DNA from: Rhizobium tumorigenes
GTDB taxonomy: Bacteria; Pseudomonadota; Alphaproteobacteria; Rhizobiales; Rhizobiaceae
Direction of reading: 5' to 3'
Length of the DNA: 64,000 bases
NCBI RefSeq assembly: GCF_003240565.2
Contig: NZ_CP117255.1
Location: 248,001 to 312,000 of the forward strand
Shown: positions 1 to 64,000 of the stretch, in pieces
Position numbering within the stretch: position 1 is the stretch's first letter
Layout: each line of letters opens with the position of its first letter
The notes under the pieces: model-generated
What the model was told of the DNA's origin: nothing
What the model saw: only the letters and a program-made list of their open reading frames with translations
Databases searched by the model: none
Program-made: the position numbers and the translations under genes

Positions 1-572
1 CCCAACTGAAGAGCGTTGCTGAATCGGCCTCCTTCAACGGCGCAAACTGGGTCGTTGCCGCTTCGGGCGGTTCTGCTTCGGTCGTCTCCTCCTTCGTTCG
101 CAACGGTTCGGGCGGCGTTGCTGTCACCGAGTCTGCATACGCTTTCAACACCTCTTCGCAAGGCAACGTGTTGTTCGGCGTCAACAGCGCCGGCGGTGCT
201 GAAACCAGCTCCGGCATTCTGGGCAGCCCCGAACCAATCGGCACTTCCTCGTTCTCCGTTTACAGCCTTGATATCCGCGGCATGACCGGTTCCGGCATCG
301 ATAGCGCCATGAACATGGTGGAATCGGCCCTGCAGGCCATGACCACTGCTGCTGCCCAGCTTGGTTCGCTGTCCAGCCGCATCGACCTGCAGACGACGTT
401 CGCCTCGTCGCTGAGCGATGCCATCACCTCGGGTGTCGGCAAGCTTGTCGATGCCAACATGGAGCAGGAATCGAGCAAGCTCTCGGCGCTGCAGACACAG
501 CAGCAGCTGGCGGTCCAATCGCTGTCGATTGCCAACTCCTCGTCGCAGAACATCCTGTCGCTGTTCAAGTAA
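1..572 (+). CDS. fla: flagellin, 5'-truncated by window edge
   Basis: This is the C-terminal 189 codons of a flagellin, the subunit of the filament exported through the flagellar type III apparatus. The reading frame is open from base 3, so the gene begins outside the window. The visible part covers the end of the N-terminal helical domain (SVAESASFNGANW), the variable surface domain, and the conserved C-terminal D1/D0 helices ending in SIANSSSQNILSLFK. It closely parallels the next gene, with the same landmarks SSFVR, SSQGNVLFG and VESALQAMTTAA, so the two are recent paralogues. A strong intrinsic terminator follows, so this gene is probably its own transcription unit. Rhizobia build complex filaments from several flagellins. 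Which fla letter applies cannot be told from the sequence. Confidence 0.95.
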   Translation, partial: QLKSVAESASFNGANWVVAASGGSASVVSSFVRNGSGGVAVTESAYAFNTSSQGNVLFGVNSAGGAETSSGILGSPEPIGTSSFSVYSLDIRGMTGSGIDSAMNMVESALQAMTTAAAQLGSLSSRIDLQTTFASSLSDAITSGVGKLVDANMEQESSKLSALQTQQQLAVQSLSIANSSSQNILSLFK

Positions 573-602
573 GCCCACGCTTACTACATCGGCCAGTCAC
601 AG

Positions 603-633
603 AACCGCGCCCCAACGGGCGCGGTTTTATTTT
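603..633 (+). terminator. intrinsic terminator after first flagellin
   Basis: A perfect 10-bp stem (AACCGCGCCC pairing with GGGCGCGGTT) closes a 4-base loop CAAC and is followed by TTATTTT. It lies 31 bases past the flagellin stop codon, so it should end the first flagellin transcript before the second flagellin's own promoter region. Confidence 0.9.
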
Positions 634-656
634 GTCGATAAGCGATTAAAGCCAAA

Positions 657-735
657 GTTAACGATCTGTTAACCAAATTTGTGTCATCTCGGGTTAACGC
701 AACGGTTGGTTAACCTGTCCTAATGGTCTGTTAAC
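657..735 (+). promoter_or_regulatory. CtrA box plus GTTAAC cluster upstream of second flagellin
   Basis: Five copies of the palindrome GTTAAC lie within 79 bases, at 657, 668, 693, 709 and 730. The first two form a perfect CtrA consensus TTAA-N7-TTAAC (658-673), which also reads as a consensus site on the other strand. The other three are half-sites. The cluster falls between the first flagellin's terminator and the second flagellin's start at 813. This is where promoter and operator elements are expected. CtrA binding is inferred from the consensus only. Confidence 0.65.
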
Positions 736-812
736 AGGCATGACGCCGGTCTCCGTTCCCGGCCCTTCCGGAATGTCCCTTCTAATTCACGCCGATCAAG
801 GGGCACCTCGAC

Positions 813-1733
813 ATGACCAGCATTCTCACCAACGTTCCTGCCATGTCTGCATTGCAGACACTGCGCAGCATCAATACCAGCCTGCAGGACACGCAAAGCC
901 GGGTGTCTTCCGGATATCGCGTCGGCAAGGCTTCGGACAATGCGGCCTACTGGTCGATTGCGACGACGATGCGCTCCGACAACAGCGCGCTGTCTGCTGT
1001 TTCCGACGCCCTTGGCCTTGGCGCCGCCAAAGTCGACACAGCTTACACGGCCATGGATAGCGCCATCGAGGTGGTCCAGAATATCAAGAACAAGCTCGTC
1101 ACCGCCAAGGAGAGCAGCGTTGACAAGAAGGATGTCCAGGAAGAAATCTCCCAGCTCCAGCAGCAATTGGAAAGCGTTGCCGAGTCCGCGTCCTTCTCCG
1201 GCCAGAACTGGATGATTGCCTCCGACGGCGCCTCCGCCTCGGTCGTGTCGTCGTTCGTGCGCACCAGCACTGGCGGTGTCGCGGTCAACAGCACCAGCTA
1301 TCGATTCAACGCGAGTTCGCAGGGCAATGTATTGTTTGGCTCCAACGCGTTTGGAGACGTCAATACCTCCAGCGGCATCATCGGCAGCGGTTCCCTTTTT
1401 GGCGCGACCACATTCTCTGTCTACAGCCTCGATATCAATGGCATGACCTCCGGACAGGTCGACAAGGCTCTGACCATGGTCGAATCAGCGCTCCAGGCAA
1501 TGACAACGGCGGCATCGCAGCTGGGCTCGCTTGCCAACCGCATCGATCTGCAGACGAACTTTGTCTCGGCGCTGGGCGACACGATCGATGCCGGCGTCGG
1601 CAAGCTCGTCGATGCCAATATGGAAGAGGAATCGAGCAAGCTGACTGCCCTACAGACCCAGCAGCAGCTGGCCATCCAGTCCCTGTCGATTGCCAACAGC
1701 AGCGCCCAGAACGTCCTGTCGCTGTTCAAGTAA
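813..1733 (+). CDS. fla: flagellin (second of three)
   Basis: This 306-residue flagellin has the usual layout: conserved N-terminal D0/D1 helices (about residues 1-140), a short variable middle, and C-terminal D1/D0 helices (about 210-306) ending NSSAQNVLSLFK. The N-terminal block contains the rhizobial signature SSGYRVGKASDNAAYWSI. The ATG is preceded by AAGGGG at 798-803, a good ribosome site 9 bases upstream. It is nearly the same as the visible part of the gene before it. It has its own upstream region carrying a CtrA box and half-sites, so it is probably transcribed separately. FlbT and FlaF, encoded further downstream, are known in this order to control flagellin translation. Confidence 0.96.
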   Translation: MTSILTNVPAMSALQTLRSINTSLQDTQSRVSSGYRVGKASDNAAYWSIATTMRSDNSALSAVSDALGLGAAKVDTAYTAMDSAIEVVQNIKNKLVTAKESSVDKKDVQEEISQLQQQLESVAESASFSGQNWMIASDGASASVVSSFVRTSTGGVAVNSTSYRFNASSQGNVLFGSNAFGDVNTSSGIIGSGSLFGATTFSVYSLDINGMTSGQVDKALTMVESALQAMTTAASQLGSLANRIDLQTNFVSALGDTIDAGVGKLVDANMEEESSKLTALQTQQQLAIQSLSIANSSAQNVLSLFK

Positions 1734-1969
1734 CGGGTCGCTATCCGGCGGTCGCAGACGCCAAGCCTTGAGTGTGGCTTGCGCGGCAATTGCTAAGGTC
1801 GATTTAGCGCTTGCCGCGTGGCTTCATCGCTTGTTAATGATAATACGCAGCAGTTTGTTGCTAGCGACAGGCCGAGCCGGAGAACATCCGCGCAGGCTGG
1901 CATGAAGCCGAAAAGTCGCCGCCGGTCAGCCCGGCCTGGCACCTTCACACACATCGCGGGCATCATTCC

Positions 1970-2944
1970 ATGAGCAGCTTGACCACGAACGCTTTTGCGC
2001 TTGGCGCACTCACTGTCTTGCGCGGTGTCAACAAGGACCTGAGCACTGCCCAGCAGCAGGTGTCGTCGGGCTACCGTATCGGCTCTGCCGCTGACGACCC
2101 CTCCTACTGGTCGATGTCCATGACGATGAAGTCGGACAGTTCGAGCCTGAAGACCATAGGCGATGCCATGTCGCTCGGCGCCAGCAAGGTCGATACCGCC
2201 TATACGGCGATGACCTCGGTGATCGACGTACTCACGGATATTCAAGCAAAGCTCGTCAGCGCAAGCGAGACGGGCGTCGACAAGGACAAGCTCAACACGG
2301 ATATCCAGGCACTGAAGGCGCAGTTGCAATCCACCGTCGAATCCGCATCCTTTGCCGGATCGAACTGGCTGTACAATTCGCAAGGGGTGGCCGATACGAC
2401 CCAGTCGGTTATCAGCAACTTCATTCGTGGCACGTCAGGCCAGGTTACGCTCAACACGATCAACTACGATTCCTCACAGTCCCTGATGATCGACACTGCC
2501 GATCCCAGCCGCGGCTTGCTCACCAGGACGGTCGATGCCAACAGCATTGCTTCCGACGGGACAGGCACTGCCCGCAACTACTATCTGCTGGCACCGGCCG
2601 GCTCGACCGGAACTGCGGGAGGCACAGAAATCTCGCTGAGCGACGCCACCACGTCCGGCCAAGTCACTGACATGCTCAATGTCACGCATGCGCTGCTAAC
2701 GGCAGCAACCTCTGCGGCATCCAACATGGGTGTCACCAAGGCTCGTATCGATAGTCAGACGACCTTCGTTGCAGGTCTCCAGGACGCCATCGACACCAGT
2801 GTCGGCGACCTTGTGGATACCAATATGGAAGAGGCCTCGGCGCGGGTCACGTCTCTGACGACAGCCCAGCAACTCGGCGTCCAGTCTCTCTCTATTGCCA
2901 ACACGATGGCCAGCAAGATCCTGGTGTTGCTGCAGAGCGGCTGA
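1970..2944 (+). CDS. fla: flagellin (third, divergent copy)
   Basis: This 324-residue flagellin keeps the N-terminal helices (SSGYRIGSAADDPSYWSM) and C-terminal helices (VGDLVDTNMEEASARV, QLGVQSLSIANTM), but its middle and end differ from the two upstream copies. The variable region, about residues 135-235, is unrelated in sequence. The C-terminus reads ILVLLQSG where the others end LSLFK. Rhizobial filaments are heteropolymers in which one principal flagellin combines with secondary ones, and this copy looks like a secondary subunit. That role is inferred from divergence only. The 236-base gap before it has no clear intrinsic terminator and no CtrA box. Confidence 0.95.
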   Translation: MSSLTTNAFALGALTVLRGVNKDLSTAQQQVSSGYRIGSAADDPSYWSMSMTMKSDSSSLKTIGDAMSLGASKVDTAYTAMTSVIDVLTDIQAKLVSASETGVDKDKLNTDIQALKAQLQSTVESASFAGSNWLYNSQGVADTTQSVISNFIRGTSGQVTLNTINYDSSQSLMIDTADPSRGLLTRTVDANSIASDGTGTARNYYLLAPAGSTGTAGGTEISLSDATTSGQVTDMLNVTHALLTAATSAASNMGVTKARIDSQTTFVAGLQDAIDTSVGDLVDTNMEEASARVTSLTTAQQLGVQSLSIANTMASKILVLLQSG

Positions 2945-3088
2945 GCGTCGATCGAACAGGCCGGGTGCATCATTCACCTTCGCACAAGTTTGAACTCCTA
3001 CTTTCCCGTCATCGGGCACCAACCTGTCAATCGAACGACTGGGCGTGCCGGACGGAATTTGCAGTCGCTTGACGGAACCGGAAGCGGA

Positions 3089-3184
3089 ATGATCAACGTG
3101 TTGAACACCAAAGTCCCACCGACGGCGCCAGCCGCCGCCCGTCTGAAGGCGATTTTACGGCAAGCATTCGGGGTAGCATCATGA
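3089..3184 (+). CDS. possible 31-codon leader ORF coupled to fliH-like gene
   Basis: A short ORF (MINVLNTKVPPTAPAAARLK and 11 more residues) begins at an ATG preceded by GGAAGCGG. Its TGA overlaps the ATG of the next gene in an ATGA arrangement, the same coupling seen between many genes in this cluster. It resembles no family I recognise, and it may be chance coding in the flagellin-fliH-like gap. It is listed because the overlap is exact and the upstream purine run could serve as a ribosome site. Confidence 0.2.
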   Translation: MINVLNTKVPPTAPAAARLKAILRQAFGVAS

Positions 3185-3828
3185 CCCGGATGCTATCGCG
3201 CTACCTGAAGGACTTCGGAGCGGAACAGCCGGCCCCGGCAGCCCCCCCGGCGCCAGTGCTCAGAAGCATGCCTTTCGAAGACACCATGGTCTTTCCGGAA
3301 CCGGAAGAACTGCCGATGGTCGATCTCGCGGCCGAGCGTCGCGAAGCCTATGCCGAAGGCCACGAGGCAGCCACCCTGTCGTTGTCTGAGGCGCACCAGG
3401 AGGAACTGGACGCGATCATGGTCGTCCATGAAGCCGCGCTTGAAGAACTGAAACAGAAATTTGAAACAGAAGCGGTGGAGCGCATCGCCGAGAATTTCCA
3501 GCACATGGCCACTGCGATGGGTCTCGCCGTCAGTGCCGAGGTTGCCCGGGCGCTATCGCCGATCATCACCGAAACGCTCACGCAAAAGGCAATCGACGAA
3601 CTCGCAAGCCGCGTCACGGCGTCGGTTCTCGACGGTGCGGTGGGTCCGATTGCCGTCAGCGGACGGCGCGTCATGTTCGACAGCCTTGCCGCCAAGATCG
3701 ATCCGGACGGCGTGCTTCTGACCTTCGTCGAGGCGCAGGACGTAAACCTTTGCGTCACCATTGGCGATACCGTGCTCGTGACCCGCATGTCGGCCTGGGC
3801 AGATAGCCTGAGGAACGTCCTTTCATGA
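3181..3828 (+). CDS. FliH-like flagellar export protein (candidate)
   Basis: This is a 215-residue soluble protein with three parts. The N-terminus is proline-rich (about 17-60). A charged helical stretch follows (about 65-110, rich in E, A, K and R, and containing AERREAYAEGHEAA). The C-terminal domain (about 110-215) has alternating helix and strand, with DPDGVLLTFVEAQDVNLCVTIG. That order, the length and the AEGxEA-type helix resemble FliH, the regulator of the FliI export ATPase, whose gene is often not annotated in rhizobia. I do not see a decisive motif, so the call is structural inference. Its stop overlaps the motB start (ATGA), which places it in the motB-motC-fliK transcription unit. 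Confidence 0.5.
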   Translation: MTRMLSRYLKDFGAEQPAPAAPPAPVLRSMPFEDTMVFPEPEELPMVDLAAERREAYAEGHEAATLSLSEAHQEELDAIMVVHEAALEELKQKFETEAVERIAENFQHMATAMGLAVSAEVARALSPIITETLTQKAIDELASRVTASVLDGAVGPIAVSGRRVMFDSLAAKIDPDGVLLTFVEAQDVNLCVTIGDTVLVTRMSAWADSLRNVLS

Positions 3829-5180
3829 GCGACGCTGAAAATCACCACAACGGCAAGAATGAAATCATCATCATCAAGCGGCATGGCGGTGGCGATCACG
3901 AGGGTGGCCACGGCGGCGCCTGGAAGATCGCCTATGCCGACTTCATGACCGCTCTGATGGCCTTCTTCCTGGTGATGTGGCTGGTCAATGCATCGAATGC
4001 CGAAACCAAGGCCTCGGTTGCGTCCTACTTCAATCCCATCAAGCTTGCCGATACCAAACCCACTGAAAAAGGCCTGAAAAAGCCGGTGGACGCAGCGGAA
4101 GGCGAGCAGAAACAGGAAAAATCCAAGGAGAACTCCGACCAGCAGACCAATGGTGCCTCGGCCGCTTCCGGCGAGGACCAGACGTCGACCGCCGGCGATC
4201 AGACCAATTATTCCGAAGCCGATTTTTTCGAGAACCCCTATTCGGTTTTGTCGGAAATCGCCCAGGAGGTGGGTCAGCAGGCCAATGTGAGCGCCAAGGG
4301 AGAAGGCGGTGCCAGCACCTCCGGCCCAGCGACGGGCGCCGACGGCGGCAAGGCCTATCGAGATCCGTTCGATCCCGATTTCTGGACCAAGCAGGTCAAG
4401 GTTACCTCGGACTCAAAACCGGACGGCGGCGAAGCCAGCAAGACGGACGACGAGCCGAAGGGCGAGGTTGTTGCCATGGCAAAGGCCACCGCTTCCGACA
4501 ACGGTCCGGTATCCGACAAGCCGCAGACACCCGAAACACAGGCCTCCGCCAGCGATCAGACGCAGCAACCGCTACTCGCCAATCCGCCGATCCCCGAAAA
4601 GATGCCGGAGGGTATGCAGAAGCCGATGGATGCTGCCGAGAAAGCAGCAGCCGATGCGGCACAAGCTGCGGAAAAAGCTGCCGAAGCGGCAAAGCCGGCA
4701 TCGACTGCCGCCGAGACGCAGGACGCCAAGGCACTGCAGGCCACTATCCAGAAGCAAATCGGCGGTGTCGCCGGGAAGCTTGCCGAAGGCTTGGTCGTCA
4801 CGCCGGCCGAGGGCGGGTTGCTGGTGACCATTTCGGACCAGAGCAACGATCCGATGTTCAACATCGGCTCAGCCGTGCCGCGCAAGGAGATGGTTCTGGC
4901 AATGGCGAAGATCGGCAAGATCCTCGCTGACCGGCCAGGCGCCATCATGCTGCGCGGGCATACTGACGGGCGGCAGTACAAGGCTGGCGAGATAGACAAC
5001 TGGCGCCTGTCGCTGGACCGCGCCCAAAGCGCCTATTACATGCTCGTCCACGGAGGCCTCGACGAAAAACGTATATCGCAGGTCTCTGGCTTCGCAGACC
5101 GTCGCCTGAAGATGCCCGAGGACCCGTTCAACAACGCCAATCGTCGTATCGAGATACTGGTTCAAGGGAGCCAGGGATAA
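3825..5180 (+). CDS. motB: flagellar motor stator protein MotB
   Basis: MotB anchors the proton-conducting stator to peptidoglycan and forms the ion channel with MotA. Its single membrane segment lies at about residues 34-57. Within AYADFMTALMAFFLVMW, Asp39 matches the conserved proton-binding aspartate. A long acidic and alanine-rich linker (about 75-330) is typical of alphaproteobacterial MotB, which makes this 451-residue protein much longer than the enteric form. The C-terminal OmpA-like peptidoglycan-binding domain (about 345-447) has MLRGHTDGR and NNANRRIEILV. The gene starts inside the previous one (ATGA) and ends 3 bases before motC. MotA must be encoded elsewhere. Confidence 0.96.
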   Translation: MSDAENHHNGKNEIIIIKRHGGGDHEGGHGGAWKIAYADFMTALMAFFLVMWLVNASNAETKASVASYFNPIKLADTKPTEKGLKKPVDAAEGEQKQEKSKENSDQQTNGASAASGEDQTSTAGDQTNYSEADFFENPYSVLSEIAQEVGQQANVSAKGEGGASTSGPATGADGGKAYRDPFDPDFWTKQVKVTSDSKPDGGEASKTDDEPKGEVVAMAKATASDNGPVSDKPQTPETQASASDQTQQPLLANPPIPEKMPEGMQKPMDAAEKAAADAAQAAEKAAEAAKPASTAAETQDAKALQATIQKQIGGVAGKLAEGLVVTPAEGGLLVTISDQSNDPMFNIGSAVPRKEMVLAMAKIGKILADRPGAIMLRGHTDGRQYKAGEIDNWRLSLDRAQSAYYMLVHGGLDEKRISQVSGFADRRLKMPEDPFNNANRRIEILVQGSQG

Positions 5181-5183
5181 TAC

Positions 5184-6485
5184 ATGGCGCGCAGCAAGCA
5201 TCGATACGGTCTGACACTCACCTTGGCTCTCGGCGCGTTTTCGCCGGGGGTAGGGCATGCCGACGACAAGGATCTGGCGCCCTACAAGATGCTGAGATCA
5301 CTGCAGTTCGTGCAGGACTCCGTGGTGCTCGGCGATCACTCGGCCGAGGAGATGCAGCGCTTCATGCTGTCGACCATCGACGATCGTCTGCGATCTGCCG
5401 ACAGGTCCGTCTTCGACGATGTCCGCAATGTCGATGCTGCGCTGGTGTACACGATGAGCGGCGGTAATCCGGATACGCTCGAATTCCTGATGACACGGGA
5501 TGTCGATGGCCATTTCGACAATCGCGTCGCGGATGTCCTGCGCAAGTACCTGAGTGGCAAAGGCATGCTCATCGTCAAGACGCTGGCCGACACGGCCAAG
5601 GAGTATCGCGACAAGAAGATCGGTCCCTACCTGTCGCTGGTCGCGGCCAATGTCATGAGCGCCAAGGACCCGAAGGCTGCCTTGAAACTCTACGACTGGG
5701 CGCGCCTCACAAGCCCCGGGACAATCGTGGAGGAGGCAGCCCTCAGGCGCTCGATGGCTTTGTCGACCGAGGCAAAGATGGTTCCGCAAAGCCTCACCTA
5801 CTCGCAGCTCTACGCCCGCCGCTTCTTGCATTCGCCCTACGCCAGCCAGTTTGCCGATCTTTTCGTAAAGCTCGTGGTCGATCACAACACCGAGATTAAG
5901 CCCGAGGATGTCATCGATATCCTCTCGTTCATGGACGGGTCCCGAAAGCGCGAGGTCTACCTTCGTATTGCCAGGAGCGCGACCATAGCCGGCAAGAACG
6001 ACCTCGCCCGGATGGCATCGACGCAGGCGGCGGCTATTCCGAGCGATGGCAGCGACTCCTTTAACCAGCTTGCCAGCTTCTATGGCGGCGTCGCGAACGT
6101 CTCGACGGACAAGGCCGACGCCGCTGCCCACGATATCAACGAAATTCCTGAGGGCGAGCTGAACGCCAGGGACCGGGCATTGCGCGACGCTGCCAAGACG
6201 GTCGCCGACGCAGTGACGCGGCTTCCCGAGCCGCAAAGCCTGACGCAAGCTTCGCTGGCTAAGCCTGCTAACGGAGAGATCCGACACGATGGAGCCGCAA
6301 GCGTCGAGACGCTAGGGACGAAAAGTCCCGCTGCGGCGGATGTCGGGCAGGGAGCCGCCGCAAGTGCGGCTCAACCCCATGATGGAGGGGGGCAGGATGC
6401 CAACTCTTCGTTCACCACATTCGTGACAACAAGCCAATCGAAGCTCGACGCGCTCGACGGACTTTTGAAGCAGGAAGGCAATTGA
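5184..6485 (+). CDS. motC: motility protein MotC, periplasmic
   Basis: This 433-residue protein begins with a signal peptide (basic MARSKHR, hydrophobic LTLTLALGAF, cleavage near GHA at about 26). A helical body follows, then a low-complexity tail rich in Ala, Gly and Gln from about residue 360. It matches the rhizobial MotC family, which is known in Sinorhizobium to act in the periplasm with the MotB domain and to be needed for rotation. It has no counterpart in enteric bacteria. The gene sits between motB and fliK with almost no spacing. AGGAAGG near its 3' end is the ribosome site of the next gene. Confidence 0.92.
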   Translation: MARSKHRYGLTLTLALGAFSPGVGHADDKDLAPYKMLRSLQFVQDSVVLGDHSAEEMQRFMLSTIDDRLRSADRSVFDDVRNVDAALVYTMSGGNPDTLEFLMTRDVDGHFDNRVADVLRKYLSGKGMLIVKTLADTAKEYRDKKIGPYLSLVAANVMSAKDPKAALKLYDWARLTSPGTIVEEAALRRSMALSTEAKMVPQSLTYSQLYARRFLHSPYASQFADLFVKLVVDHNTEIKPEDVIDILSFMDGSRKREVYLRIARSATIAGKNDLARMASTQAAAIPSDGSDSFNQLASFYGGVANVSTDKADAAAHDINEIPEGELNARDRALRDAAKTVADAVTRLPEPQSLTQASLAKPANGEIRHDGAASVETLGTKSPAAADVGQGAAASAAQPHDGGGQDANSSFTTFVTTSQSKLDALDGLLKQEGN

Positions 6486-6487
6486 CC

Positions 6488-8077
6488 ATGGCCGGTATCG
6501 GTATCACCAGCGCTTCCGCCGGGTCTGATGTCGTTTCTCTTTCAAAAAGCAGCAGCCGCAGCAAGGGCCCGGGAAGCGATTCCCAAGGGTTCCAGGATGC
6601 GCTCAGCAGCTCCGGAAACAGCGCGGACGCTAATGCCGCGTCTAAGCGCAGCGCTGCCGATACAAATTCGGTCGACACGACCGCTTCTGAGCCCGATACC
6701 GGCAAGGCGACAGGCGACACCCTGCTGCAGGCCGGCAACTTGGCCACCCCGGCGCCAATCGGCGACAGCACGTTGTCTTCCACACCTCCGGTCGCGCCAC
6801 CAGTTCTCGGCGCACCCCTCGTTTCGCTACCCGGCGTAACAGTGGCCATGCCCGCCGCCGTGGCGCCTGTGGTTGTCCCGGCGGGTGATGGTACAGCCGT
6901 GAAATTGCCTGCCGCCGATATCGCCCAGCAGTTGGTCGACGTCGTTGCCGGCGCTGTGACTGGCGAGCCAGGCACGCCGGTCAAAGTTGACCTTCCCGGC
7001 GTCAAGGGTAGCAAAAATGGCACCGCCGCCGACGACGGCAAAGACGGCGATGCGAACACATCCGACGTATCCGACCCCAATGCCGCCAGCGGTGCCGTGA
7101 CCGACGTGCTGTCGCTGCTCGGCGCCGGCTTGTCGGCCGCCGTCATCCCTGCGCAGACCTCTGCCAGCGTTCTTGCCGCAGCCGGGCAACTCCATAGCGG
7201 CGGTGGCAAGGTCGATCACGGCGCGGCCTCAGTTGCAAATGCACTTCCGGCCGACGCAGCAGACGACAGCGGCGACGCAGTTGCCGTAGGCATGGCCATG
7301 CTGGCGCCGTCGATGGGCAGCGCTGGCCAGGGCAATGCCGCTGCGGGCACCTCGACGGACGGGGACGCCCCCGTGACGTTCAATGTCGACCGGGCGAGTG
7401 GCAAGGTACAGTCGCTCGATCTCGCTGCGAGCAGGAATGCGGACGATACGCCTCAGCTCGATATCAAATCGGCAAGCGGCGACAGCGGGGCAACTGTCAC
7501 TGTCCTCGACTCGCGACGCTTCGTCGGCCTCGCCGATGGCTCGAATTCGGCACTTGTCGCCAATTCGCTGACGGGCAACAAGGACTGGGCAGCGGCCATG
7601 CAGCCCAATGCGGCGCTGACCGGAGCATCGGCGACAACCAGTGCCAGCAAAGTCATGAACACTCTGAAAATTCAGATGAATCCGGATAATCTGGGGATCG
7701 TGACAGCGACCATGCGGCTCTCGGGCGAGCAGCTTTCGGTCGATCTCAAGGTCCATTCCGCAGAAGCCTACAGGCAGCTCAGCAACGACCAGAGCGCGAT
7801 GATCGATTCACTGCGCCAGCAGGGTTACAGCGTCGATCGGATGACCGTGACCTATACTGCTCCTGACACATCGAGCAACAACCAGCAGAGCTCCCAAGGC
7901 CAGCAGCACCAACCCGGCACGAGCCAGGGGCAGGGCAGCGATGGCCAGGCTCGCAGACAGAATTCAGGACGACAGGCCGGTGATCAAGATGGTGTCTCGC
8001 GCACGGGGAACGTGGGTACGGACGATAGCGTTGCTGGCGGTGCTCAGCGGGCTCGTGCCGGGGGCGTCTATCTCTGA
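6488..8077 (+). CDS. fliK: flagellar hook-length control protein FliK (MotD)
   Basis: This 529-residue protein consists mostly of low-complexity Ala, Gly, Ser, Asp and Pro sequence followed by a compact C-terminal hook-control domain (about 395-455). That domain contains LKIQMNPDNLGIVTATMRLS and SLRQQGYSVDRMTVTY, matching the Flg_hook fold of FliK. In rhizobia it was first called MotD and later recognised as FliK, which measures the hook and switches export to filament proteins. I chose the ATG at 6488 because AGGAAGG (6472-6478) is 9 bases away. A TTG at 6482 is also in frame but too close. Its 3' end overlaps the transglycosylase gene. Confidence 0.9.
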   Translation: MAGIGITSASAGSDVVSLSKSSSRSKGPGSDSQGFQDALSSSGNSADANAASKRSAADTNSVDTTASEPDTGKATGDTLLQAGNLATPAPIGDSTLSSTPPVAPPVLGAPLVSLPGVTVAMPAAVAPVVVPAGDGTAVKLPAADIAQQLVDVVAGAVTGEPGTPVKVDLPGVKGSKNGTAADDGKDGDANTSDVSDPNAASGAVTDVLSLLGAGLSAAVIPAQTSASVLAAAGQLHSGGGKVDHGAASVANALPADAADDSGDAVAVGMAMLAPSMGSAGQGNAAAGTSTDGDAPVTFNVDRASGKVQSLDLAASRNADDTPQLDIKSASGDSGATVTVLDSRRFVGLADGSNSALVANSLTGNKDWAAAMQPNAALTGASATTSASKVMNTLKIQMNPDNLGIVTATMRLSGEQLSVDLKVHSAEAYRQLSNDQSAMIDSLRQQGYSVDRMTVTYTAPDTSSNNQQSSQGQQHQPGTSQGQGSDGQARRQNSGRQAGDQDGVSRTGNVGTDDSVAGGAQRARAGGVYL

Positions 8078-8588
8078 GGCCAGCGCTTCCACCACGGAAG
8101 GTATGTGCGAACGGGAAATCCAGGCGGCGGCGCTGAAATACGGAATTCCCGAAGGCATACTCTACTCGGTAGGGTTGACCGAAACGGGCCGCAAGGGCTC
8201 CCTCTATCCCTTCGCCATGAATATCGAAGGCAAGCCATTCTTCCCGGCATCTGAAAATGCAGCGCTACAGCTCTTCGCGCAAGCGCATCAGAGCGGTGCC
8301 AAATTGATCGATATTGGTTGTATGCAGATCAACCAATACTTTCATGGCGAGAACTTCGCGTCGGTCGAGGCGATGTTCGATCCGCACAGCAATGTCGAAT
8401 ATGCGGCCAAGTTTTTGAGCGTTTTGCACGACAAGCACGAGACCTGGACGATGGCGGTTGCGCGCTATCATGCGGGTCCGAACAACAACCCGGCGCAGAA
8501 GGTATACGTCTGTCGGGTGATCGCCAATCTCGTGGCCACCGGCTACGGAAAATGGACGCCCAACGCAGCCACGTTTTGCCGCGATTGA
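7989..8588 (+). CDS. periplasmic lytic transglycosylase of flagellar cluster
   Basis: This is a secreted murein hydrolase with an SLT-type lysozyme fold. After a signal peptide (hydrophobic core TIALLAVLSGLVP) it has the helix with the catalytic glutamate in YSVGLTETGRKG (Glu65 in this numbering), then GCMQINQYFH and VARYHAGPNNN, the classical lytic transglycosylase motifs. Its place between fliK and rem suggests that it opens the peptidoglycan for the flagellar rod. Enteric bacteria use the muramidase half of FlgJ for this, and the rod-binding half is encoded separately at 19501. An earlier ATG at 7941 has a better ribosome site (AGGGG) but gives an unusually long signal n-region, so the start is uncertain. 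The gene overlaps fliK by 89 bases. Confidence 0.88.
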   Translation: MVSRARGTWVRTIALLAVLSGLVPGASISEASASTTEGMCEREIQAAALKYGIPEGILYSVGLTETGRKGSLYPFAMNIEGKPFFPASENAALQLFAQAHQSGAKLIDIGCMQINQYFHGENFASVEAMFDPHSNVEYAAKFLSVLHDKHETWTMAVARYHAGPNNNPAQKVYVCRVIANLVATGYGKWTPNAATFCRD

Positions 8589-8760
8589 CCCCCGATAAAG
8601 TTGTATTAATGCCACATTTTAGCGGTTCTCAATATGGCGAGAACGTGAACAAAAAAGGCTTGGCAATAGCGGTCTTCAAAATGTATTAATTTTTCCACCG
8701 CTTTCTTGTGTTGAAATGGCACGACACCCACTAGATGTGGTTCAAATCGGTGCTTGAATC

Positions 8761-8776
8761 TTAAGCAATTATTAAC
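8761..8776 (+). promoter_or_regulatory. perfect CtrA box upstream of rem/ftcR
   Basis: TTAA-GCAATTA-TTAAC matches the CtrA consensus TTAA-N7-TTAAC exactly. It lies 94 bases before the rem start codon, in the 281-base intergenic region 8589-8869. Three GATTC sites (GANTC, the CcrM methylation target) follow at 8807, 8816 and 8854. CtrA control of the orthologous ftcR promoter is established in Brucella. Here it is inferred from the match. Confidence 0.75.
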
Positions 8777-8869
8777 TCTCGCCACTCACTTCCCACAGTT
8801 GTTCGCGATTCGCTCGATTCGTACCCATAGCCACATTGGAAACATCCACAACTGATTCGGAGGCGGCGA

Positions 8870-9541
8870 ATGATCGTAGTGGTTGACGAACGCGGACTTG
8901 TTAAAGACGGCTACACATCTCTCTTTGGGCGAGAGGGAATTCCTTCGACGGGGTTCGACCCCAAGGAGTTTGGCGAGTGGGTCCAGACGGCGGCAGATAG
9001 CGATATCGCGGCAGTCGAGGCCTTCCTCATCGGCCAGGGCGAGCATGTACATCAGCTCCCCCGGGCGATCCGCGATCGGACACTTGCGCCGGTCATCGCG
9101 GTCAGCGATCACCCCTCGCTTGAAGCGACGCTTGCACTTTTTGATTGTGGTGTCGATGACGTCGTCCGCAAGCCGGTGCACCCTCGTGAGATCCTGGCAC
9201 GGGCAGCGGCCATCCGCCGTCGCCTGAAGGCCGTTGCAAATTTCACCGACGTCGGTGCCATCCGGGTTTTCTCCGATGGCCGCGATCCGGAAGTGCATGG
9301 CGAAGTCTTCGCCCTGCCGCGCCGTGAGCGCCGCATCTTGGAATATCTGATTTCCAACCGCGGACGTCGCGTCACCAAGACGCAGATCTTCAACGCGATC
9401 TACGGCATCTTCGACGAGGAAGTCGAAGAGAACGTCGTCGAGAGCCATATCTCGAAGCTGCGCAAGAAGTTGCGCAAGAAGCTCGGCTTCGACCCTGTCG
9501 ATTCCAAGCGTTTCCTCGGATATTGCATCGACTGGAGCTAA
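8870..9541 (+). CDS. rem: flagellar master regulator Rem/FtcR, OmpR-type
   Basis: This 223-residue protein has a receiver-like N-terminal domain (1-115) and an OmpR-type winged-helix DNA-binding domain (about 125-223, with [20 protein letters not shown] and [19 protein letters not shown]). It corresponds to Rem of Sinorhizobium and FtcR of Brucella, which activate flagellar genes. The receiver is atypical. It starts VVVDERG instead of a double-acidic DD, and the residue at the usual phospho-aspartate position appears to be Glu50 in AAVEAFLIG. The later Ser79 and Lys101 (VRKPVHP) are kept. The domain may therefore work without phosphorylation. The ATG follows CGGAGGCGG, a strong ribosome site, and a CtrA box lies upstream. 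Confidence 0.93.
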
Positions 9542-9551
9542 GCCTGCGGCC

Positions 9552-9579
9552 TCGACTGGGAATGATTTCCAGTCGAATT
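9552..9579 (+). terminator. hairpin after rem, possible terminator
   Basis: TCGACTGG and CCAGTCGA form a perfect 8-bp stem with a 9-base loop, starting 11 bases after the rem stop codon. Only a weak ATTT follows, so it may be a leaky terminator or an mRNA-stabilising hairpin that separates rem from flgE. Confidence 0.4.
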
Positions 9580-9691
9580 TGAACTACCCGAAAAGCCGCC
9601 TCATGATGATCTGCTTTTCCTCTCCCCACCAGACAGCTTCACGCAAGGCCCATTGAATAGTCTTGCGATAACGGGAAAACGAGGATTTCAG

Positions 9692-10957
9692 ATGAGTCTT
9701 TTCGGTAGCATGAAGACGGCGGTTTCGGGGATGAATGCCCAAGCAAACCGCTTGAGCACGGTCTCCGACAACATCGCCAATTCGGCAACGACGGGCTACA
9801 AGTCCTCGTCGACAAGCTTTTCATCGCTCGTGCTGCCGACCACGGCCGGCACCTACAACTCTGGCGGTGTGGCCACCTCGGTGCAGTATGCGATTTCACA
9901 GCAGGGCGGTCTCTCCTACACATCGTCCACGACGGACTTGGCCATCCAGGGCGAAGGATTTTTCGTCGTCCAGGATGCGGCCGGGACCCCTTATCTGACA
10001 CGCGCCGGTGACTTTTCACCGGATGCAAACGGCAATCTAGTCAATGCTGCGGGCTACAGCCTTATGGGTTATTCCTACGGCTCCGGTTCGCCGTCGGTGG
10101 TCGTCAACGGCTTCGATGGTCTCGTGCCGATCAATACGGAATCGCAGGGCCTGACGGCTGTCGCATCCACCACAGCTTCGTTCGCCGGCAATCTCGATTC
10201 GACAGCGGCAATCGCCACCGGCAACTTGCCCGCAAGCAACACTGCTCCGGTGACAACGGATACCAAGAAGACTTCGCTGATTGCCTACGATACCCAAGGC
10301 AACAAGGTGCAGTACGATTTCTACTACACGAAGACGGCGGCTGATACCTGGGACGTCTCGGTCTATCGCGGCTCCGATGCCGCTACGGGCGGCACGTCAT
10401 CCTTTCCGTATACATCGGCAAAAGTCGGAACAGGCACGCTGGAATTCGATTCCAGCGGCAAGATCACCAGTGGTGGTACGCTTGACATCAGCGATCCGCA
10501 TGCAGTCAGTGGCACGCAGGATATCTCCGTCAACATCTCCGGTTTCTCGCAGCTCGCGGCCTCTTTCGGCGCGACCGGCAAGGCAGACGGCCAGGCACCG
10601 AGCGCAGTCAACAAGGTCACCGTCGGCACCGATGGCACCGTGACGGCGCAATATGCCGACGGTACCAGCAAGCCACTATATCGCATTCCGTTGGCCAATG
10701 TGGCGAGCCCGGACAATCTTACTGTTCTCAGCGGCAACGTTTACTCCGCCAATGGACAGTCAGGCGTCACGGTCACCGGTTTCCCGCAGTCGAGCGGTCT
10801 TGGCTACATCCAGGCGGGTGCGTTGGAAGAATCCAACGTCGATCTCGCCGGCGAACTGACGACGATGATCCAGGCACAGAAAAGCTATACGGCGAATTCC
10901 AAGGTGTTTCAGACCGGTTCGGATCTGATGGACGTTCTTGTGAACCTTGTCCGATAA
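9692..10957 (+). CDS. flgE: flagellar hook protein FlgE
   Basis: FlgE is the structural subunit of the hook. The 421-residue protein starts with the rod/hook N-terminal motif (MSLFGSMKTAVSGMNAQANR, then VSDNIANSATTGYK), has the central FlgE domain, and ends with the matching C-terminal helix (LEESNVDLAGELTTMIQAQK through FQTGSDLMDVLVNLVR). An earlier in-frame ATG-type start at 9653 is open, but the family start MSLFG at 9692 has GAGGA 6 bases upstream and is preferred. The gene is followed 21 bases later by flgK, consistent with a hook-completion transcription unit flgE-flgK-flgL-flaF-flbT-flgD-fliQ. Confidence 0.96.
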   Translation: MSLFGSMKTAVSGMNAQANRLSTVSDNIANSATTGYKSSSTSFSSLVLPTTAGTYNSGGVATSVQYAISQQGGLSYTSSTTDLAIQGEGFFVVQDAAGTPYLTRAGDFSPDANGNLVNAAGYSLMGYSYGSGSPSVVVNGFDGLVPINTESQGLTAVASTTASFAGNLDSTAAIATGNLPASNTAPVTTDTKKTSLIAYDTQGNKVQYDFYYTKTAADTWDVSVYRGSDAATGGTSSFPYTSAKVGTGTLEFDSSGKITSGGTLDISDPHAVSGTQDISVNISGFSQLAASFGATGKADGQAPSAVNKVTVGTDGTVTAQYADGTSKPLYRIPLANVASPDNLTVLSGNVYSANGQSGVTVTGFPQSSGLGYIQAGALEESNVDLAGELTTMIQAQKSYTANSKVFQTGSDLMDVLVNLVR

Positions 10958-10978
10958 TAAATTAAGGTACTGCCGAGC

Positions 10979-12445
10979 ATGACACTCACCCAGGCACTCA
11001 ATACCGCGCAGGCGATCTTCAACAACACGGGCAAACAAAGCGCCGTCGTGTCGAACAACATCGCCAACTCCAGCAACGCGGATTACACCCGACGTCAGGC
11101 GATGACTACCATCTCGGCCGACGGTGCGACGGTGGTACAGATTGCCCGTTCGGCAGAGCCCTCGCTTCAGCGCCAGCTGCTGGCGTCAACCTCGGCAGAT
11201 GCCGCCCAGCAGCGGCTTCTGACCGGCCTCGGCGACATTCAGTCGACGATCGGTGGCAACGATAGCGAGACCGCGCCAGCAACCTATCTGTCCAATTTTC
11301 GCAAGGCGCTGCAGACCTATGCCGCATCACCGAACAGCAACACAACGGCACAGGCCGCTGTCACTGCGGCGCAGGACGTTGCCAATTCGCTGAACCAGTC
11401 GACAGCCTCGGTGCAGACCATTCGCACCAATGCCGACAAAGAAATTGCAACCACTGTCGGTACGCTGAACTCTCTACTCGGCCAGTTCCAGACCGCCAAC
11501 GATGCTGTCAAGACGGCGACGGGATCGGGTACAGACGCCAGCAATGCGCTCGATCAGCGCGATGCGGTCCTCAAACAGATATCTTCCATCGTCGGTGTCA
11601 AGACGGTCAATCGCGCCAACGGCGACATGGCACTTTACACGTCCGATGGCGCGACCCTGTTTGAAACACTTCCTCGGGCAGTCACCTTCACCCCGACCAA
11701 TGGCTATTCGGCCAGCAGCACCGGCAACAGCGTCTATATCGACGGCGTTGCCCTTGCACCAGGAAGTGGCGCCAACACCACTGCAAAGGGTACACTGCAG
11801 GCGCTGCTTCAGATCCGCGACGTCGAGGCGCCAACCTATCAGAAGCAGCTGGACGAGATCGGCCGCGGCTTGGTCACCATGTTCTCCGAGACCAATACGA
11901 CGGATGGTTCCAAGCTCCCCGGCCTGTTCACCTACACAGACTCCAACGGCGATTCGGGCGAGACGCCGACGTCTGCCACCGTCATTGACGGCATGGCCGC
12001 GTCCATCACCGTCAATCCGGCGGTCATTACCTCTGCGGGCGGAAACCCTAACCTTCTGCGCGATGGTGGTATCAACGGTACCGGCTACGTCAACAACACT
12101 TCCGGCGATGCTGGCTATTCTACCCAGCTGGATGCCTACGACACGGCCATGGGCACGGCGGTAGATTTCGATCCGAGCGCCGGCGTCGATAGCAATTCCA
12201 GCATCATGGATTTTGCATCGAACTCGGTCGGCTGGGTGGAAAGCGAACGCAGTGCCGCATCGACTGCAGCCGAAAATACTGCAGCGTCTTCGTCTCGCTC
12301 GACCGAAGCCTATTCGAACGGAACGGGGGTCAACCTCGACGAAGAACTCACTTTGATGATGGACATCGAGCAATCCTACAAGGCCGGCACAAAAATCCTG
12401 AGCGCGGTCAACGATATGCTCACTGCCCTTCTTCAACTGAACTGA
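10979..12445 (+). CDS. flgK: hook-filament junction protein FlgK (HAP1)
   Basis: FlgK joins hook and filament. The 488-residue protein has the N-terminal motif MTLTQALNTAQAIFNNTGKQ followed by VVSNNIANSSNADYTRRQ. Its central Ala/Thr/Ser-rich region contains LDQRDAVLKQISSIVGVK, a typical FlgK block. The C-terminal helix contains GVNLDEELTLMMDIEQSYKA and KILSAVNDMLTALLQ. Length and both terminal helices agree with the family. flgL begins 12 bases after the stop. Confidence 0.96.
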   Translation: MTLTQALNTAQAIFNNTGKQSAVVSNNIANSSNADYTRRQAMTTISADGATVVQIARSAEPSLQRQLLASTSADAAQQRLLTGLGDIQSTIGGNDSETAPATYLSNFRKALQTYAASPNSNTTAQAAVTAAQDVANSLNQSTASVQTIRTNADKEIATTVGTLNSLLGQFQTANDAVKTATGSGTDASNALDQRDAVLKQISSIVGVKTVNRANGDMALYTSDGATLFETLPRAVTFTPTNGYSASSTGNSVYIDGVALAPGSGANTTAKGTLQALLQIRDVEAPTYQKQLDEIGRGLVTMFSETNTTDGSKLPGLFTYTDSNGDSGETPTSATVIDGMAASITVNPAVITSAGGNPNLLRDGGINGTGYVNNTSGDAGYSTQLDAYDTAMGTAVDFDPSAGVDSNSSIMDFASNSVGWVESERSAASTAAENTAASSSRSTEAYSNGTGVNLDEELTLMMDIEQSYKAGTKILSAVNDMLTALLQLN

Positions 12446-12456
12446 CGGGTTAAGCC

Positions 12457-13515
12457 ATGAAACTCTCCGCCATCTCAAGCAGTGCCATTCAGAACGCCAT
12501 GCGGCTGACGATCAAGCAGTCGCAGAACGAGATGACCAAGGCCTCCCTGGAAGCAACGACTGGCGTCTATGCCGACATGGGCGTATCGCTGGGTGGCAAC
12601 ATCTCGCAGAGCATCGACATGACGCGCGACGTTTCCCGTCTCGACTCGATCATGGCCAGCAATTCCACGGCGGCGGCGCGCATGACCGCGACGCAAAAAG
12701 GGCTTGCGGATATGACGAGCCAGTCGCAGACATTTCTGGACCAGCTGGTCGCCCTACAGGGTAACCAGGATGGAAGCAGCATCGCGCTCTCCCAGACGAC
12801 GGCGACGTCGACGATCTCCTCTTTCGTCGCCGACGCAAACACGCAGCTGAACGGCCAGTACATCTTTGCCGGCACCAATACCGACGTTCAGCCCGTCACC
12901 GATCAGACCACGGCCGCAACGGCAGCAATACAGTCGGCATTGACAGACTACATGGCAGCCCAGTCACCACCGGTGACTGCCAAGAGCGACCTGACTGCCG
13001 ACCAGATGAATGATTTCATCAGCACCAAGGTGCAGCCGATGTTCCTGGACGACACGTCGCCGGCTCCGAACTGGAGCAGCTGGTCGAGTGCTTCCGACCA
13101 GAACATGACAAGCCGGATCAACAACTCCGAGGTGGTCGAGACTTCGACCAACAGCAACTCTTCCGGCATGCGCTACATGGCGTTGGCGGGCACGGTCGCC
13201 AAGGCGCTGATGGGAACCGATATCAGCAAGGCGGCGCTGAACGCGGTGACGACGAACGCCATCAGCTACGCCCGCCAGGGCATCGACGGAATGAATGCGC
13301 AGGCCAGCCAGCTTGGCCTGTCGCAGTCCCGGGTTACCAAGGCGAACGACGCCATCGGTGCCCAGAAGGACATCATCAACAACCGGATCGTCGACCTCCA
13401 GGGTGTCGATCCGTACGAGGCATCCACCAAGGTTAACAGTTTGGAAACCCAGCTGCAGACTGCCTACACCATCGTTTCGAAAATTCAGCAGTTGAGTCTC
13501 GTAAATTACCTCTGA
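12457..13515 (+). CDS. flgL: hook-filament junction protein FlgL (HAP3)
   Basis: FlgL caps the FlgK layer and receives the first flagellins. The 352-residue protein has flagellin-like N-terminal helices (ISSSAIQNAMRLTIKQSQ; EATTGVYADMGVSLGG) and a C-terminal flagellin-like helix (LQTAYTIVSKIQQLSLVNYL). The middle contains GQYIFAGTNTDVQPV, a common FlgL landmark. It is translated just after flgK and precedes flaF. The N-terminus lacks the exact enteric FlgL motif but fits the rhizobial family. Confidence 0.94.
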   Translation: MKLSAISSSAIQNAMRLTIKQSQNEMTKASLEATTGVYADMGVSLGGNISQSIDMTRDVSRLDSIMASNSTAAARMTATQKGLADMTSQSQTFLDQLVALQGNQDGSSIALSQTTATSTISSFVADANTQLNGQYIFAGTNTDVQPVTDQTTAATAAIQSALTDYMAAQSPPVTAKSDLTADQMNDFISTKVQPMFLDDTSPAPNWSSWSSASDQNMTSRINNSEVVETSTNSNSSGMRYMALAGTVAKALMGTDISKAALNAVTTNAISYARQGIDGMNAQASQLGLSQSRVTKANDAIGAQKDIINNRIVDLQGVDPYEASTKVNSLETQLQTAYTIVSKIQQLSLVNYL

Positions 13516-13551
13516 TGATCAGAGGGCGTAATGACCAGGAAGGATGCATGA

Positions 13552-13899
13552 ATGTATCAGTTCTCATATGCAGAAATCATGCAGGACGCAGTCGCCGACG
13601 CCAAGGAGCGGGAACGCCAGGTCCTTGATCGGTCGGTCGCTCTTCTGACGGCTGCAATGCAAAAAGAAAAATACGGTCGAGAATCGATCGAGGCACTTTT
13701 TTACACAAGACGTGTCTGGGTTGCCTTCATCGAGGATCTCAAGAACCCCGAAAATCAGCTTGATGTTACCCTGCGTGCCAACCTCATCTCTATCGCCATC
13801 TGGATCTTGAAGGAATGCGACAGGATCAGGCGACGGAAGTCGACAAACTACCAGGGCATCATCGACGTCACAACCATCATCAGGGATGGACTTAAATGA
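13552..13899 (+). CDS. flaF: flagellar biosynthesis regulator FlaF
   Basis: FlaF is a small alphaproteobacterial cytoplasmic protein needed for flagellin production and acts opposite to FlbT. This 115-residue protein matches the family: [20 protein letters not shown] at the N-terminus, then [20 protein letters not shown] and [11 protein letters not shown]. The start ATG is at 13552, with AGGAAGG upstream. An ATG four bases earlier is in another frame. Its stop overlaps the flbT start in an ATGA arrangement, so the two are translationally coupled. Confidence 0.93.
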
Positions 13900-14345
13900 A
13901 AAGTACACTTCGCATATCGCTTAAAGCCGGCGAACGGATCTTCATCAACGGAGCCGTGCTGCGCGTCGACCGGAAGGTCGCTCTCGAATTCCTGAACGAC
14001 GTGACATTCCTTCTGGAAAACCACGTTCTCCAGCCCGAGGACGCAACGACCCCCTTGCGCCAGCTCTACTTCATCGCCCAGATGATTCTGATCAATCCGG
14101 AAGGCAAGGACCAGTCGACGGTACTGTTCCGCAAGTCGATCGTCATGCTGCTCAGCTGCTTCAAGAATGAAGAAGTCCTGGCAGAACTGAAGCGCATCGA
14201 CGGGCTGGTCGCGACCGGCAAGGCATTCGACGCGTTGAAGTCTATCCGCGGCCTCTACGTCGTTGAAGACAGCATCCTGAACAGCCCGGAAATGCCGGCT
14301 GCGACGATCGAGCAGATCCGCCGAGAAATCGCACCATGGCGGTAA
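13896..14345 (+). CDS. flbT: flagellin mRNA repressor FlbT
   Basis: FlbT is an RNA-binding post-transcriptional regulator known from Caulobacter and Brucella. It binds the flagellin 5' untranslated region and couples flagellin synthesis to hook completion. This 149-residue protein shows the family features [39 protein letters not shown] and [18 protein letters not shown]. It overlaps flaF at its start and flgD at its end (10 bases). Its likely targets are the three flagellin transcripts at the start of the window. That pairing is inferred from the family role. Confidence 0.95.
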
Positions 14346-14851
14346 CACCAGTCAGCACCGTCGCAGGTGCTACCGCGACGGGGGCCACGGCAACTGCCAC
14401 CGCCACGGGGACAAGCAGCGCCGCAGCAACCAACGCGACGACTGCGGCGGCAAGCGCATCGCTGAACTACAACGACTTCCTTCAGCTGCTGATTGCCCAG
14501 ATGAAGACGCAGGATCCGACGTCACCGATGGACGCCAGCGCGCAGATTTCGCAGCTCGCCAGCTTCTCGCAGGTGGAACAGCAGATCAAGACGAACGCCC
14601 ATCTGGAAACTGTTTTGTCGAACCAGATGCTGTCTCAGGCGGCAAGCTACGTCGGCAAGACGATCGTCAGCGCCGATGCCACGGTGACCGGCGTCGTCAA
14701 GGAAGTCAGCGTCTATTCGGACGGCATCCTTGCAATTACCGCAGCCGGCGATAAGGTCCTCATACAGCCGGGAATCAGCGTCACCGACGGAACGGTGACG
14801 AAACCGACAGGCACAAGCACGACGACAGACACTGCCTCGACAGCCAAATAA
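14336..14851 (+). CDS. flgD: hook assembly scaffold FlgD
   Basis: FlgD caps the growing hook and is discarded after FlgE assembly. The 171-residue protein has an Ala/Thr-rich N-terminus, then the conserved block [20 protein letters not shown] (about residues 42-61) followed by [20 protein letters not shown], which defines the family. The C-terminal part is short compared with enteric FlgD (about 230 residues), as is usual in rhizobia. The start lies inside flbT. A 111-base gap separates it from fliQ. Confidence 0.95.
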
Positions 14852-14962
14852 GGCTTTCGATCTGGCTTCAGTCAGTCCTGGTGTGGAGGTCCACTGAAAC
14901 CCGAAATATATTGGCACGGTCGCGGCTGGCGAGCGTGCCTTGAACACAGGAAATTGGCCGAG

Positions 14963-15229
14963 ATGAACGAAGCCGATGCATTGGATATCTTTCAGGCGGC
15001 GATCTGGACCGTGCTGATCTCGGCAGGCCCTGCGGTTGCCGCTGCGATGATCGTGGGCATTGTCATCGCCCTTGTCCAGGCGCTGACGCAGGTGCAGGAA
15101 GCGACCTTGACGTTCGTGCCGAAGATTGTCGCTGTCTTCGTGACGATCGGCATCACGGCGCCGTTTGTCGGTTCGCAGATCGGCATTTTCACCAATCTGG
15201 TCTTTTCACGTATCCAGTCAGGCTTCTAG
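14963..15229 (+). CDS. fliQ: flagellar export gate protein FliQ
   Basis: FliQ is an 88-residue inner-membrane subunit of the FliPQR export gate. It has two hydrophobic hairpin segments, at about residues 14-36 and 52-72, with the family motif ALTQVQEATLTFVPKI between them. The ATG at 14963 matches the family start MNEADALDIFQ. A TTG nine bases earlier is in frame but not needed. The stop codon TAG (15227-15229) lies within the CTAG duplicated by the adjacent insertion sequence, so the protein is intact although the operon is interrupted. Confidence 0.95.
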   Translation: MNEADALDIFQAAIWTVLISAGPAVAAAMIVGIVIALVQALTQVQEATLTFVPKIVAVFVTIGITAPFVGSQIGIFTNLVFSRIQSGF

Positions 15230-15657
15230 GCCACGGACTCATTAGTTGAGGCGATCCATATCCTCGTCGCGACAAGCTTGAGGGCGGCCATGTAATTATC
15301 AGCGCGCCGGTCGTATCGCGTCGCGAGGCCTCGCATCTGCTTGATACGGTTGAAGAACCGTTCCACGAGATTGCGCTGACGGTAGACCCAGCGGTTGAAG
15401 CTGAATGTCTGCTTTCGATTGGCCTTTGCAGGGATATTCGCCCAGCACTTGCGTTGCTTGGCAAAGTTACGAATTGCGTCGGTGTCATATGCCTTGTCGG
15501 CGAGGATCGTCGCGCCGGGCCGCAGGTCGCTCAACAGCTTTTCAGCCATCGGTGCATCGGCGGCTTGGCCGGCGGTGAGTTCAAGCCGAACCGGTCTGCC
15601 ATCTGCATCGACAAGAGCGTGGATCTTTGTCGTCAGGCCGCCGCGCGAACGTCCCAT
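15226..15657 (-). CDS. IS5-family transposase, OrfB part
   Basis: This is the C-terminal frame of the transposase (143 residues from its first ATG). It contains GRSRGGLTTKIHALVDADGR, the second catalytic aspartate block ATILADKAYDTDAIR, and the glutamate helix RNLVERFFNRIKQMRGLATR (the Y-R-E-type motif of IS5 elements). It is made by a -1 shift from OrfA at the A5G5 run. The joined protein then reads AKKGGSADPCMGRSRGG. Its stop codon TAG is supplied by the CTAG target duplication, the same bases that stop fliQ on the other strand. Confidence 0.9.
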   Translation of the reverse strand: MGRSRGGLTTKIHALVDADGRPVRLELTAGQAADAPMAEKLLSDLRPGATILADKAYDTDAIRNFAKQRKCWANIPAKANRKQTFSFNRWVYRQRNLVERFFNRIKQMRGLATRYDRRADNYMAALKLVATRIWIASTNESVA

Positions 15658-15998
15658 GCAAGGATCGGCAGATCCCCCTTTTTAGCGTTGGCACCATGCT
15701 GGTGAACGCGAACACAAGAACTGTCGATCATCACGATGTCTCCATCGTAACGCTTTGAAACGGCGTCCAGAAGACGATCCCAGACGCCCGCCTTGCGCCA
15801 TCGGGAGAACCGATTGTAAAGCGTCGTGCGCGGGCCATAACGCTCCGGCACATCTCGCCAAGACGAACCAGTCCTGAAACGCCACAGGATGCCGTTGATC
15901 ACCCGGCGGTCATCGACACGTTCAATTCCACGGCTATTGTTCGGCAAAAGAGGTGCAATGATAGCCCATTCTTCGTCGCTCAATTCATGACGGCGCAT
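15633..15998 (-). CDS. IS5-family transposase, OrfA part
   Basis: This is the N-terminal frame of the transposase (121 residues if no frameshift occurs). It contains LSDEEWAIIAPLLP, GILWRFRTGSSWRDVPERYG and the first catalytic-region motif IVMIDSSCVRVHQHGANAKKG. The family places the first DDE aspartate in MIDSS. The ATG is preceded by AAAGGAG at a good distance, but that ribosome site sits in the 3' arm of a 10-bp hairpin. The second half of the enzyme is in the -1 frame. Confidence 0.9.
   Translation of the reverse strand: MRRHELSDEEWAIIAPLLPNNSRGIERVDDRRVINGILWRFRTGSSWRDVPERYGPRTTLYNRFSRWRKAGVWDRLLDAVSKRYDGDIVMIDSSCVRVHQHGANAKKGDLPILAWDVRAAA
15674..15683 (-). other. -1 frameshift signal of transposase
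   Basis: On the minus strand the run AAAAAGGGGG lies in the overlap of OrfA and OrfB. A one-base slip back there joins the two frames into a continuous DDE transposase. This is the usual expression mode of this IS group. The site is seen in the sequence; slippage itself is inferred. Confidence 0.75.
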
Positions 15999-16000
15999 GG

Positions 16001-16022
16001 CAATCTCCTTTCAAGGAGATTG
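16001..16022 (-). promoter_or_regulatory. hairpin sequestering the transposase ribosome site
   Basis: CAATCTCCTT and AAGGAGATTG form perfect 10-bp arms around a 2-base centre, immediately before the OrfA start. The 3' arm in the transcript contains AAGGAG, the OrfA ribosome-binding site. A transcript reading in from outside would fold and hide the site, which would limit transposase synthesis. This function is known in other insertion sequences and is inferred here. Confidence 0.6.
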
Positions 16023-16197
16023 AATCACACACCGTCAATAAGATGAACCCCGTTTATGGGGACACTGCCTAGCAGAGCCAGGTCGGCCGGCAGGCGCGTG
16101 AGCCATCCTCGCGCAAGCTTCATCCCGTAACTCGACAGGAGAATACGGCAAGCGGCTCGTCCGCCGGCCTCCTCTCATGAAGAGACGGACCTGAAGA

Positions 16198-18285
16198 ATG
16201 GCGTTACCTCCTTCGCTACCCCTGCCGAAAGTCGCCCCGAATTTCCGCGACGTGGGATTTGCCGTCGGCATCGTCTCGATGCTGTGCATCCTGTTTCTGC
16301 CGATCCCGCCTTTCCTCATCGACATGGGCCTGGCTTTCTCGATCGCGCTGTCTGTTCTCATCCTGATGGTGGCGCTTTGGATCCAGAAGCCGCTCGAGTT
16401 TTCGTCTTTCCCGACCATCCTGCTGATTGCCACGATGACCCGGTTGGCGCTCAATATTGCCACGACCCGCGTGATCCTTTCCCACGGCTATGAAGGTGAT
16501 CATGCCGCTGGCGGCGTCATCGCCGGTTTCGCCAATCTAGTCATGGCCGGCGATTTTGTCATCGGACTGATCGTCTTTCTCATCCTTATCACCATCAACT
16601 TCATCGTCATCACCAAGGGTGCCACGCGTATCGCCGAAGTCGGCGCCCGTTTTACCCTTGATGCCATCCCCGGCAAGCAGATGGCCATCGACGCCGACCT
16701 TTCGGCCGGCCTGATCGACGAGCGCGAAGCACAGCGCCGGCGCAAGGAGCTGGAAGAGGAGAGTTCCTTCTTCGGCGCGATGGACGGTGCGTCGAAGTTC
16801 GTGCGAGGCGATGCCGTCGCCGGACTGATCATCACCTCGATCAACATCTTCGGCGGCATCATCATCGGCTATTTCCGCCATGGCATGCCGATCGGCCAGG
16901 CGGCGGATGTGTTCGTCAAGCTTTCGGTCGGTGACGGCCTTGTGGCGCAGATGCCGGCGCTGATCATCTCGCTTGCAGCCGGCCTGCTCGTTTCGCGCGG
17001 CGGCACGTCAGGATCCACTGACCAGGCCGTCGTCAACCAGCTGAGTGGCTATCCTCGTGCCCTCGGCGTTGCCTCCGGCATGATGTGCCTGCTGGCTATC
17101 ATGCCCGGACTTCCGTTTATCCCGTTCATCACGCTTGGCGGCATCATGGGTGCCGGCGCCTGGTTCATCCCGCGCCAGGCAGAGGCGCTGAACAAGCTCC
17201 GCCGCGACGCCGAAGAACAGAAAGTCAGTCAGTCCAAGGATCTCGAGAAGGATTCGGTCAAGAACGTTCTCAAGACCTCCGAAATCGAACTGGCACTCGG
17301 CAAGATCGTCTCGACACGACTGCTTGGCGCGCATCAGGAGCTGGCATTCCGCGTCGGCAAGATGCGCAAGAAGTTCGCGTCGCAATACGGTTTCGTGGTG
17401 CCGGAGATCAAGGTCACCGACGACATCTCCATTGCCGACAAATCCTACCAGATCCGAATACACGGCACGACCATCGCCTCCAACCTGCTCCGGGTCGGCG
17501 AAGTCCTGGTGGTCACCGGCGCCGGCCGCAAGCCGACCGTGCCGGGCGACGACATTCGTGAACCGGCCTTCGGCATGCCGGCCGTCTCGGTTCTCGAAGC
17601 TTTCACGGAAGATCTGAAGCGCGAAGGCTTCCAGCCGATCGACAACGTCTCGGTGGTGCTGACCCATATGAGCGAAGTCATCCGCAACAACCTGCCGGCG
17701 CTGCTGTCCTACAAGGACGTCAAGATCCTGATCGATCGCCTCGACCCGGAATACAAGAAGCTCGCCGACGAGATCTGCTCGTCGCACATGTCCTACTCCG
17801 GCCTGCAGGCCGTGCTGAAGCTGCTGCTTGCCGAGCGTGTGTCGATCCGCAACCTGCATCTCATCCTCGAAGCAGTCGCCGAACTCGCGCCGCACGTGCG
17901 CAAGACCGAGCAGATCGTCGAGCACGTCCGGGTTCGTATGTCGCAGCAGCTCTGCGGCGACCTTGCCGACAATGGTGTACTGCGCGTCCTGCGGCTGGGC
18001 TCGAAATGGGATCTGGTGTTCCACCAGGCGCTGAAGCGCGATCCGAAGGGCGAAATTATCGAGTTCGACATCGATCCGCGCAATCTCGAGGAATTCAGCG
18101 AACAGGCGACGCGAGTTATCCGTGAATTCATGGACAAGGGCCTGCCTTTCGTACTTGTCACGTCGCCGGAAACACGCTCCTATGTGCGCATGATCATCGA
18201 ACGCCTGTTTGCGACGCTGCCTGTCCTGTCGCATGTGGAATTGGCCAAAGGAATCGAGATCAAGATTCTGGGCGCTATTTCATGA
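16198..18285 (+). CDS. flhA: flagellar export apparatus protein FlhA
   Basis: FlhA is the export-gate protein that energises and selects substrates. The 695-residue protein has about eight N-terminal membrane segments (residues 18-310) with the FHIPEP-family block [20 protein letters not shown], and [21 protein letters not shown] cytoplasmic loop contains [20 protein letters not shown]. The large cytoplasmic C-terminal domain (about 350-695) binds chaperone-substrate complexes. The N-terminus is in the expected form ([20 protein letters not shown]). The stop overlaps the fliR start. The IS upstream separates it from fliQ, so its transcription may depend on read-through of the element. Confidence 0.97.
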
Positions 18286-19034
18286 TTACAGACCCTCAGG
18301 GGACCGTCCTCGCACTCTTTTTGTGCTTCTGTCGCATCGGCGGCTGCGTGATGGTTCTCCCGGGGTTTTCGTCGGCCCGCGTGCCGCAGCAAATTCGCGT
18401 GCTGCTTGCCGTTGCCCTGTCGATGGCGGTGCTGCCGGTGCTGTGGGATACGATCTATCCGAAGGCCTCGGTCGCCGGGCCGCAATATGTGATGCTGATC
18501 GCCACCGAATCGCTCATTGGCGTGATGTACGGAATGATGGCCAGGCTCTATACGTTGGGGTTGCAATTCGCCGGGACGATCATCGCCATGATGATCGGCC
18601 TCACATCCCCGGGCGGTGCCGATCCAGTCGAAGACGGTAGCGAAACCGCCATTTCCGGCGTGATCACATTCTGCGGCCTGATGATTCTTTTCATCATGGA
18701 TTTTCACCACTACATTTTCCGGGCGTTGATCGACTCCTACACGCTGATCCCCTTCGGCGGTCATATCGAGATGCAAGCGACGCTGATCTCTTTTACCGAT
18801 ACCCTGCAGGCGACCACCTACATCATGCTGCGGCTTGCCAGCCCTTTTCTGATCTACGGCCTGATGTTCCAGGTTTCGATCGGCTTCATCAACAAGCTCG
18901 CACCGCAGATCCCGGTCTACTTCATCTCTACGCCCTATCTGCTGATGGGCGGACTTTTCATGCTCTATCTCAGTCTGGCGGCGATGATCAGCCAGTTTTC
19001 CGATGCGTTCCTCAGCGTCTACAACGGTCATTAG
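18282..19034 (+). CDS. fliR: flagellar export gate protein FliR
   Basis: FliR is the single-copy component of the FliPQR export gate. The 250-residue protein has about six hydrophobic segments, including [20 protein letters not shown] at the N-terminus and [20 protein letters not shown] near the C-terminus. Landmarks such as [20 protein letters not shown] and [20 protein letters not shown] fit the family. It starts within the flhA stop codon (ATGA) and ends 15 bases before the next gene. Confidence 0.96.
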
Positions 19035-19049
19035 CGAGCAGGGCAAGAC

Positions 19050-19469
19050 ATGGCGGAACAGAGCCGATCCAAGAAACTGAAGCGCCTCGTGGCCGTCCAG
19101 CGCCATCTGGAGCAGATGGCCGAGCAGGAACTGGCCGAGGCCAATCGCGTGCGCGCCGAGGTAGGGCACTCCATCGACCAGGTGGTGGATGCCATCGGCT
19201 CTATCGATGTGGTGCATATGGCTTTTGCCCAGCAATACGCCTGGCGGTTGGGTCGCCTGACGCTGCGCGACCAGCAGCTTGAGGGTATGCAGGCGCTTAT
19301 CGAGATGAATGTGCTGAAGGAGCGGACCAAGGCGGACCGGCTCGAGGAGCATATGATGGATGCCCGCGCCGCAGAATTGCGTGAATCCGACGACAATGCG
19401 GTCTACGATATCATCGATCAGCGTTTTGCCGCCGTCGCACCAGCCTCCAGCAAGGTTCAAAAACCATAG
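19050..19469 (+). CDS. FliJ-like coiled-coil flagellar protein (candidate)
   Basis: This is a 139-residue, highly charged and almost entirely helical protein: SRSKKLKRLVAVQRHLEQMA at the N-terminus, and MNVLKERTKADRLEEHMMDA with RESDDNAVYDIIDQRF near the end. Length, coiled-coil pattern and lack of membrane segments resemble FliJ, the stalk protein of the FliI ATPase, which in rhizobia often lacks a name. Sequence motifs alone do not prove it. It is followed by the rod-binding gene 31 bases later and is probably in the flhA-fliR transcription unit. Confidence 0.5.
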   Translation: MAEQSRSKKLKRLVAVQRHLEQMAEQELAEANRVRAEVGHSIDQVVDAIGSIDVVHMAFAQQYAWRLGRLTLRDQQLEGMQALIEMNVLKERTKADRLEEHMMDARAAELRESDDNAVYDIIDQRFAAVAPASSKVQKP

Positions 19470-19500
19470 TCGTCACGAGTTCATACGAAAGGAACGTGAC

Positions 19501-20100
19501 GTGGCTATTTCGCCCCCCAGTGATCTGGTCCTGGATGTTGTAAGAGCAGCCGACCCGACAGACCTGCAGGCAGCGCAGGCCAAGCTTCAGGCCAACCGCG
19601 CAGCCTTTGCCGCCACCAGCCTTGCGGAAGCCGGTAACGGCTTTGCGTCGACTGTCGATGTTCTGAACAAGGCCGGTACGCAGGCGGGTCTCGCCAATGC
19701 CAACGAGCGGTCGACGACGGGCAAGGTGCCTGCCGCCTACCAGAAGTTCGAAGCCATGGTGCTGCAGAATTTCGTCAAGAACATCCTGCCGAACAGCGAC
19801 ACCCTCTACGGCAAGGGAACCGCCGGCGAAATGTGGAAGGGCATGATGGCCGAACAGCTCGGCAACACCATGGCCAAGGACGGCGGCGTCGGCATCGCAG
19901 CGAAGATGTACCACGAGCAGCTTTCCAAGACCCGGGGAACCGGCGCCGACCACGTCGAGACGAGCGACAACGACAAGCGGCAGGCACTCAGCATGATCGA
20001 CGACTTCGAGCGCAAGACGTTCGGAACGCCGTCGGCAGAAAACGACAATACCGGTACGACCGTGACCAATCAGGATTCCCTGACGTCGCAGAAAGTGTAA
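19501..20100 (+). CDS. flgJ: rod-binding protein, FlgJ N-terminal type
   Basis: This 199-residue protein carries the FlgJ rod-binding domain (about residues 75-140: AYQKFEAMVLQNFVKNILPN, GTAGEMWKGMMAEQLGNTMA, GGVGIAAKMYHEQLSK) and no muramidase domain. The domain caps the rod during assembly. The start is taken as GTG at 19501 because AAAGGAA lies 7 bases upstream. Longer ATG starts run back into the previous gene. The missing murein hydrolase activity is probably supplied by the transglycosylase at 7989. The C-terminal tail (DNDNTGTTVTNQDS-like) is low in conservation. Confidence 0.85.
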   Translation: MAISPPSDLVLDVVRAADPTDLQAAQAKLQANRAAFAATSLAEAGNGFASTVDVLNKAGTQAGLANANERSTTGKVPAAYQKFEAMVLQNFVKNILPNSDTLYGKGTAGEMWKGMMAEQLGNTMAKDGGVGIAAKMYHEQLSKTRGTGADHVETSDNDKRQALSMIDDFERKTFGTPSAENDNTGTTVTNQDSLTSQKV

Positions 20101-20113
20101 GTGGGGCAAGGCT

Positions 20114-20482
20114 ATGGAAATCATTTCGAACGACTACCGCATCAAGTCTGTCCTCGGCCGGCTGGAACTGATCATCGACAACGAGAACAACCGTATCGGC
20201 AAGGACGCGGAATTCGATCTGAAGGTCTCCAACGCCCACAAGAGCCGGTGCCTTTACGAACTCTCGATGCTGTTTCGCGATACCGACCCCGCTGAAATGG
20301 CTGCTGCCCATATCGAGCAGTTGCACGGCCTGAAGAAGAAGCTGGTGCTCAACGCGCGTCGAGTCGAAGCCCATCTGGAAGCCGTCCGCGCAGTGGCTGA
20401 AATTCTGAAGAATGCCGTGCAGGATGCGGATGCCGACGGCACCTATTCCCAGGAACAGTTCGCGGTGCGTCAGGCAGGATGA
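20114..20482 (+). CDS. FlgN-like export chaperone (candidate)
   Basis: This 122-residue helical protein begins MEIISNDYRIKSVLGRLELI and contains repeated charged helices (MAAAHIEQLHGLKKKLVLNA; VEAHLEAVRAVAEILKNAVQ). Its size, helical nature and position at the end of a flagellar operon fit FlgN, the chaperone for FlgK and FlgL. Similar genes in rhizobia are annotated only as flagellar proteins. It overlaps the next gene by 4 bases. The assignment is moderate. Confidence 0.5.
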   Translation: MEIISNDYRIKSVLGRLELIIDNENNRIGKDAEFDLKVSNAHKSRCLYELSMLFRDTDPAEMAAAHIEQLHGLKKKLVLNARRVEAHLEAVRAVAEILKNAVQDADADGTYSQEQFAVRQAG

Positions 20483-21018
20483 TCAAGCTCGTCGCCACAG
20501 GCCTTTGGGTGTGCGTCGTCACCTTGGTGGCGGTCTACTTTTCCATCCAGATGGCGACAGCCCCGGCCGCAAGCCCGGATGCGAAGCCCTCTGCCAAGGA
20601 ATTCGTCAAGGGCGAGTCGATCAATGTCCCGATCATTGGCGACACAGGCGTCAGCGGCTATTTCATCACCAAGATTTCCTACATGATGGACAAGGACAAG
20701 GCGAAGGATCTCGACACACCTTTGCCGGCCCTGACGACGGATGCATTGTTTACGCTGCTGGTCGGCAACAAGATGATCGACATGTCAAAGCCGAAGGCGT
20801 TCAACGTCGAAGCCTTTCGCGACGAGATCAAGAAGAACCTGAACGGCCACCTCGGCGGCGAGTATGTCGATAGCGTCGTGATCGAGCAGCTAGACTATCT
20901 CTCCAAGGACGAGGTGCGCGCCAACGAAGGCGCGCCGGTCAAGAAAAACATGAAGATGGTACCGATTGTCCCACCGGAGGCCCCGCCCGGCGGCGACGCG
21001 GTGAAGGCTGAGAAATAG
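20479..21018 (+). CDS. membrane-anchored FliL-like flagellar protein (candidate)
   Basis: This 179-residue protein has one N-terminal membrane segment (about 5-26, VATGLWVCVVTLVAVYFSIQ), a short Ala/Pro/Lys linker, and a periplasmic domain of about 120 residues (GYFITKISYMMDKDKAK, FTLLVGNKMIDMSKP, VDSVVIEQLDYLSKDE) ending in a Pro-rich tail. The topology and the opening strand of the domain resemble FliL, which associates with the stator. No diagnostic FliL motif is seen. It is the last gene in the uninterrupted flagellar run, and its start overlaps the FlgN-like gene. Confidence 0.45.
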   Translation: MIKLVATGLWVCVVTLVAVYFSIQMATAPAASPDAKPSAKEFVKGESINVPIIGDTGVSGYFITKISYMMDKDKAKDLDTPLPALTTDALFTLLVGNKMIDMSKPKAFNVEAFRDEIKKNLNGHLGGEYVDSVVIEQLDYLSKDEVRANEGAPVKKNMKMVPIVPPEAPPGGDAVKAEK

Positions 21019-21159
21019 CAAAAAACAAGGTGCTCGTCGTCGAAAGCTATTCGCCGTGACGGACCGTTAACCTTTTCTTTGCTATCGAAATTTACAATCG
21101 GTTAATCATCCGAATCTGCCGCCGATTGATCGACGGTCCTGTGCGCGAGATCGGCCGTC

Positions 21160-23073
21160 ATGGTACAGAGCAATTCTAACAACAGCGTCTTCCAGCCCGA
21201 TAACGAACGGCTCGACACCACCACCTTCGGCCGCCAATCCGGGCCCACTCAGGCCGAATTGCTGGATTTGCTGCAGCGGTCTCTGGCTGGCGAACCTTTT
21301 CCCGTTTCCGCGCCTCGCGCCCGCACCGTGCCGGAAGCGACAGTGCCACTTGCCCTGCGCATCCGCGAAATCCTGCGCACCGATGACAGCCGCGCGTCTC
21401 CTCCGGAGACGGACGAACCGGCGCCTCAATCCGTGGCGAGCGACGAGCCTGCGCCGCCCGAATCATCTGCGGTGGACGCCGCGTATTTCGATGCCGATCT
21501 ACAGCCCCCGACCGAGTTCGTTCCGTCGCTGGTCGAACCGCTGAAGCGGCCGGCCATTTCCTGGGGATCTGCAGCCTTCATCCTGGCGGTCACGGCTGGC
21601 AGTGCCCTCGTGCCGACAATGCTTGCGACCCCGCCACATTACGCTGCCCAGTCCCGCCTGCAGTTTCTGGGCGCTGCCCGCACCACGCCCGGCTTCATGG
21701 AAGCGACCCTCCAGCGGATCACCTCGCAGCATGCGCTGGCGCAGATCGTGACGCGGCTGAAGCTCGATCATGACGCGGAGTTCAGCGGCGGAAAGGCGAC
21801 GGCTTACAGCGTCGTCAGGGACCTTCTCACCGACAACGGAGCCGCAGCCGACAGTTTTTCGCGCGCCCAGCTTGCCCTCCAGCAAAGATTGACCATCGCT
21901 CCCGATCTGCAATCCGGCGCCGTTGCGCTTGTGGCGCGGTCGGAAGATCCGGCAAAGTCTGCCCGCATCGCCAACCTTCTTGCCGACATCTCCGTCCGCG
22001 ACGCAGCGACCGATCCTTCGGCTACAGTGCCCGGTGCGGCCGAGCTTGCGCTTGAAAGCGACCGCAAGCGTTTCGACGACGCGACATCCGCCCTTGCGAA
22101 TTTCAAGGCGGCTGCCGGTGATGAAAAGATTGCCGCCGCGACCGATCTGATGGCCAGCCGCGAAGCTCTCGGCAACCGGCTCGCTGCAGCCAGCGCCGCG
22201 GCCCAGGCAGCCTCTATCCGCCTGACAGCAGCCAAATCCGTCAGGATGGCCGACGTGCTCGATGGGGCGATTTCCCCCGACCTCGGCTCGCCTGCAGCGC
22301 TTGAGGACCTTCGCAATCGCTATGCAGCGGCGAGGAGCACACTCAGTCAGCTGTCGACGCAACTCGGCCCACGCCACCCGCGCCTGATCGCGGCTCAATC
22401 GAGCATCGATACCCTGGGGGCGTCGATCCTTGCCGAGATCCACAAGCTGGTGGTTGCCAGCGACGCCGAAATCAAGACGACCACGGCGGAGGTGAAGCAG
22501 TTGAAGGATCGCCTCGCCGAACTCGATGGCCAGAAGGTCGATGTCGATCTCGACGCATTCCGCCGGTTGCAGGAGAATGTCGAGACCGCAAGGCAGGCCT
22601 ATGATGCAGCACTCACGGCATCGGAAGAAGCAGCCCCGCAATCGAAGCACTCCAAGGTTCCGCTGGCGCTGACCGCACCTGCCGTGCCCGCAGCAGCACC
22701 CCTCGATGACGACATGACATGGCGGAGCCTTCGCAGCGCGCTTGGTGGTCTTGCAATCGCTCTGGCGCTCGTCGTCGCCCGTCTGCTGGCCCGCAGATCG
22801 TTTGGACACCCATCGGCCGACAATAAGGCCGTCGATTTCGATACGGTCGATCTGCTGGTGGATTTTCCTCAGGATCGGGCCCCGGTTCGCGTGCCGCTGG
22901 ATCAACCGCAGAAACGGTTTGACGCCGATGTCGCTGTTGCCAACGACCGCCCGGAACCGGTTGCCGAGCGCACCGAGCCCGACACAGCTCTGGCCGCAAT
23001 CATCGACGATGTGGCGTTGCTGCGCGAAAGGGTCGCCAACTATGCTTCGCGGCGCCAGGCAACCGGCCGCTGA
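21160..23073 (+). CDS. polysaccharide chain-length/export protein, Wzz/ExoP type without kinase
   Basis: This 637-residue protein has a Pro- and Ala-rich cytoplasmic N-terminus (1-125), a first membrane segment at about 132-155, and a large periplasmic helical region with coiled coils (about 160-520, including GPRHPRLIAAQSSIDTL, the usual GPxHP-type motif of polysaccharide co-polymerases). The second membrane segment is at about 525-545, with a short cytoplasmic tail. That layout is the Wzz/GumC/ExoP family, which sets exopolysaccharide length. No Walker A or tyrosine-kinase domain follows the second segment. The gene stands alone between the flagellar cluster and folD. A link between motility and exopolysaccharide is possible but only positional. 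Confidence 0.75.
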   Translation: MVQSNSNNSVFQPDNERLDTTTFGRQSGPTQAELLDLLQRSLAGEPFPVSAPRARTVPEATVPLALRIREILRTDDSRASPPETDEPAPQSVASDEPAPPESSAVDAAYFDADLQPPTEFVPSLVEPLKRPAISWGSAAFILAVTAGSALVPTMLATPPHYAAQSRLQFLGAARTTPGFMEATLQRITSQHALAQIVTRLKLDHDAEFSGGKATAYSVVRDLLTDNGAAADSFSRAQLALQQRLTIAPDLQSGAVALVARSEDPAKSARIANLLADISVRDAATDPSATVPGAAELALESDRKRFDDATSALANFKAAAGDEKIAAATDLMASREALGNRLAAASAAAQAASIRLTAAKSVRMADVLDGAISPDLGSPAALEDLRNRYAAARSTLSQLSTQLGPRHPRLIAAQSSIDTLGASILAEIHKLVVASDAEIKTTTAEVKQLKDRLAELDGQKVDVDLDAFRRLQENVETARQAYDAALTASEEAAPQSKHSKVPLALTAPAVPAAAPLDDDMTWRSLRSALGGLAIALALVVARLLARRSFGHPSADNKAVDFDTVDLLVDFPQDRAPVRVPLDQPQKRFDADVAVANDRPEPVAERTEPDTALAAIIDDVALLRERVANYASRRQATGR

Positions 23074-23192
23074 ACAAGTTTTCCCGCCGTCTTGCAAATA
23101 TCGTGTTTTGACATCATAGGGCGTAGACAGGCAAATCCCGGCTGCAGGGCAGGGCTAGATTGCCGCGGCATCGATATCCCGGGAGAATACGC

Positions 23193-24092
23193 GTGGCGAC
23201 AGTAATCGACGGCAAGCAGGTGGCGGCATCAGTCATCGAGGCCGTGAAAGCGGCTGCATCCGTATTGGCCACGGAGACCGGCAAAAAGACCGGCCTTGCG
23301 GTTGTGATCGTCGGTGACGACGCCGCCAGCCACACCTACGTCGCCGCCAAGAGCCGCATGGCCAAGGAATGCGGTTTCAACTCCATCCAGCATACCCTGC
23401 CTCTGGAGACGAGCCAGGACGAACTCGCAACCCTGGTTGCCACGCTCAATGCAGATCCCGCCATCGACGGTATTCTGGTACAGCTGCCATTGCCGAAGCA
23501 CCTGGATTCGAACGCGATCATCCAGTCCATCCTGCCTGAAAAAGATGTCGACGGCCTGCATGTCGTCAATGCCGGCAAGCTCGCTACCGGCGATCTCGCG
23601 ACAGGACTGATCTCGTGCACGCCAGCCGGCTCTATGCTCTTCGTCCGACAGACCCACGGTGACGATCTGTCGGGTCTCAATGCCGTCGTCATCGGTCGCT
23701 CCAATCTGTTCGGAAAGCCGATGGCCCAGCTCCTGCTCAATGCGAATGCGACGGTCACCATCGCTCATTCGCGCACGAAGGATCTGGCCACCGTCTGCGC
23801 CCGCGCCGATATCCTGGTGGCGGCCGTCGGCCGGCCCGAGATGGTCAAGGCCGACTGGGTGAAGCCGGGCGCGACGGTGATCGATGTCGGCATCAATCGC
23901 ATTGCCGCACCGGAGCGCGGGGAGGGCAAGACCCGGCTGGTCGGCGATGTCGCCTTTGCCGAATGCGCCGATGTCGCGGATGTCATCACACCCGTTCCGG
24001 GCGGCGTCGGCCCGATGACGATCGCCATGCTGATGGCAAATACGGTGATCGCCGCCTATCGCGGCGCCGGCCGGACCGCGCCGACATTCTAA
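23193..24092 (+). CDS. folD: bifunctional methylenetetrahydrofolate dehydrogenase/cyclohydrolase
   Basis: FolD interconverts 5,10-methylene- and 10-formyl-tetrahydrofolate in one-carbon metabolism. The 299-residue protein has the catalytic block [16 protein letters not shown], the [20 protein letters not shown] folate-site region with DVDGLHVVN after it, and the Rossmann block [20 protein letters not shown] with [16 protein letters not shown] residues near the end ([20 protein letters not shown]). The start is GTG at 23193, with GGGAGA 6 bases upstream. A longer open frame back to 23160 lacks such a site. It ends 7 bases before the convergent aglR stop. Confidence 0.96.
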
Positions 24093-24099
24093 CGCAACA

Positions 24100-25125
24100 T
24101 CAGGAAGCTGGTGCTGCCCCCGTGGATGCGCGCACGATAAGTTCGGCCTTCCAGAGTTCGTGTTCGGGGTAGGGGCCCTGGTTCTTGATCCCGCCGATCA
24201 ACCGCTCCGCGACGCGGACGCCGGCTGCCCGCAGCGATGAACGGGTGGTCGTCAGCGGCACCGAGAAATTCTCCGGCTTCAGGAGCGCCAGCACGTCGTC
24301 ATGGGCAATCAGCGAGATATCCTCGCCGAGCCGGAGGCCGGCCTGATTGACCGCGCGGATTGCCCCCAGCGCCAAAACGGTGCTGGAACAGAGGATGGCC
24401 GTCGGTCTTTCCGCCATCTGCAGGAAACGCTCCATCGCCACAAAGCCCTGTTCGTCGGTCATCGGCGTGTTGCTCGTACAGGTCTCGTCAAGCATCAGGC
24501 CGCGTTCGGAGAGCGCTGCGACCACACCGTTTTGCCGGCGCATGGCGAAGTCGAGATGGGCCGGCCCGTTCATCAATGCGAACCTCCGATGTCCGAGTTG
24601 CAGCAGCAGCCTTGCCGCATCGTAGAAGGCGGCCTCGTTGTCGATGTCGACGAACGGGTAGTCAGGCTCGCTGCCGAACGAGCGCCCGTGTACGACGAAG
24701 GGGATAGACAGAGATTTCAGCATGACGATGCGCGGATCGTCGGCCCGCATATAGGCGACGAACAGCGCATCGACGTTGCCGCTGACCGCGAGCCGCCGCA
24801 GGGCCGAAACTTCGTCTTCCGGATGGGCCGGCATGATGACGAGGTGAAAATCGTGCCGCAGCGCCTCTTCGCCAAGCCCTGTGAGAAATTCTCCGAAATG
24901 TACGTCGGATGGATGGCCGGGCGCTGTCGGCATGACGAGCCCGATCGAGCCTGCCTTGCCTGTGGCTAGCCGTTGGGCCGCCGTGTTCGGCCGGTAGCCG
25001 GTGTCGCGCACTGCGGCCAGCACCCTTTCGCGCGTCTCGCGGCTGACTTCCGGGTACCCGTTTAGGGCACGGCTGACGGTCGTCTGGGACAGGCCGAGCA
25101 TTTGCGACAGCTGTTTCAGGTTCAC
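24100..25125 (-). CDS. aglR: LacI-family repressor of alpha-glucoside operon
   Basis: This 341-residue LacI/GalR regulator has the N-terminal helix-turn-helix LKQLSQMLGLSQTTVSRALN, the hinge helix NTAAQRLATGKAGSIGLVMP, and a periplasmic-binding-protein-like sensor domain. The start is taken as the GTG at 25125 because GGGGAGG lies 7 bases upstream and the helix-turn-helix then begins at residue 2. It is divergent from aglE, as in Sinorhizobium, where AglR represses the agl genes. Two AAAGCGCTTT palindromes in the intergenic region fit LacI-type operators, and the nearer one should also make it autoregulated. Confidence 0.92.
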   Translation of the reverse strand: MNLKQLSQMLGLSQTTVSRALNGYPEVSRETRERVLAAVRDTGYRPNTAAQRLATGKAGSIGLVMPTAPGHPSDVHFGEFLTGLGEEALRHDFHLVIMPAHPEDEVSALRRLAVSGNVDALFVAYMRADDPRIVMLKSLSIPFVVHGRSFGSEPDYPFVDIDNEAAFYDAARLLLQLGHRRFALMNGPAHLDFAMRRQNGVVAALSERGLMLDETCTSNTPMTDEQGFVAMERFLQMAERPTAILCSSTVLALGAIRAVNQAGLRLGEDISLIAHDDVLALLKPENFSVPLTTTRSSLRAAGVRVAERLIGGIKNQGPYPEHELWKAELIVRASTGAAPAS

Positions 25126-25202
25126 ACCGATGCCTCCCCATGCGCATTCCATACAGTGGACAGAGGGCCACCCAAACCTGGCAACTCCGCCCAAACGCCT
25201 CC

Positions 25203-25214
25203 CAAAGCGCTTTC
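25203..25214 (-). promoter_or_regulatory. AglR operator O1 (candidate)
   Basis: CAAAGCGCTTTC contains a perfect 10-base palindrome with the central CG typical of LacI-family operators. It lies just downstream of the aglR -10 candidate, over the expected transcription start, which suggests autorepression. Confidence 0.7.
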
Positions 25215-25215
25215 A

Positions 25216-25245
25216 ATTATGATGTCTTTGCCGTCCTTGACTCAA
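25216..25245 (-). promoter_or_regulatory. aglR promoter (candidate)
   Basis: Read on the minus strand, TTGAGT (25240-25245) is followed after 18 bases by CATAAT (25216-25221), a good sigma-70 pair. The start point would fall in operator O1. The -35 overlaps a plus-strand TTGACT. Confidence 0.5.
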
Positions 25246-25324
25246 GAAAAATCGCGTCATATTTCGTTTATTCGATGTTGCAATGCGAGATTTCGCATCT
25301 GTAGTCGTCGTCTCGTAAAATCGC

Positions 25325-25353
25325 TTGACTCACGAGAGCCGCAGTAGAATGAA
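25325..25353 (+). promoter_or_regulatory. aglE promoter (candidate)
   Basis: TTGACT (25325-25330), a 17-base spacer and AATGAA (25348-25353) form a plausible promoter whose start point would lie at about 25360, at the edge of operator O2. The -10 is weak. A second pair, TTGACT-N17-TATTTC at 25237-25265, is better in sequence but 100 bases from O2. Confidence 0.4.
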
Positions 25354-25362
25354 TTCGCAAGC

Positions 25363-25374
25363 CAAAGCGCTTTG
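25363..25374 (+). promoter_or_regulatory. AglR operator O2 (candidate)
   Basis: CAAAGCGCTTTG is a perfect 12-base palindrome, 160 bases from O1 with the same core. It is placed just after the proposed aglE -10. The spacing of the two operators would also allow a repression loop. Confidence 0.75.
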
Positions 25375-25442
25375 AGGATAGCATGTCACTCGCTGTTTTT
25401 GGGAGAGAGGCTTTTGGATCTTGTGATGGGAGGGTAATTCAC

Positions 25443-26804
25443 ATGAAGACATCATTTCTGATGAGCATCGCCTTGGCCGCAGTGATGGCTGGCAGCGTAT
25501 CGGCCGCCGACCTGAAGTTTAAGCCGAATGAAGACTCCAAGTTCAACTGGAAGAGCTACGACACCTTCAAGACGGCCCATGCCGACCTGAAGGGCCAGAC
25601 GCTCACCATCTTTGGACCTTGGCGTGGCGAAGACGAAAAGCTGTTCGCCAGCGTTCTCGCCTATTTTACCGAAGCTACCGGCATTGATGCGAAATACTCG
25701 TCGTCGGAAAACTACGAGCAGCAGATCGTCATCGACACCCAGGCCGGTTCGCCGCCGAATGTCGCGATCCTGCCGCAGCCGGGCCTGCTCGCCAATCTTG
25801 CCAGCAAGGGCTACCTCACGCCACTCAGCGACGACCAGGCCAACTGGGTGAAGACCAACTATGGCGCTGGCGATAGCTGGGTCAGCTACGGCACCTACAA
25901 GGGCAAGGACGGCAAGGATGCGTTCTACGCCTTCCCCTACAAGGCCGACCTGAAGTCGCTCGTCTGGTACGTGCCGGAAAACTTCGAGGAAGCGGGCTAT
26001 AACGTTCCGAAGACCATGGAAGACCTGTTCAAGCTATCCGACCAGATCGTCAAGGACGGCGGCGTGCCATGGTGCATCGGGCTGGGTTCTGGCGGCGCCA
26101 CCGGCTGGCCGGCGACCGACTGGATCGAGGACCTGATGCTGCGCACGCAGTCTCCGACCGACTACGACAAGTGGACGACAAACGAGCTGAAGTTCAACGA
26201 CCCCAAGGTCGTGGGCGCTATCGAGGAATTCGGCAAGTTCGCCAAGAACGCGAAATATGTCGACGGAGGCGTTGCAGCTGTTGCCTCGACCGATTTCCGC
26301 GACAGCCCAAAAGGCCTCTTTTCGGTTCCGCCGAAGTGCTACCTGCACAAGCAGGCCTCGTTCATCCCGTCTTTCTTCCCTGAGGGAACGAAGCTCGGGC
26401 AGGACGCCGACTTCTTCTACTTCCCGCCTTATGCCTCGCATCCAGAACTCGGCAAGCCGGTTCTCGGCGCAGGTACTCTGGCAGCGATCACCAAGGATTC
26501 GAAGGCAGCCCGTGCTTTCATCGAATTCCTGCAGACGCCCATCGCCCATGAAGTGTGGATGGCGCAATCCGGCTTCCTGACGCCCTACAAGGCCGTCAAC
26601 ACCGGTGCCTATGCCAACTACACGCTGAAGAAGGAAGGCGAGCTTCTGACCTCGGCCACGGCCTTCCGTTTCGACGGATCGGACCTGATGCCGGGCAAGA
26701 TCGGCGCCGGCGCCTTCTGGACAGGCATGGTGGATTTCGTCGGCGGCAAGTCCGCACAGGCCGCTGCAGACGATATCCAGAAAGCCTGGGACGGCATCAA
26801 GTAA
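25443..26804 (+). CDS. aglE: alpha-glucoside ABC transporter substrate-binding protein
   Basis: This 453-residue periplasmic solute-binding protein of the maltose/trehalose class has a signal peptide (MKTSFLMSIALAAVMAGSVSA) and family blocks such as GSPPNVAILPQPGLLANLAS, DAFYAFPYKADLKSLVWYVP and GWPATDWIEDLMLR. It captures sucrose-, maltose- or trehalose-like alpha-glucosides for AglF and AglG. The start at 25443 follows GGGAGGG. An earlier frame from 25383 has no signal-peptide logic. A strong hairpin follows the gene, which should give more binding protein than permease. Confidence 0.94.
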   Translation: MKTSFLMSIALAAVMAGSVSAADLKFKPNEDSKFNWKSYDTFKTAHADLKGQTLTIFGPWRGEDEKLFASVLAYFTEATGIDAKYSSSENYEQQIVIDTQAGSPPNVAILPQPGLLANLASKGYLTPLSDDQANWVKTNYGAGDSWVSYGTYKGKDGKDAFYAFPYKADLKSLVWYVPENFEEAGYNVPKTMEDLFKLSDQIVKDGGVPWCIGLGSGGATGWPATDWIEDLMLRTQSPTDYDKWTTNELKFNDPKVVGAIEEFGKFAKNAKYVDGGVAAVASTDFRDSPKGLFSVPPKCYLHKQASFIPSFFPEGTKLGQDADFFYFPPYASHPELGKPVLGAGTLAAITKDSKAARAFIEFLQTPIAHEVWMAQSGFLTPYKAVNTGAYANYTLKKEGELLTSATAFRFDGSDLMPGKIGAGAFWTGMVDFVGGKSAQAAADDIQKAWDGIK

Positions 26805-26821
26805 GACCCTCATCTAAAAAG

Positions 26822-26844
26822 CCGCCGCCGGTATCCGGCGGCGG
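26822..26844 (+). repeat. 10-bp GC hairpin between aglE and aglF
   Basis: CCGCCGCCGG and CCGGCGGCGG form a perfect stem with a 3-base loop TAT, 18 bases after aglE. There is no T-run, so it is not a classical terminator. A hairpin at this place typically stabilises the upstream binding-protein mRNA or reduces read-through. Confidence 0.7.
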
Positions 26845-26924
26845 TCAGGATGGCCGCGAGCGTCGGGGAGGACGACGATGGCGGCCGCCACAAGCAGCAA
26901 TCAAATGCGCAAGGGGAGGGACTT

Positions 26925-27941
26925 ATGATCTGGCAGATCGCTTCGGCACTGGGCGCCGTGGTTCTGGGCGTTGCCGCCTGTGCGGCTTACTTCCTGTTTT
27001 CCAACAAATTGCTCGATTTCGCATTCCCGGCCCGGGATGGCGACGACGTTTTCGTCGCATCACGCAATCTGCGGCGTCGCTCGATCATCCGACCATGGCT
27101 GTTCATCGGGCCGGCACTGCTGCTGCTGGTCGTCTATCTCGTCTATCCCGTGGTCGCGACCTTCATCCTGTCCTTCTACGACAAGGGCGGCGAGCAGTAT
27201 GTCGGGCTTGCCAATTACCAGTGGGCGATCGGCGACCGCGAGTTCCGCCAGGCCATTTTCAACAACATCCTCTGGCTGGCCGTCGTGCCTGCCGCCTGCA
27301 CCTTCTTCGGCCTCGTCATCGCCGTGATGACCGACCGGATCTGGTGGGGAAATATCGCGAAAAGCATCGTCTTCATGCCGATGGCGATCTCCTTCGTCGG
27401 CGCCTCCGTCATCTGGAAATTCATCTACGAATACCGTGGCGGCAACGACACCCAGATCGGCCTGCTGAACGCAATCGTGCAATTGTTCGGCGGCACGCCT
27501 GAGGTCTGGATCTCCATTCCCTTCTGGAACAACTTCTTCCTGATGATTATCCTCATCTGGATCCAGACCGGCTTTGCCATGGTCATCCTGTCGGCAGCGC
27601 TTCGCGGTATCCCGGAAGAGACGATCGAAGCTGCCGTCATCGATGGCGCCAACGGCTGGCAGATCTTCTGGAAGATCATGGTGCCGCAAATCTGGGGGAC
27701 GATTGCCGTCGTCTGGACGACGATTACCATCCTCGTGCTCAAAGTCTTCGACATCGTGCTTACCATGACCAACGGTCAGTGGGACTCGATGGTGCTCGCC
27801 AACCTGATGTTCAACTGGATGTTCCGTGGTGGCGGCGACAGCGGCCGCAGCGCCGTCATCGCCCTCATCATCATGGTCGCCGTCATGCCGATCATGGTCT
27901 GGAACGTCCGGCGCGCCAACCAGGAAACGGGAGAGCACTGA
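26925..27941 (+). CDS. aglF: alpha-glucoside ABC transporter permease AglF
   Basis: This 338-residue MalF-type permease has an extra N-terminal membrane segment (about 3-25, WQIASALGAVVLGVAACAAY) before the usual core, which starts near residue 58 (PWLFIGPALLLLVVYLVYPV). The cytoplasmic EAA loop that contacts the ATPase is present as IPEETIEAAVIDGANGWQIF. The start follows GGGGAGGG. aglG begins one base after the stop codon. It pairs with AglG to form the channel served by the AglK ATPase. Confidence 0.93.
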   Translation: MIWQIASALGAVVLGVAACAAYFLFSNKLLDFAFPARDGDDVFVASRNLRRRSIIRPWLFIGPALLLLVVYLVYPVVATFILSFYDKGGEQYVGLANYQWAIGDREFRQAIFNNILWLAVVPAACTFFGLVIAVMTDRIWWGNIAKSIVFMPMAISFVGASVIWKFIYEYRGGNDTQIGLLNAIVQLFGGTPEVWISIPFWNNFFLMIILIWIQTGFAMVILSAALRGIPEETIEAAVIDGANGWQIFWKIMVPQIWGTIAVVWTTITILVLKVFDIVLTMTNGQWDSMVLANLMFNWMFRGGGDSGRSAVIALIIMVAVMPIMVWNVRRANQETGEH

Positions 27942-27942
27942 G

Positions 27943-29106
27943 ATGACCTTCGATAGGAGCTTCTTCCGCATCGGCCCAGCCCGGCTGTTTGTCCACGCCA
28001 TGGTGCTATTGATCGTCATCGTCTGGCTGGTACCGACGCTCGGCATTTTCGTCACCGCGCTGCGCGACAAGGACCAGATCACCGTATCCGGCTGGTGGAC
28101 GGCATTTTCCGGCTCCTCGCAGACGACAGCAGTACGGCTGGACGCTGCCGACAAGCAGCAACCGGACGGTACCAACTATGTCATTTCAGGCTCGGTCTTT
28201 TCGGCCGCCGGTTCCCTCGGCAAGGTCAGTGCGTTCGGCGTCAAGGCGCAGGACCCCTCGGCCTTCAAGGCTGGCGAGCCCGCCGATATCGGTAACGGCG
28301 AAACGTTGCTGATCAACACCGACGGCACCTACAAATACACCAAGAACGCCGCTTTCGACGACACGCGCGGCAAGCGCATCTATATCTCCGTCGCCTCGCC
28401 GCCGGCCTTTACGCTGCAAAACTTCAAGTCGGTGGTGACGGGAGAGGGGATCGGCCAGTCCTTCATCAATTCGCTGACCGTTACGATACCCGCCACCATC
28501 ATTCCGATCCTGATTGCGGCCTTTGCCGCCTATGCACTGGCCTGGATGGAGTTTCCCGGCCGGTCGCTGATGATTGCGCTGGTGGTCGGTCTAATCGTCG
28601 TGCCGCTGCAAATGTCGCTGATCCCTCTGCTGCGGCTCTATAACGACATCGGCTCCTTCCTCGGCGTGCCCTCGAAAACCTACCCCGGCATCTGGCTCGC
28701 GCACACAGCCTTCGGCATGCCGCTCGCCATCTACCTGCTGCGCAACTACATCGCCGGCCTGCCGAAGGAGATCATCGAATCCGCCCGCGTCGACGGCGCC
28801 AGCGATTTCGACATTTTTGTCAAGATCATCCTGCCGCTGTCCTTTCCAGCACTCGCCTCCTTTGCGATCTTCCAGTTCCTCTGGGTGTGGAACGACCTTC
28901 TGATCGCCATGGTCTTTCTCGGCACCGCCAAGGACCAGCTTGTGCTGACCGGCAGCCTCAATGCGCTGCTCGGCTCGCGCGGCGGCAACTGGGAAATCCT
29001 CACAGCCTCGGCTTTCGTCACCATCATCGTGCCGCTCCTCGTCTTCTTCGGTCTGCAGCGCTACCTGGTGCGCGGTCTGCTGGCCGGATCTGTCAAGGGT
29101 GGCTGA
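27943..29106 (+). CDS. aglG: alpha-glucoside ABC transporter permease AglG
   Basis: This 387-residue MalG-type permease has a first membrane segment at about 13-38 (LFVHAMVLLIVIVWLVPTLG) and a core from about residue 175, with an EAA loop LPKEIIESARVDGASDFDIF. Between them is a long soluble insertion of roughly 125 residues (about 50-170, with ISGSVFSAAGSLGKVSAFGV and GETLLINTDGTYKYTKN) that should face the periplasm. It has no counterpart in enteric MalG and may contact AglE. The start is directly after aglF, and the gene is followed by aglA. Confidence 0.93.
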   Translation: MTFDRSFFRIGPARLFVHAMVLLIVIVWLVPTLGIFVTALRDKDQITVSGWWTAFSGSSQTTAVRLDAADKQQPDGTNYVISGSVFSAAGSLGKVSAFGVKAQDPSAFKAGEPADIGNGETLLINTDGTYKYTKNAAFDDTRGKRIYISVASPPAFTLQNFKSVVTGEGIGQSFINSLTVTIPATIIPILIAAFAAYALAWMEFPGRSLMIALVVGLIVVPLQMSLIPLLRLYNDIGSFLGVPSKTYPGIWLAHTAFGMPLAIYLLRNYIAGLPKEIIESARVDGASDFDIFVKIILPLSFPALASFAIFQFLWVWNDLLIAMVFLGTAKDQLVLTGSLNALLGSRGGNWEILTASAFVTIIVPLLVFFGLQRYLVRGLLAGSVKGG

Positions 29107-29142
29107 CGCCTACAATTCGCATTCAAACAGGATCTCCCGGGA

Positions 29143-30795
29143 ATGACTATTGCTACTCCATCGATCACGACGGCCGACAAAAACTGGTGGCGCGGTGCTG
29201 TGATCTACCAGATCTATCCGCGCTCGTTCCAGGACTCCAACGGCGACGGTATCGGCGATCTCAAGGGCATCGCCGCCCGCTTGCCGCACGTCGCCTCGCT
29301 CGGCGCCGACGCCATCTGGGTGTCGCCTTTTTTCATGTCGCCGATGCGCGACTTCGGCTACGATGTCTCTGACTACGAGGATGTCGACCCGATCTTCGGC
29401 ACGCTCGCCGATTTCGATTCGCTGATCGCCGAAGCCCATCGGCTCGGCATCAAGGTGATGATCGACCTTGTCATCTCCCACTCCTCCGATCGCCACCCGT
29501 GGTTCGTCGAAAGCCGCTCTAGCCAGGATAACCCGAAATCCGACTGGTATGTTTGGTCGGACGCCAAGCCCGACGGCACGCCACCCAACAACTGGCTGTC
29601 GATCTTCGGCGGTTCGGCCTGGGCCTGGGATCCGACCCGCATGCAATACTACATGCACAACTTCCTGACCTCGCAGCCGGATCTCAATCTCCATAATCCG
29701 GAGGTCCAGGATCGCCTGCTGCAGGTCGTCCGCTTCTGGCTCGAGCGCGGCGTCGACGGGTTTCGGCTCGACACCATCAACTTCTATTTCCACGACCGCG
29801 AGCTGCGCGACAATCCGGCGCTGGCACCCTCCCGCCGCAACGCCTCCACGGCGCCGGCGGTCAATCCCTATAATTTCCAGGAGCACATCTACGACAAGAA
29901 CCGCCCGGAAAATATCGCCTTCCTCAAGCGCTTCCGCGCGGTACTGGAAGAGTTTCCGGCGATTGCAGCCGTCGGCGAGGTCGGCGACAGCCAGCGTGGC
30001 CTCGAAATCGTCGGGGAATACACCTCCGGCGATGACAAGATGCACATGTGCTACGCCTTCGAGTTCCTGGCGCCAGACGCGCTGACACCGGCTCGAATCG
30101 AGGAAGTGATGAAGGATTTCGGCGCGGCGGCACCGGACGGTTGGGCCTGCTGGGCGTTTTCCAACCACGATGTCGTGCGCCATGTCAGCCGCTGGGGCAG
30201 CCTGGTTGCCGACCGTGAAGCCTTCGCCAAGCAATATTCAGCGATCCTGATGACGTTGCGCGGCTCCGTCTGCCTGTACCAGGGCGAGGAGCTCGGCCTG
30301 ACCGAAGCCGAGATTGCCTTTCAGGACCTGCAGGATCCCTACGGCATCCAGTTCTGGCCGGAATTCAAGGGCCGCGACGGTTGCCGCACGCCCATGGTCT
30401 GGGACAGCCAGGTGGTGCAGGGCGGGTTCTCGACGGAAAAGCCATGGTTGCCGGTGCCTGTCGAACATATCCTGCGTGCCGTCAGCGTCCAGAGCGGTGA
30501 CGAACACTCGGTGCTCGAGCACTACCGCCGTTTTCTCGCGTTCCGCAAACAGCACCCGGCCTTCGCCAGCGGCGAGATTTCCTTCTATCCGCCGCAGGAT
30601 GACGTGATGCTTTACACGCGCACGTTCGGCAACGAGACGATCCTCTGCGTCTTCAACATGAGCGCCTCGGATGGATCGGCTGAGCTGCCGGAGGGTGCTT
30701 GGGAAGCGCTGTCAGGCCATGGTTTCGCCAGCGAAATTTACGGCAATAAAATCGATATTCCGGCCTGGGGCGCTTATTTCGCGCGCCTCGCCTAA
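29143..30795 (+). CDS. aglA: alpha-glucosidase, GH13 family
   Basis: This 550-residue glycoside hydrolase family 13 enzyme cleaves imported alpha-glucosides in the cytoplasm (no signal peptide). It opens WWRGAVIYQIYPRSFQDSNG. The catalytic residues sit in GFRLDTINF (nucleophile Asp210), VGEVGD (acid/base Glu279) and FSNHDVVRH (Asp343). The order and spacing fit oligo-1,6-glucosidase and alpha-glucosidase subfamilies. It lies between the permeases and the ATPase, as in the agl operon of Sinorhizobium. Glucose released would feed the zwf-pgl-edd genes further along after phosphorylation. Confidence 0.95.
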   Translation: MTIATPSITTADKNWWRGAVIYQIYPRSFQDSNGDGIGDLKGIAARLPHVASLGADAIWVSPFFMSPMRDFGYDVSDYEDVDPIFGTLADFDSLIAEAHRLGIKVMIDLVISHSSDRHPWFVESRSSQDNPKSDWYVWSDAKPDGTPPNNWLSIFGGSAWAWDPTRMQYYMHNFLTSQPDLNLHNPEVQDRLLQVVRFWLERGVDGFRLDTINFYFHDRELRDNPALAPSRRNASTAPAVNPYNFQEHIYDKNRPENIAFLKRFRAVLEEFPAIAAVGEVGDSQRGLEIVGEYTSGDDKMHMCYAFEFLAPDALTPARIEEVMKDFGAAAPDGWACWAFSNHDVVRHVSRWGSLVADREAFAKQYSAILMTLRGSVCLYQGEELGLTEAEIAFQDLQDPYGIQFWPEFKGRDGCRTPMVWDSQVVQGGFSTEKPWLPVPVEHILRAVSVQSGDEHSVLEHYRRFLAFRKQHPAFASGEISFYPPQDDVMLYTRTFGNETILCVFNMSASDGSAELPEGAWEALSGHGFASEIYGNKIDIPAWGAYFARLA

Positions 30796-30819
30796 AGACA
30801 AGAACGGGAGGGGCTTGCG

Positions 30820-31914
30820 ATGACTGGACTGGTTCTGAAGGATATCCGGAAATCCTACGGCGCAGTGAATGTGCTGCACGGCATCGACCTTGAAATCGCC
30901 CACGGCGAATTCATTGTCTTCGTCGGGCCGTCCGGCTGCGGCAAGTCGACATTGCTGCGGATGATTGCCGGTCTGGAAAGCATCACCGGCGGCGAGATGA
31001 TCATAGACGGTCGCGTCGTCAACCAGGTGCCGCCCTCGCGGCGCGGCATCGCCATGGTGTTCCAGTCCTATGCGCTCTATCCGCATATGACGGTCTACGA
31101 CAACATGGCCTTCGGCATGCGCATTGCCCATGAGAGCAAGCAGGAAATCGACCGCCGTGTGCGCGCGGCTGCCGACAAGCTGCAACTGACCCACTATTTG
31201 GACCGCCTGCCGAAGGCGCTCTCCGGCGGCCAGCGACAGCGCGTCGCCATCGGCCGCGCTATCTGCCGCAACCCGAAGGTCTTCCTGTTCGACGAGCCGC
31301 TGTCGAACCTCGACGCTGCGCTGCGCGTCGCCACCCGCATCGAGATTGCCCGGCTGAACGATTCCATGCCGGACACGACGATGATCTATGTCACCCACGA
31401 CCAGGTGGAGGCGATGACCCTTGCCGACCGTATCGTGGTGCTGTCGGCCGGCCGCATCGAGCAGGTCGGCCCGCCACTAGAACTCTACGAGCGTCCGGCC
31501 AATCTGTTCGTGGCCAAATTCATCGGCTCGCCCGCCATGAACATCATACCGGCGACGATTGCCGAGGCGGGCGCATCGACCGTGGTGACGCTGAAGGGCG
31601 GCAAGTCTGTGGCGCTCGATATTTCCACCGAAGCATCTGAAAAGGGTGCCACGGGAAGTTTCGGTGTTCGGCCCGAAGACTTGCGGCTGGCAGAGGGCGA
31701 CGACTACCTGTTCGAAGGCGAGGTGGCGATCGTCGAGGCCTTGGGCGAGGTGACGTTGCTCTACATCGAAGGTCTCGTCGATGGAGAGCCGATCGTCGCT
31801 AAACTGCCCGGTATTGCCCCTGTCGAGCGCGGCCAGAAGATGCGTTTCATCGCCGAGAAGGAGAAGCTGCATCTCTTCGACAGCGAGGGAAAGACCTATC
31901 GTCGAACGCGATAA
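30820..31914 (+). CDS. aglK: alpha-glucoside ABC transporter ATPase AglK
   Basis: This 364-residue MalK/UgpC-type ATPase has a Walker A GPSGCGKST (about residues 36-44), the signature LSGGQRQRVAIGRA (about 134-147), a Walker B VFLFDEPLSNLD, and the H-loop YVTHDQVEA. A C-terminal TOBE-type regulatory domain (about 235-364) follows. It energises AglF-AglG. It is the last gene of the agl operon, with GGGAGGGG before its ATG. No intrinsic terminator is obvious in the 110-base gap after it. Confidence 0.95.
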   Translation: MTGLVLKDIRKSYGAVNVLHGIDLEIAHGEFIVFVGPSGCGKSTLLRMIAGLESITGGEMIIDGRVVNQVPPSRRGIAMVFQSYALYPHMTVYDNMAFGMRIAHESKQEIDRRVRAAADKLQLTHYLDRLPKALSGGQRQRVAIGRAICRNPKVFLFDEPLSNLDAALRVATRIEIARLNDSMPDTTMIYVTHDQVEAMTLADRIVVLSAGRIEQVGPPLELYERPANLFVAKFIGSPAMNIIPATIAEAGASTVVTLKGGKSVALDISTEASEKGATGSFGVRPEDLRLAEGDDYLFEGEVAIVEALGEVTLLYIEGLVDGEPIVAKLPGIAPVERGQKMRFIAEKEKLHLFDSEGKTYRRTR

Positions 31915-32024
31915 AGCGATGTGAAGTTTGCAACTTTTGCGACGCCAGCCTCGCACATCTAACAAAGTCTTAAATAACGGCTGCTATTCTTGAAACACGC
32001 CGTAACATTTGAAGGCTCACGATC

Positions 32025-32435
32025 ATGGCAGCATCCGTGCCGAAACAGCAGAACCATTTCCTGAACAAGGAAGAGTCCTTCATGTATGACCGAGAAGGTC
32101 GCTACAAGATGCAGGACACGATGAATGCGGCACGGATCGAATACACCGAAAAGGGCGTGATGCACCTGGCCTCACGCCGCTGCGACATCATCAAGATTTC
32201 CATGAGCGGCGCCATTCTGGCGATCCTGACGCAGTATAACCTGCCAAAGCAATTTTACCTCGATCTCCCCGATGCGCGCATTAACAAGGTCGGCTGCGTT
32301 CTGATGAAGGTTTTCCCCAACAACACCGTCGAGGTGCGCTTCCTGTCGCTGCTGAGCGAAAAGGAAATGAACAAGATCTTCGTCTACAGCACCCACCCGG
32401 CTCATCGGAACCATATGCTGGATATCCGGGGGTGA
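32025..32435 (+). CDS. PilZ-like single-domain protein
   Basis: This is a 136-residue soluble protein with a beta-rich core: ARIEYTEKGVMHLASRRCDI, then IIKISMSGAILAI, and a closing strand NNTVEVRFLSLLSEKEMNKI. The SxxG turn followed by a hydrophobic strand resembles the second c-di-GMP motif of PilZ domains, but the Asp/Asn two residues before the Ser is Lys here and a clear RxxxR is missing. Binding of c-di-GMP is therefore doubtful. It stands alone after the agl operon. The first ATG is used; a second in-frame ATG at residue 20 is possible. Confidence 0.55.
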   Translation: MAASVPKQQNHFLNKEESFMYDREGRYKMQDTMNAARIEYTEKGVMHLASRRCDIIKISMSGAILAILTQYNLPKQFYLDLPDARINKVGCVLMKVFPNNTVEVRFLSLLSEKEMNKIFVYSTHPAHRNHMLDIRG

Positions 32436-32506
32436 TCCTGGCACTGGACCAGGTCTGGTGTGCTGGCGGAAATGTGCCTGTGGGCGAAGCCCAGCGCGGT
32501 TGGATT

Positions 32507-32971
32507 CTATAAATTCTTTTGCATGATCGAGTAGGTTCTGCCGGCGTTTTCGAAAGTTTCGACGGTCGCCCAACCGGACTTGATGTAAAAGCCCGCAGCA
32601 TGGGACGTGTATAGCGTCAGACGCGGGATGCCTTCCCGCCGAGCGAGCGATTCAAGCTCGGCTATCATGCGTGCACCATGCCCTTGGCCTCTATGCGGCC
32701 TGTCGACGTAGACGCCAGCCAGCCAGGGATTAAGCTCGGGGCGTCCTTCCAAATCATCCAGGCACAGGGCCGACATTGCAATGGGCACTTCGTTTTCGAG
32801 CATGACAAGAACGGTCGGCATCAATTCCGAAACATTCGCACCATCGACTTCGCGCTTCAACATCTCTTCGTGCGTAACTGTGCCGCCCTGGAAGAATGCC
32901 TCCCAGCGCCAGGTGCCGGTCGTGTGCACGAGTTCCCGCCGCTCTTTTGTCGTCACGAAGGTATGGGTCAT
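32507..32971 (-). CDS. GNAT-family N-acetyltransferase
   Basis: This is a predicted acetyl-CoA-dependent acetyltransferase of about 154 residues. The acetyl-CoA-binding motif A is clear as AGVYVDRPHRGQGHGARMIAEL, split here as VYVDRPHRGQGHGARM, followed by RLTLYTSHAAGFYIKSGWAT, the usual late strand and helix. The substrate is unknown. The start is uncertain: the ATG at 32971 is used, and an upstream in-frame start at 33019 is possible. It has no operon partners and lies in a block of small accessory genes. Confidence 0.8.
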   Translation of the reverse strand: MTHTFVTTKERRELVHTTGTWRWEAFFQGGTVTHEEMLKREVDGANVSELMPTVLVMLENEVPIAMSALCLDDLEGRPELNPWLAGVYVDRPHRGQGHGARMIAELESLARREGIPRLTLYTSHAAGFYIKSGWATVETFENAGRTYSIMQKNL

Positions 32972-33092
32972 AAAAGCTCTGCCGATGTTCGCGTGGGGTC
33001 GGCATGCACTTACGGTCACTTTGCAAAAGTGAGATGACGCTCGGACATCGCCAAACTGGCAAACAAAATCTGCCTAACCCGACAGCCCCGGC

Positions 33093-33524
33093 TCAGAGCC
33101 TGCGCGCTGCCAGGCGACGCTTGTCACGCTCGACATATTCGGCGCCGCGCGCGGTCAGCCGGAACTCGCGTTTCTGAAATTCGCCGCGGATCGTGATGAA
33201 GCCTTGCTCTTCGGCCTCCTTCAATGTCTTCAGGCCGGTGCCCTTAGGGGGAGACTGCCAATCCAGGCCTTCGGCGCTGTGCAGCAAAACCATGATCTTG
33301 ATAATGTCGTTTCTCCATGGCCGATGCAGATAACGGCGCTGTGTGGTCGAATGCACGTTTCGAACAGCACCATTGATCTGGAAAAACAATGTCGAAGCCG
33401 TCCCGGGTTCCATCAGAAGCCAGTGTATAAAAGCCTGCCGCGCTTTGGTCAATTGACGCGCTGCGGCCGGTCGGCGTGTTGGAATATGGCTAGAGCTATT
33501 CCGGTTTAGGCGCGAAGTAGCCAA
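33093..33524 (-). CDS. hypothetical small protein, winged-helix-like
   Basis: I do not recognise the family. The C-terminal 66 residues (starting at an internal ATG at 33293) look like a compact winged helix: MVLLHSAEGLDWQSPPKGTG, LKTLKEAEEQGFITIRGEFQ, then KREFRLTARGAEYVERDKRR. This is the pattern of a small transcriptional or post-transcriptional regulator. The upstream part (33294-33524) is open but low in order and has no good ribosome site, so the true gene may be only 33093-33293. The gene ends in a basic tail. Confidence 0.5.
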   Translation of the reverse strand: MATSRLNRNSSSHIPTRRPAAARQLTKARQAFIHWLLMEPGTASTLFFQINGAVRNVHSTTQRRYLHRPWRNDIIKIMVLLHSAEGLDWQSPPKGTGLKTLKEAEEQGFITIRGEFQKREFRLTARGAEYVERDKRRLAARRL

Positions 33525-33525
33525 C

Positions 33526-33894
33526 CTATCTGGCAGAGACTTGCATCAGTTCTATTCGCTTGCCGAAAGGATCGTTCACATACACTCGCGTAAATCCCTC
33601 GAGCGGCTGGTCCGCCATTGTCTCGTAGCCTGCATTCTGCAGGGTGCTGCATAAGCTTGCGAGGTCATCAACGAGAAGCCCGGGATGGGCCTTCTTTGCG
33701 GGTATGAAGTCGGGTTCGACACCAAGATGGATTTTGACTTTGTCCATTCCAAACCAGCAGCCACCCCTTGGCGCGAGATGGGGCGGCTTTTTCAACTCCG
33801 TCAGTCCGAGCAAGCCGCTATAAAACGCCCGGGCGACATGTTCCTGTCCTGCAGGCATTGCGAGTTGAATATGGTCGATCCCAACGACGGCCAT
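33526..33894 (-). CDS. VOC-family (glyoxalase/dioxygenase-like) protein
   Basis: This 122-residue single-domain VOC protein opens VVGIDHIQLAMPAGQEHVAR with His8 in the usual metal position. It has FYSGLLGLTELKKPPHLAPR, the strand VKIHLGVEPDF with a second candidate His, and closes with RVYVNDPFGKRIELMQV (a Glu metal ligand). It may be a metalloenzyme or a resistance-type binding protein; the substrate is unknown. The two bases between its stop and the next gene's upstream start suggest joint transcription with 33093-33524. Confidence 0.8.
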   Translation of the reverse strand: MAVVGIDHIQLAMPAGQEHVARAFYSGLLGLTELKKPPHLAPRGGCWFGMDKVKIHLGVEPDFIPAKKAHPGLLVDDLASLCSTLQNAGYETMADQPLEGFTRVYVNDPFGKRIELMQVSAR

Positions 33895-34028
33895 TGAGCC
33901 CCTCCGGCTTTCGAAATGCAGGAGATCACCCTACGCAAAGATGGGTCGCAGGACAAAAGGCAAATGCTGGACGGTTCGGCGATGGCATGCATAGCCTTTG
34001 GTCATGCTAACAAACGGATCGTTTAACC

Positions 34029-34550
34029 ATGCCGCATGCAATCAGTATCAAATGCCTGAATGACACAGCCGCACCGCTATTCAGGCTTTGGGATGAAGCC
34101 AGCCGGTTTGAGGCTGTCCCTTCCATGCGCGAATTGATTTACCCTCCGCACATCACGCTCGCGGTCTTTCCGGACGATAGCGGCAGCCTAGACACAGTGC
34201 TTGACGATGTCTTCACATCCCAAAGCCGATTGCCCCTGACCTTTGACAGCATCGGCTATTTTGAAAACGATCTGCTCGTTCTATGGGCCAGGCCGCATAG
34301 GTCTGACGCACTGCTCGCGCTCCATGAACGGCTGCATCAACACATTGATCCTGCCATTTGCCATGAGCACTACCGTCGCGGGCAATGGGTGCCTCATTGT
34401 AGCCTCGCGACCAATGTGCCGAAGGTCCACGCCACCGCAGCTATCCAGTGGGCTGAAAATAGAAAAGAAGAATTTTCCGTAGACTTCGATGCCGCTGACC
34501 TCGTCTGCTTCCCACCGGTTATGGTTATGAAAGAATACAAACTAGTCTGA
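34029..34550 (+). CDS. 2H phosphoesterase (2'-5' RNA ligase-like)
   Basis: This 173-residue protein carries two histidine motifs spaced as in the 2H superfamily: PPHITLAVF (His41) and VPHCSLATN (His123), each an H-x-T/S on a beta strand. The family includes LigT RNA ligases and cyclic phosphodiesterases acting on 2',3'-cyclic or 2'-5' linked RNA. The exact substrate cannot be told. It is the only plus-strand gene in this small accessory block and stands alone. Confidence 0.8.
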   Translation: MPHAISIKCLNDTAAPLFRLWDEASRFEAVPSMRELIYPPHITLAVFPDDSGSLDTVLDDVFTSQSRLPLTFDSIGYFENDLLVLWARPHRSDALLALHERLHQHIDPAICHEHYRRGQWVPHCSLATNVPKVHATAAIQWAENRKEEFSVDFDAADLVCFPPVMVMKEYKLV

Positions 34551-34628
34551 GAAGTGCGAAAAGTTGCGACGGAGAGGGCTGAGAGGGGCACCGCCGATAG
34601 TTTCGCTATGTGGAGTGAAATCATTGCA

Positions 34629-34651
34629 GGGGAGGGCTACCTTACCTCCCC
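34629..34651 (-). terminator. hairpin downstream of edd
   Basis: GGGGAGG and CCTCCCC form a 7-bp stem with a 9-base loop, beginning 20 bases past the edd stop on the minus strand. There is no T-run, so it is at best a weak or factor-dependent end. Confidence 0.3.
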
Positions 34652-34671
34652 CACAATATCGGCCGTCTGCC

Positions 34672-36489
34672 TCAGGAAAACACGCCCGCGCCCTGGTCGG
34701 CCGGGCCGGCGGCGCGGCGGAAGGGGGCGAACAATTCGCGGCCCATACCGAATTCGTTGTCCGACAGGTCGATCATGACTGGTGTGCGTTCCGCAAGGTC
34801 AGCGGCATCGACCATCAATTCAAGAGTGCCGGCGATGGCGTCGATGCGGATCATGTCGCCTTCCTGGATGCGCGCGATCGGGCCGCCGTCAACGGCTTCC
34901 GGAGTTACGTGGATCGCTGCCGGGATCTTGCCGGAGGCGCCGGACATGCGCCCGTCGGTGAGCAGTGCCACCCGGAAGCCGCGATCCTGAAGGACTCCGA
35001 GCGCCGGTGTCAGCTTGTGCAACTCCGGCATCCCGTTGGCTTTAGGTCCCTGGAAGCGCACCACGGCGACGAAGTCGCGGTTAAGCTTGCCGTCCTTGAA
35101 GGCTTCCTGCAACTCCTTCTGGTCGTGAAAGATCACCGCAGGGGCCTCGATGACGTGGCGCTCCGGCTTGACGGCAGAAATCTTGATGACTGCCTTGCCG
35201 AGATTTCCGCGCAGCATCTTCAGCCCACCATTGCCCTGGAACGGCATTTCGATACTGGCGAGCACCTTCGGATCGGCACTCTTCTCGGCCGACGGCTGGC
35301 GTGTGACCGTGCCGTTTTCGCCAAGCAGGGCGTCGACGGTATAAGCCTCCAGCCCATGGCCGAACACGGTTCTGACGTCGTCGTGCACGAGCCCGTGCTT
35401 CAACAGCTGCTTGATGAGGAAGCCCATGCCGCCGGCGGCATGAAAATGGTTCACGTCGGCCTGGCCGTTCGGATAGACGCGGGCCAGCAGCGGCACGGCG
35501 TCGGATAGCTCGGATATGTCCTGCCAGGTCAGCATGATGCCGGCCGCCCGTGCCATGGCGACGAGATGCATGGTGTGGTTGGTCGAGCCGCCGGTTGCGT
35601 GCAGGCCAACGACGCCGTTGACGATCGAGCGCTCGTCGATCATTTCGCCAGCTGGCGTGTATTCGTTGCCGAGCGCCGTGATTGCCAGCGCCCGTTTGGT
35701 CGCCTCGCGGGTGAGCGCCTCGCGCAAGGGCGTGCCGGGATTGACGAAGGAGGCGCCGGGCATGTGCAGGCCCATGATCTCCATCAGCATCTGGTTCGAG
35801 TTGGCGGTGCCGTAAAACGTGCAGGTACCCGGCCCATGGTAGGATTTGGACTCTGCTTCCAGCAACTCCGCCCTACCGACTTTACCTTCGGCGAACAACT
35901 GGCGGACGCGTGATTTCTCGTCGTTCGCAAGGCCCGATGTCATCGGCCCGGCGGGAATGAAGATCGCCGGCAGATGACCGAAACTCATGGCGGCAATGAA
36001 CAGGCCCGGCACGATCTTGTCGCAAACGCCGAGATAGACCGCGGCATCGAACATGTTGTGCGACAGGCCGACGGCCGCCGACATGGCGATCAGGTCGCGC
36101 GAAAAAAGCGACAGTTCCATGCCCGGCTGTCCCTGCGTCACGCCATCGCACATGGCTGGAACGCCGCCTGCCACCTGCGCGATGCCGCCGGCCTCGGTGG
36201 CAGCGGCCCGGATGATATCGGGATAGCGCTCGAAGGGCTGGTGGGCCGAAAGCATGTCGTTGTAGGACGTAATGATCCCGAGATTGACAACCTGATCTGC
36301 GGCCAGGGCATCCTTCTCGGAGGGGGAACAGACGGCGAAGCCGTGGGCCAGATTGGCGCAGCCGAGCGTGCTGCGCTGCGCGCCCTTGCTGCCCATGCTT
36401 CGCAGGCGACCCAGGTATCGTTCGCGGCTTGCCTTTGAGCGTTCGACGATGCGGGAGGTGATCGCAGATATGCGTGCGTCAGCTGACAT
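34672..36489 (-). CDS. edd: 6-phosphogluconate dehydratase
   Basis: Edd converts 6-phosphogluconate to 2-keto-3-deoxy-6-phosphogluconate, the first specific step of the Entner-Doudoroff pathway. The 605-residue protein is of normal length and of the IlvD/Edd iron-sulfur family. It has [60 protein letters not shown] and [20 protein letters not shown], all family landmarks with the cluster-binding Cys residues. It is the last gene of the zwf-pgl-edd unit, 68 bases after pgl. The KDPG aldolase (eda) is not in the window. Confidence 0.97.
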
Positions 36490-36557
36490 GAGGAACCCCT
36501 GTCTTCAATCGGTTGCCGTGTTTTTGTGGCGGCGCGGACGCGGCCTCCGGGCTCCGG

Positions 36558-37256
36558 TCAGGGAGCCCAATAGATTTCGACTGACGAGGCAGCCCGGCGC
36601 AGGATGGCGCGGATCGGCATCTCGGTCTCTTCGCCGGCAGCTTCTGCCTTGGCGAGAACGTCTTTCTTGCTCTCGCCCTCGATATGCAGCACCAGAAGGC
36701 GGGCATCGTGAAGGCTGGCAAAGGTGAAGGTCAGGCGCGGTTCGCCGGCCCCTTCGGCTTCCATGGTGATTATGCCGCGTGGTGTCTGGGGATCCAGCGC
36801 CTTGGCAAGATTGCTGCCGCCTGGAAAGAAGGAGGCCGTATGACCATCGCCGCCCATGCCGAGAATGGCGATATCGAACGGATCGTCGATGCCCCTGGTC
36901 TCGGCCGTCGCGATGACGGCGGATTTTTCGGCATCGGCCGCCGGCTGGTATAGCGGCAGGAATTTGGCTGCCGCCGCATTGTTCTTCAGAAGGTGCTGCT
37001 TGACCAGAAGATGGTTAGAACGTGGATTGTCGGCGGGCACGAAGCGCTCGTCGACCAGGGTTATGGTCACCTTGCTCCAGTCAATGGCGCGCGATGACAG
37101 CGCTTCGAAAAAAGCCTTTGGCGTCGAACCGCCGGAGACCGCGATGCTGGCCGTGCCCCGCGTGGCAACGGCAGCCGAAAGAGTTTCGGCAACCTTGTCC
37201 GCCAGACCGGTGGCGAGCGCCGCGCCGCTTTCAAAAGCATGCATGTTTGCTGTCAT
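36558..37256 (-). CDS. pgl: 6-phosphogluconolactonase
   Basis: Pgl hydrolyses 6-phosphogluconolactone produced by Zwf. The 232-residue protein has the sugar-phosphate-binding blocks TASIAVSGGSTPKAFFEAL, ITLVDERFVPADNPRSNHLL and FDIAILGMGGDGHTASFFPG, which are diagnostic for the DevB/Pgl type. It starts 10 bases after zwf and belongs to the same minus-strand operon. Confidence 0.96.
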   Translation of the reverse strand: MTANMHAFESGAALATGLADKVAETLSAAVATRGTASIAVSGGSTPKAFFEALSSRAIDWSKVTITLVDERFVPADNPRSNHLLVKQHLLKNNAAAAKFLPLYQPAADAEKSAVIATAETRGIDDPFDIAILGMGGDGHTASFFPGGSNLAKALDPQTPRGIITMEAEGAGEPRLTFTFASLHDARLLVLHIEGESKKDVLAKAEAAGEETEMPIRAILRRAASSVEIYWAP

Positions 37257-37266
37257 CGCAGTTGCC

Positions 37267-38742
37267 TCAGATTTCGTCGTGCCAGGTGCGTCCGTCGCGC
37301 TCGATCAGCGCGATCGATTGGCTTGGTCCCCAGGTGCCGGATGTGTAGCCCTGAACCTGCTGACCGGTGGTTTCCCAGCCCTTGAGGATCGGATCCACCC
37401 ACTTCCAAGCGGCCTCGACTTCGTCGCGGCGCATGAACAGAGTCTGGTTGTTGCGAATGACGTCCATCAGCAGCCGCTCGTAGGCATCGGCGCTGCGGAC
37501 GTGGAACGCATTGGCAAAGCTCATGTCGAGCGAAACGTTGCGCAGGCGCATGCCGCCCGGGCCCGGATCCTTGATCATCAGCGACTGCTTGACGCCTTCG
37601 TCAGGCTGCAGGCGGATGATCAGCTGGTTCTGCTGAACGCGGCCGGCAGCGGCGTCGAAGATAACGTGCGGCAAAGACTTGAAGGTGATGATGATTTCAG
37701 ACATGCGGCCGGCAAGACGCTTGCCGGTGCGGATGTAGAAGGGAACGCCGGCCCAGCGCCAGTTGCCGATTTCGGCCTTTATGGCAACAAAGGTTTCGGT
37801 GTTGGAAACGCCGCCCTCGAGTTCGTCAAGGTAGCCCTTGACTGGGCCGCCTGCCGAAGCGCCGGCACGGTACTGGCCCCGCACGGTTGCCTGCTCGACG
37901 TTGGAGGCGTTGATCGGCTTCAGGGCGCGCAGCACCTTGAGCTTCTCGTCGCGCACCGCTTCCTGGTCCATCGACGAGGGAATTTCCATCGCAACCAGGC
38001 AGACGAGTTGCATGATGTGGTTCTGCACCATGTCGCGCAGCGCGCCGGCGGTGTCGTAGTAACCGGCACGACCTTCGAGGCCGACGGATTCGGCAACGGT
38101 GATCTGCACGTGGTCAATGTGATTGGCGTTCCAAAGCGGCTCATAGAGCGCATTGGCAAACCGCAGTGCCATCAGGTTCTGGACGGTTTCCTTGCCGAGA
38201 TAGTGGTCGATGCGGAAGATCTGTTCTTCCTTGAACACCTTGCCGATCGTGTCGTTGAGTTCGAGTGCCGAGGCCAGGTCGCGGCCGATCGGCTTTTCGA
38301 CGACGATGCGCGTCGACTTTGTGATCAGCTTGTGATCGCGGATCTTTTCCGAGATGTCGCCGAAAATGCCAGGCGCAACGGCCAGGTAGAAAGCACGGAC
38401 GCGGTCTTTCCCGTCGTCGAGAAGCTTCTTCAGCTTGTCCCAGCCGGCATCGGACTTGGCGTCGACCGGAATGTAGAACAGGCGCGCGAGGAATTTTGCG
38501 ACTTCTTCCTCTTTGTACTCGCCCTTCTTCAGGTGTTCCTTGAGGGCGGCCTTCGCGAAGTTGCGATATTCCTCATCGGAAAGTGCGCTGCGGGATGCGC
38601 CGATGATGCGGGTCGGCTCGGTGAACTGGCCTTCGATCTGCCGATGATACAGGGCGGGCAAAAGCTTGCGCTCGGCAAGATCGCCACTGCCACCGAATAC
38701 GACATAGTCAAAGGGTTCGACGGGGATGATTTGGCTGCTCAT
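37267..38742 (-). CDS. zwf: glucose-6-phosphate 1-dehydrogenase
   Basis: Zwf oxidises glucose-6-phosphate and reduces NAD(P). The 491-residue protein has the nucleotide-binding opening YVVFGGSGDLAERKLLPALY and the catalytic signature FRIDHYLGKETVQNLMALRF with its conserved His and Lys. Length is normal. It is the first gene of zwf-pgl-edd. The 128 bases upstream contain a 10-bp inverted repeat that may be an operator. In Sinorhizobium these three genes also follow the agl operon, and they supply the main route of glucose breakdown in rhizobia. Confidence 0.97.
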   Translation of the reverse strand: MSSQIIPVEPFDYVVFGGSGDLAERKLLPALYHRQIEGQFTEPTRIIGASRSALSDEEYRNFAKAALKEHLKKGEYKEEEVAKFLARLFYIPVDAKSDAGWDKLKKLLDDGKDRVRAFYLAVAPGIFGDISEKIRDHKLITKSTRIVVEKPIGRDLASALELNDTIGKVFKEEQIFRIDHYLGKETVQNLMALRFANALYEPLWNANHIDHVQITVAESVGLEGRAGYYDTAGALRDMVQNHIMQLVCLVAMEIPSSMDQEAVRDEKLKVLRALKPINASNVEQATVRGQYRAGASAGGPVKGYLDELEGGVSNTETFVAIKAEIGNWRWAGVPFYIRTGKRLAGRMSEIIITFKSLPHVIFDAAAGRVQQNQLIIRLQPDEGVKQSLMIKDPGPGGMRLRNVSLDMSFANAFHVRSADAYERLLMDVIRNNQTLFMRRDEVEAAWKWVDPILKGWETTGQQVQGYTSGTWGPSQSIALIERDGRTWHDEI

Positions 38743-38771
38743 GAGGTGTCTCTCAATCAGACTGGGGTGGC

Positions 38772-38801
38772 GCCTTTTTAATCTAATCGATTTAAAAAGG
38801 C
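38772..38801 (-). promoter_or_regulatory. inverted repeat upstream of zwf
   Basis: GCCTTTTTAA and TTAAAAAGGC form perfect 10-base arms around a 10-base centre that itself contains part of the palindrome AATCGATT (38785-38792). It lies 30 bases before the zwf start codon. There is no T-run after it in the zwf direction, so an operator is more likely than a terminator. The regulator is unknown. Confidence 0.5.
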
Positions 38802-38870
38802 CAGTGTGCGTTGCAAGGAATCTCTACTCTGCTTGTAAAACGAATTGTGATCGACGCAAACGGCAAAAGG

Positions 38871-40169
38871 TCAAAACCTGTCGCGCAGCGCAAACCATGT
38901 CAGTGCGAGGAACAGAAGCGGCGCCCGGAAGCGACCGCCGCCGGGGAAGGCGGGGATGTCGAGCGACCGGAACAGATCGAGGTCCGTCGAGCCGCCAAGC
39001 ACCATGTCGGCATAGAGCTTGCCGCAATAGTTCGCCAGCATCACGCCATGGCCTGAATAGCCGCCGATCGAGGTGACGCCGGGCATGACCTCACGCACGA
39101 ACGGTTGCCGCGTCATGGTGATGCCGACCGATCCGCCCCACGCATGGCTGATCTCGATGTCTATCAACGCCGGATAAATCTCCGAGATCTGCCGGACGAT
39201 GTGTTGCTTTATGTCGCGCGGATTGTCAGCCGTATAGGCCTCGCGGCCGCCGAACAGCAGCCTGCCGTCCTTGGACTTGCGAAAATAGCGCACCACAAAG
39301 CGCGAATCAGCCACGGCTTCCCCACCGGGGATGATGCCGGGGAACTTGTCGAGCGGCACTGTCGTTCCGATGAACGAGCGCAGCGGCATGACATGGCCGG
39401 AGGTCACCGGTTCCAGATTGCCGATATAGCCGTTGCAGGCGATGAGCACGCGGCGGGCTGTTATCGTCCCGGACGGCGTGTCGATCATGGTCTTGCCGCC
39501 GGATTGGCGGATGGCGGTGGCCTTGGTCATCTCGAAGATCGAGGCGCCTGCCGCCTGCGCCACGCGGGCCAGCCCGATCAACAGCTTCAGGGGGTGGATA
39601 TGGCCGGTGCCGACATCGCGCACGCCGCAGAAATAGCGCGTCGATCCGAGCCTCTCCTGCGTTTCCGCCTGGTCCATGAACTTCATGTGCGGATAATCGT
39701 AGCGCGTGGCGGCGATCTCGGCATTCTCGACATAGGCCTGTCGGTACCCCTTCTTGTGGGCAACATTCATCTGGCCCGGCATGTAGTCGATGTCGATCCC
39801 GTTTTCCTTGGCGAAATCGAGAAGGTTGTGCTTGGCGCGCTCAGCAAGAGCGAACAGCGCCTTGGAGCGCTCGTAGCCGAGCGTCTCCTCCAGCTCTTCC
39901 GGCCACCAGCGCTGGCCCGTGCCCAGCTGGCCGCCGTTGCGCCCCGAAGCGCCATCTCCAAAACGCTCTGCCTCGATCAGCACGACGTCGACGCCTGCCT
40001 TGGCAAGATTATAGGCGGCCTGCAGCCCGGTATAACCGCCGCCGACGATGGCGACGTCGGCGTTGCGCGAGCCGTCGAGTGTCGGATAGGTCGGCCGTTC
40101 GCCCGAGGTCGCCTGGTACCAGGACAGGCCGGGGGCGATGGGGCTTTGCCACGTATCGGATAATGCCAT
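38871..40169 (-). CDS. FAD-dependent amine oxidoreductase, PuuB/OrdL-like
   Basis: This 432-residue flavoprotein of the DAO (D-amino-acid oxidase) family has the FAD-binding motif ADVAIVGGGYTGLQAAYNLA (about 33-52), followed by ERFGDGASGRNGGQLGTGQR. Its C-terminal block SIGGYSGHGVMLANYCGKLY is typical of gamma-glutamylputrescine oxidase (PuuB) and related OrdL proteins. The gene follows a glutamine-synthetase-like gene by 15 bases, the pairing expected for PuuA-PuuB putrescine breakdown. The exact amine is not certain from sequence. The potFGHI importer 5 kb away makes putrescine a reasonable substrate. Confidence 0.85.
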   Translation of the reverse strand: MALSDTWQSPIAPGLSWYQATSGERPTYPTLDGSRNADVAIVGGGYTGLQAAYNLAKAGVDVVLIEAERFGDGASGRNGGQLGTGQRWWPEELEETLGYERSKALFALAERAKHNLLDFAKENGIDIDYMPGQMNVAHKKGYRQAYVENAEIAATRYDYPHMKFMDQAETQERLGSTRYFCGVRDVGTGHIHPLKLLIGLARVAQAAGASIFEMTKATAIRQSGGKTMIDTPSGTITARRVLIACNGYIGNLEPVTSGHVMPLRSFIGTTVPLDKFPGIIPGGEAVADSRFVVRYFRKSKDGRLLFGGREAYTADNPRDIKQHIVRQISEIYPALIDIEISHAWGGSVGITMTRQPFVREVMPGVTSIGGYSGHGVMLANYCGKLYADMVLGGSTDLDLFRSLDIPAFPGGGRFRAPLLFLALTWFALRDRF

Positions 40170-40184
40170 CAGCAGTGTCTCGTT

Positions 40185-41618
40185 TTAAACGTTGAGCAGC
40201 AGGAACTCGCGTTCCCACGGGCTGATCACCTGCATGAAGGTTTCGAACTCGCCGCGCTTGACGCCCGCGTAGAGGCCGATGAACTCACGCCCGAATACCT
40301 CCTCGAAAGCTGGTTCGCCTTCCAGAAGGGCAATGGCCTCCAGCAGGCCGCGCGGCAGGTCGATCGATCCCTCGTTGGCCGAATCCTCGGTCGGCGCCGT
40401 CGGTTCGATCTCGCGGGTGATCCCGAGCAGGCCGGAGGCGAGCGATGCCGCGAGCGCCAGGTAGGGGTTGGCATCGGAACTTGGAAGGCGGTTCTCGACG
40501 CGACGGGCCTGCGGGTCCGAGACGGGTACCCGGAAGGCGGTGGTGCGGTTGTCGTAGCCCCAGGCATTGTTCACCGGGCAGGACATGTTCGGCATCAGCC
40601 GGCGATAGGAATTGACGTAGGGCGCCAGCATCGACAGCGCGCTTGGCACGTATTTCTGCATGCCGCCGATGAAGTGGAAGAACGCCTTCGATGGCGAGCC
40701 GTCTTCGTTTGAAAACACATTGCGGCCAGTCTCGATATTGACGATCGACTGGTGGATATGCATCGCCGAGCCCGGCTGCGCCTGCATCGGCTTGGCCATG
40801 AAGGTGGCGTAGATATTGTGTTTCAGCGCCGCCTCGCGGATGGTCCGCTTGAACATGAAGACCTGGTCGGCGAGTTCGATCGGGTCGCCGTGACGAAGGT
40901 TGATTTCCAGCTGCGCCGGACCTTCCTCGTGGATCAGCGTGTCGATCTCGAGGCCCTGCTTTTCGGAGAAGTGGTAGATATCGTCGATCAACTCGTCGAA
41001 TTCGTTGATGCCGGCGATCGAATATCCCTGGCCGGCAAGGATCGTCCGTCCGGACCGGCCCTTTGGCGGATGCAGCGGATAGTCGGGGTCGTCGTTCTTG
41101 GCGACGAGATAGAACTCGATTTCGGGCGCCACCACCGCTTTCCAGCCACGCGCCTGGTAGAGCGCCATCACCCGCTTCAACAGGTTGCGCGGCGTATAGG
41201 ACACCTGCTGGCCGTCGGAGTCGACGATGTCGCAAATGACCTGCGCCGTCGGGTCGCTTTCCCACGGCACGACAGAAAGCGTCGACAAGTCCGGCACCAG
41301 CTTGAGGTCGCTGTCGCGCGGCTCGTAGCGAAAGCTCTCGGTCTCCTCGGGATACTCGCCCGAGATCGTGTGGCGGTAGATCGCCGAGGGCAGGGCCAGC
41401 GAGGTGTTGGAGGTGAACTTCGATGCCGGCATCATCTTGCCGCGCGGCACGCCGGCAAGGTCTGGGGTGATGCATTCGATATCCTCGATGCCCCGCACCC
41501 TCAGCCATTGGACCGCTTCCTTCCAATCGGACACGCCTCGAGCCGACCGCAGGCTCGGCGGAACGCTCTTCGATTTGGATACGGGCTTGGCGGGTTTAAG
41601 CAGGCTCTTTTTGGATGG
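40185..41618 (-). CDS. glutamine synthetase family protein, PuuA-like
   Basis: This 477-residue GS-fold ligase has the ATP and glutamate-site motifs: AGVPRGKMMPASKF near the N-terminus, APEIEFYLV, EEGPAQLEINLRHGDPIELA, KPMQAQPGSAMHIHQSIVNI and MSCPVNNAWGYDNRTTAFRV. The NxGDPVxLAD-like site and the basic, Pro/Lys-rich N-terminus fit gamma-glutamylpolyamine synthetases rather than housekeeping GlnA. With the PuuB-like gene after it, the likely role is glutamylation of putrescine or another amine. The start is uncertain: the ATG at 41618 gives MPSKKSLLKP, and an in-frame ATG at 41639 is also possible. Confidence 0.87.
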   Translation of the reverse strand, partial: PSKKSLLKPAKPVSKSKSVPPSLRSARGVSDWKEAVQWLRVRGIEDIECITPDLAGVPRGKMMPASKFTSNTSLALPSAIYRHTISGEYPEETESFRYEPRDSDLKLVPDLSTLSVVPWESDPTAQVICDIVDSDGQQVSYTPRNLLKRVMALYQARGWKAVVAPEIEFYLVAKNDDPDYPLHPPKGRSGRTILAGQGYSIAGINEFDELIDDIYHFSEKQGLEIDTLIHEEGPAQLEINLRHGDPIELADQVFMFKRTIREAALKHNIYATFMAKPMQAQPGSAMHIHQSIVNIETGRNVFSNEDGSPSKAFFHFIGGMQKYVPSALSMLAPYVNSYRRLMPNMSCPVNNAWGYDNRTTAFRVPVSDPQARRVENRLPSSDANPYLALAASLASGLLGITREIEPTAPTEDSANEGSIDLPRGLLEAIALLEGEPAFEEVFGREFIGLYAGVKRGEFETFMQVISPWEREFLLLNV

Positions 41619-41765
41619 CATGAAACACCGGGTTCGCATTGATCTAAGGCGACATCATAACGGCAGTTTGCTAATTGGCGAGTGACAACCTGCCGTGTTT
41701 TCCGCAAATGACAAGTCGGAGGCCGGCTCCGAAGCCTCAAGCTGGCATGCGAGAAGGAATTTAGC

Positions 41766-42947
41766 GTGGATCGCAAATGTGATGTCGTCATTATCGGCGC
41801 GGGCGCTGCCGGCATGATGTGCGCCATCCGCGCCGGCCAGCGTGGACGCTCGGTGATCGTGCTCGATCATGCCGCTGCTCCCGGTGAAAAGATCCGCATC
41901 TCCGGGGGCGGGCGCTGTAATTTCACCAATATCCACACGACGCCGAAGAATTTTCTCTCCGCCAATCCGCATTTCGCCAAGTCCGCCCTGGCGCGTTTCA
42001 CGCCGCAGGAATTTGTCGCCATGGTCGATCGCCATCGCATTGCCTGGCATGAAAAGACGCTTGGCCAGCTGTTTTGCGACGACAGCGCCAAGGACATTGT
42101 CCGGATGCTGATGGAGGAGATGCGCGATGCGGGTGTCATGCTGAAGCTGAAGACGACCGTATCGGACGTCACACCTTCGGTTGGCGGCTTTCTTGTCTCG
42201 ACCGACGAAGACACGATAGAAGCAACGTCGCTGGTCATTGCCACCGGTGGCAAATCTATCCCCAAAATGGGGGCGACCGGCTTTGCCTACAGGATCGCCG
42301 AGCAATTCGGGCAGCCGCTGATCGAGACACGCCCCGGTCTGGTGCCGCTGACGCTCGATCCGTCGCTGCTGGAGCGTCTGGCACCTCTTTCCGGTATCGC
42401 AGCGCCCGCCGAGATCCGCAGCGGCAAGACCGGCTTTCGCGAGGCGCTGCTGTTCACGCACCGCGGCCTCAGTGGCCCGGCCGTCCTCCAGGCCTCTTCC
42501 TACTGGCGGGAAGGCGAGGAAATCACACTGGTCATCGAGCCCGAGATCGACGTGTTCGCAAAGTTGAAGGCTGCGCGACAGGCAAACGGTCGCATTGCGG
42601 CGCAGACTGCACTCGCCGAATTCCTGCCGAAGCGCCTGGCGCAATACGTTGCCGAAGCGGAGGGTTTCACCGGCAATCTCGCCGACCAGCCCGACAAGCA
42701 GTTGCAGCGACTGGCCGCAGCAGTCCAGGATTGGAAGATCAAGCCCGCCGGCTCCGAGGGATATCGTACTGCCGAGGTGACACTCGGCGGCGTCGATACG
42801 AAGGCGCTCGATTCGCGCACGATGCAGGCAAAGAATGTGCCGGGACTGTTCTTTATCGGCGAATGCGTCGATGTTACCGGCTGGCTTGGCGGCTACAATT
42901 TCCAGTGGGCCTGGGCTTCGGGCTACGTGGCTGGCGAAGCGGCGTAA
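41766..42947 (+). CDS. HI0933/YhiN-family flavoprotein
   Basis: This 393-residue predicted FAD-dependent oxidoreductase opens with the dinucleotide-binding motif VVIIGAGAAGMMCAIRAGQR. The family block SGGGRCNFTN follows at about 53-62, with a late LFFIGECVDVTGWLGGYNFQ and WAWASGYVAGE. The family is widespread but its biochemical role is not settled. The start is GTG at 41766, preceded by GAGAAGGA. It is transcribed divergently from the PuuA-like gene. Confidence 0.85.
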   Translation: MDRKCDVVIIGAGAAGMMCAIRAGQRGRSVIVLDHAAAPGEKIRISGGGRCNFTNIHTTPKNFLSANPHFAKSALARFTPQEFVAMVDRHRIAWHEKTLGQLFCDDSAKDIVRMLMEEMRDAGVMLKLKTTVSDVTPSVGGFLVSTDEDTIEATSLVIATGGKSIPKMGATGFAYRIAEQFGQPLIETRPGLVPLTLDPSLLERLAPLSGIAAPAEIRSGKTGFREALLFTHRGLSGPAVLQASSYWREGEEITLVIEPEIDVFAKLKAARQANGRIAAQTALAEFLPKRLAQYVAEAEGFTGNLADQPDKQLQRLAAAVQDWKIKPAGSEGYRTAEVTLGGVDTKALDSRTMQAKNVPGLFFIGECVDVTGWLGGYNFQWAWASGYVAGEAA

Positions 42948-43097
42948 GCTTAATTAGCTGCGAAGCACATTCAAGACTTGTTAACAGCCGTGCTGCATGA
43001 TGTACTTTACCGGTGTTGAAGGTCTGCCCAATATTAGTGGTTGCAGGCTGGCCGCATCAGCGGTTATCGTGTCAGTGTCGAAATGGGATACGTGCTC

Positions 43098-43241
43098 ATG
43101 AACAAGACATCGCGTCGCGCTCGCGCAATCGCCATCTCTCAAACCCAGGACAGTGCCAAGCTATTTGCTATCCGCTTGGCAATGCTCGCGACCGGTGCGA
43201 CGGCTGCCTGTATCGCCTATATGGTGTCGCGCGCCATCTGA
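43098..43241 (+). CDS. small membrane protein (candidate)
   Basis: This 47-codon ORF has a basic N-terminus (MNKTSRRARAIAISQTQD) and one hydrophobic segment (FAIRLAMLATGATAACIAYM). That is the layout of a small inner-membrane protein. In-frame alternatives start at 43083 and 43041. The ribosome site is weak. No family is recognised, and it lies in an otherwise empty 610-base gap. Confidence 0.4.
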   Translation: MNKTSRRARAIAISQTQDSAKLFAIRLAMLATGATAACIAYMVSRAI

Positions 43242-43557
43242 CCGGATTCATTCAAGACTTCTTAGTCGCCCCGGTGACACCGCGTTCTCCAGTTGTGCCC
43301 GGCTCTGACCTTCGTATCTCCTCCCTGGCAAAAGAGTTTCTTTCAAACTTAGCGTACTAACCTTCTTTATCCGAATATTAACGGGTTTTCGGCAGTATTC
43401 GCCTTACAAAGGGGCGTTTCTCCGGCAAGCAGAAACGACGCAATGATTGCCTCCCGCCGCCACGCGGGACCCCACCTGTGATCCAAAATTCAGGGGATAC
43501 ACCCAGTCAGCGCCGCCGCGCCGACGGAGCGGTTGTGTATTGGAAGGCAAGGCCCGA
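43242..43557. other. intergenic region before chemoreceptor gene
   Basis: This 316-base stretch has no convincing ORF. It holds one TTAAC half-site near 43377 and a GC-rich part close to the chemoreceptor gene. I see no clear promoter, terminator or operator. Confidence 0.5.
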
Positions 43558-46095
43558 ATGTTGATTGATAAAGTTCTGTCGCGTTTCAAGATCAAGACCA
43601 AAGTCCTACTCTTCGTATTGCCATTCGTGATCAGCATCTCGGCCGTTGGGTTGACCGGTCTCTACGCCTCAGGACTGTTGCAGGGACGCATGGAGATTTC
43701 CAACAGCGTGTTGCAGTCGCTGACGGGCTTCAAGAACCTCTACGCTTCCATGGACGACTTCCTGCGCATCACCAACGAGCAGGCGCGCGATAAGCTGTAT
43801 GCCGACGTCAAGTCGCAGCAGGCAGTGCTTGCAGCGACGCTCGACCAGGTCGGCGTGGGCGCACAGGGCCATGATGAACTGGCCGATGCAACGACCAGAA
43901 CGGCCGATATCGGCAATGTCGTCGGCAGCCTCTGGACCCTGCACGATCAGGAACTCAATTTCCGCAAGTCGATAGACGATGCGCAGCGCGTGCTGATCGG
44001 CACCCGCTTCAACGTCAATTTCCAGGCACAGCAGTTGCAGGACGCGATGCGCAGCGACGAGGCCGATGCCACCGCGACGCTTCGGTCCGCAGACCGCCTG
44101 CTCAAAGGCGGAGACGCCCTGGCAAGCGTAACCGATGATTTCGGCAAGGGCGCCACGCCGGCCGACAAATTGAAGATAGTCAAGGATCGCTTGCCGGATA
44201 TCGCCAAGGCGCAGCGCTCGATCGAGCTGGCCATCCCCCAGAACCAGAAGAGCATGGTGACGTCGCTTGCAGGCACGATCAAGGACCTGACGACCCTGGT
44301 CAATGGTGTCGACGCCGCTGCCGCCACGGATCAGACGGTGACCGATGTCGGTCGGTTGCTTTCCCGTTTCCGCCAGATGTCGACCTACACGCAGCTTGCC
44401 GCTACCCAGATGATGCGCAAGGCGACGACCACCTTTGTCGAGATCGACACCCGCATCGTCCAGACCAACTCCGTTCTCGAAGACATACGCCGCCTTGAAG
44501 CATCGATCTACTCGCTGCAGCTCGTGCTCGGCGAATTCCTCGCCAACACCAGCAAGGACAACCTCGTTCGTCTCCGCCAGGAGATCGCCAAGCTCGGTAC
44601 GGACATGAACACACTCGACCAGAGCGCCAAGGGCATGGACTTTGCAGCAGACCTCGACACAGCGATCGTTCCGGTTCTGACCTCCATGGACAGCGACGGC
44701 GGCAAGCTGGTCGACGTCATCGACCAGCGTATTGCGGAATATGCCAATGCCCGCCAGCAGCTCGACCAGATCTGGGGAAAACTGACCACGTTTGCCCAGA
44801 CGCAGAAGCAGAGCGCCGGCGCCGAACGCGAGCAGGCAAACTCCATCTCGGTGCTCGCAACGGTCCTCGGCATCATCCTCTCGATTGCCGGCGGCATCGC
44901 CTTGGTGCTGACGCTGCAGCGGCCGATCGGCCAGATCACCGCCGCCATGCGCCGCATCGCCGATGGCCGGCTTGAAACCGCCATCTCTGGCGAACAGCGC
45001 CATGACGAAATCGGCGACATCGCCCGTGCTCTCGGCATCTTCAAGGAAAATGCCATCGCCAAGATCCGCATTGAGGAGCAGAGCGACGAAGAACGGACCG
45101 CTGCCGAACACGAGCGGCAGCGCAACGACGCCGAAAAGCGCGAGCTCGACCGCCAGATCGACTTCGCCGTCAACGCCCTCGCCGGTGGCCTGGACCGTTT
45201 GGCCCAGGGGGATATCTCCACCACCATCGAAACGCCGTTCATCGGTCGCCTCGAACAACTCCGCCGCGACTTCAACGCATCGATGCTTCGCCTGCAGCAG
45301 ACACTCAGCCAGGTCCGCGACAATGTCGAACTGATCCAGAACAACGGTAACCAGATGGCGGCCTCCGCCGAGGACCTGTCGAAGCGCACCGAGCAGCAGG
45401 CAGCCTCGCTCGAGGAAACGGCCGCGGCCGTCGAGGAGATCACGGTCACCGTGCGCTCATCTGCCGACCGTGCCAAGGACGCCGATGTCATCGTGCGCGA
45501 GGCCAAGCGCAGTGCCGACGATAGCTCCGTCGTCGTCAACAATGCCATCGACGCGATGTTGCGTATCGAGGATGCCTCCACCGAAATCGGCAAGATCATC
45601 GGCGTCATCGACGAGATCGCCTTCCAGACTAACCTCCTCGCTCTCAATGCAGGCATCGAAGCGGCCCGCGCCGGAGAGGCCGGCAAGGGCTTCGCAGTCG
45701 TCGCCATGGAGGTTCGCGAACTGGCTCAGCGTTCCGCCGCAGCCGCACAGGAGATCAAGACGCTGATCAACAAGTCGACCCGCGAGGTCACCGCCGGTTC
45801 GCAGTTCGTACAGCAGACCGGGACCGTCCTGTCGCAGATCAGCAGCCAGATCGTCACCATCAGCCAGCACGTCGAGATGATCGCCCGTGCCAGCCACGAC
45901 CAGTCGAATGCCCTGCAGTCGGTTAATTCGACGGTCAACCAGATGGACCAGATGACCCAGCAGAACGCAGCGATGGTCGAGGAAACATCGGCAGCCAGCC
46001 GCGAACTGGCGACCGAGGCGGACTCGCTGATGCACCTCATCCAGCAATTCAAGATCGAGGCCGAAAACGAACGCGGCTACCACCGCGCGGCCTGA
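43558..46095 (+). CDS. mcpZ: methyl-accepting chemotaxis protein, McpZ-like
   Basis: This 845-residue transmembrane chemoreceptor has a first membrane segment at about 17-38 and a very large helical sensor region (about 40-425). A second segment lies at about 430-455, followed by a HAMP domain ([20 protein letters not shown]) and a second HAMP-like unit near 540-595. The signalling domain has the conserved hairpin tip [20 protein letters not shown], then [20 protein letters not shown]. There is no NWETF-type tail, so it probably cannot tether CheR or CheB. The long helical sensor and the genomic neighbourhood fit McpZ of Sinorhizobium. The ligand is unknown. The start follows GGAAGG. Confidence 0.9.
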
Positions 46096-46121
46096 TCGGG
46101 CATTCCATTGACCGCAATTAG

Positions 46122-46153
46122 AAGGACCGGGGGAATTGCCTCCCGGTCCTTTT
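46122..46153 (+). terminator. intrinsic terminator after chemoreceptor gene
   Basis: AAGGACCGGG and CCCGGTCCTT form a perfect 10-bp stem with a 10-base loop, followed by a short T-run. It begins 27 bases after the stop codon. Confidence 0.85.
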
Positions 46154-46319
46154 CCGTTTGCAATTCTGTTGCCGGACAAGGCCAGAGACAACTGCACTGC
46201 GCGCCCAAAACGGATCGGCTCCGCCCGGTCGATGTAGCGCAAGCGCAAGACCGATGAGTGCATTGCGGTAAAAAGCCCAGTTCGACTGACGGTTTCCCCC
46301 TTGTGGCCTTCTGAAATCC

Positions 46320-46338
46320 TTTCTAGTCTGACTAGAAA
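46320..46338 (+). promoter_or_regulatory. operator-like palindrome upstream of potF
   Basis: TTTCTAGTC-T-GACTAGAAA is a perfect inverted repeat with 9-base arms and a single central base. It lies 52 bases before the potF start. The GTC-N-GAC centre resembles operators of GntR/FadR-type regulators. The regulator is not in the adjoining genes. Confidence 0.6.
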
Positions 46339-46389
46339 AACAGAGGGTTGGGTATTGTCGCAATGCCCGTGAACGGAACAGGAGAGAAA

Positions 46390-47487
46390 ATGAAAGCCAT
46401 TATCGCACGCCTGGCTGCCACAGCTTTTGCGGTGGTCGGCCTGGTTGCCTCGGCGGAGGCTGCCGACCGTGTCGTCAATGTCTACAACTGGTCGGACTAT
46501 ATCGACGATTCCATTCTCGCCGATTTCACCAAGGAAACCGGTATCAAGGTCGTCTACGACGTCTATGATTCGAACGAGACGCTGGAGGCCAAGCTTCTGG
46601 CCGGCGGCACCGGCTACGACGTCGTGGTACCGACCGCGACCTTCCTGCAGCGTCAGATCGCTGCCGGCGTCTACCAGAAGCTCGACAAGTCCAAGATCCC
46701 CAACCTCTCCAACATGTGGTCTGAAATCACAGATCGCGCCCAGAAATACGATCCGGGCAACGACTATGCTGTCGACTACATGTGGGGCACCACCGGGATC
46801 GGCTACAACATCGACAAGATGAAGGCGATCCTCGGCACCGACGAGCGGCCGAACTGGGATGTGCTCTTGAAGCCGGAAATGGCCGCCAAGTTCAAGGATT
46901 GCGGTATCTACATGCTGGATTCGCCTTCCGATGTGCTGCCCTCGGTGCTGGCCTATCTTGGTCTCAATCCAGACAGCCGCAATCCGGCCGAGCTGAAAAA
47001 GGCGCAGGACGTCCTGACGGCCGTCCGCCCCTATGTTCGCAAATTCGATTCGTCCAACTACATCAGCGCTCTGGCCCAAGGCGACATCTGTCTGGTGCTC
47101 GGCTATTCCGGCGATATCTTCCAGGCTCGCAGCCGCGCGGAAGAAGCCAAGAACAATGTCAAGATCGGCTACTCGATCCCGTCTCAGGGTGCCCAGATGT
47201 GGTTCGACATGATGGCTATACCAAAGGATGCCCCACATGTGGCCGAGGCGCATGAGTTCATCAACTACATCATGAAGCCCGAGGTCATTGCCAAGGCATC
47301 GAACTTCGTCTTCTACGCCAACGGCAACAAGGCCTCGCAGGCGTTCGTCGACAAGGCGATCCTCAGCGATCCCGTCATCTACCCGCCGGACGACATGATG
47401 AAGAAGCTGTTCACCACGACGCCCTACGACAACAAGATACAGAAAACCGTGACCCGGTTGTGGACCACGATCGTCACCGGTCAGTAG
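46390..47487 (+). CDS. potF: polyamine ABC transporter substrate-binding protein
   Basis: This 365-residue periplasmic binding protein of the PotD/PotF family has a signal peptide (IIARLAATAFAVVGLVASAEA). The family opening VVNVYNWSDYIDDSILADFT contains the NWSDY/YxD residues that contact putrescine in PotF. Later blocks are TGYDVVVPTATFLQRQIAAG, VDYMWGTTGIGYNIDKMKAI and GDICLVLGYSGDIFQAR. The start follows CAGGAGAG. A terminator-like hairpin separates it from potG. A putrescine specificity fits the Puu-like genes upstream but is inferred. Confidence 0.94.
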   Translation: MKAIIARLAATAFAVVGLVASAEAADRVVNVYNWSDYIDDSILADFTKETGIKVVYDVYDSNETLEAKLLAGGTGYDVVVPTATFLQRQIAAGVYQKLDKSKIPNLSNMWSEITDRAQKYDPGNDYAVDYMWGTTGIGYNIDKMKAILGTDERPNWDVLLKPEMAAKFKDCGIYMLDSPSDVLPSVLAYLGLNPDSRNPAELKKAQDVLTAVRPYVRKFDSSNYISALAQGDICLVLGYSGDIFQARSRAEEAKNNVKIGYSIPSQGAQMWFDMMAIPKDAPHVAEAHEFINYIMKPEVIAKASNFVFYANGNKASQAFVDKAILSDPVIYPPDDMMKKLFTTTPYDNKIQKTVTRLWTTIVTGQ

Positions 47488-47501
47488 CAAAGCGAATACC
47501 G

Positions 47502-47529
47502 GCCCGGGCCTCTAAAGTCCGGGCTTTTT
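47502..47529 (+). terminator. terminator/attenuator between potF and potG
   Basis: GCCCGG and CCGGGC pair around an 11-base loop, followed by five T residues. It lies inside the potFGHI operon, so partial termination would keep the binding protein in excess over the membrane parts. Confidence 0.65.
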
Positions 47530-47582
47530 CATGCAATGGCGCCCGTGGGGACGTCGACAATGCATCGCATCATTCGGGGATC

Positions 47583-48728
47583 ATGATGAAGTCTCTCGGC
47601 AACATCCGCCGCTCTTTCGCGCCATGGACGGATCCTGCGGCTAAACCGTTCATCTCGGTGCGCAATGTCACCAAGAAATTCGGTGACTTCACAGCCGTCG
47701 ACAATCTATCGTTGGATATCTACCACCGCGAATTCTTCGCCCTTCTCGGCGCATCCGGCTGCGGCAAGTCGACGCTTTTGCGCATGCTCGCCGGCTTCGA
47801 ACAGCCGACATCGGGTGAAATCATCCTCGATGGCCAGGATCTTGCCGGCACGCCGCCCTATCGCCGGCCGGTCAACATGATGTTCCAGTCCTACGCGCTT
47901 TTCCCGCACATGACGGTCGAGAAGAACATCGCTTTCGGCCTGCGCCAGGATGGCATGAGCAAGGCCGAGATCGCAGAACGCGTCGCGCAGATGCTGAAGA
48001 TGGTGAAGCTCGAGCAATTCGCCACCCGCAAGCCCAACCAACTGTCCGGCGGCCAGCGCCAGCGCGTCGCCCTGGCGCGTTCGCTCGCCAAGCAGCCGAA
48101 GGTGCTGTTGCTCGACGAGCCCCTTGGCGCGCTCGACAAGAAGCTGCGCGAGGAAACCCAGTTCGAGTTGATGGACCTGCAGCAGAGCCTCGGGCTCACC
48201 TTCGTCGTCGTTACCCACGACCAGGAAGAAGCGATGACGATGGCAGATCGCATCGCCGTCATGAGCCACGGCAAGGTGGCGCAGGTGGCGACGCCTGCGG
48301 AAATCTACGAGGCGCCGAATTCCCGTTTCGTTGCCGGCTTCATCGGCGATGTCAATATTCTGGACGGCAATGTCGTGTCTTCGCAGCCGGGCTTCGCCGA
48401 GATCGCAGTCGATAACGCCTTCACGCTGCGCACGGCCACATCAGATGCGCCTGCCGTCGGCAGCCGCGCCGGCTTTGCCATCCGCCCCGAAAAGCTCCGT
48501 GTGACCCGTAACCCGCCGGCCAATGCCGGCGTCAATGCGGCCGAGGGTGAGATCTGGGACATCGCCTATCTCGGCGACATGACGGTCTTTCACGTCAAAT
48601 TGCAGGGCGGCCAGGTGGTCAAGGCGTCATCGCTCAACGCGGTGCGCTCCGTCGACGACCCCTTCGGCTACGACCAGCAGGTATGGGTCTCCTTCGATGA
48701 AAATGCCGGCGTGCTGTTGAAGGATTGA
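47583..48728 (+). CDS. potG: polyamine ABC transporter ATPase
   Basis: This 381-residue PotA/PotG-type ATPase has Walker A GASGCGKST, signature LSGGQRQRVALARSLAKQPK, Walker B VLLLDEPLGALD, and H-loop VVTHDQEEAMTMADRIAVMS. A TOBE-type C-terminal domain (about 285-381) follows. It drives PotH-PotI. The start is taken as the first of two adjacent ATGs at 47583, after GGGG. A longer open frame back to 47460 overlaps the terminator and potF and is rejected. potH starts one base after the stop. Confidence 0.94.
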   Translation: MMKSLGNIRRSFAPWTDPAAKPFISVRNVTKKFGDFTAVDNLSLDIYHREFFALLGASGCGKSTLLRMLAGFEQPTSGEIILDGQDLAGTPPYRRPVNMMFQSYALFPHMTVEKNIAFGLRQDGMSKAEIAERVAQMLKMVKLEQFATRKPNQLSGGQRQRVALARSLAKQPKVLLLDEPLGALDKKLREETQFELMDLQQSLGLTFVVVTHDQEEAMTMADRIAVMSHGKVAQVATPAEIYEAPNSRFVAGFIGDVNILDGNVVSSQPGFAEIAVDNAFTLRTATSDAPAVGSRAGFAIRPEKLRVTRNPPANAGVNAAEGEIWDIAYLGDMTVFHVKLQGGQVVKASSLNAVRSVDDPFGYDQQVWVSFDENAGVLLKD

Positions 48729-48729
48729 G

Positions 48730-49644
48730 ATGATGGGAACGTTCGGTTCAGCGCTCTACCGCCGCCTTGTGATCATCATCCCCTATCTGTGGCTGCTGAT
48801 CTTCTTCCTTGCCCCGTTCTTCATCGTTTTCCGCATGTCGCTGTCGACTTCGGCGACCGCGATGCCGCCGTACACACCCGTCTTCTCGACGTCGAACGGC
48901 CTCAGCGGCTTCATCGATAACCTCCGGCAGCTTTCCTTCGACAACTATGTCTGGTTGACCGGCGATCCCCTCTATTTCAAGTCATATGTCTCGAGCGTCA
49001 CCATCGCCGCCATCTCGACATTGCTGACGCTGCTGATCGCCTATCCGCTGGCCTATGGCATGGCACAGGCGCCGCGCACGATCCAGCCGACCCTCTTGAT
49101 GCTGGTGATCCTGCCGTTCTGGACGAGCTTCCTGATCCGCGTCTACGCCTGGATCGCCATCCTGAAGCCGGAGGGCCTGCTAAACCAGGTGCTGCTCTAT
49201 CTCGGGCTGATCCACGAGCCCTTGATCATCCTCAACACCAACACCGCCGTCTATATCGGCATCGTCTATTCCTACCTGCCGTTCATGGTGCTCCCGCTCT
49301 ACTCCGCGCTCGAAAAGATGGATCACACGCTGATCGAGGCAGCCCAGGATCTCGGCTGCCCACCGATCACGGCTTTCTGGCGGGTGACCTTTCCGCTGTC
49401 GTTGCCGGGCGTCATTGCCGGCTGCATGCTGGTCTTCATTCCGGCTGTCGGCGAGTTCGTCATACCCGATCTGCTCGGCGGTTCGCAGACACTGATGATC
49501 GGCAAGACGCTGTGGAACGAGTTCAACGCCAACCGTGACTGGCCGGTATCCTCGGCGGTGGCGACCATCCTTCTCCTCATCCTCGTCGTACCGATCGTGT
49601 TCTTCCAGAATATCCAGGCGAAAGCCGACGAGCAGGGGAGATAG
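48730..49644 (+). CDS. potH: polyamine ABC transporter permease PotH
   Basis: This 304-residue inner-membrane permease has about six segments and the EAA loop LIEAAQDLGCPPITAFWRVT. Its long first periplasmic loop (about 35-90, SLSTSATAMPPYTPVFSTSN) is typical of PotH. The start at 48730 immediately follows potG, with GAGATG. potI follows after 3 bases. Confidence 0.94.
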   Translation: MMGTFGSALYRRLVIIIPYLWLLIFFLAPFFIVFRMSLSTSATAMPPYTPVFSTSNGLSGFIDNLRQLSFDNYVWLTGDPLYFKSYVSSVTIAAISTLLTLLIAYPLAYGMAQAPRTIQPTLLMLVILPFWTSFLIRVYAWIAILKPEGLLNQVLLYLGLIHEPLIILNTNTAVYIGIVYSYLPFMVLPLYSALEKMDHTLIEAAQDLGCPPITAFWRVTFPLSLPGVIAGCMLVFIPAVGEFVIPDLLGGSQTLMIGKTLWNEFNANRDWPVSSAVATILLLILVVPIVFFQNIQAKADEQGR

Positions 49645-49647
49645 ACG

Positions 49648-50463
49648 ATGGTCAAATGGTCCCGCTTCAACATCGTCTCGGTCACCCTCGGCTTCGCCTT
49701 CCTCTATTTGCCGATAGCGCTGCTGGTCATCTTCTCGTTCAACGAGTCCAAGCTGGTAACGATCTGGACCGGCTTCTCGGTCAAATGGTATGTCCAGCTG
49801 ATGCACAATCAGGCGCTTCTGGATGCGGCCTGGGTCACGGTGCGGGTCGGCCTGCTGTCGGCGACGCTGGCAACCGTGCTCGGTACACTCGCCGCATTCA
49901 CGCTTGTCCGCTACACCCGTTTTCGCGGCCGGATGCTGTTTTCCGGCATGGTCTACGCGCCGCTGGTCATGCCGGATGTCATCACCGGCCTGTCGCTGCT
50001 GCTGCTGTTTGTCGCCATCGGCTTCGACCGGGGCTTCTGGACAATCACGCTTGCCCACACGACGCTGACCATGTGCTTCGTCGCCGTCGTGGTGCAGTCT
50101 CGGCTGATGAGCTTTGACCAGTCGATCGAGGAGGCGGCGCTCGATCTCGGCGCCACGCCGCTGCGCACGTTCCTGGAGATAACCCTGCCGATCATTTCGC
50201 CGGCTGTGTTTTCAGGCTGGATCCTGGCGTTCACGCTGTCGCTCGACGACCTCGTCATCGCGAGCTTCACCTCGGGCCCCGGGGCCACCACGCTGCCGAT
50301 GAAGATTTACAGCCAGGTGCGGTTGGGCGTCACGCCGGAGATCAACGCCGTCTGCACCATCCTGATCGCCATCGTGGCGATTGGCGTGATTTGCGCCTCG
50401 GTGGTCACGAAAAGACGGGAAATCCAGCGTCAGCGCGACGAGCATGCCGCCAACGCGCTTTGA
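49648..50463 (+). CDS. potI: polyamine ABC transporter permease PotI
   Basis: This 271-residue partner permease has the opening SVTLGFAFLYLPIALLVIFS, the PotI-type FNESKLVTIWTGFSVKWYVQ loop, and the EAA motif IEEAALDLGATPLRTFLEIT. It ends the potFGHI operon. Its stop codon is directly adjacent (no bases between) to the stop codon of the convergent AsmA-like gene. Confidence 0.94.
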   Translation: MVKWSRFNIVSVTLGFAFLYLPIALLVIFSFNESKLVTIWTGFSVKWYVQLMHNQALLDAAWVTVRVGLLSATLATVLGTLAAFTLVRYTRFRGRMLFSGMVYAPLVMPDVITGLSLLLLFVAIGFDRGFWTITLAHTTLTMCFVAVVVQSRLMSFDQSIEEAALDLGATPLRTFLEITLPIISPAVFSGWILAFTLSLDDLVIASFTSGPGATTLPMKIYSQVRLGVTPEINAVCTILIAIVAIGVICASVVTKRREIQRQRDEHAANAL

Positions 50464-52353
50464 TTACGGCTGCGTTGCCTTTTGCTGAACCGGCGATACC
50501 GGCGAGACGATCGCGTCCGGCCATGTGCCGCCGATGAAGAATGGCAGCACCGGCAAGTCGGTTCCCTCCGCCGCGTTGGTCGCATCCAGCACACCGGACA
50601 AAGCCAGCGAGTTGGTGCGGAACGGCACGATGCCGGAAAGCGACAAGGTCTCGTTTCGCCCGACGATCCTGGCGTTCTGCACATCGACCGACCCCTTGGC
50701 AAAGCTCGCATCGAGATCGATGGTCTGGAAGTCGAAGGTCGAGTCCGCGACGTCGCTGAGGCGGAAGAATTTCTTCTGAGCGGCAAGGGCACGGAATGTC
50801 GAGACATTGAACTGGCGGAAGGCGCCGGCCTTCGACCAGTAGCGCAGCTTGCCGGCGACGTCCCCGAGATTGGCGGCCCAGATCGGCTTGTTGGTCATCA
50901 GCGACAGGTCGAGCGAGCCGTTGGCAAGAGGCAGCGGTCCCTGCAGGTTGAGGCGAGTGATGAGGCTGGCAAAATCGGCGTCGCGGATGGAGATCTGCAA
51001 CTTGCCGCCGCCGTCGAAATTGCGCTCGGTGACTTCGAGATGGGCGGTCAGATCGCCGCCTTCAAAGCCGCTGTCGCCGATGTCGAACTTGGCCGTGCCG
51101 CCAGCCACCAGCAATCCGGCGCCGATGTTGTCGAAATTGAATGGCCCGAGCGATGCGCTTTTTGCCGACAGGCGCAGATCGAGATCCAGTCGCTGCAGTG
51201 GATTGCCGTTCAGCAGCGTGTCGATTGCTGTGCTGGCGGCAAGTCGCATCGAAAAGGCGGCAAGGAACGGATTGAGGTTCATCTTGTCGAAGGCAAGCGT
51301 GCCTGAAATCTTCGGCTTTCCGGTGCTGGTGTAGCCATAATCCATGACGCCGGAAGCGGCGGCGTCGTTGAGCACGAAGTTCAGGTTGTTGAAGCGAATG
51401 CCGTCCGTGACAGTCAAAACATCTGCATTCATCGACAGGTTCTTCAGCGTAGCGCTGCCGGGCAGGCGCTCGCCGCTCCAGGCGAGGAAGGACGGCATGT
51501 CGGGAATGGCGAGGTCGAGATTTCCGGACAGCGCCGAAAAATCGGACATATTGGTAATGCCGGTAAAGGTTCCGCGGATCAGCGGTGAGGAAAACGTCGT
51601 CTTGGCATCGACATTCTTGCCGGCAAACAGCAGCAGCGGCTGTTCCGAGAAGAAATCGACCTTGATGTCCTGGCCGTTGAGGCGGGCAAGCAGCACGGCG
51701 CTCATCGGCTTCGACAGTCGTGGCCAGGAAATATCGGCATTGACCCCGTCGAGCCTGAAGAGCCTGCCAGTCTTGTCATCGGTCAGTTCGACCACGCCAT
51801 CCTCGACCGTGACGCCGCCGATCTTGGCATCCTGCGATTTGGTGATCACGGTGCTGCCGGTGGGCGATCTCTCGACCCGGTCGATGGCCTTGCCTAGCAG
51901 CCCGGCATTGGTCCAGTCGATCAGACCGGTATCGTCGCGGCGCACGTAGACGACCGGTCGCAGGAAATGGAATTCGTGGAAATCGGCCTTTCCGCGCAAG
52001 GCGGCCAGCAGCGAGAAGTCTGCGGACAGGCTGTCGACATGGCCGAGTACCTTGCCGCCGGCAGCGCGCTCGCGGATCGTCACCTGGTTCAGCGTGACAC
52101 GCGGCGTCGGCCAGAAGTCGATCGCCGGGGATCCCTCGATTTCGGCGCGATAGCCGGTCCAGCGCGACAGAGCTTCCTCGATCCCGGAGCGCACCAGGCC
52201 GCTGGAAATCAGAAAGGGTGCCGTGGCTCGAAACACGACGGTAACGATGATGATGGTCAGAACGACGATGCCGGTCGTGCGCGCGACGGCTGGCAGCCAG
52301 CGCTTCATCGACCGCAAGGCGGGCCGCCACCTTTTGTTACCTGACGCCGTCAT
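50464..52353 (-). CDS. AsmA-family envelope protein
   Basis: This 629-residue protein is anchored by one N-terminal membrane segment (about 23-47, TTGIVVLTIIIVTVVFRATA). The AsmA opening follows, with WTGYRAEIEGSPAIDFWPTP and RVTLNQVTIRERA. A long beta-rich repeat region comes next, and the AsmA C-terminal domain (about 480-600, GSLDLSLMTN, FRALAAQKKFFRLSDVADST). AsmA-like proteins are thought to carry lipids between membranes or affect outer-membrane assembly. It stands alone, convergent with potI. Confidence 0.85.
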   Translation of the reverse strand: MTASGNKRWRPALRSMKRWLPAVARTTGIVVLTIIIVTVVFRATAPFLISSGLVRSGIEEALSRWTGYRAEIEGSPAIDFWPTPRVTLNQVTIRERAAGGKVLGHVDSLSADFSLLAALRGKADFHEFHFLRPVVYVRRDDTGLIDWTNAGLLGKAIDRVERSPTGSTVITKSQDAKIGGVTVEDGVVELTDDKTGRLFRLDGVNADISWPRLSKPMSAVLLARLNGQDIKVDFFSEQPLLLFAGKNVDAKTTFSSPLIRGTFTGITNMSDFSALSGNLDLAIPDMPSFLAWSGERLPGSATLKNLSMNADVLTVTDGIRFNNLNFVLNDAAASGVMDYGYTSTGKPKISGTLAFDKMNLNPFLAAFSMRLAASTAIDTLLNGNPLQRLDLDLRLSAKSASLGPFNFDNIGAGLLVAGGTAKFDIGDSGFEGGDLTAHLEVTERNFDGGGKLQISIRDADFASLITRLNLQGPLPLANGSLDLSLMTNKPIWAANLGDVAGKLRYWSKAGAFRQFNVSTFRALAAQKKFFRLSDVADSTFDFQTIDLDASFAKGSVDVQNARIVGRNETLSLSGIVPFRTNSLALSGVLDATNAAEGTDLPVLPFFIGGTWPDAIVSPVSPVQQKATQP

Positions 52354-52515
52354 GTTGATGCAGAAACTTTCAAACTGTTGCGCATGAATTCGCCTGCGTT
52401 TGGCGGATATAGGAAATGCCGATCATATGCAAACGTCGCATCCTGACACGCCGCCAACCTCTGATATCAATAATGCTGCGCGGCGTGGTAGAAAGCGTTG
52501 AGCGGGGGGGATGAA

Positions 52516-54468
<1,953 letters not shown>

Positions 54469-54539
54469 CCGAACGCAAATGCGCAATAGTGATGGGTGAG
54501 AGATTGCCGGTCATTTTTAAGATTGTGTTAGGAGATAGC

Positions 54540-54674
54540 GATCAAGCTACCCTCAGTTGCGCGGCGTCTAATATTCACTCCGCGCACGGCCCGACCATGG
54601 AGAACTCCCGGATCTGCGGGTCTCTGTCTCCAATCAACAGCATGACTTAGGGCGGCCCTCGGCCGCCCTTTTTT
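54540..54674 (+). ncRNA. candidate trans-acting small RNA
   Basis: The gap between acsA2 and the convergent histidine kinase folds into three successive structures. TGCGCGG (54558-54564) pairs with CCGCGCA (54580-54586). TGGAGA (54598-54603) pairs with TCTCCA (54627-54632) around an inner CCCG/CGGG hairpin. A strong intrinsic terminator then closes the segment. A loose promoter TTGCCG-N17-GTTAGG would start transcription near 54540, giving about 135 nt. The segment contains CTCCC, a common anti-ribosome-site motif in rhizobial sRNAs. I cannot assign it to a known family, and the 5' end is approximate. Confidence 0.45.
54649..54674 (+). terminator. strong intrinsic terminator
   Basis: AGGGCGGCC and GGCCGCCCT form a perfect 9-bp stem with a 3-base loop CTC, and the T-run extends to 54674. 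It is oriented for the plus strand. It lies 180 bases after acsA2, further than usual for that gene, which fits a separate small RNA. Confidence 0.85.
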
Positions 54675-54685
54675 AATGCATCCGG

Positions 54686-57600
54686 TTAATCGGCAAGAAC
54701 GCGGGGCGAGGGGAAGGTAACTTCCACCAGCGTGCCTTCGTTGGGAGCTGAGTGGATCGAAAACAGCGCCCTGTTGGCATCCACCATCGCCTTGGTCAGC
54801 GGCAGGCCGAGACCGGTGCCGTCGCCGCGCTGGCGCGAGTTTGTTGCCACCTGGCGAAACGGCTTCATCGCCTGTTCCAGTTCTGTGCGCGTCATACCGA
54901 CGCCTGTGTCGCGAATGCGAAGCACGACGCTACCATTTCCCTCGTAGGACGTCGAAACCACGATCTGGCCACCGGATGGCGTGAAGCGGATCGCGTTTGA
55001 AAGGATATTCAGGGCGATCTGCTTGATCGACCTGAGATCGGCAACGACATTTGGCACCGACTGCGAAAGCCCCGTGCGGATGATAACGCGTTGTCCGTTT
55101 GCCTGCGGCTGGACGATCGACACGGCTTCGGCGATTGCCTCGTTGAGGCCTACGGCGCCGAACTCGAGCTCCATTTCGCCGGCTTCGATCTTCGAGATGT
55201 CGAGAAGATCATTTACGATATCGAGCACATGGCGGCCAGAGCGCCCGATGTCGCCGGCATATTCGACATAGCGTCCGTGGCCCATCGGCCCGAGGCGCTC
55301 GCTCGCCATCATGTCGGAAAAGCCGATGATGGCATTGAGGGGTGTGCGGATCTCGTGGCTGACGCGGGCAAGAAAATCGCTTTTGTGGGCGTTGGCCGTT
55401 TCGGCCGCACGCTTGGCATTGCGCAGGTCTTCCTCCGTGCGCTTCCACTGGGTGATATCGCGGATGACGGCGCAGTAACCATTCGACGATGTCAGCACGC
55501 CCATGGTCATGAACAGCGGCACGAACCCGCCCGATGCTTCGCGCCCGATGACCTCGCGTCCGTCGTTCAAAACGCTTGCCACGCCGTTGCCAGTGAGCCC
55601 GCTGAGGTAATCGAGCACGGCCTTCTGGCTCTCATGGGCAAATAGCATGACGAAGGGTTTGCCGCGCGTCTCCTGCTCATCATAGTTGAACAGCGCGCTC
55701 GCCGAGCGGTTCATAGACCGGATATCGCCTTCCGGCCCGATGATGGCGACGCCATCTGTCGCGGTCTCGAGGATCGATTGCAGTTCCTCGACCTCGACCT
55801 GCAGCTTGGCAACCTTTTCCAGCATGCGTTCCGGACGAGGCTCCTCGCGGCTGTCGATCCGCGTCGCCAACAGCGTCTCTCCATCCTTCTCGACAGGCAT
55901 CAGCGCCAGCATCAGTGCGCTCGCATCCTCCCACCGGATGGATTGCAGCCGTGCGGTGACCGGTACCAGCGCGTCGTCGGCTCTCACCACCATCATGACG
56001 CCGGAGCGTTCTGTCTTGTCTTGCAAATCCTCCCGCTGCAGCAGCGCATCGATGCCACCAACCCCGTCCAGCTCCGCCAGCGAGGCATAGCCCGTCAGCC
56101 GCATGAACTCGGGATTGGCGTGGATCAGCGTGTCGCCGGCATGGACGAGGACTGCGACCGGCAACTGATCGACAACTGAAGCCGACAGCCCGTCGGTCAT
56201 TTTCACCCGCGGCGGAATGGCGGTGTTGAGAACGTCGAGCGCGTTGAATTCGTCGCCGCCTTCACGTCCCTCGGCAGCATCTGCAGGCTCGGGCGTCTCG
56301 GAGCCCTGGATATCGTCGTTAGCTGCCTGCAGCGCGGTCGGGTAAAACGCCTCGATCTCTACCTCGGGCGCGTCCGGTTGCTCGCTCTCGTCGTCTGTCG
56401 GGCCGACAGGGGCGGCATCCGTCGGCCCCTCTGGCTCTTCGCCACGCTTGCCGAACGGCTCGAGTTGCTTGGCGATCTCGCGGAAGGCAGCCTGCTCGGC
56501 AAGAGACAGCCCTTCATTGAGGTTCTGCCGCCGTTCATGCAGCTGGATGATCTTGTCGGAAAGCCTGCGAGCGGGCGTCTCGGCTATCTTCAATGCGGGC
56601 GGTTCGACGTGGAACGGCAGTTCCGGCTCGTTGGGTTCGAATATCCGCTCGGACGGTTTGTCAAAAGGCTCGACGCTATCCGGCACAGTCTCTGTCTCGC
56701 CAGCGGTCGTTTCGTTCTCGCCATTGCTTTCGTCGAAAACGATAGGATCTGCGACCGGCGCTTCCTCATCCGGACGCTGCGGGGGAAATTCCTCAGCTGT
56801 TTTGCTGCCTGATGCCGAATCGTCGTTGGCGGGCAGCCCCAGTGTCAGCCCCGTCCGCAGCGGATCCTCCGCCGCGTCCGATAGGCGGACGACGCCAAAG
56901 CCGCGAAAGCCGTCGAACTCACGGCTGCGCGTATAGGTCGGCAGCGCCGCAAGGTCGACAGGAACCGTCAAGGTCGTTCCCTCGACCGGCCAATGGATGG
57001 TCCGCCCCGACCATGTGTCGCGACGGGCGAGCAACTCGGCAATCCTGCCATCGGGATCGAGGTGGAACAGTGCCGCGATATCGGCAAAGGCGACGCCCGC
57101 GAGCGCCTTGGCATGCGGCCCCACGGCCTCGGCGAATTCCCGCGAAATCTCGCTGAAATGGCCCTCGGCATCGATCTTCCAGACAAAGCGCGTCGCGCGT
57201 CCCTGCCGATTGAAAACGAAGTGCTGCGGCTGATCGGTCTCAGGTGCTGAAGCCGCAACGGCGTCCGCTCCGGCTGCAGGCTGGGCGATGTCGCCCGATG
57301 CAGCCGGCGCTGCTTCCTGTTCGGACGCAGCCGGCTCCGGTGGCTCGATCTCAGCATTGGCAGTGAGGGGTTGCTCTTCACTTGGCTCCCGATCCGGCAC
57401 TTCCCGCTCGACGCTTGCGTCACCCATCGAAGCACCCTCGGTGTCGTCCGCTGAAAGCTGCAGGTCTGACGTCAGTTCCGAGCCCCGCTCGGTCGATACA
57501 TCGGTCGGATCCTCGACATGCGTTTCCGCATCCTCATTCGTCAGGGCCGTGGTCTGCTCGTCCTCGGCAATCTCGTGATCGGCATCGCCTTCGTCTTGCA

Positions 57601-58681
57601 CGACAGGTGTCGCCGGTTGCTCGGGCTCTTCGACAGCGCTCGGCTCGCTCTGTTCTATGTCGGCAATTTCTTCCGGTTCGTCTTCGACATCTTCGATCTC
57701 GGCAACAGCATCGATCGCCGCCGCGAACTCCCGCTCGCCGGTGTCTATCCCACCAGCCTGTTCGTCGGCGCTCGAAGCAGGGACGGCAGACGCCGTTGCG
57801 GCTTCTTCCGGCACGCTCTCGACGTCGGCATCATCTTCACGGGCATCGACGGGCGTTTCTGCTGCAGTTGCTACCGCAGCATCGGTTGGCTCGATCCCGG
57901 CGGAGTCCACAGCTGCGACATCTGCCGCCGTTTCTGTCTGGACCCCTGGCGTCCCCAAGGTTTCAGCCTGCGCTGGCACCACTGCTGAAACGGTTTCAAC
58001 GGGATCGAGATGGCCGATGACCATTTCGACGACAAACAGCAGATTGAGCGCAGGCGTATCCGACAGGCGGCCGATGGCGGCGGGCAGGTAGCCTTGGCCG
58101 GTCCGGATCGGCCTTTTGATCAGCCGCTCCGGCTGGCCGCCGGCCATTGTCACCAGCATGCCCGCAGTTTCAGTCGTGATACCGAGGGCTGAGAAACCCG
58201 GCGAGGCGGCGATGATCTCGCCGTCGCGGCCGATGACGGCGATATGGGTGTCGGGGTCGTCGAACCCGTCGAGCATGCGCTGCGCACGCTCGCTGGTCTC
58301 CAGCGGTTTTGCGGAAACCGGGCAGGAAAACAGGATTGCGTCTTCGCCGGCCGGCGTGCGGATCTTTTCGACAGCCGCATTGGCAACGACACGCTGGAAC
58401 CCTGCCGCTATCCGGATCAGGAAGCTGCGGGTATCGCCGACGGCGACCAGCTGGTGCGCAGTTGCTGCAATCTGGCGGAAGGATACGTCACCGGGCCGGG
58501 CACCCTGGTCGAGAAAATCATAGATTGCAGTATAGCCGAACAGGTCGGCGCCGGCGCCGTTCGCCCACAGCACCCGGTCGAGTTCGACCGAGAACAGCGC
58601 CATCGCCTCGCCGCGCGCAAACCGCTCGCGGATGCTCGGATGAACGGCAATGTCGATGAACGGATACTGTACTGCCGGCAT
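54686..58681 (-). CDS. cbrA: multi-PAS sensor histidine kinase, CbrA/PdhS type
   Basis: This 1331-residue cytoplasmic kinase has no membrane segment. It has an N-terminal PAS-like region (about 25-240) and a long acidic Ala/Glu/Pro linker (about 235-490). Further PAS units follow at about 505-600, 850-930 and 985-1075 (LQSILETATDGVAIIGPEGD). The HisKA domain has the phospho-acceptor His1109 in VSHEIRTPLNAIIGFSDMMA. The HATPase has NILSNAIRFTPSGG, RIRDTGVGM and GTGLGLPL. The DLLDISKIEAG helix is typical of the PleC/DivJ/PdhS/CbrA group, whose known partner is DivK. Gene order next to acsA2 matches CbrA of Sinorhizobium. A CtrA-like box lies 37 bases upstream. Confidence 0.85.
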   Translation of the reverse strand: MPAVQYPFIDIAVHPSIRERFARGEAMALFSVELDRVLWANGAGADLFGYTAIYDFLDQGARPGDVSFRQIAATAHQLVAVGDTRSFLIRIAAGFQRVVANAAVEKIRTPAGEDAILFSCPVSAKPLETSERAQRMLDGFDDPDTHIAVIGRDGEIIAASPGFSALGITTETAGMLVTMAGGQPERLIKRPIRTGQGYLPAAIGRLSDTPALNLLFVVEMVIGHLDPVETVSAVVPAQAETLGTPGVQTETAADVAAVDSAGIEPTDAAVATAAETPVDAREDDADVESVPEEAATASAVPASSADEQAGGIDTGEREFAAAIDAVAEIEDVEDEPEEIADIEQSEPSAVEEPEQPATPVVQDEGDADHEIAEDEQTTALTNEDAETHVEDPTDVSTERGSELTSDLQLSADDTEGASMGDASVEREVPDREPSEEQPLTANAEIEPPEPAASEQEAAPAASGDIAQPAAGADAVAASAPETDQPQHFVFNRQGRATRFVWKIDAEGHFSEISREFAEAVGPHAKALAGVAFADIAALFHLDPDGRIAELLARRDTWSGRTIHWPVEGTTLTVPVDLAALPTYTRSREFDGFRGFGVVRLSDAAEDPLRTGLTLGLPANDDSASGSKTAEEFPPQRPDEEAPVADPIVFDESNGENETTAGETETVPDSVEPFDKPSERIFEPNEPELPFHVEPPALKIAETPARRLSDKIIQLHERRQNLNEGLSLAEQAAFREIAKQLEPFGKRGEEPEGPTDAAPVGPTDDESEQPDAPEVEIEAFYPTALQAANDDIQGSETPEPADAAEGREGGDEFNALDVLNTAIPPRVKMTDGLSASVVDQLPVAVLVHAGDTLIHANPEFMRLTGYASLAELDGVGGIDALLQREDLQDKTERSGVMMVVRADDALVPVTARLQSIRWEDASALMLALMPVEKDGETLLATRIDSREEPRPERMLEKVAKLQVEVEELQSILETATDGVAIIGPEGDIRSMNRSASALFNYDEQETRGKPFVMLFAHESQKAVLDYLSGLTGNGVASVLNDGREVIGREASGGFVPLFMTMGVLTSSNGYCAVIRDITQWKRTEEDLRNAKRAAETANAHKSDFLARVSHEIRTPLNAIIGFSDMMASERLGPMGHGRYVEYAGDIGRSGRHVLDIVNDLLDISKIEAGEMELEFGAVGLNEAIAEAVSIVQPQANGQRVIIRTGLSQSVPNVVADLRSIKQIALNILSNAIRFTPSGGQIVVSTSYEGNGSVVLRIRDTGVGMTRTELEQAMKPFRQVATNSRQRGDGTGLGLPLTKAMVDANRALFSIHSAPNEGTLVEVTFPSPRVLAD

Positions 58682-58717
58682 TGTCCAACCTGATGTTCGA
58701 GCCGAGACCTTCTCGCA

Positions 58718-58732
58718 TTAACGTTTTGTTAA
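58718..58732 (-). promoter_or_regulatory. CtrA-like box upstream of cbrA
   Basis: TTAA-CGTTTTG-TTAA (with T instead of the final C) matches the CtrA consensus except for that base. On the cbrA strand it reads TTAA-CAAAACG-TTAA. It ends 37 bases before the cbrA ATG, close to the expected promoter. Binding is inferred from the match. Confidence 0.5.
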
Positions 58733-59077
58733 TATAGGTGCTGCTCCGTCCGGTCCAGCAAGTGCGGATGCTTTCGCCAGAAAGGGTTAATGGACGGCCC
58801 CGGTATGCCGCCGCCAGCATCTCGGCGATGCCGAAGGCACGGCAATCCGACTTCATGACATCATCACCGGCTTTGCTACCTTATCCACAGCCGGCCGATT
58901 TTCAATCGCCCCCGAGGCGTCATCCACGGCCTTGAGGCCCCGTTGACGCCCAATCCGGCAGCCAATGTCCGTGCGGCGCGAAAAAAGGTTCTTTCAAGCA
59001 CGACCGAACTCGACCTTGCGCAGCCGGGCCGGGCCCGGAGGCTCAGCCGCATTTTTCTCAATTCGCCGAGATAGGGC
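58733..59077. other. intergenic region between cbrA and tRNA-His
   Basis: I see no convincing gene in this stretch. It contains one exact DnaA-box sequence at 58881 and GC-rich sequence near 59020-59060. Short ORFs here have no ribosome sites and no recognisable products. Confidence 0.5.
58881..58889 (+). promoter_or_regulatory. perfect DnaA-box sequence
   Basis: TTATCCACA is the exact consensus DnaA box. It is isolated, and no further perfect box or AT-rich unwinding region is nearby, so it is not an origin. It may titrate DnaA or act on cbrA, or be a chance match. Confidence 0.4.
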
Positions 59078-59106
59078 TTGAAAAAAAACTGAACTCCCAG
59101 TATTTC
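59078..59106 (+). promoter_or_regulatory. tRNA-His promoter (candidate)
   Basis: TTGAAA (59078-59083) and TATTTC (59101-59106) are separated by exactly 17 bases. The start point would fall near 59113, about 22 bases before the tRNA. Confidence 0.55.
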
Positions 59107-59134
59107 ACCCGAGTTGCGTCCAGACGCGGCATGT

Positions 59135-59211
59135 GCGGTTGTAGCTCAGTTGGTTAGAGCGCAGGTTTGTGGATCCTGAGGTCGGTGGTTCGATTCCACC
59201 CAACCGTACCA
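59135..59211 (+). tRNA. tRNA-His (anticodon GTG), CCA encoded
   Basis: The cloverleaf is complete. The acceptor GCGGTTG pairs with CAACCGT (first pair G-T), the D stem is GCTC/GAGC, the anticodon loop is TTGTGGA with anticodon GTG at 59169-59171, and the T-loop TTCGATT is present. The CCA end is encoded. Position 73 is A, and the base before position 1 is T, so the extra G(-1) typical of tRNA-His is absent. This is a known trait of many Alphaproteobacteria. Confidence 0.96.
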
Positions 59212-59261
59212 TTATTTCTCCTTTCTTTATTGTGCCTCTTTTCCCCAGCGAACGTGCGGAT

Positions 59262-59290
59262 GCATGATCTGCTTGATGCCCTGATCATGC
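59262..59290. promoter_or_regulatory. inverted repeat upstream of two-component genes
   Basis: GCATGATC and GATCATGC are perfect 8-base arms with a 13-base spacer, in the 223-base gap between tRNA-His and the response regulator. It could be an operator for the two-component pair. No T-run follows that would mark a terminator. Confidence 0.35.
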
Positions 59291-59434
59291 GGCACAATAC
59301 CCAACCACCAAAAAAACCTCATAAACCACGCTTTGCCTGATGGCGTTGACGCTTTTCGGTCTTAAACTGGGCGCAGATGCGGATTGGCGACTTTGTCGTC
59401 TCCAGTCCAGTTCTCAAGCCCGGTGAAGGTTTCC

Positions 59435-60087
<653 letters not shown>

Positions 60088-60091
<4 letters not shown>

Positions 60092-61467
60092 CCCGGGCAA
60101 CGCTCACCAGCAAACTCTATCTGCGCATCATTCCGGTCATCGTCATTGCCATCAGCGTGATCGGATTGCTGGCGTTCAAGAGCGCCCGGCACGAAATCGA
60201 CAATATCTATGACGCCCAGCTGATCAACGAGGCCAATGTCCTGTGGGGATTGCTGCAGCGGCCGCTCCTGCGCCATACGGACGATCCGCCCCGCAGGATC
60301 GACGATATCGACTTCAAGATGGACAACCAGCTGTCTTTCAATCAGGACGCCGACGACTACGCCGACGCGCATATGGTCCGGGCCTGGAAAGACGGAAAAA
60401 TTCAGGTTTTCAGCAGCACCGCCTTCCAGGCCGACATGCCCGAACAGAAGGCCGGGTTTCATACCATCAACTACAAGGGCGAGCGCTGGCGGGTTTATGC
60501 ATTGCCCATCCCCAACACGACGATTGCCATGGAGGTCGGCGAGAAGATCGCGCTGCGCGACAGGCTGATATCGAATATCCTGCGCAACCTGGTGTTTCCG
60601 CTCTTTATTCTGCTGCCGATCATCGCCTTCCTGATCTGGCTCGGCATCAACAGGGGCCTTGCCCCGATGAGCGACTTCGTTCGGCAGATCCGCCTGCGCT
60701 CGCCCGACGACCTCTCGGCCATCCCCGTCGAGGGATTGCCGCTAGACCTGATGCCGCTCGGCACCTCGATCAACCAGCTGCTCGACAAGCTCGGCCACTC
60801 GCTAACCCTCGAGCGGCGGTTTTCGGATCTCGTGGCGCATGAGTTGCGCACGCCGCAGGCAGGCGTCAAGCTGCTCCTGCAGATGCTGCGTGACACGGAG
60901 GCGGGTCGTGAGAGGGATGCCATCGTCGCGGATCTCGTCGAAAGCAACAATCGGGCGATGCACCTGATCGAACAGCTTCTGCGACTGGCGCGGGTCAGCC
61001 ATCACCCGCTCAAGCTCGGTGCGGTTCCGCTCTACCACCTTGTGGCGTCCATCGCGGCCGGTTTCGGCAGCCGCATCACCGCCAAGCGGCTCGACCTTTC
61101 CCTGCAGGGCAGCGAAGACGCCGAGGTGCTGACGGACGAATCCCTGCTGCAGCTGATGATCAGCAACCTGCTCGACAATGCGCTGAAATATACGCCGGAG
61201 GATGGTAGGGTCGAGGTGACGATCATGCCGGATGGCGAGGCATGGCTGCTGTCCATCGACGACACCGGTCCAGGCATCCCGGCAGACCAGAGGTCGGCGG
61301 TTTTCCAGCGGTTTTACAGGGTGGACTCGCCGCAGGAGCAGGGATCGGGACTGGGCCTGGCGATCGTGGCAGACGTGGCGACCCGCCTGGCTGTCACCAT
61401 CGATCTGTCGACGCCCAGCTGGGGATACGGCCTCAGCGTCCGTGTCCGCCTGCCCGCACCTGCGTGA
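60088..61467 (+). CDS. sensor histidine kinase, QseC/TctE-like
   Basis: This 459-residue membrane kinase has membrane segments at about 12-32 and 165-190, enclosing a periplasmic domain. A HAMP-like linker is followed by the H box FSDLVAHELRTPQAGVKLLL (His251), N box LLDNALKYTPEDG, and G boxes DTGPGIP and GSGLGLAI. It is the partner of the overlapping response regulator. The periplasmic part has no recognised ligand motif. A long alternative frame upstream (from 59377) is a shadow of the regulator gene. Confidence 0.93.
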
Positions 61468-61552
61468 ACAGCCTCCGCGCAGCTGCATCCATCAGTTTCA
61501 TATCATCGACGCTTGCTAGTCACGCGCGCTCTCACCAACAGGAAACCAGACG

Positions 61553-62218
61553 TTGTCGCGCAAAACGGCCATTATCGTCGGCAACGGAGAATTGCCGACA
61601 GACCTATCGCCTGTTGTCGATGCGGCCGATTTCGTCTTGCGGTTCAACGAGCCGAAACTCTCCATCGGCATGAGCGGAACGAGGACAGACCTTCTTATGC
61701 TGGCGACCTCCAGCAAGCCGATGCAGCGGCGCCTCCGCGATCCGGCCTTTTACACCAGTCCGACATTCCAGGCGGCCAAGGCCGTCATGCTGGTCTATCA
61801 TCCGGCGATCCTGCGCACCTATCATCCGAAGCCAAATATCTTGTCGTGGCTGAAGGGTCGCAGGTCTGACTGGACGCAGCAGACCATCGAGCGCGTCGGG
61901 TCGGCGGGAAAAGAGATCCGCATCATGCCGCCGCAGTTCTACAAGGCCGGGTGCACAGAGCTTGGCGTCTCCGAGGCCGATATGCATCGGATATTCCCGA
62001 GCACCGGATATTTCGGACTTTACCATTGTCTGCAGCAGTTTCCCGCCGACCGGTGGGACATAAAACTCTGCGGTTTCAGCTGGGAGGGATGGAAGCGCCA
62101 CAGCTGGGACGGCGAGCGGCAGTGGGTGGCAAACCACGTTGCCGAGGGCCGGCTCACATTGATCGACTCTTCACCGACGACGAGGCTGCCGCCGCTTTTC
62201 AGTTTGGCTTCACTTTGA
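61553..62218 (+). CDS. GT29-like (sialyltransferase-type) glycosyltransferase
   Basis: This 221-residue protein opens TAIIVGNGELPTDLSPVVDA and continues ADFVLRFNEPK, the pattern of the GT29 L-motif (VGNGG...D.VxRxN). A later block STGYFGLYHCLQQFPADRWD, then IKLCGFSWEGW, resembles the S-motif region with its closing GF. That suggests a CMP-sugar transferase acting on a surface glycan. The call rests on motif order only. The start is TTG at 61553, with AGGAAA 8 bases upstream. It begins a plus-strand run of surface-glycan genes. Confidence 0.6.
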   Translation: MSRKTAIIVGNGELPTDLSPVVDAADFVLRFNEPKLSIGMSGTRTDLLMLATSSKPMQRRLRDPAFYTSPTFQAAKAVMLVYHPAILRTYHPKPNILSWLKGRRSDWTQQTIERVGSAGKEIRIMPPQFYKAGCTELGVSEADMHRIFPSTGYFGLYHCLQQFPADRWDIKLCGFSWEGWKRHSWDGERQWVANHVAEGRLTLIDSSPTTRLPPLFSLASL

Positions 62219-62281
62219 CCTAAGGCATCGATCAGATCCATCTTCTAGACCGTCCACGGCCATGAAACCGAGGACGTATCG

Positions 62282-63115
62282 ATGCACAACGCCTATCACC
62301 TGGAACGGCCGCAAAGCTTGGGCCTGCAGAAGCGTGCGACGAGCGTCGAGTCCAGCCTGTCCTTGAAGGTGGAGCCATCTGCAAGGCCGCAGACGATCAA
62401 GGCATTCATCGTCCACCTCGGTCGGGCAAAGCAGCGTGCGGGCCAGGTCGAGCGGCTTGTGGAAGCCTTGCCGGTGCCGGCCGAAATCATCGATGCCGTC
62501 GATGGCCTCGCTCTCAGCCAGGCCGACAGGGAGCGCGTCTACCATCGCAACCTGCACAAGCCGGCCTATCCCTTCCCGTTGAGCAACTCCGAGATCGCCT
62601 GCTTCCTGTCCCACCGGAAAGCCTGGGCGGCCATCGTCGAGCAGGGGCTGGATGCGGGCTTTGTCATCGAGGACGATGTCGAGCTGACTGCAGCTTTCCC
62701 GGCAGCTTTTGCGGCTGCCAGCGCATGCCTGACGCCGGGTGCATTCGTCCGCTTTCCGTTCAGGGACAATCGCGAGAGCGGCGAGGAAGTGTTTTCGCAG
62801 GATACCGCCCGCGTTATCCGCCCGCAGGTCATCGGCCTCGGCATGGTTGCCCAGCTCGTCAGCCGCGGCGCCGCCATCCGCCTTCTTCAGGCAACGGAAA
62901 TATTCGATCGGCCGGTCGACACGATGGTCCAGATGGAGTGGCTTTTGCATCTGTCACCGCTTACGGTGCTGCCGGGTGGCGTTCGCGAGATATCGTCCAC
63001 CCTCGGAGGCACAAGCATGAAGCGCCACAGCACCTTCGCCGAGAAACTGACCCGCGAGGTCATGCGCCCGCTGTACCGCGCCAAGGTGGCATTTCGTTCG
63101 CGATACTTCGTCTGA
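62282..63115 (+). CDS. glycosyltransferase family 25 protein
   Basis: This 277-residue protein of the LPS-biosynthesis GT25 family shows TIKAFIVHLGRAKQRAGQVE, EIIDAVDGLALS, SNSEIACFLSHRKAWAAIVE, and the acidic motif FVIEDDVEL (Glu130-Asp132) expected to bind the nucleotide-sugar metal. These enzymes add galactose or related sugars to lipopolysaccharide or capsule. The N-terminal 38 residues are outside the usual domain. It lies 63 bases after the GT29-like gene and 9 bases before the deacetylase. Confidence 0.88.
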   Translation: MHNAYHLERPQSLGLQKRATSVESSLSLKVEPSARPQTIKAFIVHLGRAKQRAGQVERLVEALPVPAEIIDAVDGLALSQADRERVYHRNLHKPAYPFPLSNSEIACFLSHRKAWAAIVEQGLDAGFVIEDDVELTAAFPAAFAAASACLTPGAFVRFPFRDNRESGEEVFSQDTARVIRPQVIGLGMVAQLVSRGAAIRLLQATEIFDRPVDTMVQMEWLLHLSPLTVLPGGVREISSTLGGTSMKRHSTFAEKLTREVMRPLYRAKVAFRSRYFV

Positions 63116-63124
63116 GGATCAGGA

Positions 63125-63826
63125 TTGCCCGTTCCCATCCTCACCTACCACCAGATCGCCGTTCCCCCGTCGCGTCGGATACCGTTTCGGAGCATGGCCG
63201 TGCACCCGGATGATTTCCGGCGGCAGATGCATTTGCTGAAACGGCTTGGTTTCCAGGGACTGTCGCTGCGCGAGGCGCTGCCCTACGTCATTGGCAAGAA
63301 GAAGGGTAAGGTCGTCGCCATCACCTTCGACGACAGCTACGCCAACGTTCATGAAAATGCCTTGCCGGTGCTGCGCGACTGCGGATTTACAGCGACGAAT
63401 TTCGTCGTCGCCAATCAGATCGGTGGCCGCAACGAATGGGATATTCCGCTAGGCGTCCCGCCGTCGGCCTGCATGAACCTTGCACAATTGCGCGAATGGA
63501 CGGCGCTCGGCAACGAGATCGGCTCCCACACGATGGATCACGCCCGCCTGCCGGACCTGTCGGCCGAGGACGCGTGGAACCAGATTTTCCTGTCGCGGGT
63601 TGCGCTGGAGGATACGATCGACGACGAAGTCTCCTCCTTCTGCTTTCCCTACGGCGACGAGCGTTCCCTGCATCGCCAACTGGCGATAGAAGCCGGCTAC
63701 AGCGTCGCGACGACGACCTGGCGCCGGCGGGCGGGCAAGTGCGATGATCCTTTCGGGCTGCCGCGGCTGACGATCCGCCGCAACGATTCATGGCTGCATT
63801 TCCTGAAGAAATGTCTTGTTGGCTAA
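63125..63826 (+). CDS. polysaccharide deacetylase, NodB-homology
   Basis: This 233-residue carbohydrate esterase 4 protein has the metal site VVAITFDDSYANV (Asp69, Asp70) and SHTMDHARL (His135, His139), then FCFPYGDERSLHRQLAIEAG, the usual later motif. There is no signal peptide. It may deacetylate an intermediate of the surface glycan made by its neighbours. The start is TTG at 63125, with AGGA upstream. It follows the GT25 gene closely and precedes a membrane protein gene. Confidence 0.88.
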   Translation: MPVPILTYHQIAVPPSRRIPFRSMAVHPDDFRRQMHLLKRLGFQGLSLREALPYVIGKKKGKVVAITFDDSYANVHENALPVLRDCGFTATNFVVANQIGGRNEWDIPLGVPPSACMNLAQLREWTALGNEIGSHTMDHARLPDLSAEDAWNQIFLSRVALEDTIDDEVSSFCFPYGDERSLHRQLAIEAGYSVATTTWRRRAGKCDDPFGLPRLTIRRNDSWLHFLKKCLVG

Positions 63827-63842
63827 TCGGGGGGGCGTGAGT

Positions 63843-64000
63843 TTGCCGGGATATGAGGCGCTGAAGCGAAACGCGTTGGAATGGCTTGTCGTCCTGCTAT
63901 GGGTTGTGACCGCATCCGCGACGCTGATCGAGAACGACGCCTATCGCTACAGCGGCGTTCTTCTTTTCGCCTACGGCCTGTATCGCTATCTCGCAATGGC
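63843..64000 (+). CDS. membrane protein, 3'-truncated by window edge
   Basis: Only 52 codons are visible. The ORF begins at a TTG at 63843 after a run of seven G residues, and reads MPGYEALKRNALEWLVVLLW, then VVTASATLIENDAY, then SGVLLFAYGLYRYL. A positively charged start and two hydrophobic segments fit a polytopic membrane protein. In this setting an O-antigen ligase or polymerase is plausible, but that is context only. The rest lies outside the window. Confidence 0.55.
   Translation, partial: MPGYEALKRNALEWLVVLLWVVTASATLIENDAYRYSGVLLFAYGLYRYLAM

Follow-up and report, generated by a model that had tools for sequence, protein, structure and literature searches.

A target-made transposase stop codon in an IS427-like insertion sequence at the end of fliQ in Rhizobium tumorigenes

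Introduction

How can one pair of bases help to end two genes on opposite strands, one belonging to the host and the other to the insertion sequence that entered it? The question is raised by a 64,000-nucleotide stretch of the Rhizobium tumorigenes genome (contig NZ_CP117255.1, positions 248,001 to 312,000; the window in what follows), in which an insertion sequence is placed between fliQ and flhA, antisense within what we take, from gene order, to be probably a flagellar operon. The fliQ gene ends TTC TAG on the plus strand and the transposase frame OrfB ends GCC TAG on the minus strand, and T15227 and A15228 are common to both stops. The parts of the locus, in window coordinates, are as follows:

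14963..15229, plus strand: fliQ, 88 aa (NCBIfam NF004671 and TIGR01402, Pfam PF01313), stop TAG at 15227-15229
15226, no strand: outer base C of the host target, which on the opposite strand gives the transposase stop its third base
15226..15657, minus strand: orfB, C-terminal part of the transposase (NF033580), with a target-formed stop TAG at 15228-15226
15227..15228, no strand: left copy of the TA read as duplicated, first two bases of both stops
15229..16069, minus strand: insertion sequence, read as 841 bp, IS5 family (IS427-like), with terminal bases G...C (from the comparison of ten copies and of relatives with both ends)
15633..15998, minus strand: orfA, N-terminal part of the transposase (PF13340; NF033580)
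15674..15683, minus strand: A5G5 run where orfA and orfB overlap, from its sequence a presumed -1 frameshift site
16070..16071, no strand: right copy of the TA, followed by the host outer base G at 16072
16198..18285, plus strand: flhA, 695 aa, uninterrupted (TIGR01398)

We read this locus, with a probability of about 0.9 for the joint statement, as an IS5-family, IS427-like insertion sequence that has no stop codon in its transposase gene, that entered a YTAR target with duplication of TA, and whose borrowed stop follows, as a by-product, from a target preference that is symmetrical at the two ends.

Results

The fliQ site in related genomes

The genus comparison set consisted of 147 other genomes, the two nearest of which have a fliQ gene 94% identical to that of the window. 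In both of these the element is absent and TTCTAG is intact, the end of fliQ reading GGCTTCTAGCGGACC and the longer empty site ...CAGTCTGGCTTCTAGCGGACC..., and the downstream sequence aligns with the right flank of the window as far as flhA. The element was absent from the end of fliQ in all 35 relatives inspected (29 and a further 6), whose fliQ stop is TAG in 16, TGA in 17 and TAA in 2; in the first group of 29 the FliQ C-terminus is invariably ...RIQSGF. The sequence-only reading of this DNA had placed the insertion in the CTAG that contains the fliQ stop and held FliQ to be unaffected, for which it looked to an empty site in related genomes. That site exists, and the FliQ protein is unchanged by the insertion; the harmlessness shown here applies to that protein only. 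A terminator-like hairpin lies at 16047-16063 on the minus strand, at the right end of the element, a weak observation as the stretch contains three hairpins of this kind where 1.1 would be expected. A distant search of phage records with window positions 15100-16200 gave no match.

Family assignment

Both reading frames of the element pass the cut-off of 110 bits for the NCBIfam IS5-family transposase model NF033580 (133.8 bits for orfA and 157.5 bits for orfB), and the Pfam families matched are PF13340 and PF01609. The narrower name, IS427 group, is based on size, reading frames and target duplication, together with the descriptions in PMC3281130 and PMC4133298: there are two open reading frames in different frames, the length of 841 bp falls within the group range of about 830-865 bp, and a 2-bp duplication is indicated by TA on both sides of all ten copies in the genome together with unequal outer bases in three of them. 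The inverted repeats are weak, the two ends matching at 9 of 18 positions, where the group range is about 13-21 bp.

Ten copies and the length of the duplication

The genome carries ten full copies, that of the window included, nine of them identical over an 839-bp core and the tenth differing from these at two positions; relatives at 73% account for two more matches. TA flanks both sides of every copy, and the base inside it is invariably G at the left end and C at the right end. Outside TA the bases vary, with C in nine copies and T in one on the left, and G in eight and A in two on the right, such that the four-base flanks are unequal in three copies (L004, L005 and L007). The OrfB stop is formed by target DNA in all ten (TAG nine times, TAA once), and an in-frame stop within the element is found in none, which agrees with the expectation of the sequence-only reading that the other copies in the genome would end OrfB in the same way.

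That reading took CTAG itself as the duplicated unit, such that each flank would have a CTAG of its own and both stops would consist entirely of target DNA. Seven of the ten copies do have CTAG on both sides, and they fit either length of duplication, the inner G and C being the same as those in a CTAG target. The three copies with unequal flanks and constant inner bases count against a four-base unit, and the sites of two of them can be compared with the two nearest genomes, where the element is absent. At L004 these genomes have TATCAGG, so that a single substitution would have given the target before insertion, and the four-base unit takes more changes than TA. At L005 they have CTAG where the own genome has TTAG, a state compatible with either length and one that a later change in one copy of a duplicated CTAG would fit; the flank of L007 found no match in either genome. 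Of the 45 target-stop copies, described below, for which the two ends were both read, 15 have outer bases other than those of CTAG, always with inner G, and in a sister lineage (L087 and others) inner bases C...G give the two sides different flanks, CTAC and GTAA. The four-base duplication is thus contradicted by the unequal flanks, by the ends of the sister lineage and by those 15 of 45 relatives; we consider it very improbable and have rejected it. Since three of ten copies have unequal outer bases and all ten keep the inner G and C, the simplest reading of the copies in this genome is an 841-bp element in a YTAR target with duplication of TA. Of the earlier claim, entry into a CTAG at fliQ stands, and CTAG as the duplicated unit does not, since the duplicated bases are TA within YTAR.

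How the two stops are made

The OrfB frame stays open up to the element's final base (...GAG TCC GTG GCC), and the next codon is therefore TA with, in third place, the complement of the outer host pyrimidine. On entry into YTAR, mostly CTAG, with duplication of the central TA alone, the transposase stop is accordingly TAG where the outer base is C and TAA where it is T, and both forms occur among the ten copies. Any YTAR target would end the transposase at once, because that codon is then TAG or TAA. A host stop used as target, whether TAG or TAA, would likewise be preserved as a stop, the duplicated TA being completed to TAG by the first G of the element. At fliQ the transposase stop and the host stop are both built on one TA; the last base of the fliQ stop (15229) is the first base of the element. 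The claim that OrfB contains no stop within the element and takes its TAG from the target thus holds here (GCC TAG, 15228-15226), with the addition that the third base comes from the host's outer C. The absence of a stop should cost the element nothing, since the target provides one. Both frameshifting and mobility of the element are what we infer from its structure. In the sister lineage represented by L051, L055 and L087 the terminal bases are C...G rather than G...C, and an element of that kind landing on a host TAG stop should leave TAC, which is not a stop.

Stop arrangement among relatives

A total of 239 loci was classified, drawn from the own genome, genome searches, extra regions and a set of 80 named loci, the highest-ranking of at least 577 listed. 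After removal of 25 flank duplicates, 14 truncated copies, 11 loci lacking the terminal motif, 7 lying at contig edges and 6 with no match, 176 remained. In this sample the transposase ends on target DNA in 103 distinct copies (80 TAG, 23 TAA) and on an internal stop in 67 (49 TGA, 16 TAA, 2 TAG); these are copy counts, with several copies per genome, and not all represent independent lineages. The remaining 6 of the 176 show neither arrangement: in L064, L153, L274 and L281 the target-stop frame reads through, meeting TAC (L064), TT, CC or TC, and in L062 and L081 OrfB is in another frame. Judged from these counts, a stop supplied by the target proves common among the relatives of the element. 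Copies with an internal stop, which the sequence-only reading had counted against its own view, are absent from the ten own copies and common in the relatives.

Both arrangements can occur side by side. In one genome (G800; loci L143/L190, L191, L192 and L193) three copies have an internal TGA and in one a shift close to the 3' end brings the frame to a target TAA, the OrfB of the target-ended copy being identical over 125 tree columns. A quick tree of 103 proteins, built on few columns and with 46 of its 99 inner forks open, places 10 changes between the two stop arrangements, at least four of them forced by starred branches. It is conceivable, as a tentative extension that we hold to be less than even in probability, that a branch of IS5 has handed its stop to the target repeatedly, the end frame being labile and passing by one-base shifts between an internal TGA (of ATGAGTC), a target TAR and read-through; target specificity would then act both as transposase terminator and as a repair of host stops, and stop codons might in this way become tolerated landing sites.

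Is the target chosen for the stop?

The authors who described ISPsp10 have proposed that stop-giving targets are preferred so that the element stays active (PMC4133298, as far as its text on the element goes), whether such targets are picked or copies survive only there. The internal-stop copies, which have no need of a target-made stop, provide a control for this proposal. At the OrfB end, TA is followed by a purine in 103 of 104 target-stop copies, as the proposal would have it, and in 61 of 65 internal-stop copies, a slight difference (Fisher p = 0.07) that makes some selection for the stop possible. The internal-stop copies are thus nearly equal in preference without the need, and the other end of the element, where no stop is made, is equally strict: a pyrimidine is found there in 45/45 target-stop and 43/43 internal-stop copies, right ends having been accepted only beside TA (45 of the 57 and 43 of the 49 kept candidates, respectively, with some of the rejects, for example L006, being misplaced known ends). 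The 45 target-stop copies in which the two ends were both read have a purine at the OrfB end and an inner G without exception, and their targets are CTAG in 30, CTAA or TTAG in 14 and TTAA in one. We regard selection of stop-giving targets as quite unlikely. Given this near-equal preference in the internal-stop copies and the equal strictness of the other end, the preference looks symmetrical and hardly dependent on need, and the stop seems to be its by-product. Specificity for YTAR would be a symmetrical property of the transposase, of which the borrowed stop is a consequence that leaves a stop of the element's own dispensable.

Are host stop codons favoured landing sites?

Three of the ten own copies lie at the stops of genes with family support. 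Besides fliQ these are uxuA (TIGR00695) at L004, which ends at the element and whose stop is TAA in the inferred empty site and TGA in the relatives, and a beta-ketoacyl-ACP synthase gene (NF005076) at L005, which also ends at the element. A further open reading frame that ends at a copy, of 139 aa, had no family match. Within 400 kb sampled as background, open reading frame stops coincide with 53 of 779 YTAR and 11 of 186 CTAG sites. Four of ten copies against 53/779 gives p = 0.003, and three of ten, when only family-supported genes are counted, p = 0.026; this comparison is post hoc and based on a simple ORF caller. Such figures are what would be expected if copies at host stops were kept preferentially, the host protein being unchanged, and so accumulated there. 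Loci with local flank controls speak against it: 7 of 75 target-stop loci lie at host stops where 6.06 are expected, non-disruptive sites alone give 5 against 8.33, and internal-stop loci give none of 40 against 2.39. Another genome with multiple copies has 3 of its 8 resolved copies at stops (a ninth copy being unresolved), compared with 17 of 81 CTAG sites (p = 0.23). Preferential retention is thus unlikely, the excess in the own genome is a lead only, and the earlier suggestion that the placement at fliQ had been selected as harmless is unsupported by the 75 controlled loci.

A pooled comparison had also pointed to enrichment of target-stop copies at host stops (at one ORF threshold 14/101 against 55/803, at the other 12/101 against 26/705; p = 0.026 and 0.001). 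It was rejected, since it mixes genomes of differing composition and the effect vanishes with local controls.

CTAG itself occurs 23 times in the window, about a tenfold deficit from the roughly 230 occurrences that base composition would give, and the only one located at an open reading frame stop is that of fliQ. At L334 (G594:C1:1966808-1973218), a copy of a distant relative, two convergent reading frames of 801 and 302 aa, putative genes, share a final CTAG. Several copies of the element and its relatives (L001, L010, L011, L012, L059, L062, L072, L078, L083, L084, L106, L114 and L119) lie at a CTAG bordered by AATCTGCCAAAGTAGTG or CATTACAGTTGC. The junction of this kind in NZ_CP072145.1 lies between annotated IS701-family transposases, and the palindromic hot spot seems to consist of the ends of IS701-family elements, with one element landing in a CTAG beside the ends of another.

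Discussion

The locus shows a route by which an element can come to lie on the stop codon of a gene without a change in the protein, and the reading proposed here also accounts for annotated transposases that end outside their element. In the public annotation of a copy that is 99% identical, for example, the coding sequence ends at 11827, outside the element core at 11831-12669.

That a target can supply the stop is already in print. ISPsp10, an IS427-group element of Pseudomonas described in PMC4133298, has an ORF2 without a stop codon that takes its stop from the target, and it duplicated TA upon insertion before TAA; in the part of that paper dealing with it, its authors term the stop a unique feature. 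ISPsp10 is like the present element in its two open reading frames, stop-less ORF2, TA duplication and target stop. It differs in that the account concerns one insertion, in a target within the trap gene sacB and not at a host stop, and internal-stop relatives do not enter the comparison in the text seen (PMC4133298). What is new here is the frequency of the arrangement, the control by internal-stop copies, the way in which the two stops are composed and the case of a host gene whose stop served as the target. A remark on a single element thus becomes a common and measurable trait, and the internal-stop relatives form a natural control for the published stay-active idea, the preference being present without the need.

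Two other groups of elements bear comparison, each as described in the portions of the sources available to us. The IS427-group elements of Paracoccus (PMC3281130) are similar in length (832-865 bp), in having two open reading frames with a presumed frameshift, and in duplicating 2 bp, which is listed in 10 of the 11 rows given for the IS427 group; the stop codon, in contrast, goes unmentioned in the text searched. IS5 of E. coli is reported to insert at YTAR, CTAA and CTAG, much as the present element does, but in those accounts YTAR is stated to be the duplicated motif (PMC10359306, PMC11677980), where here it is the TA within YTAR.
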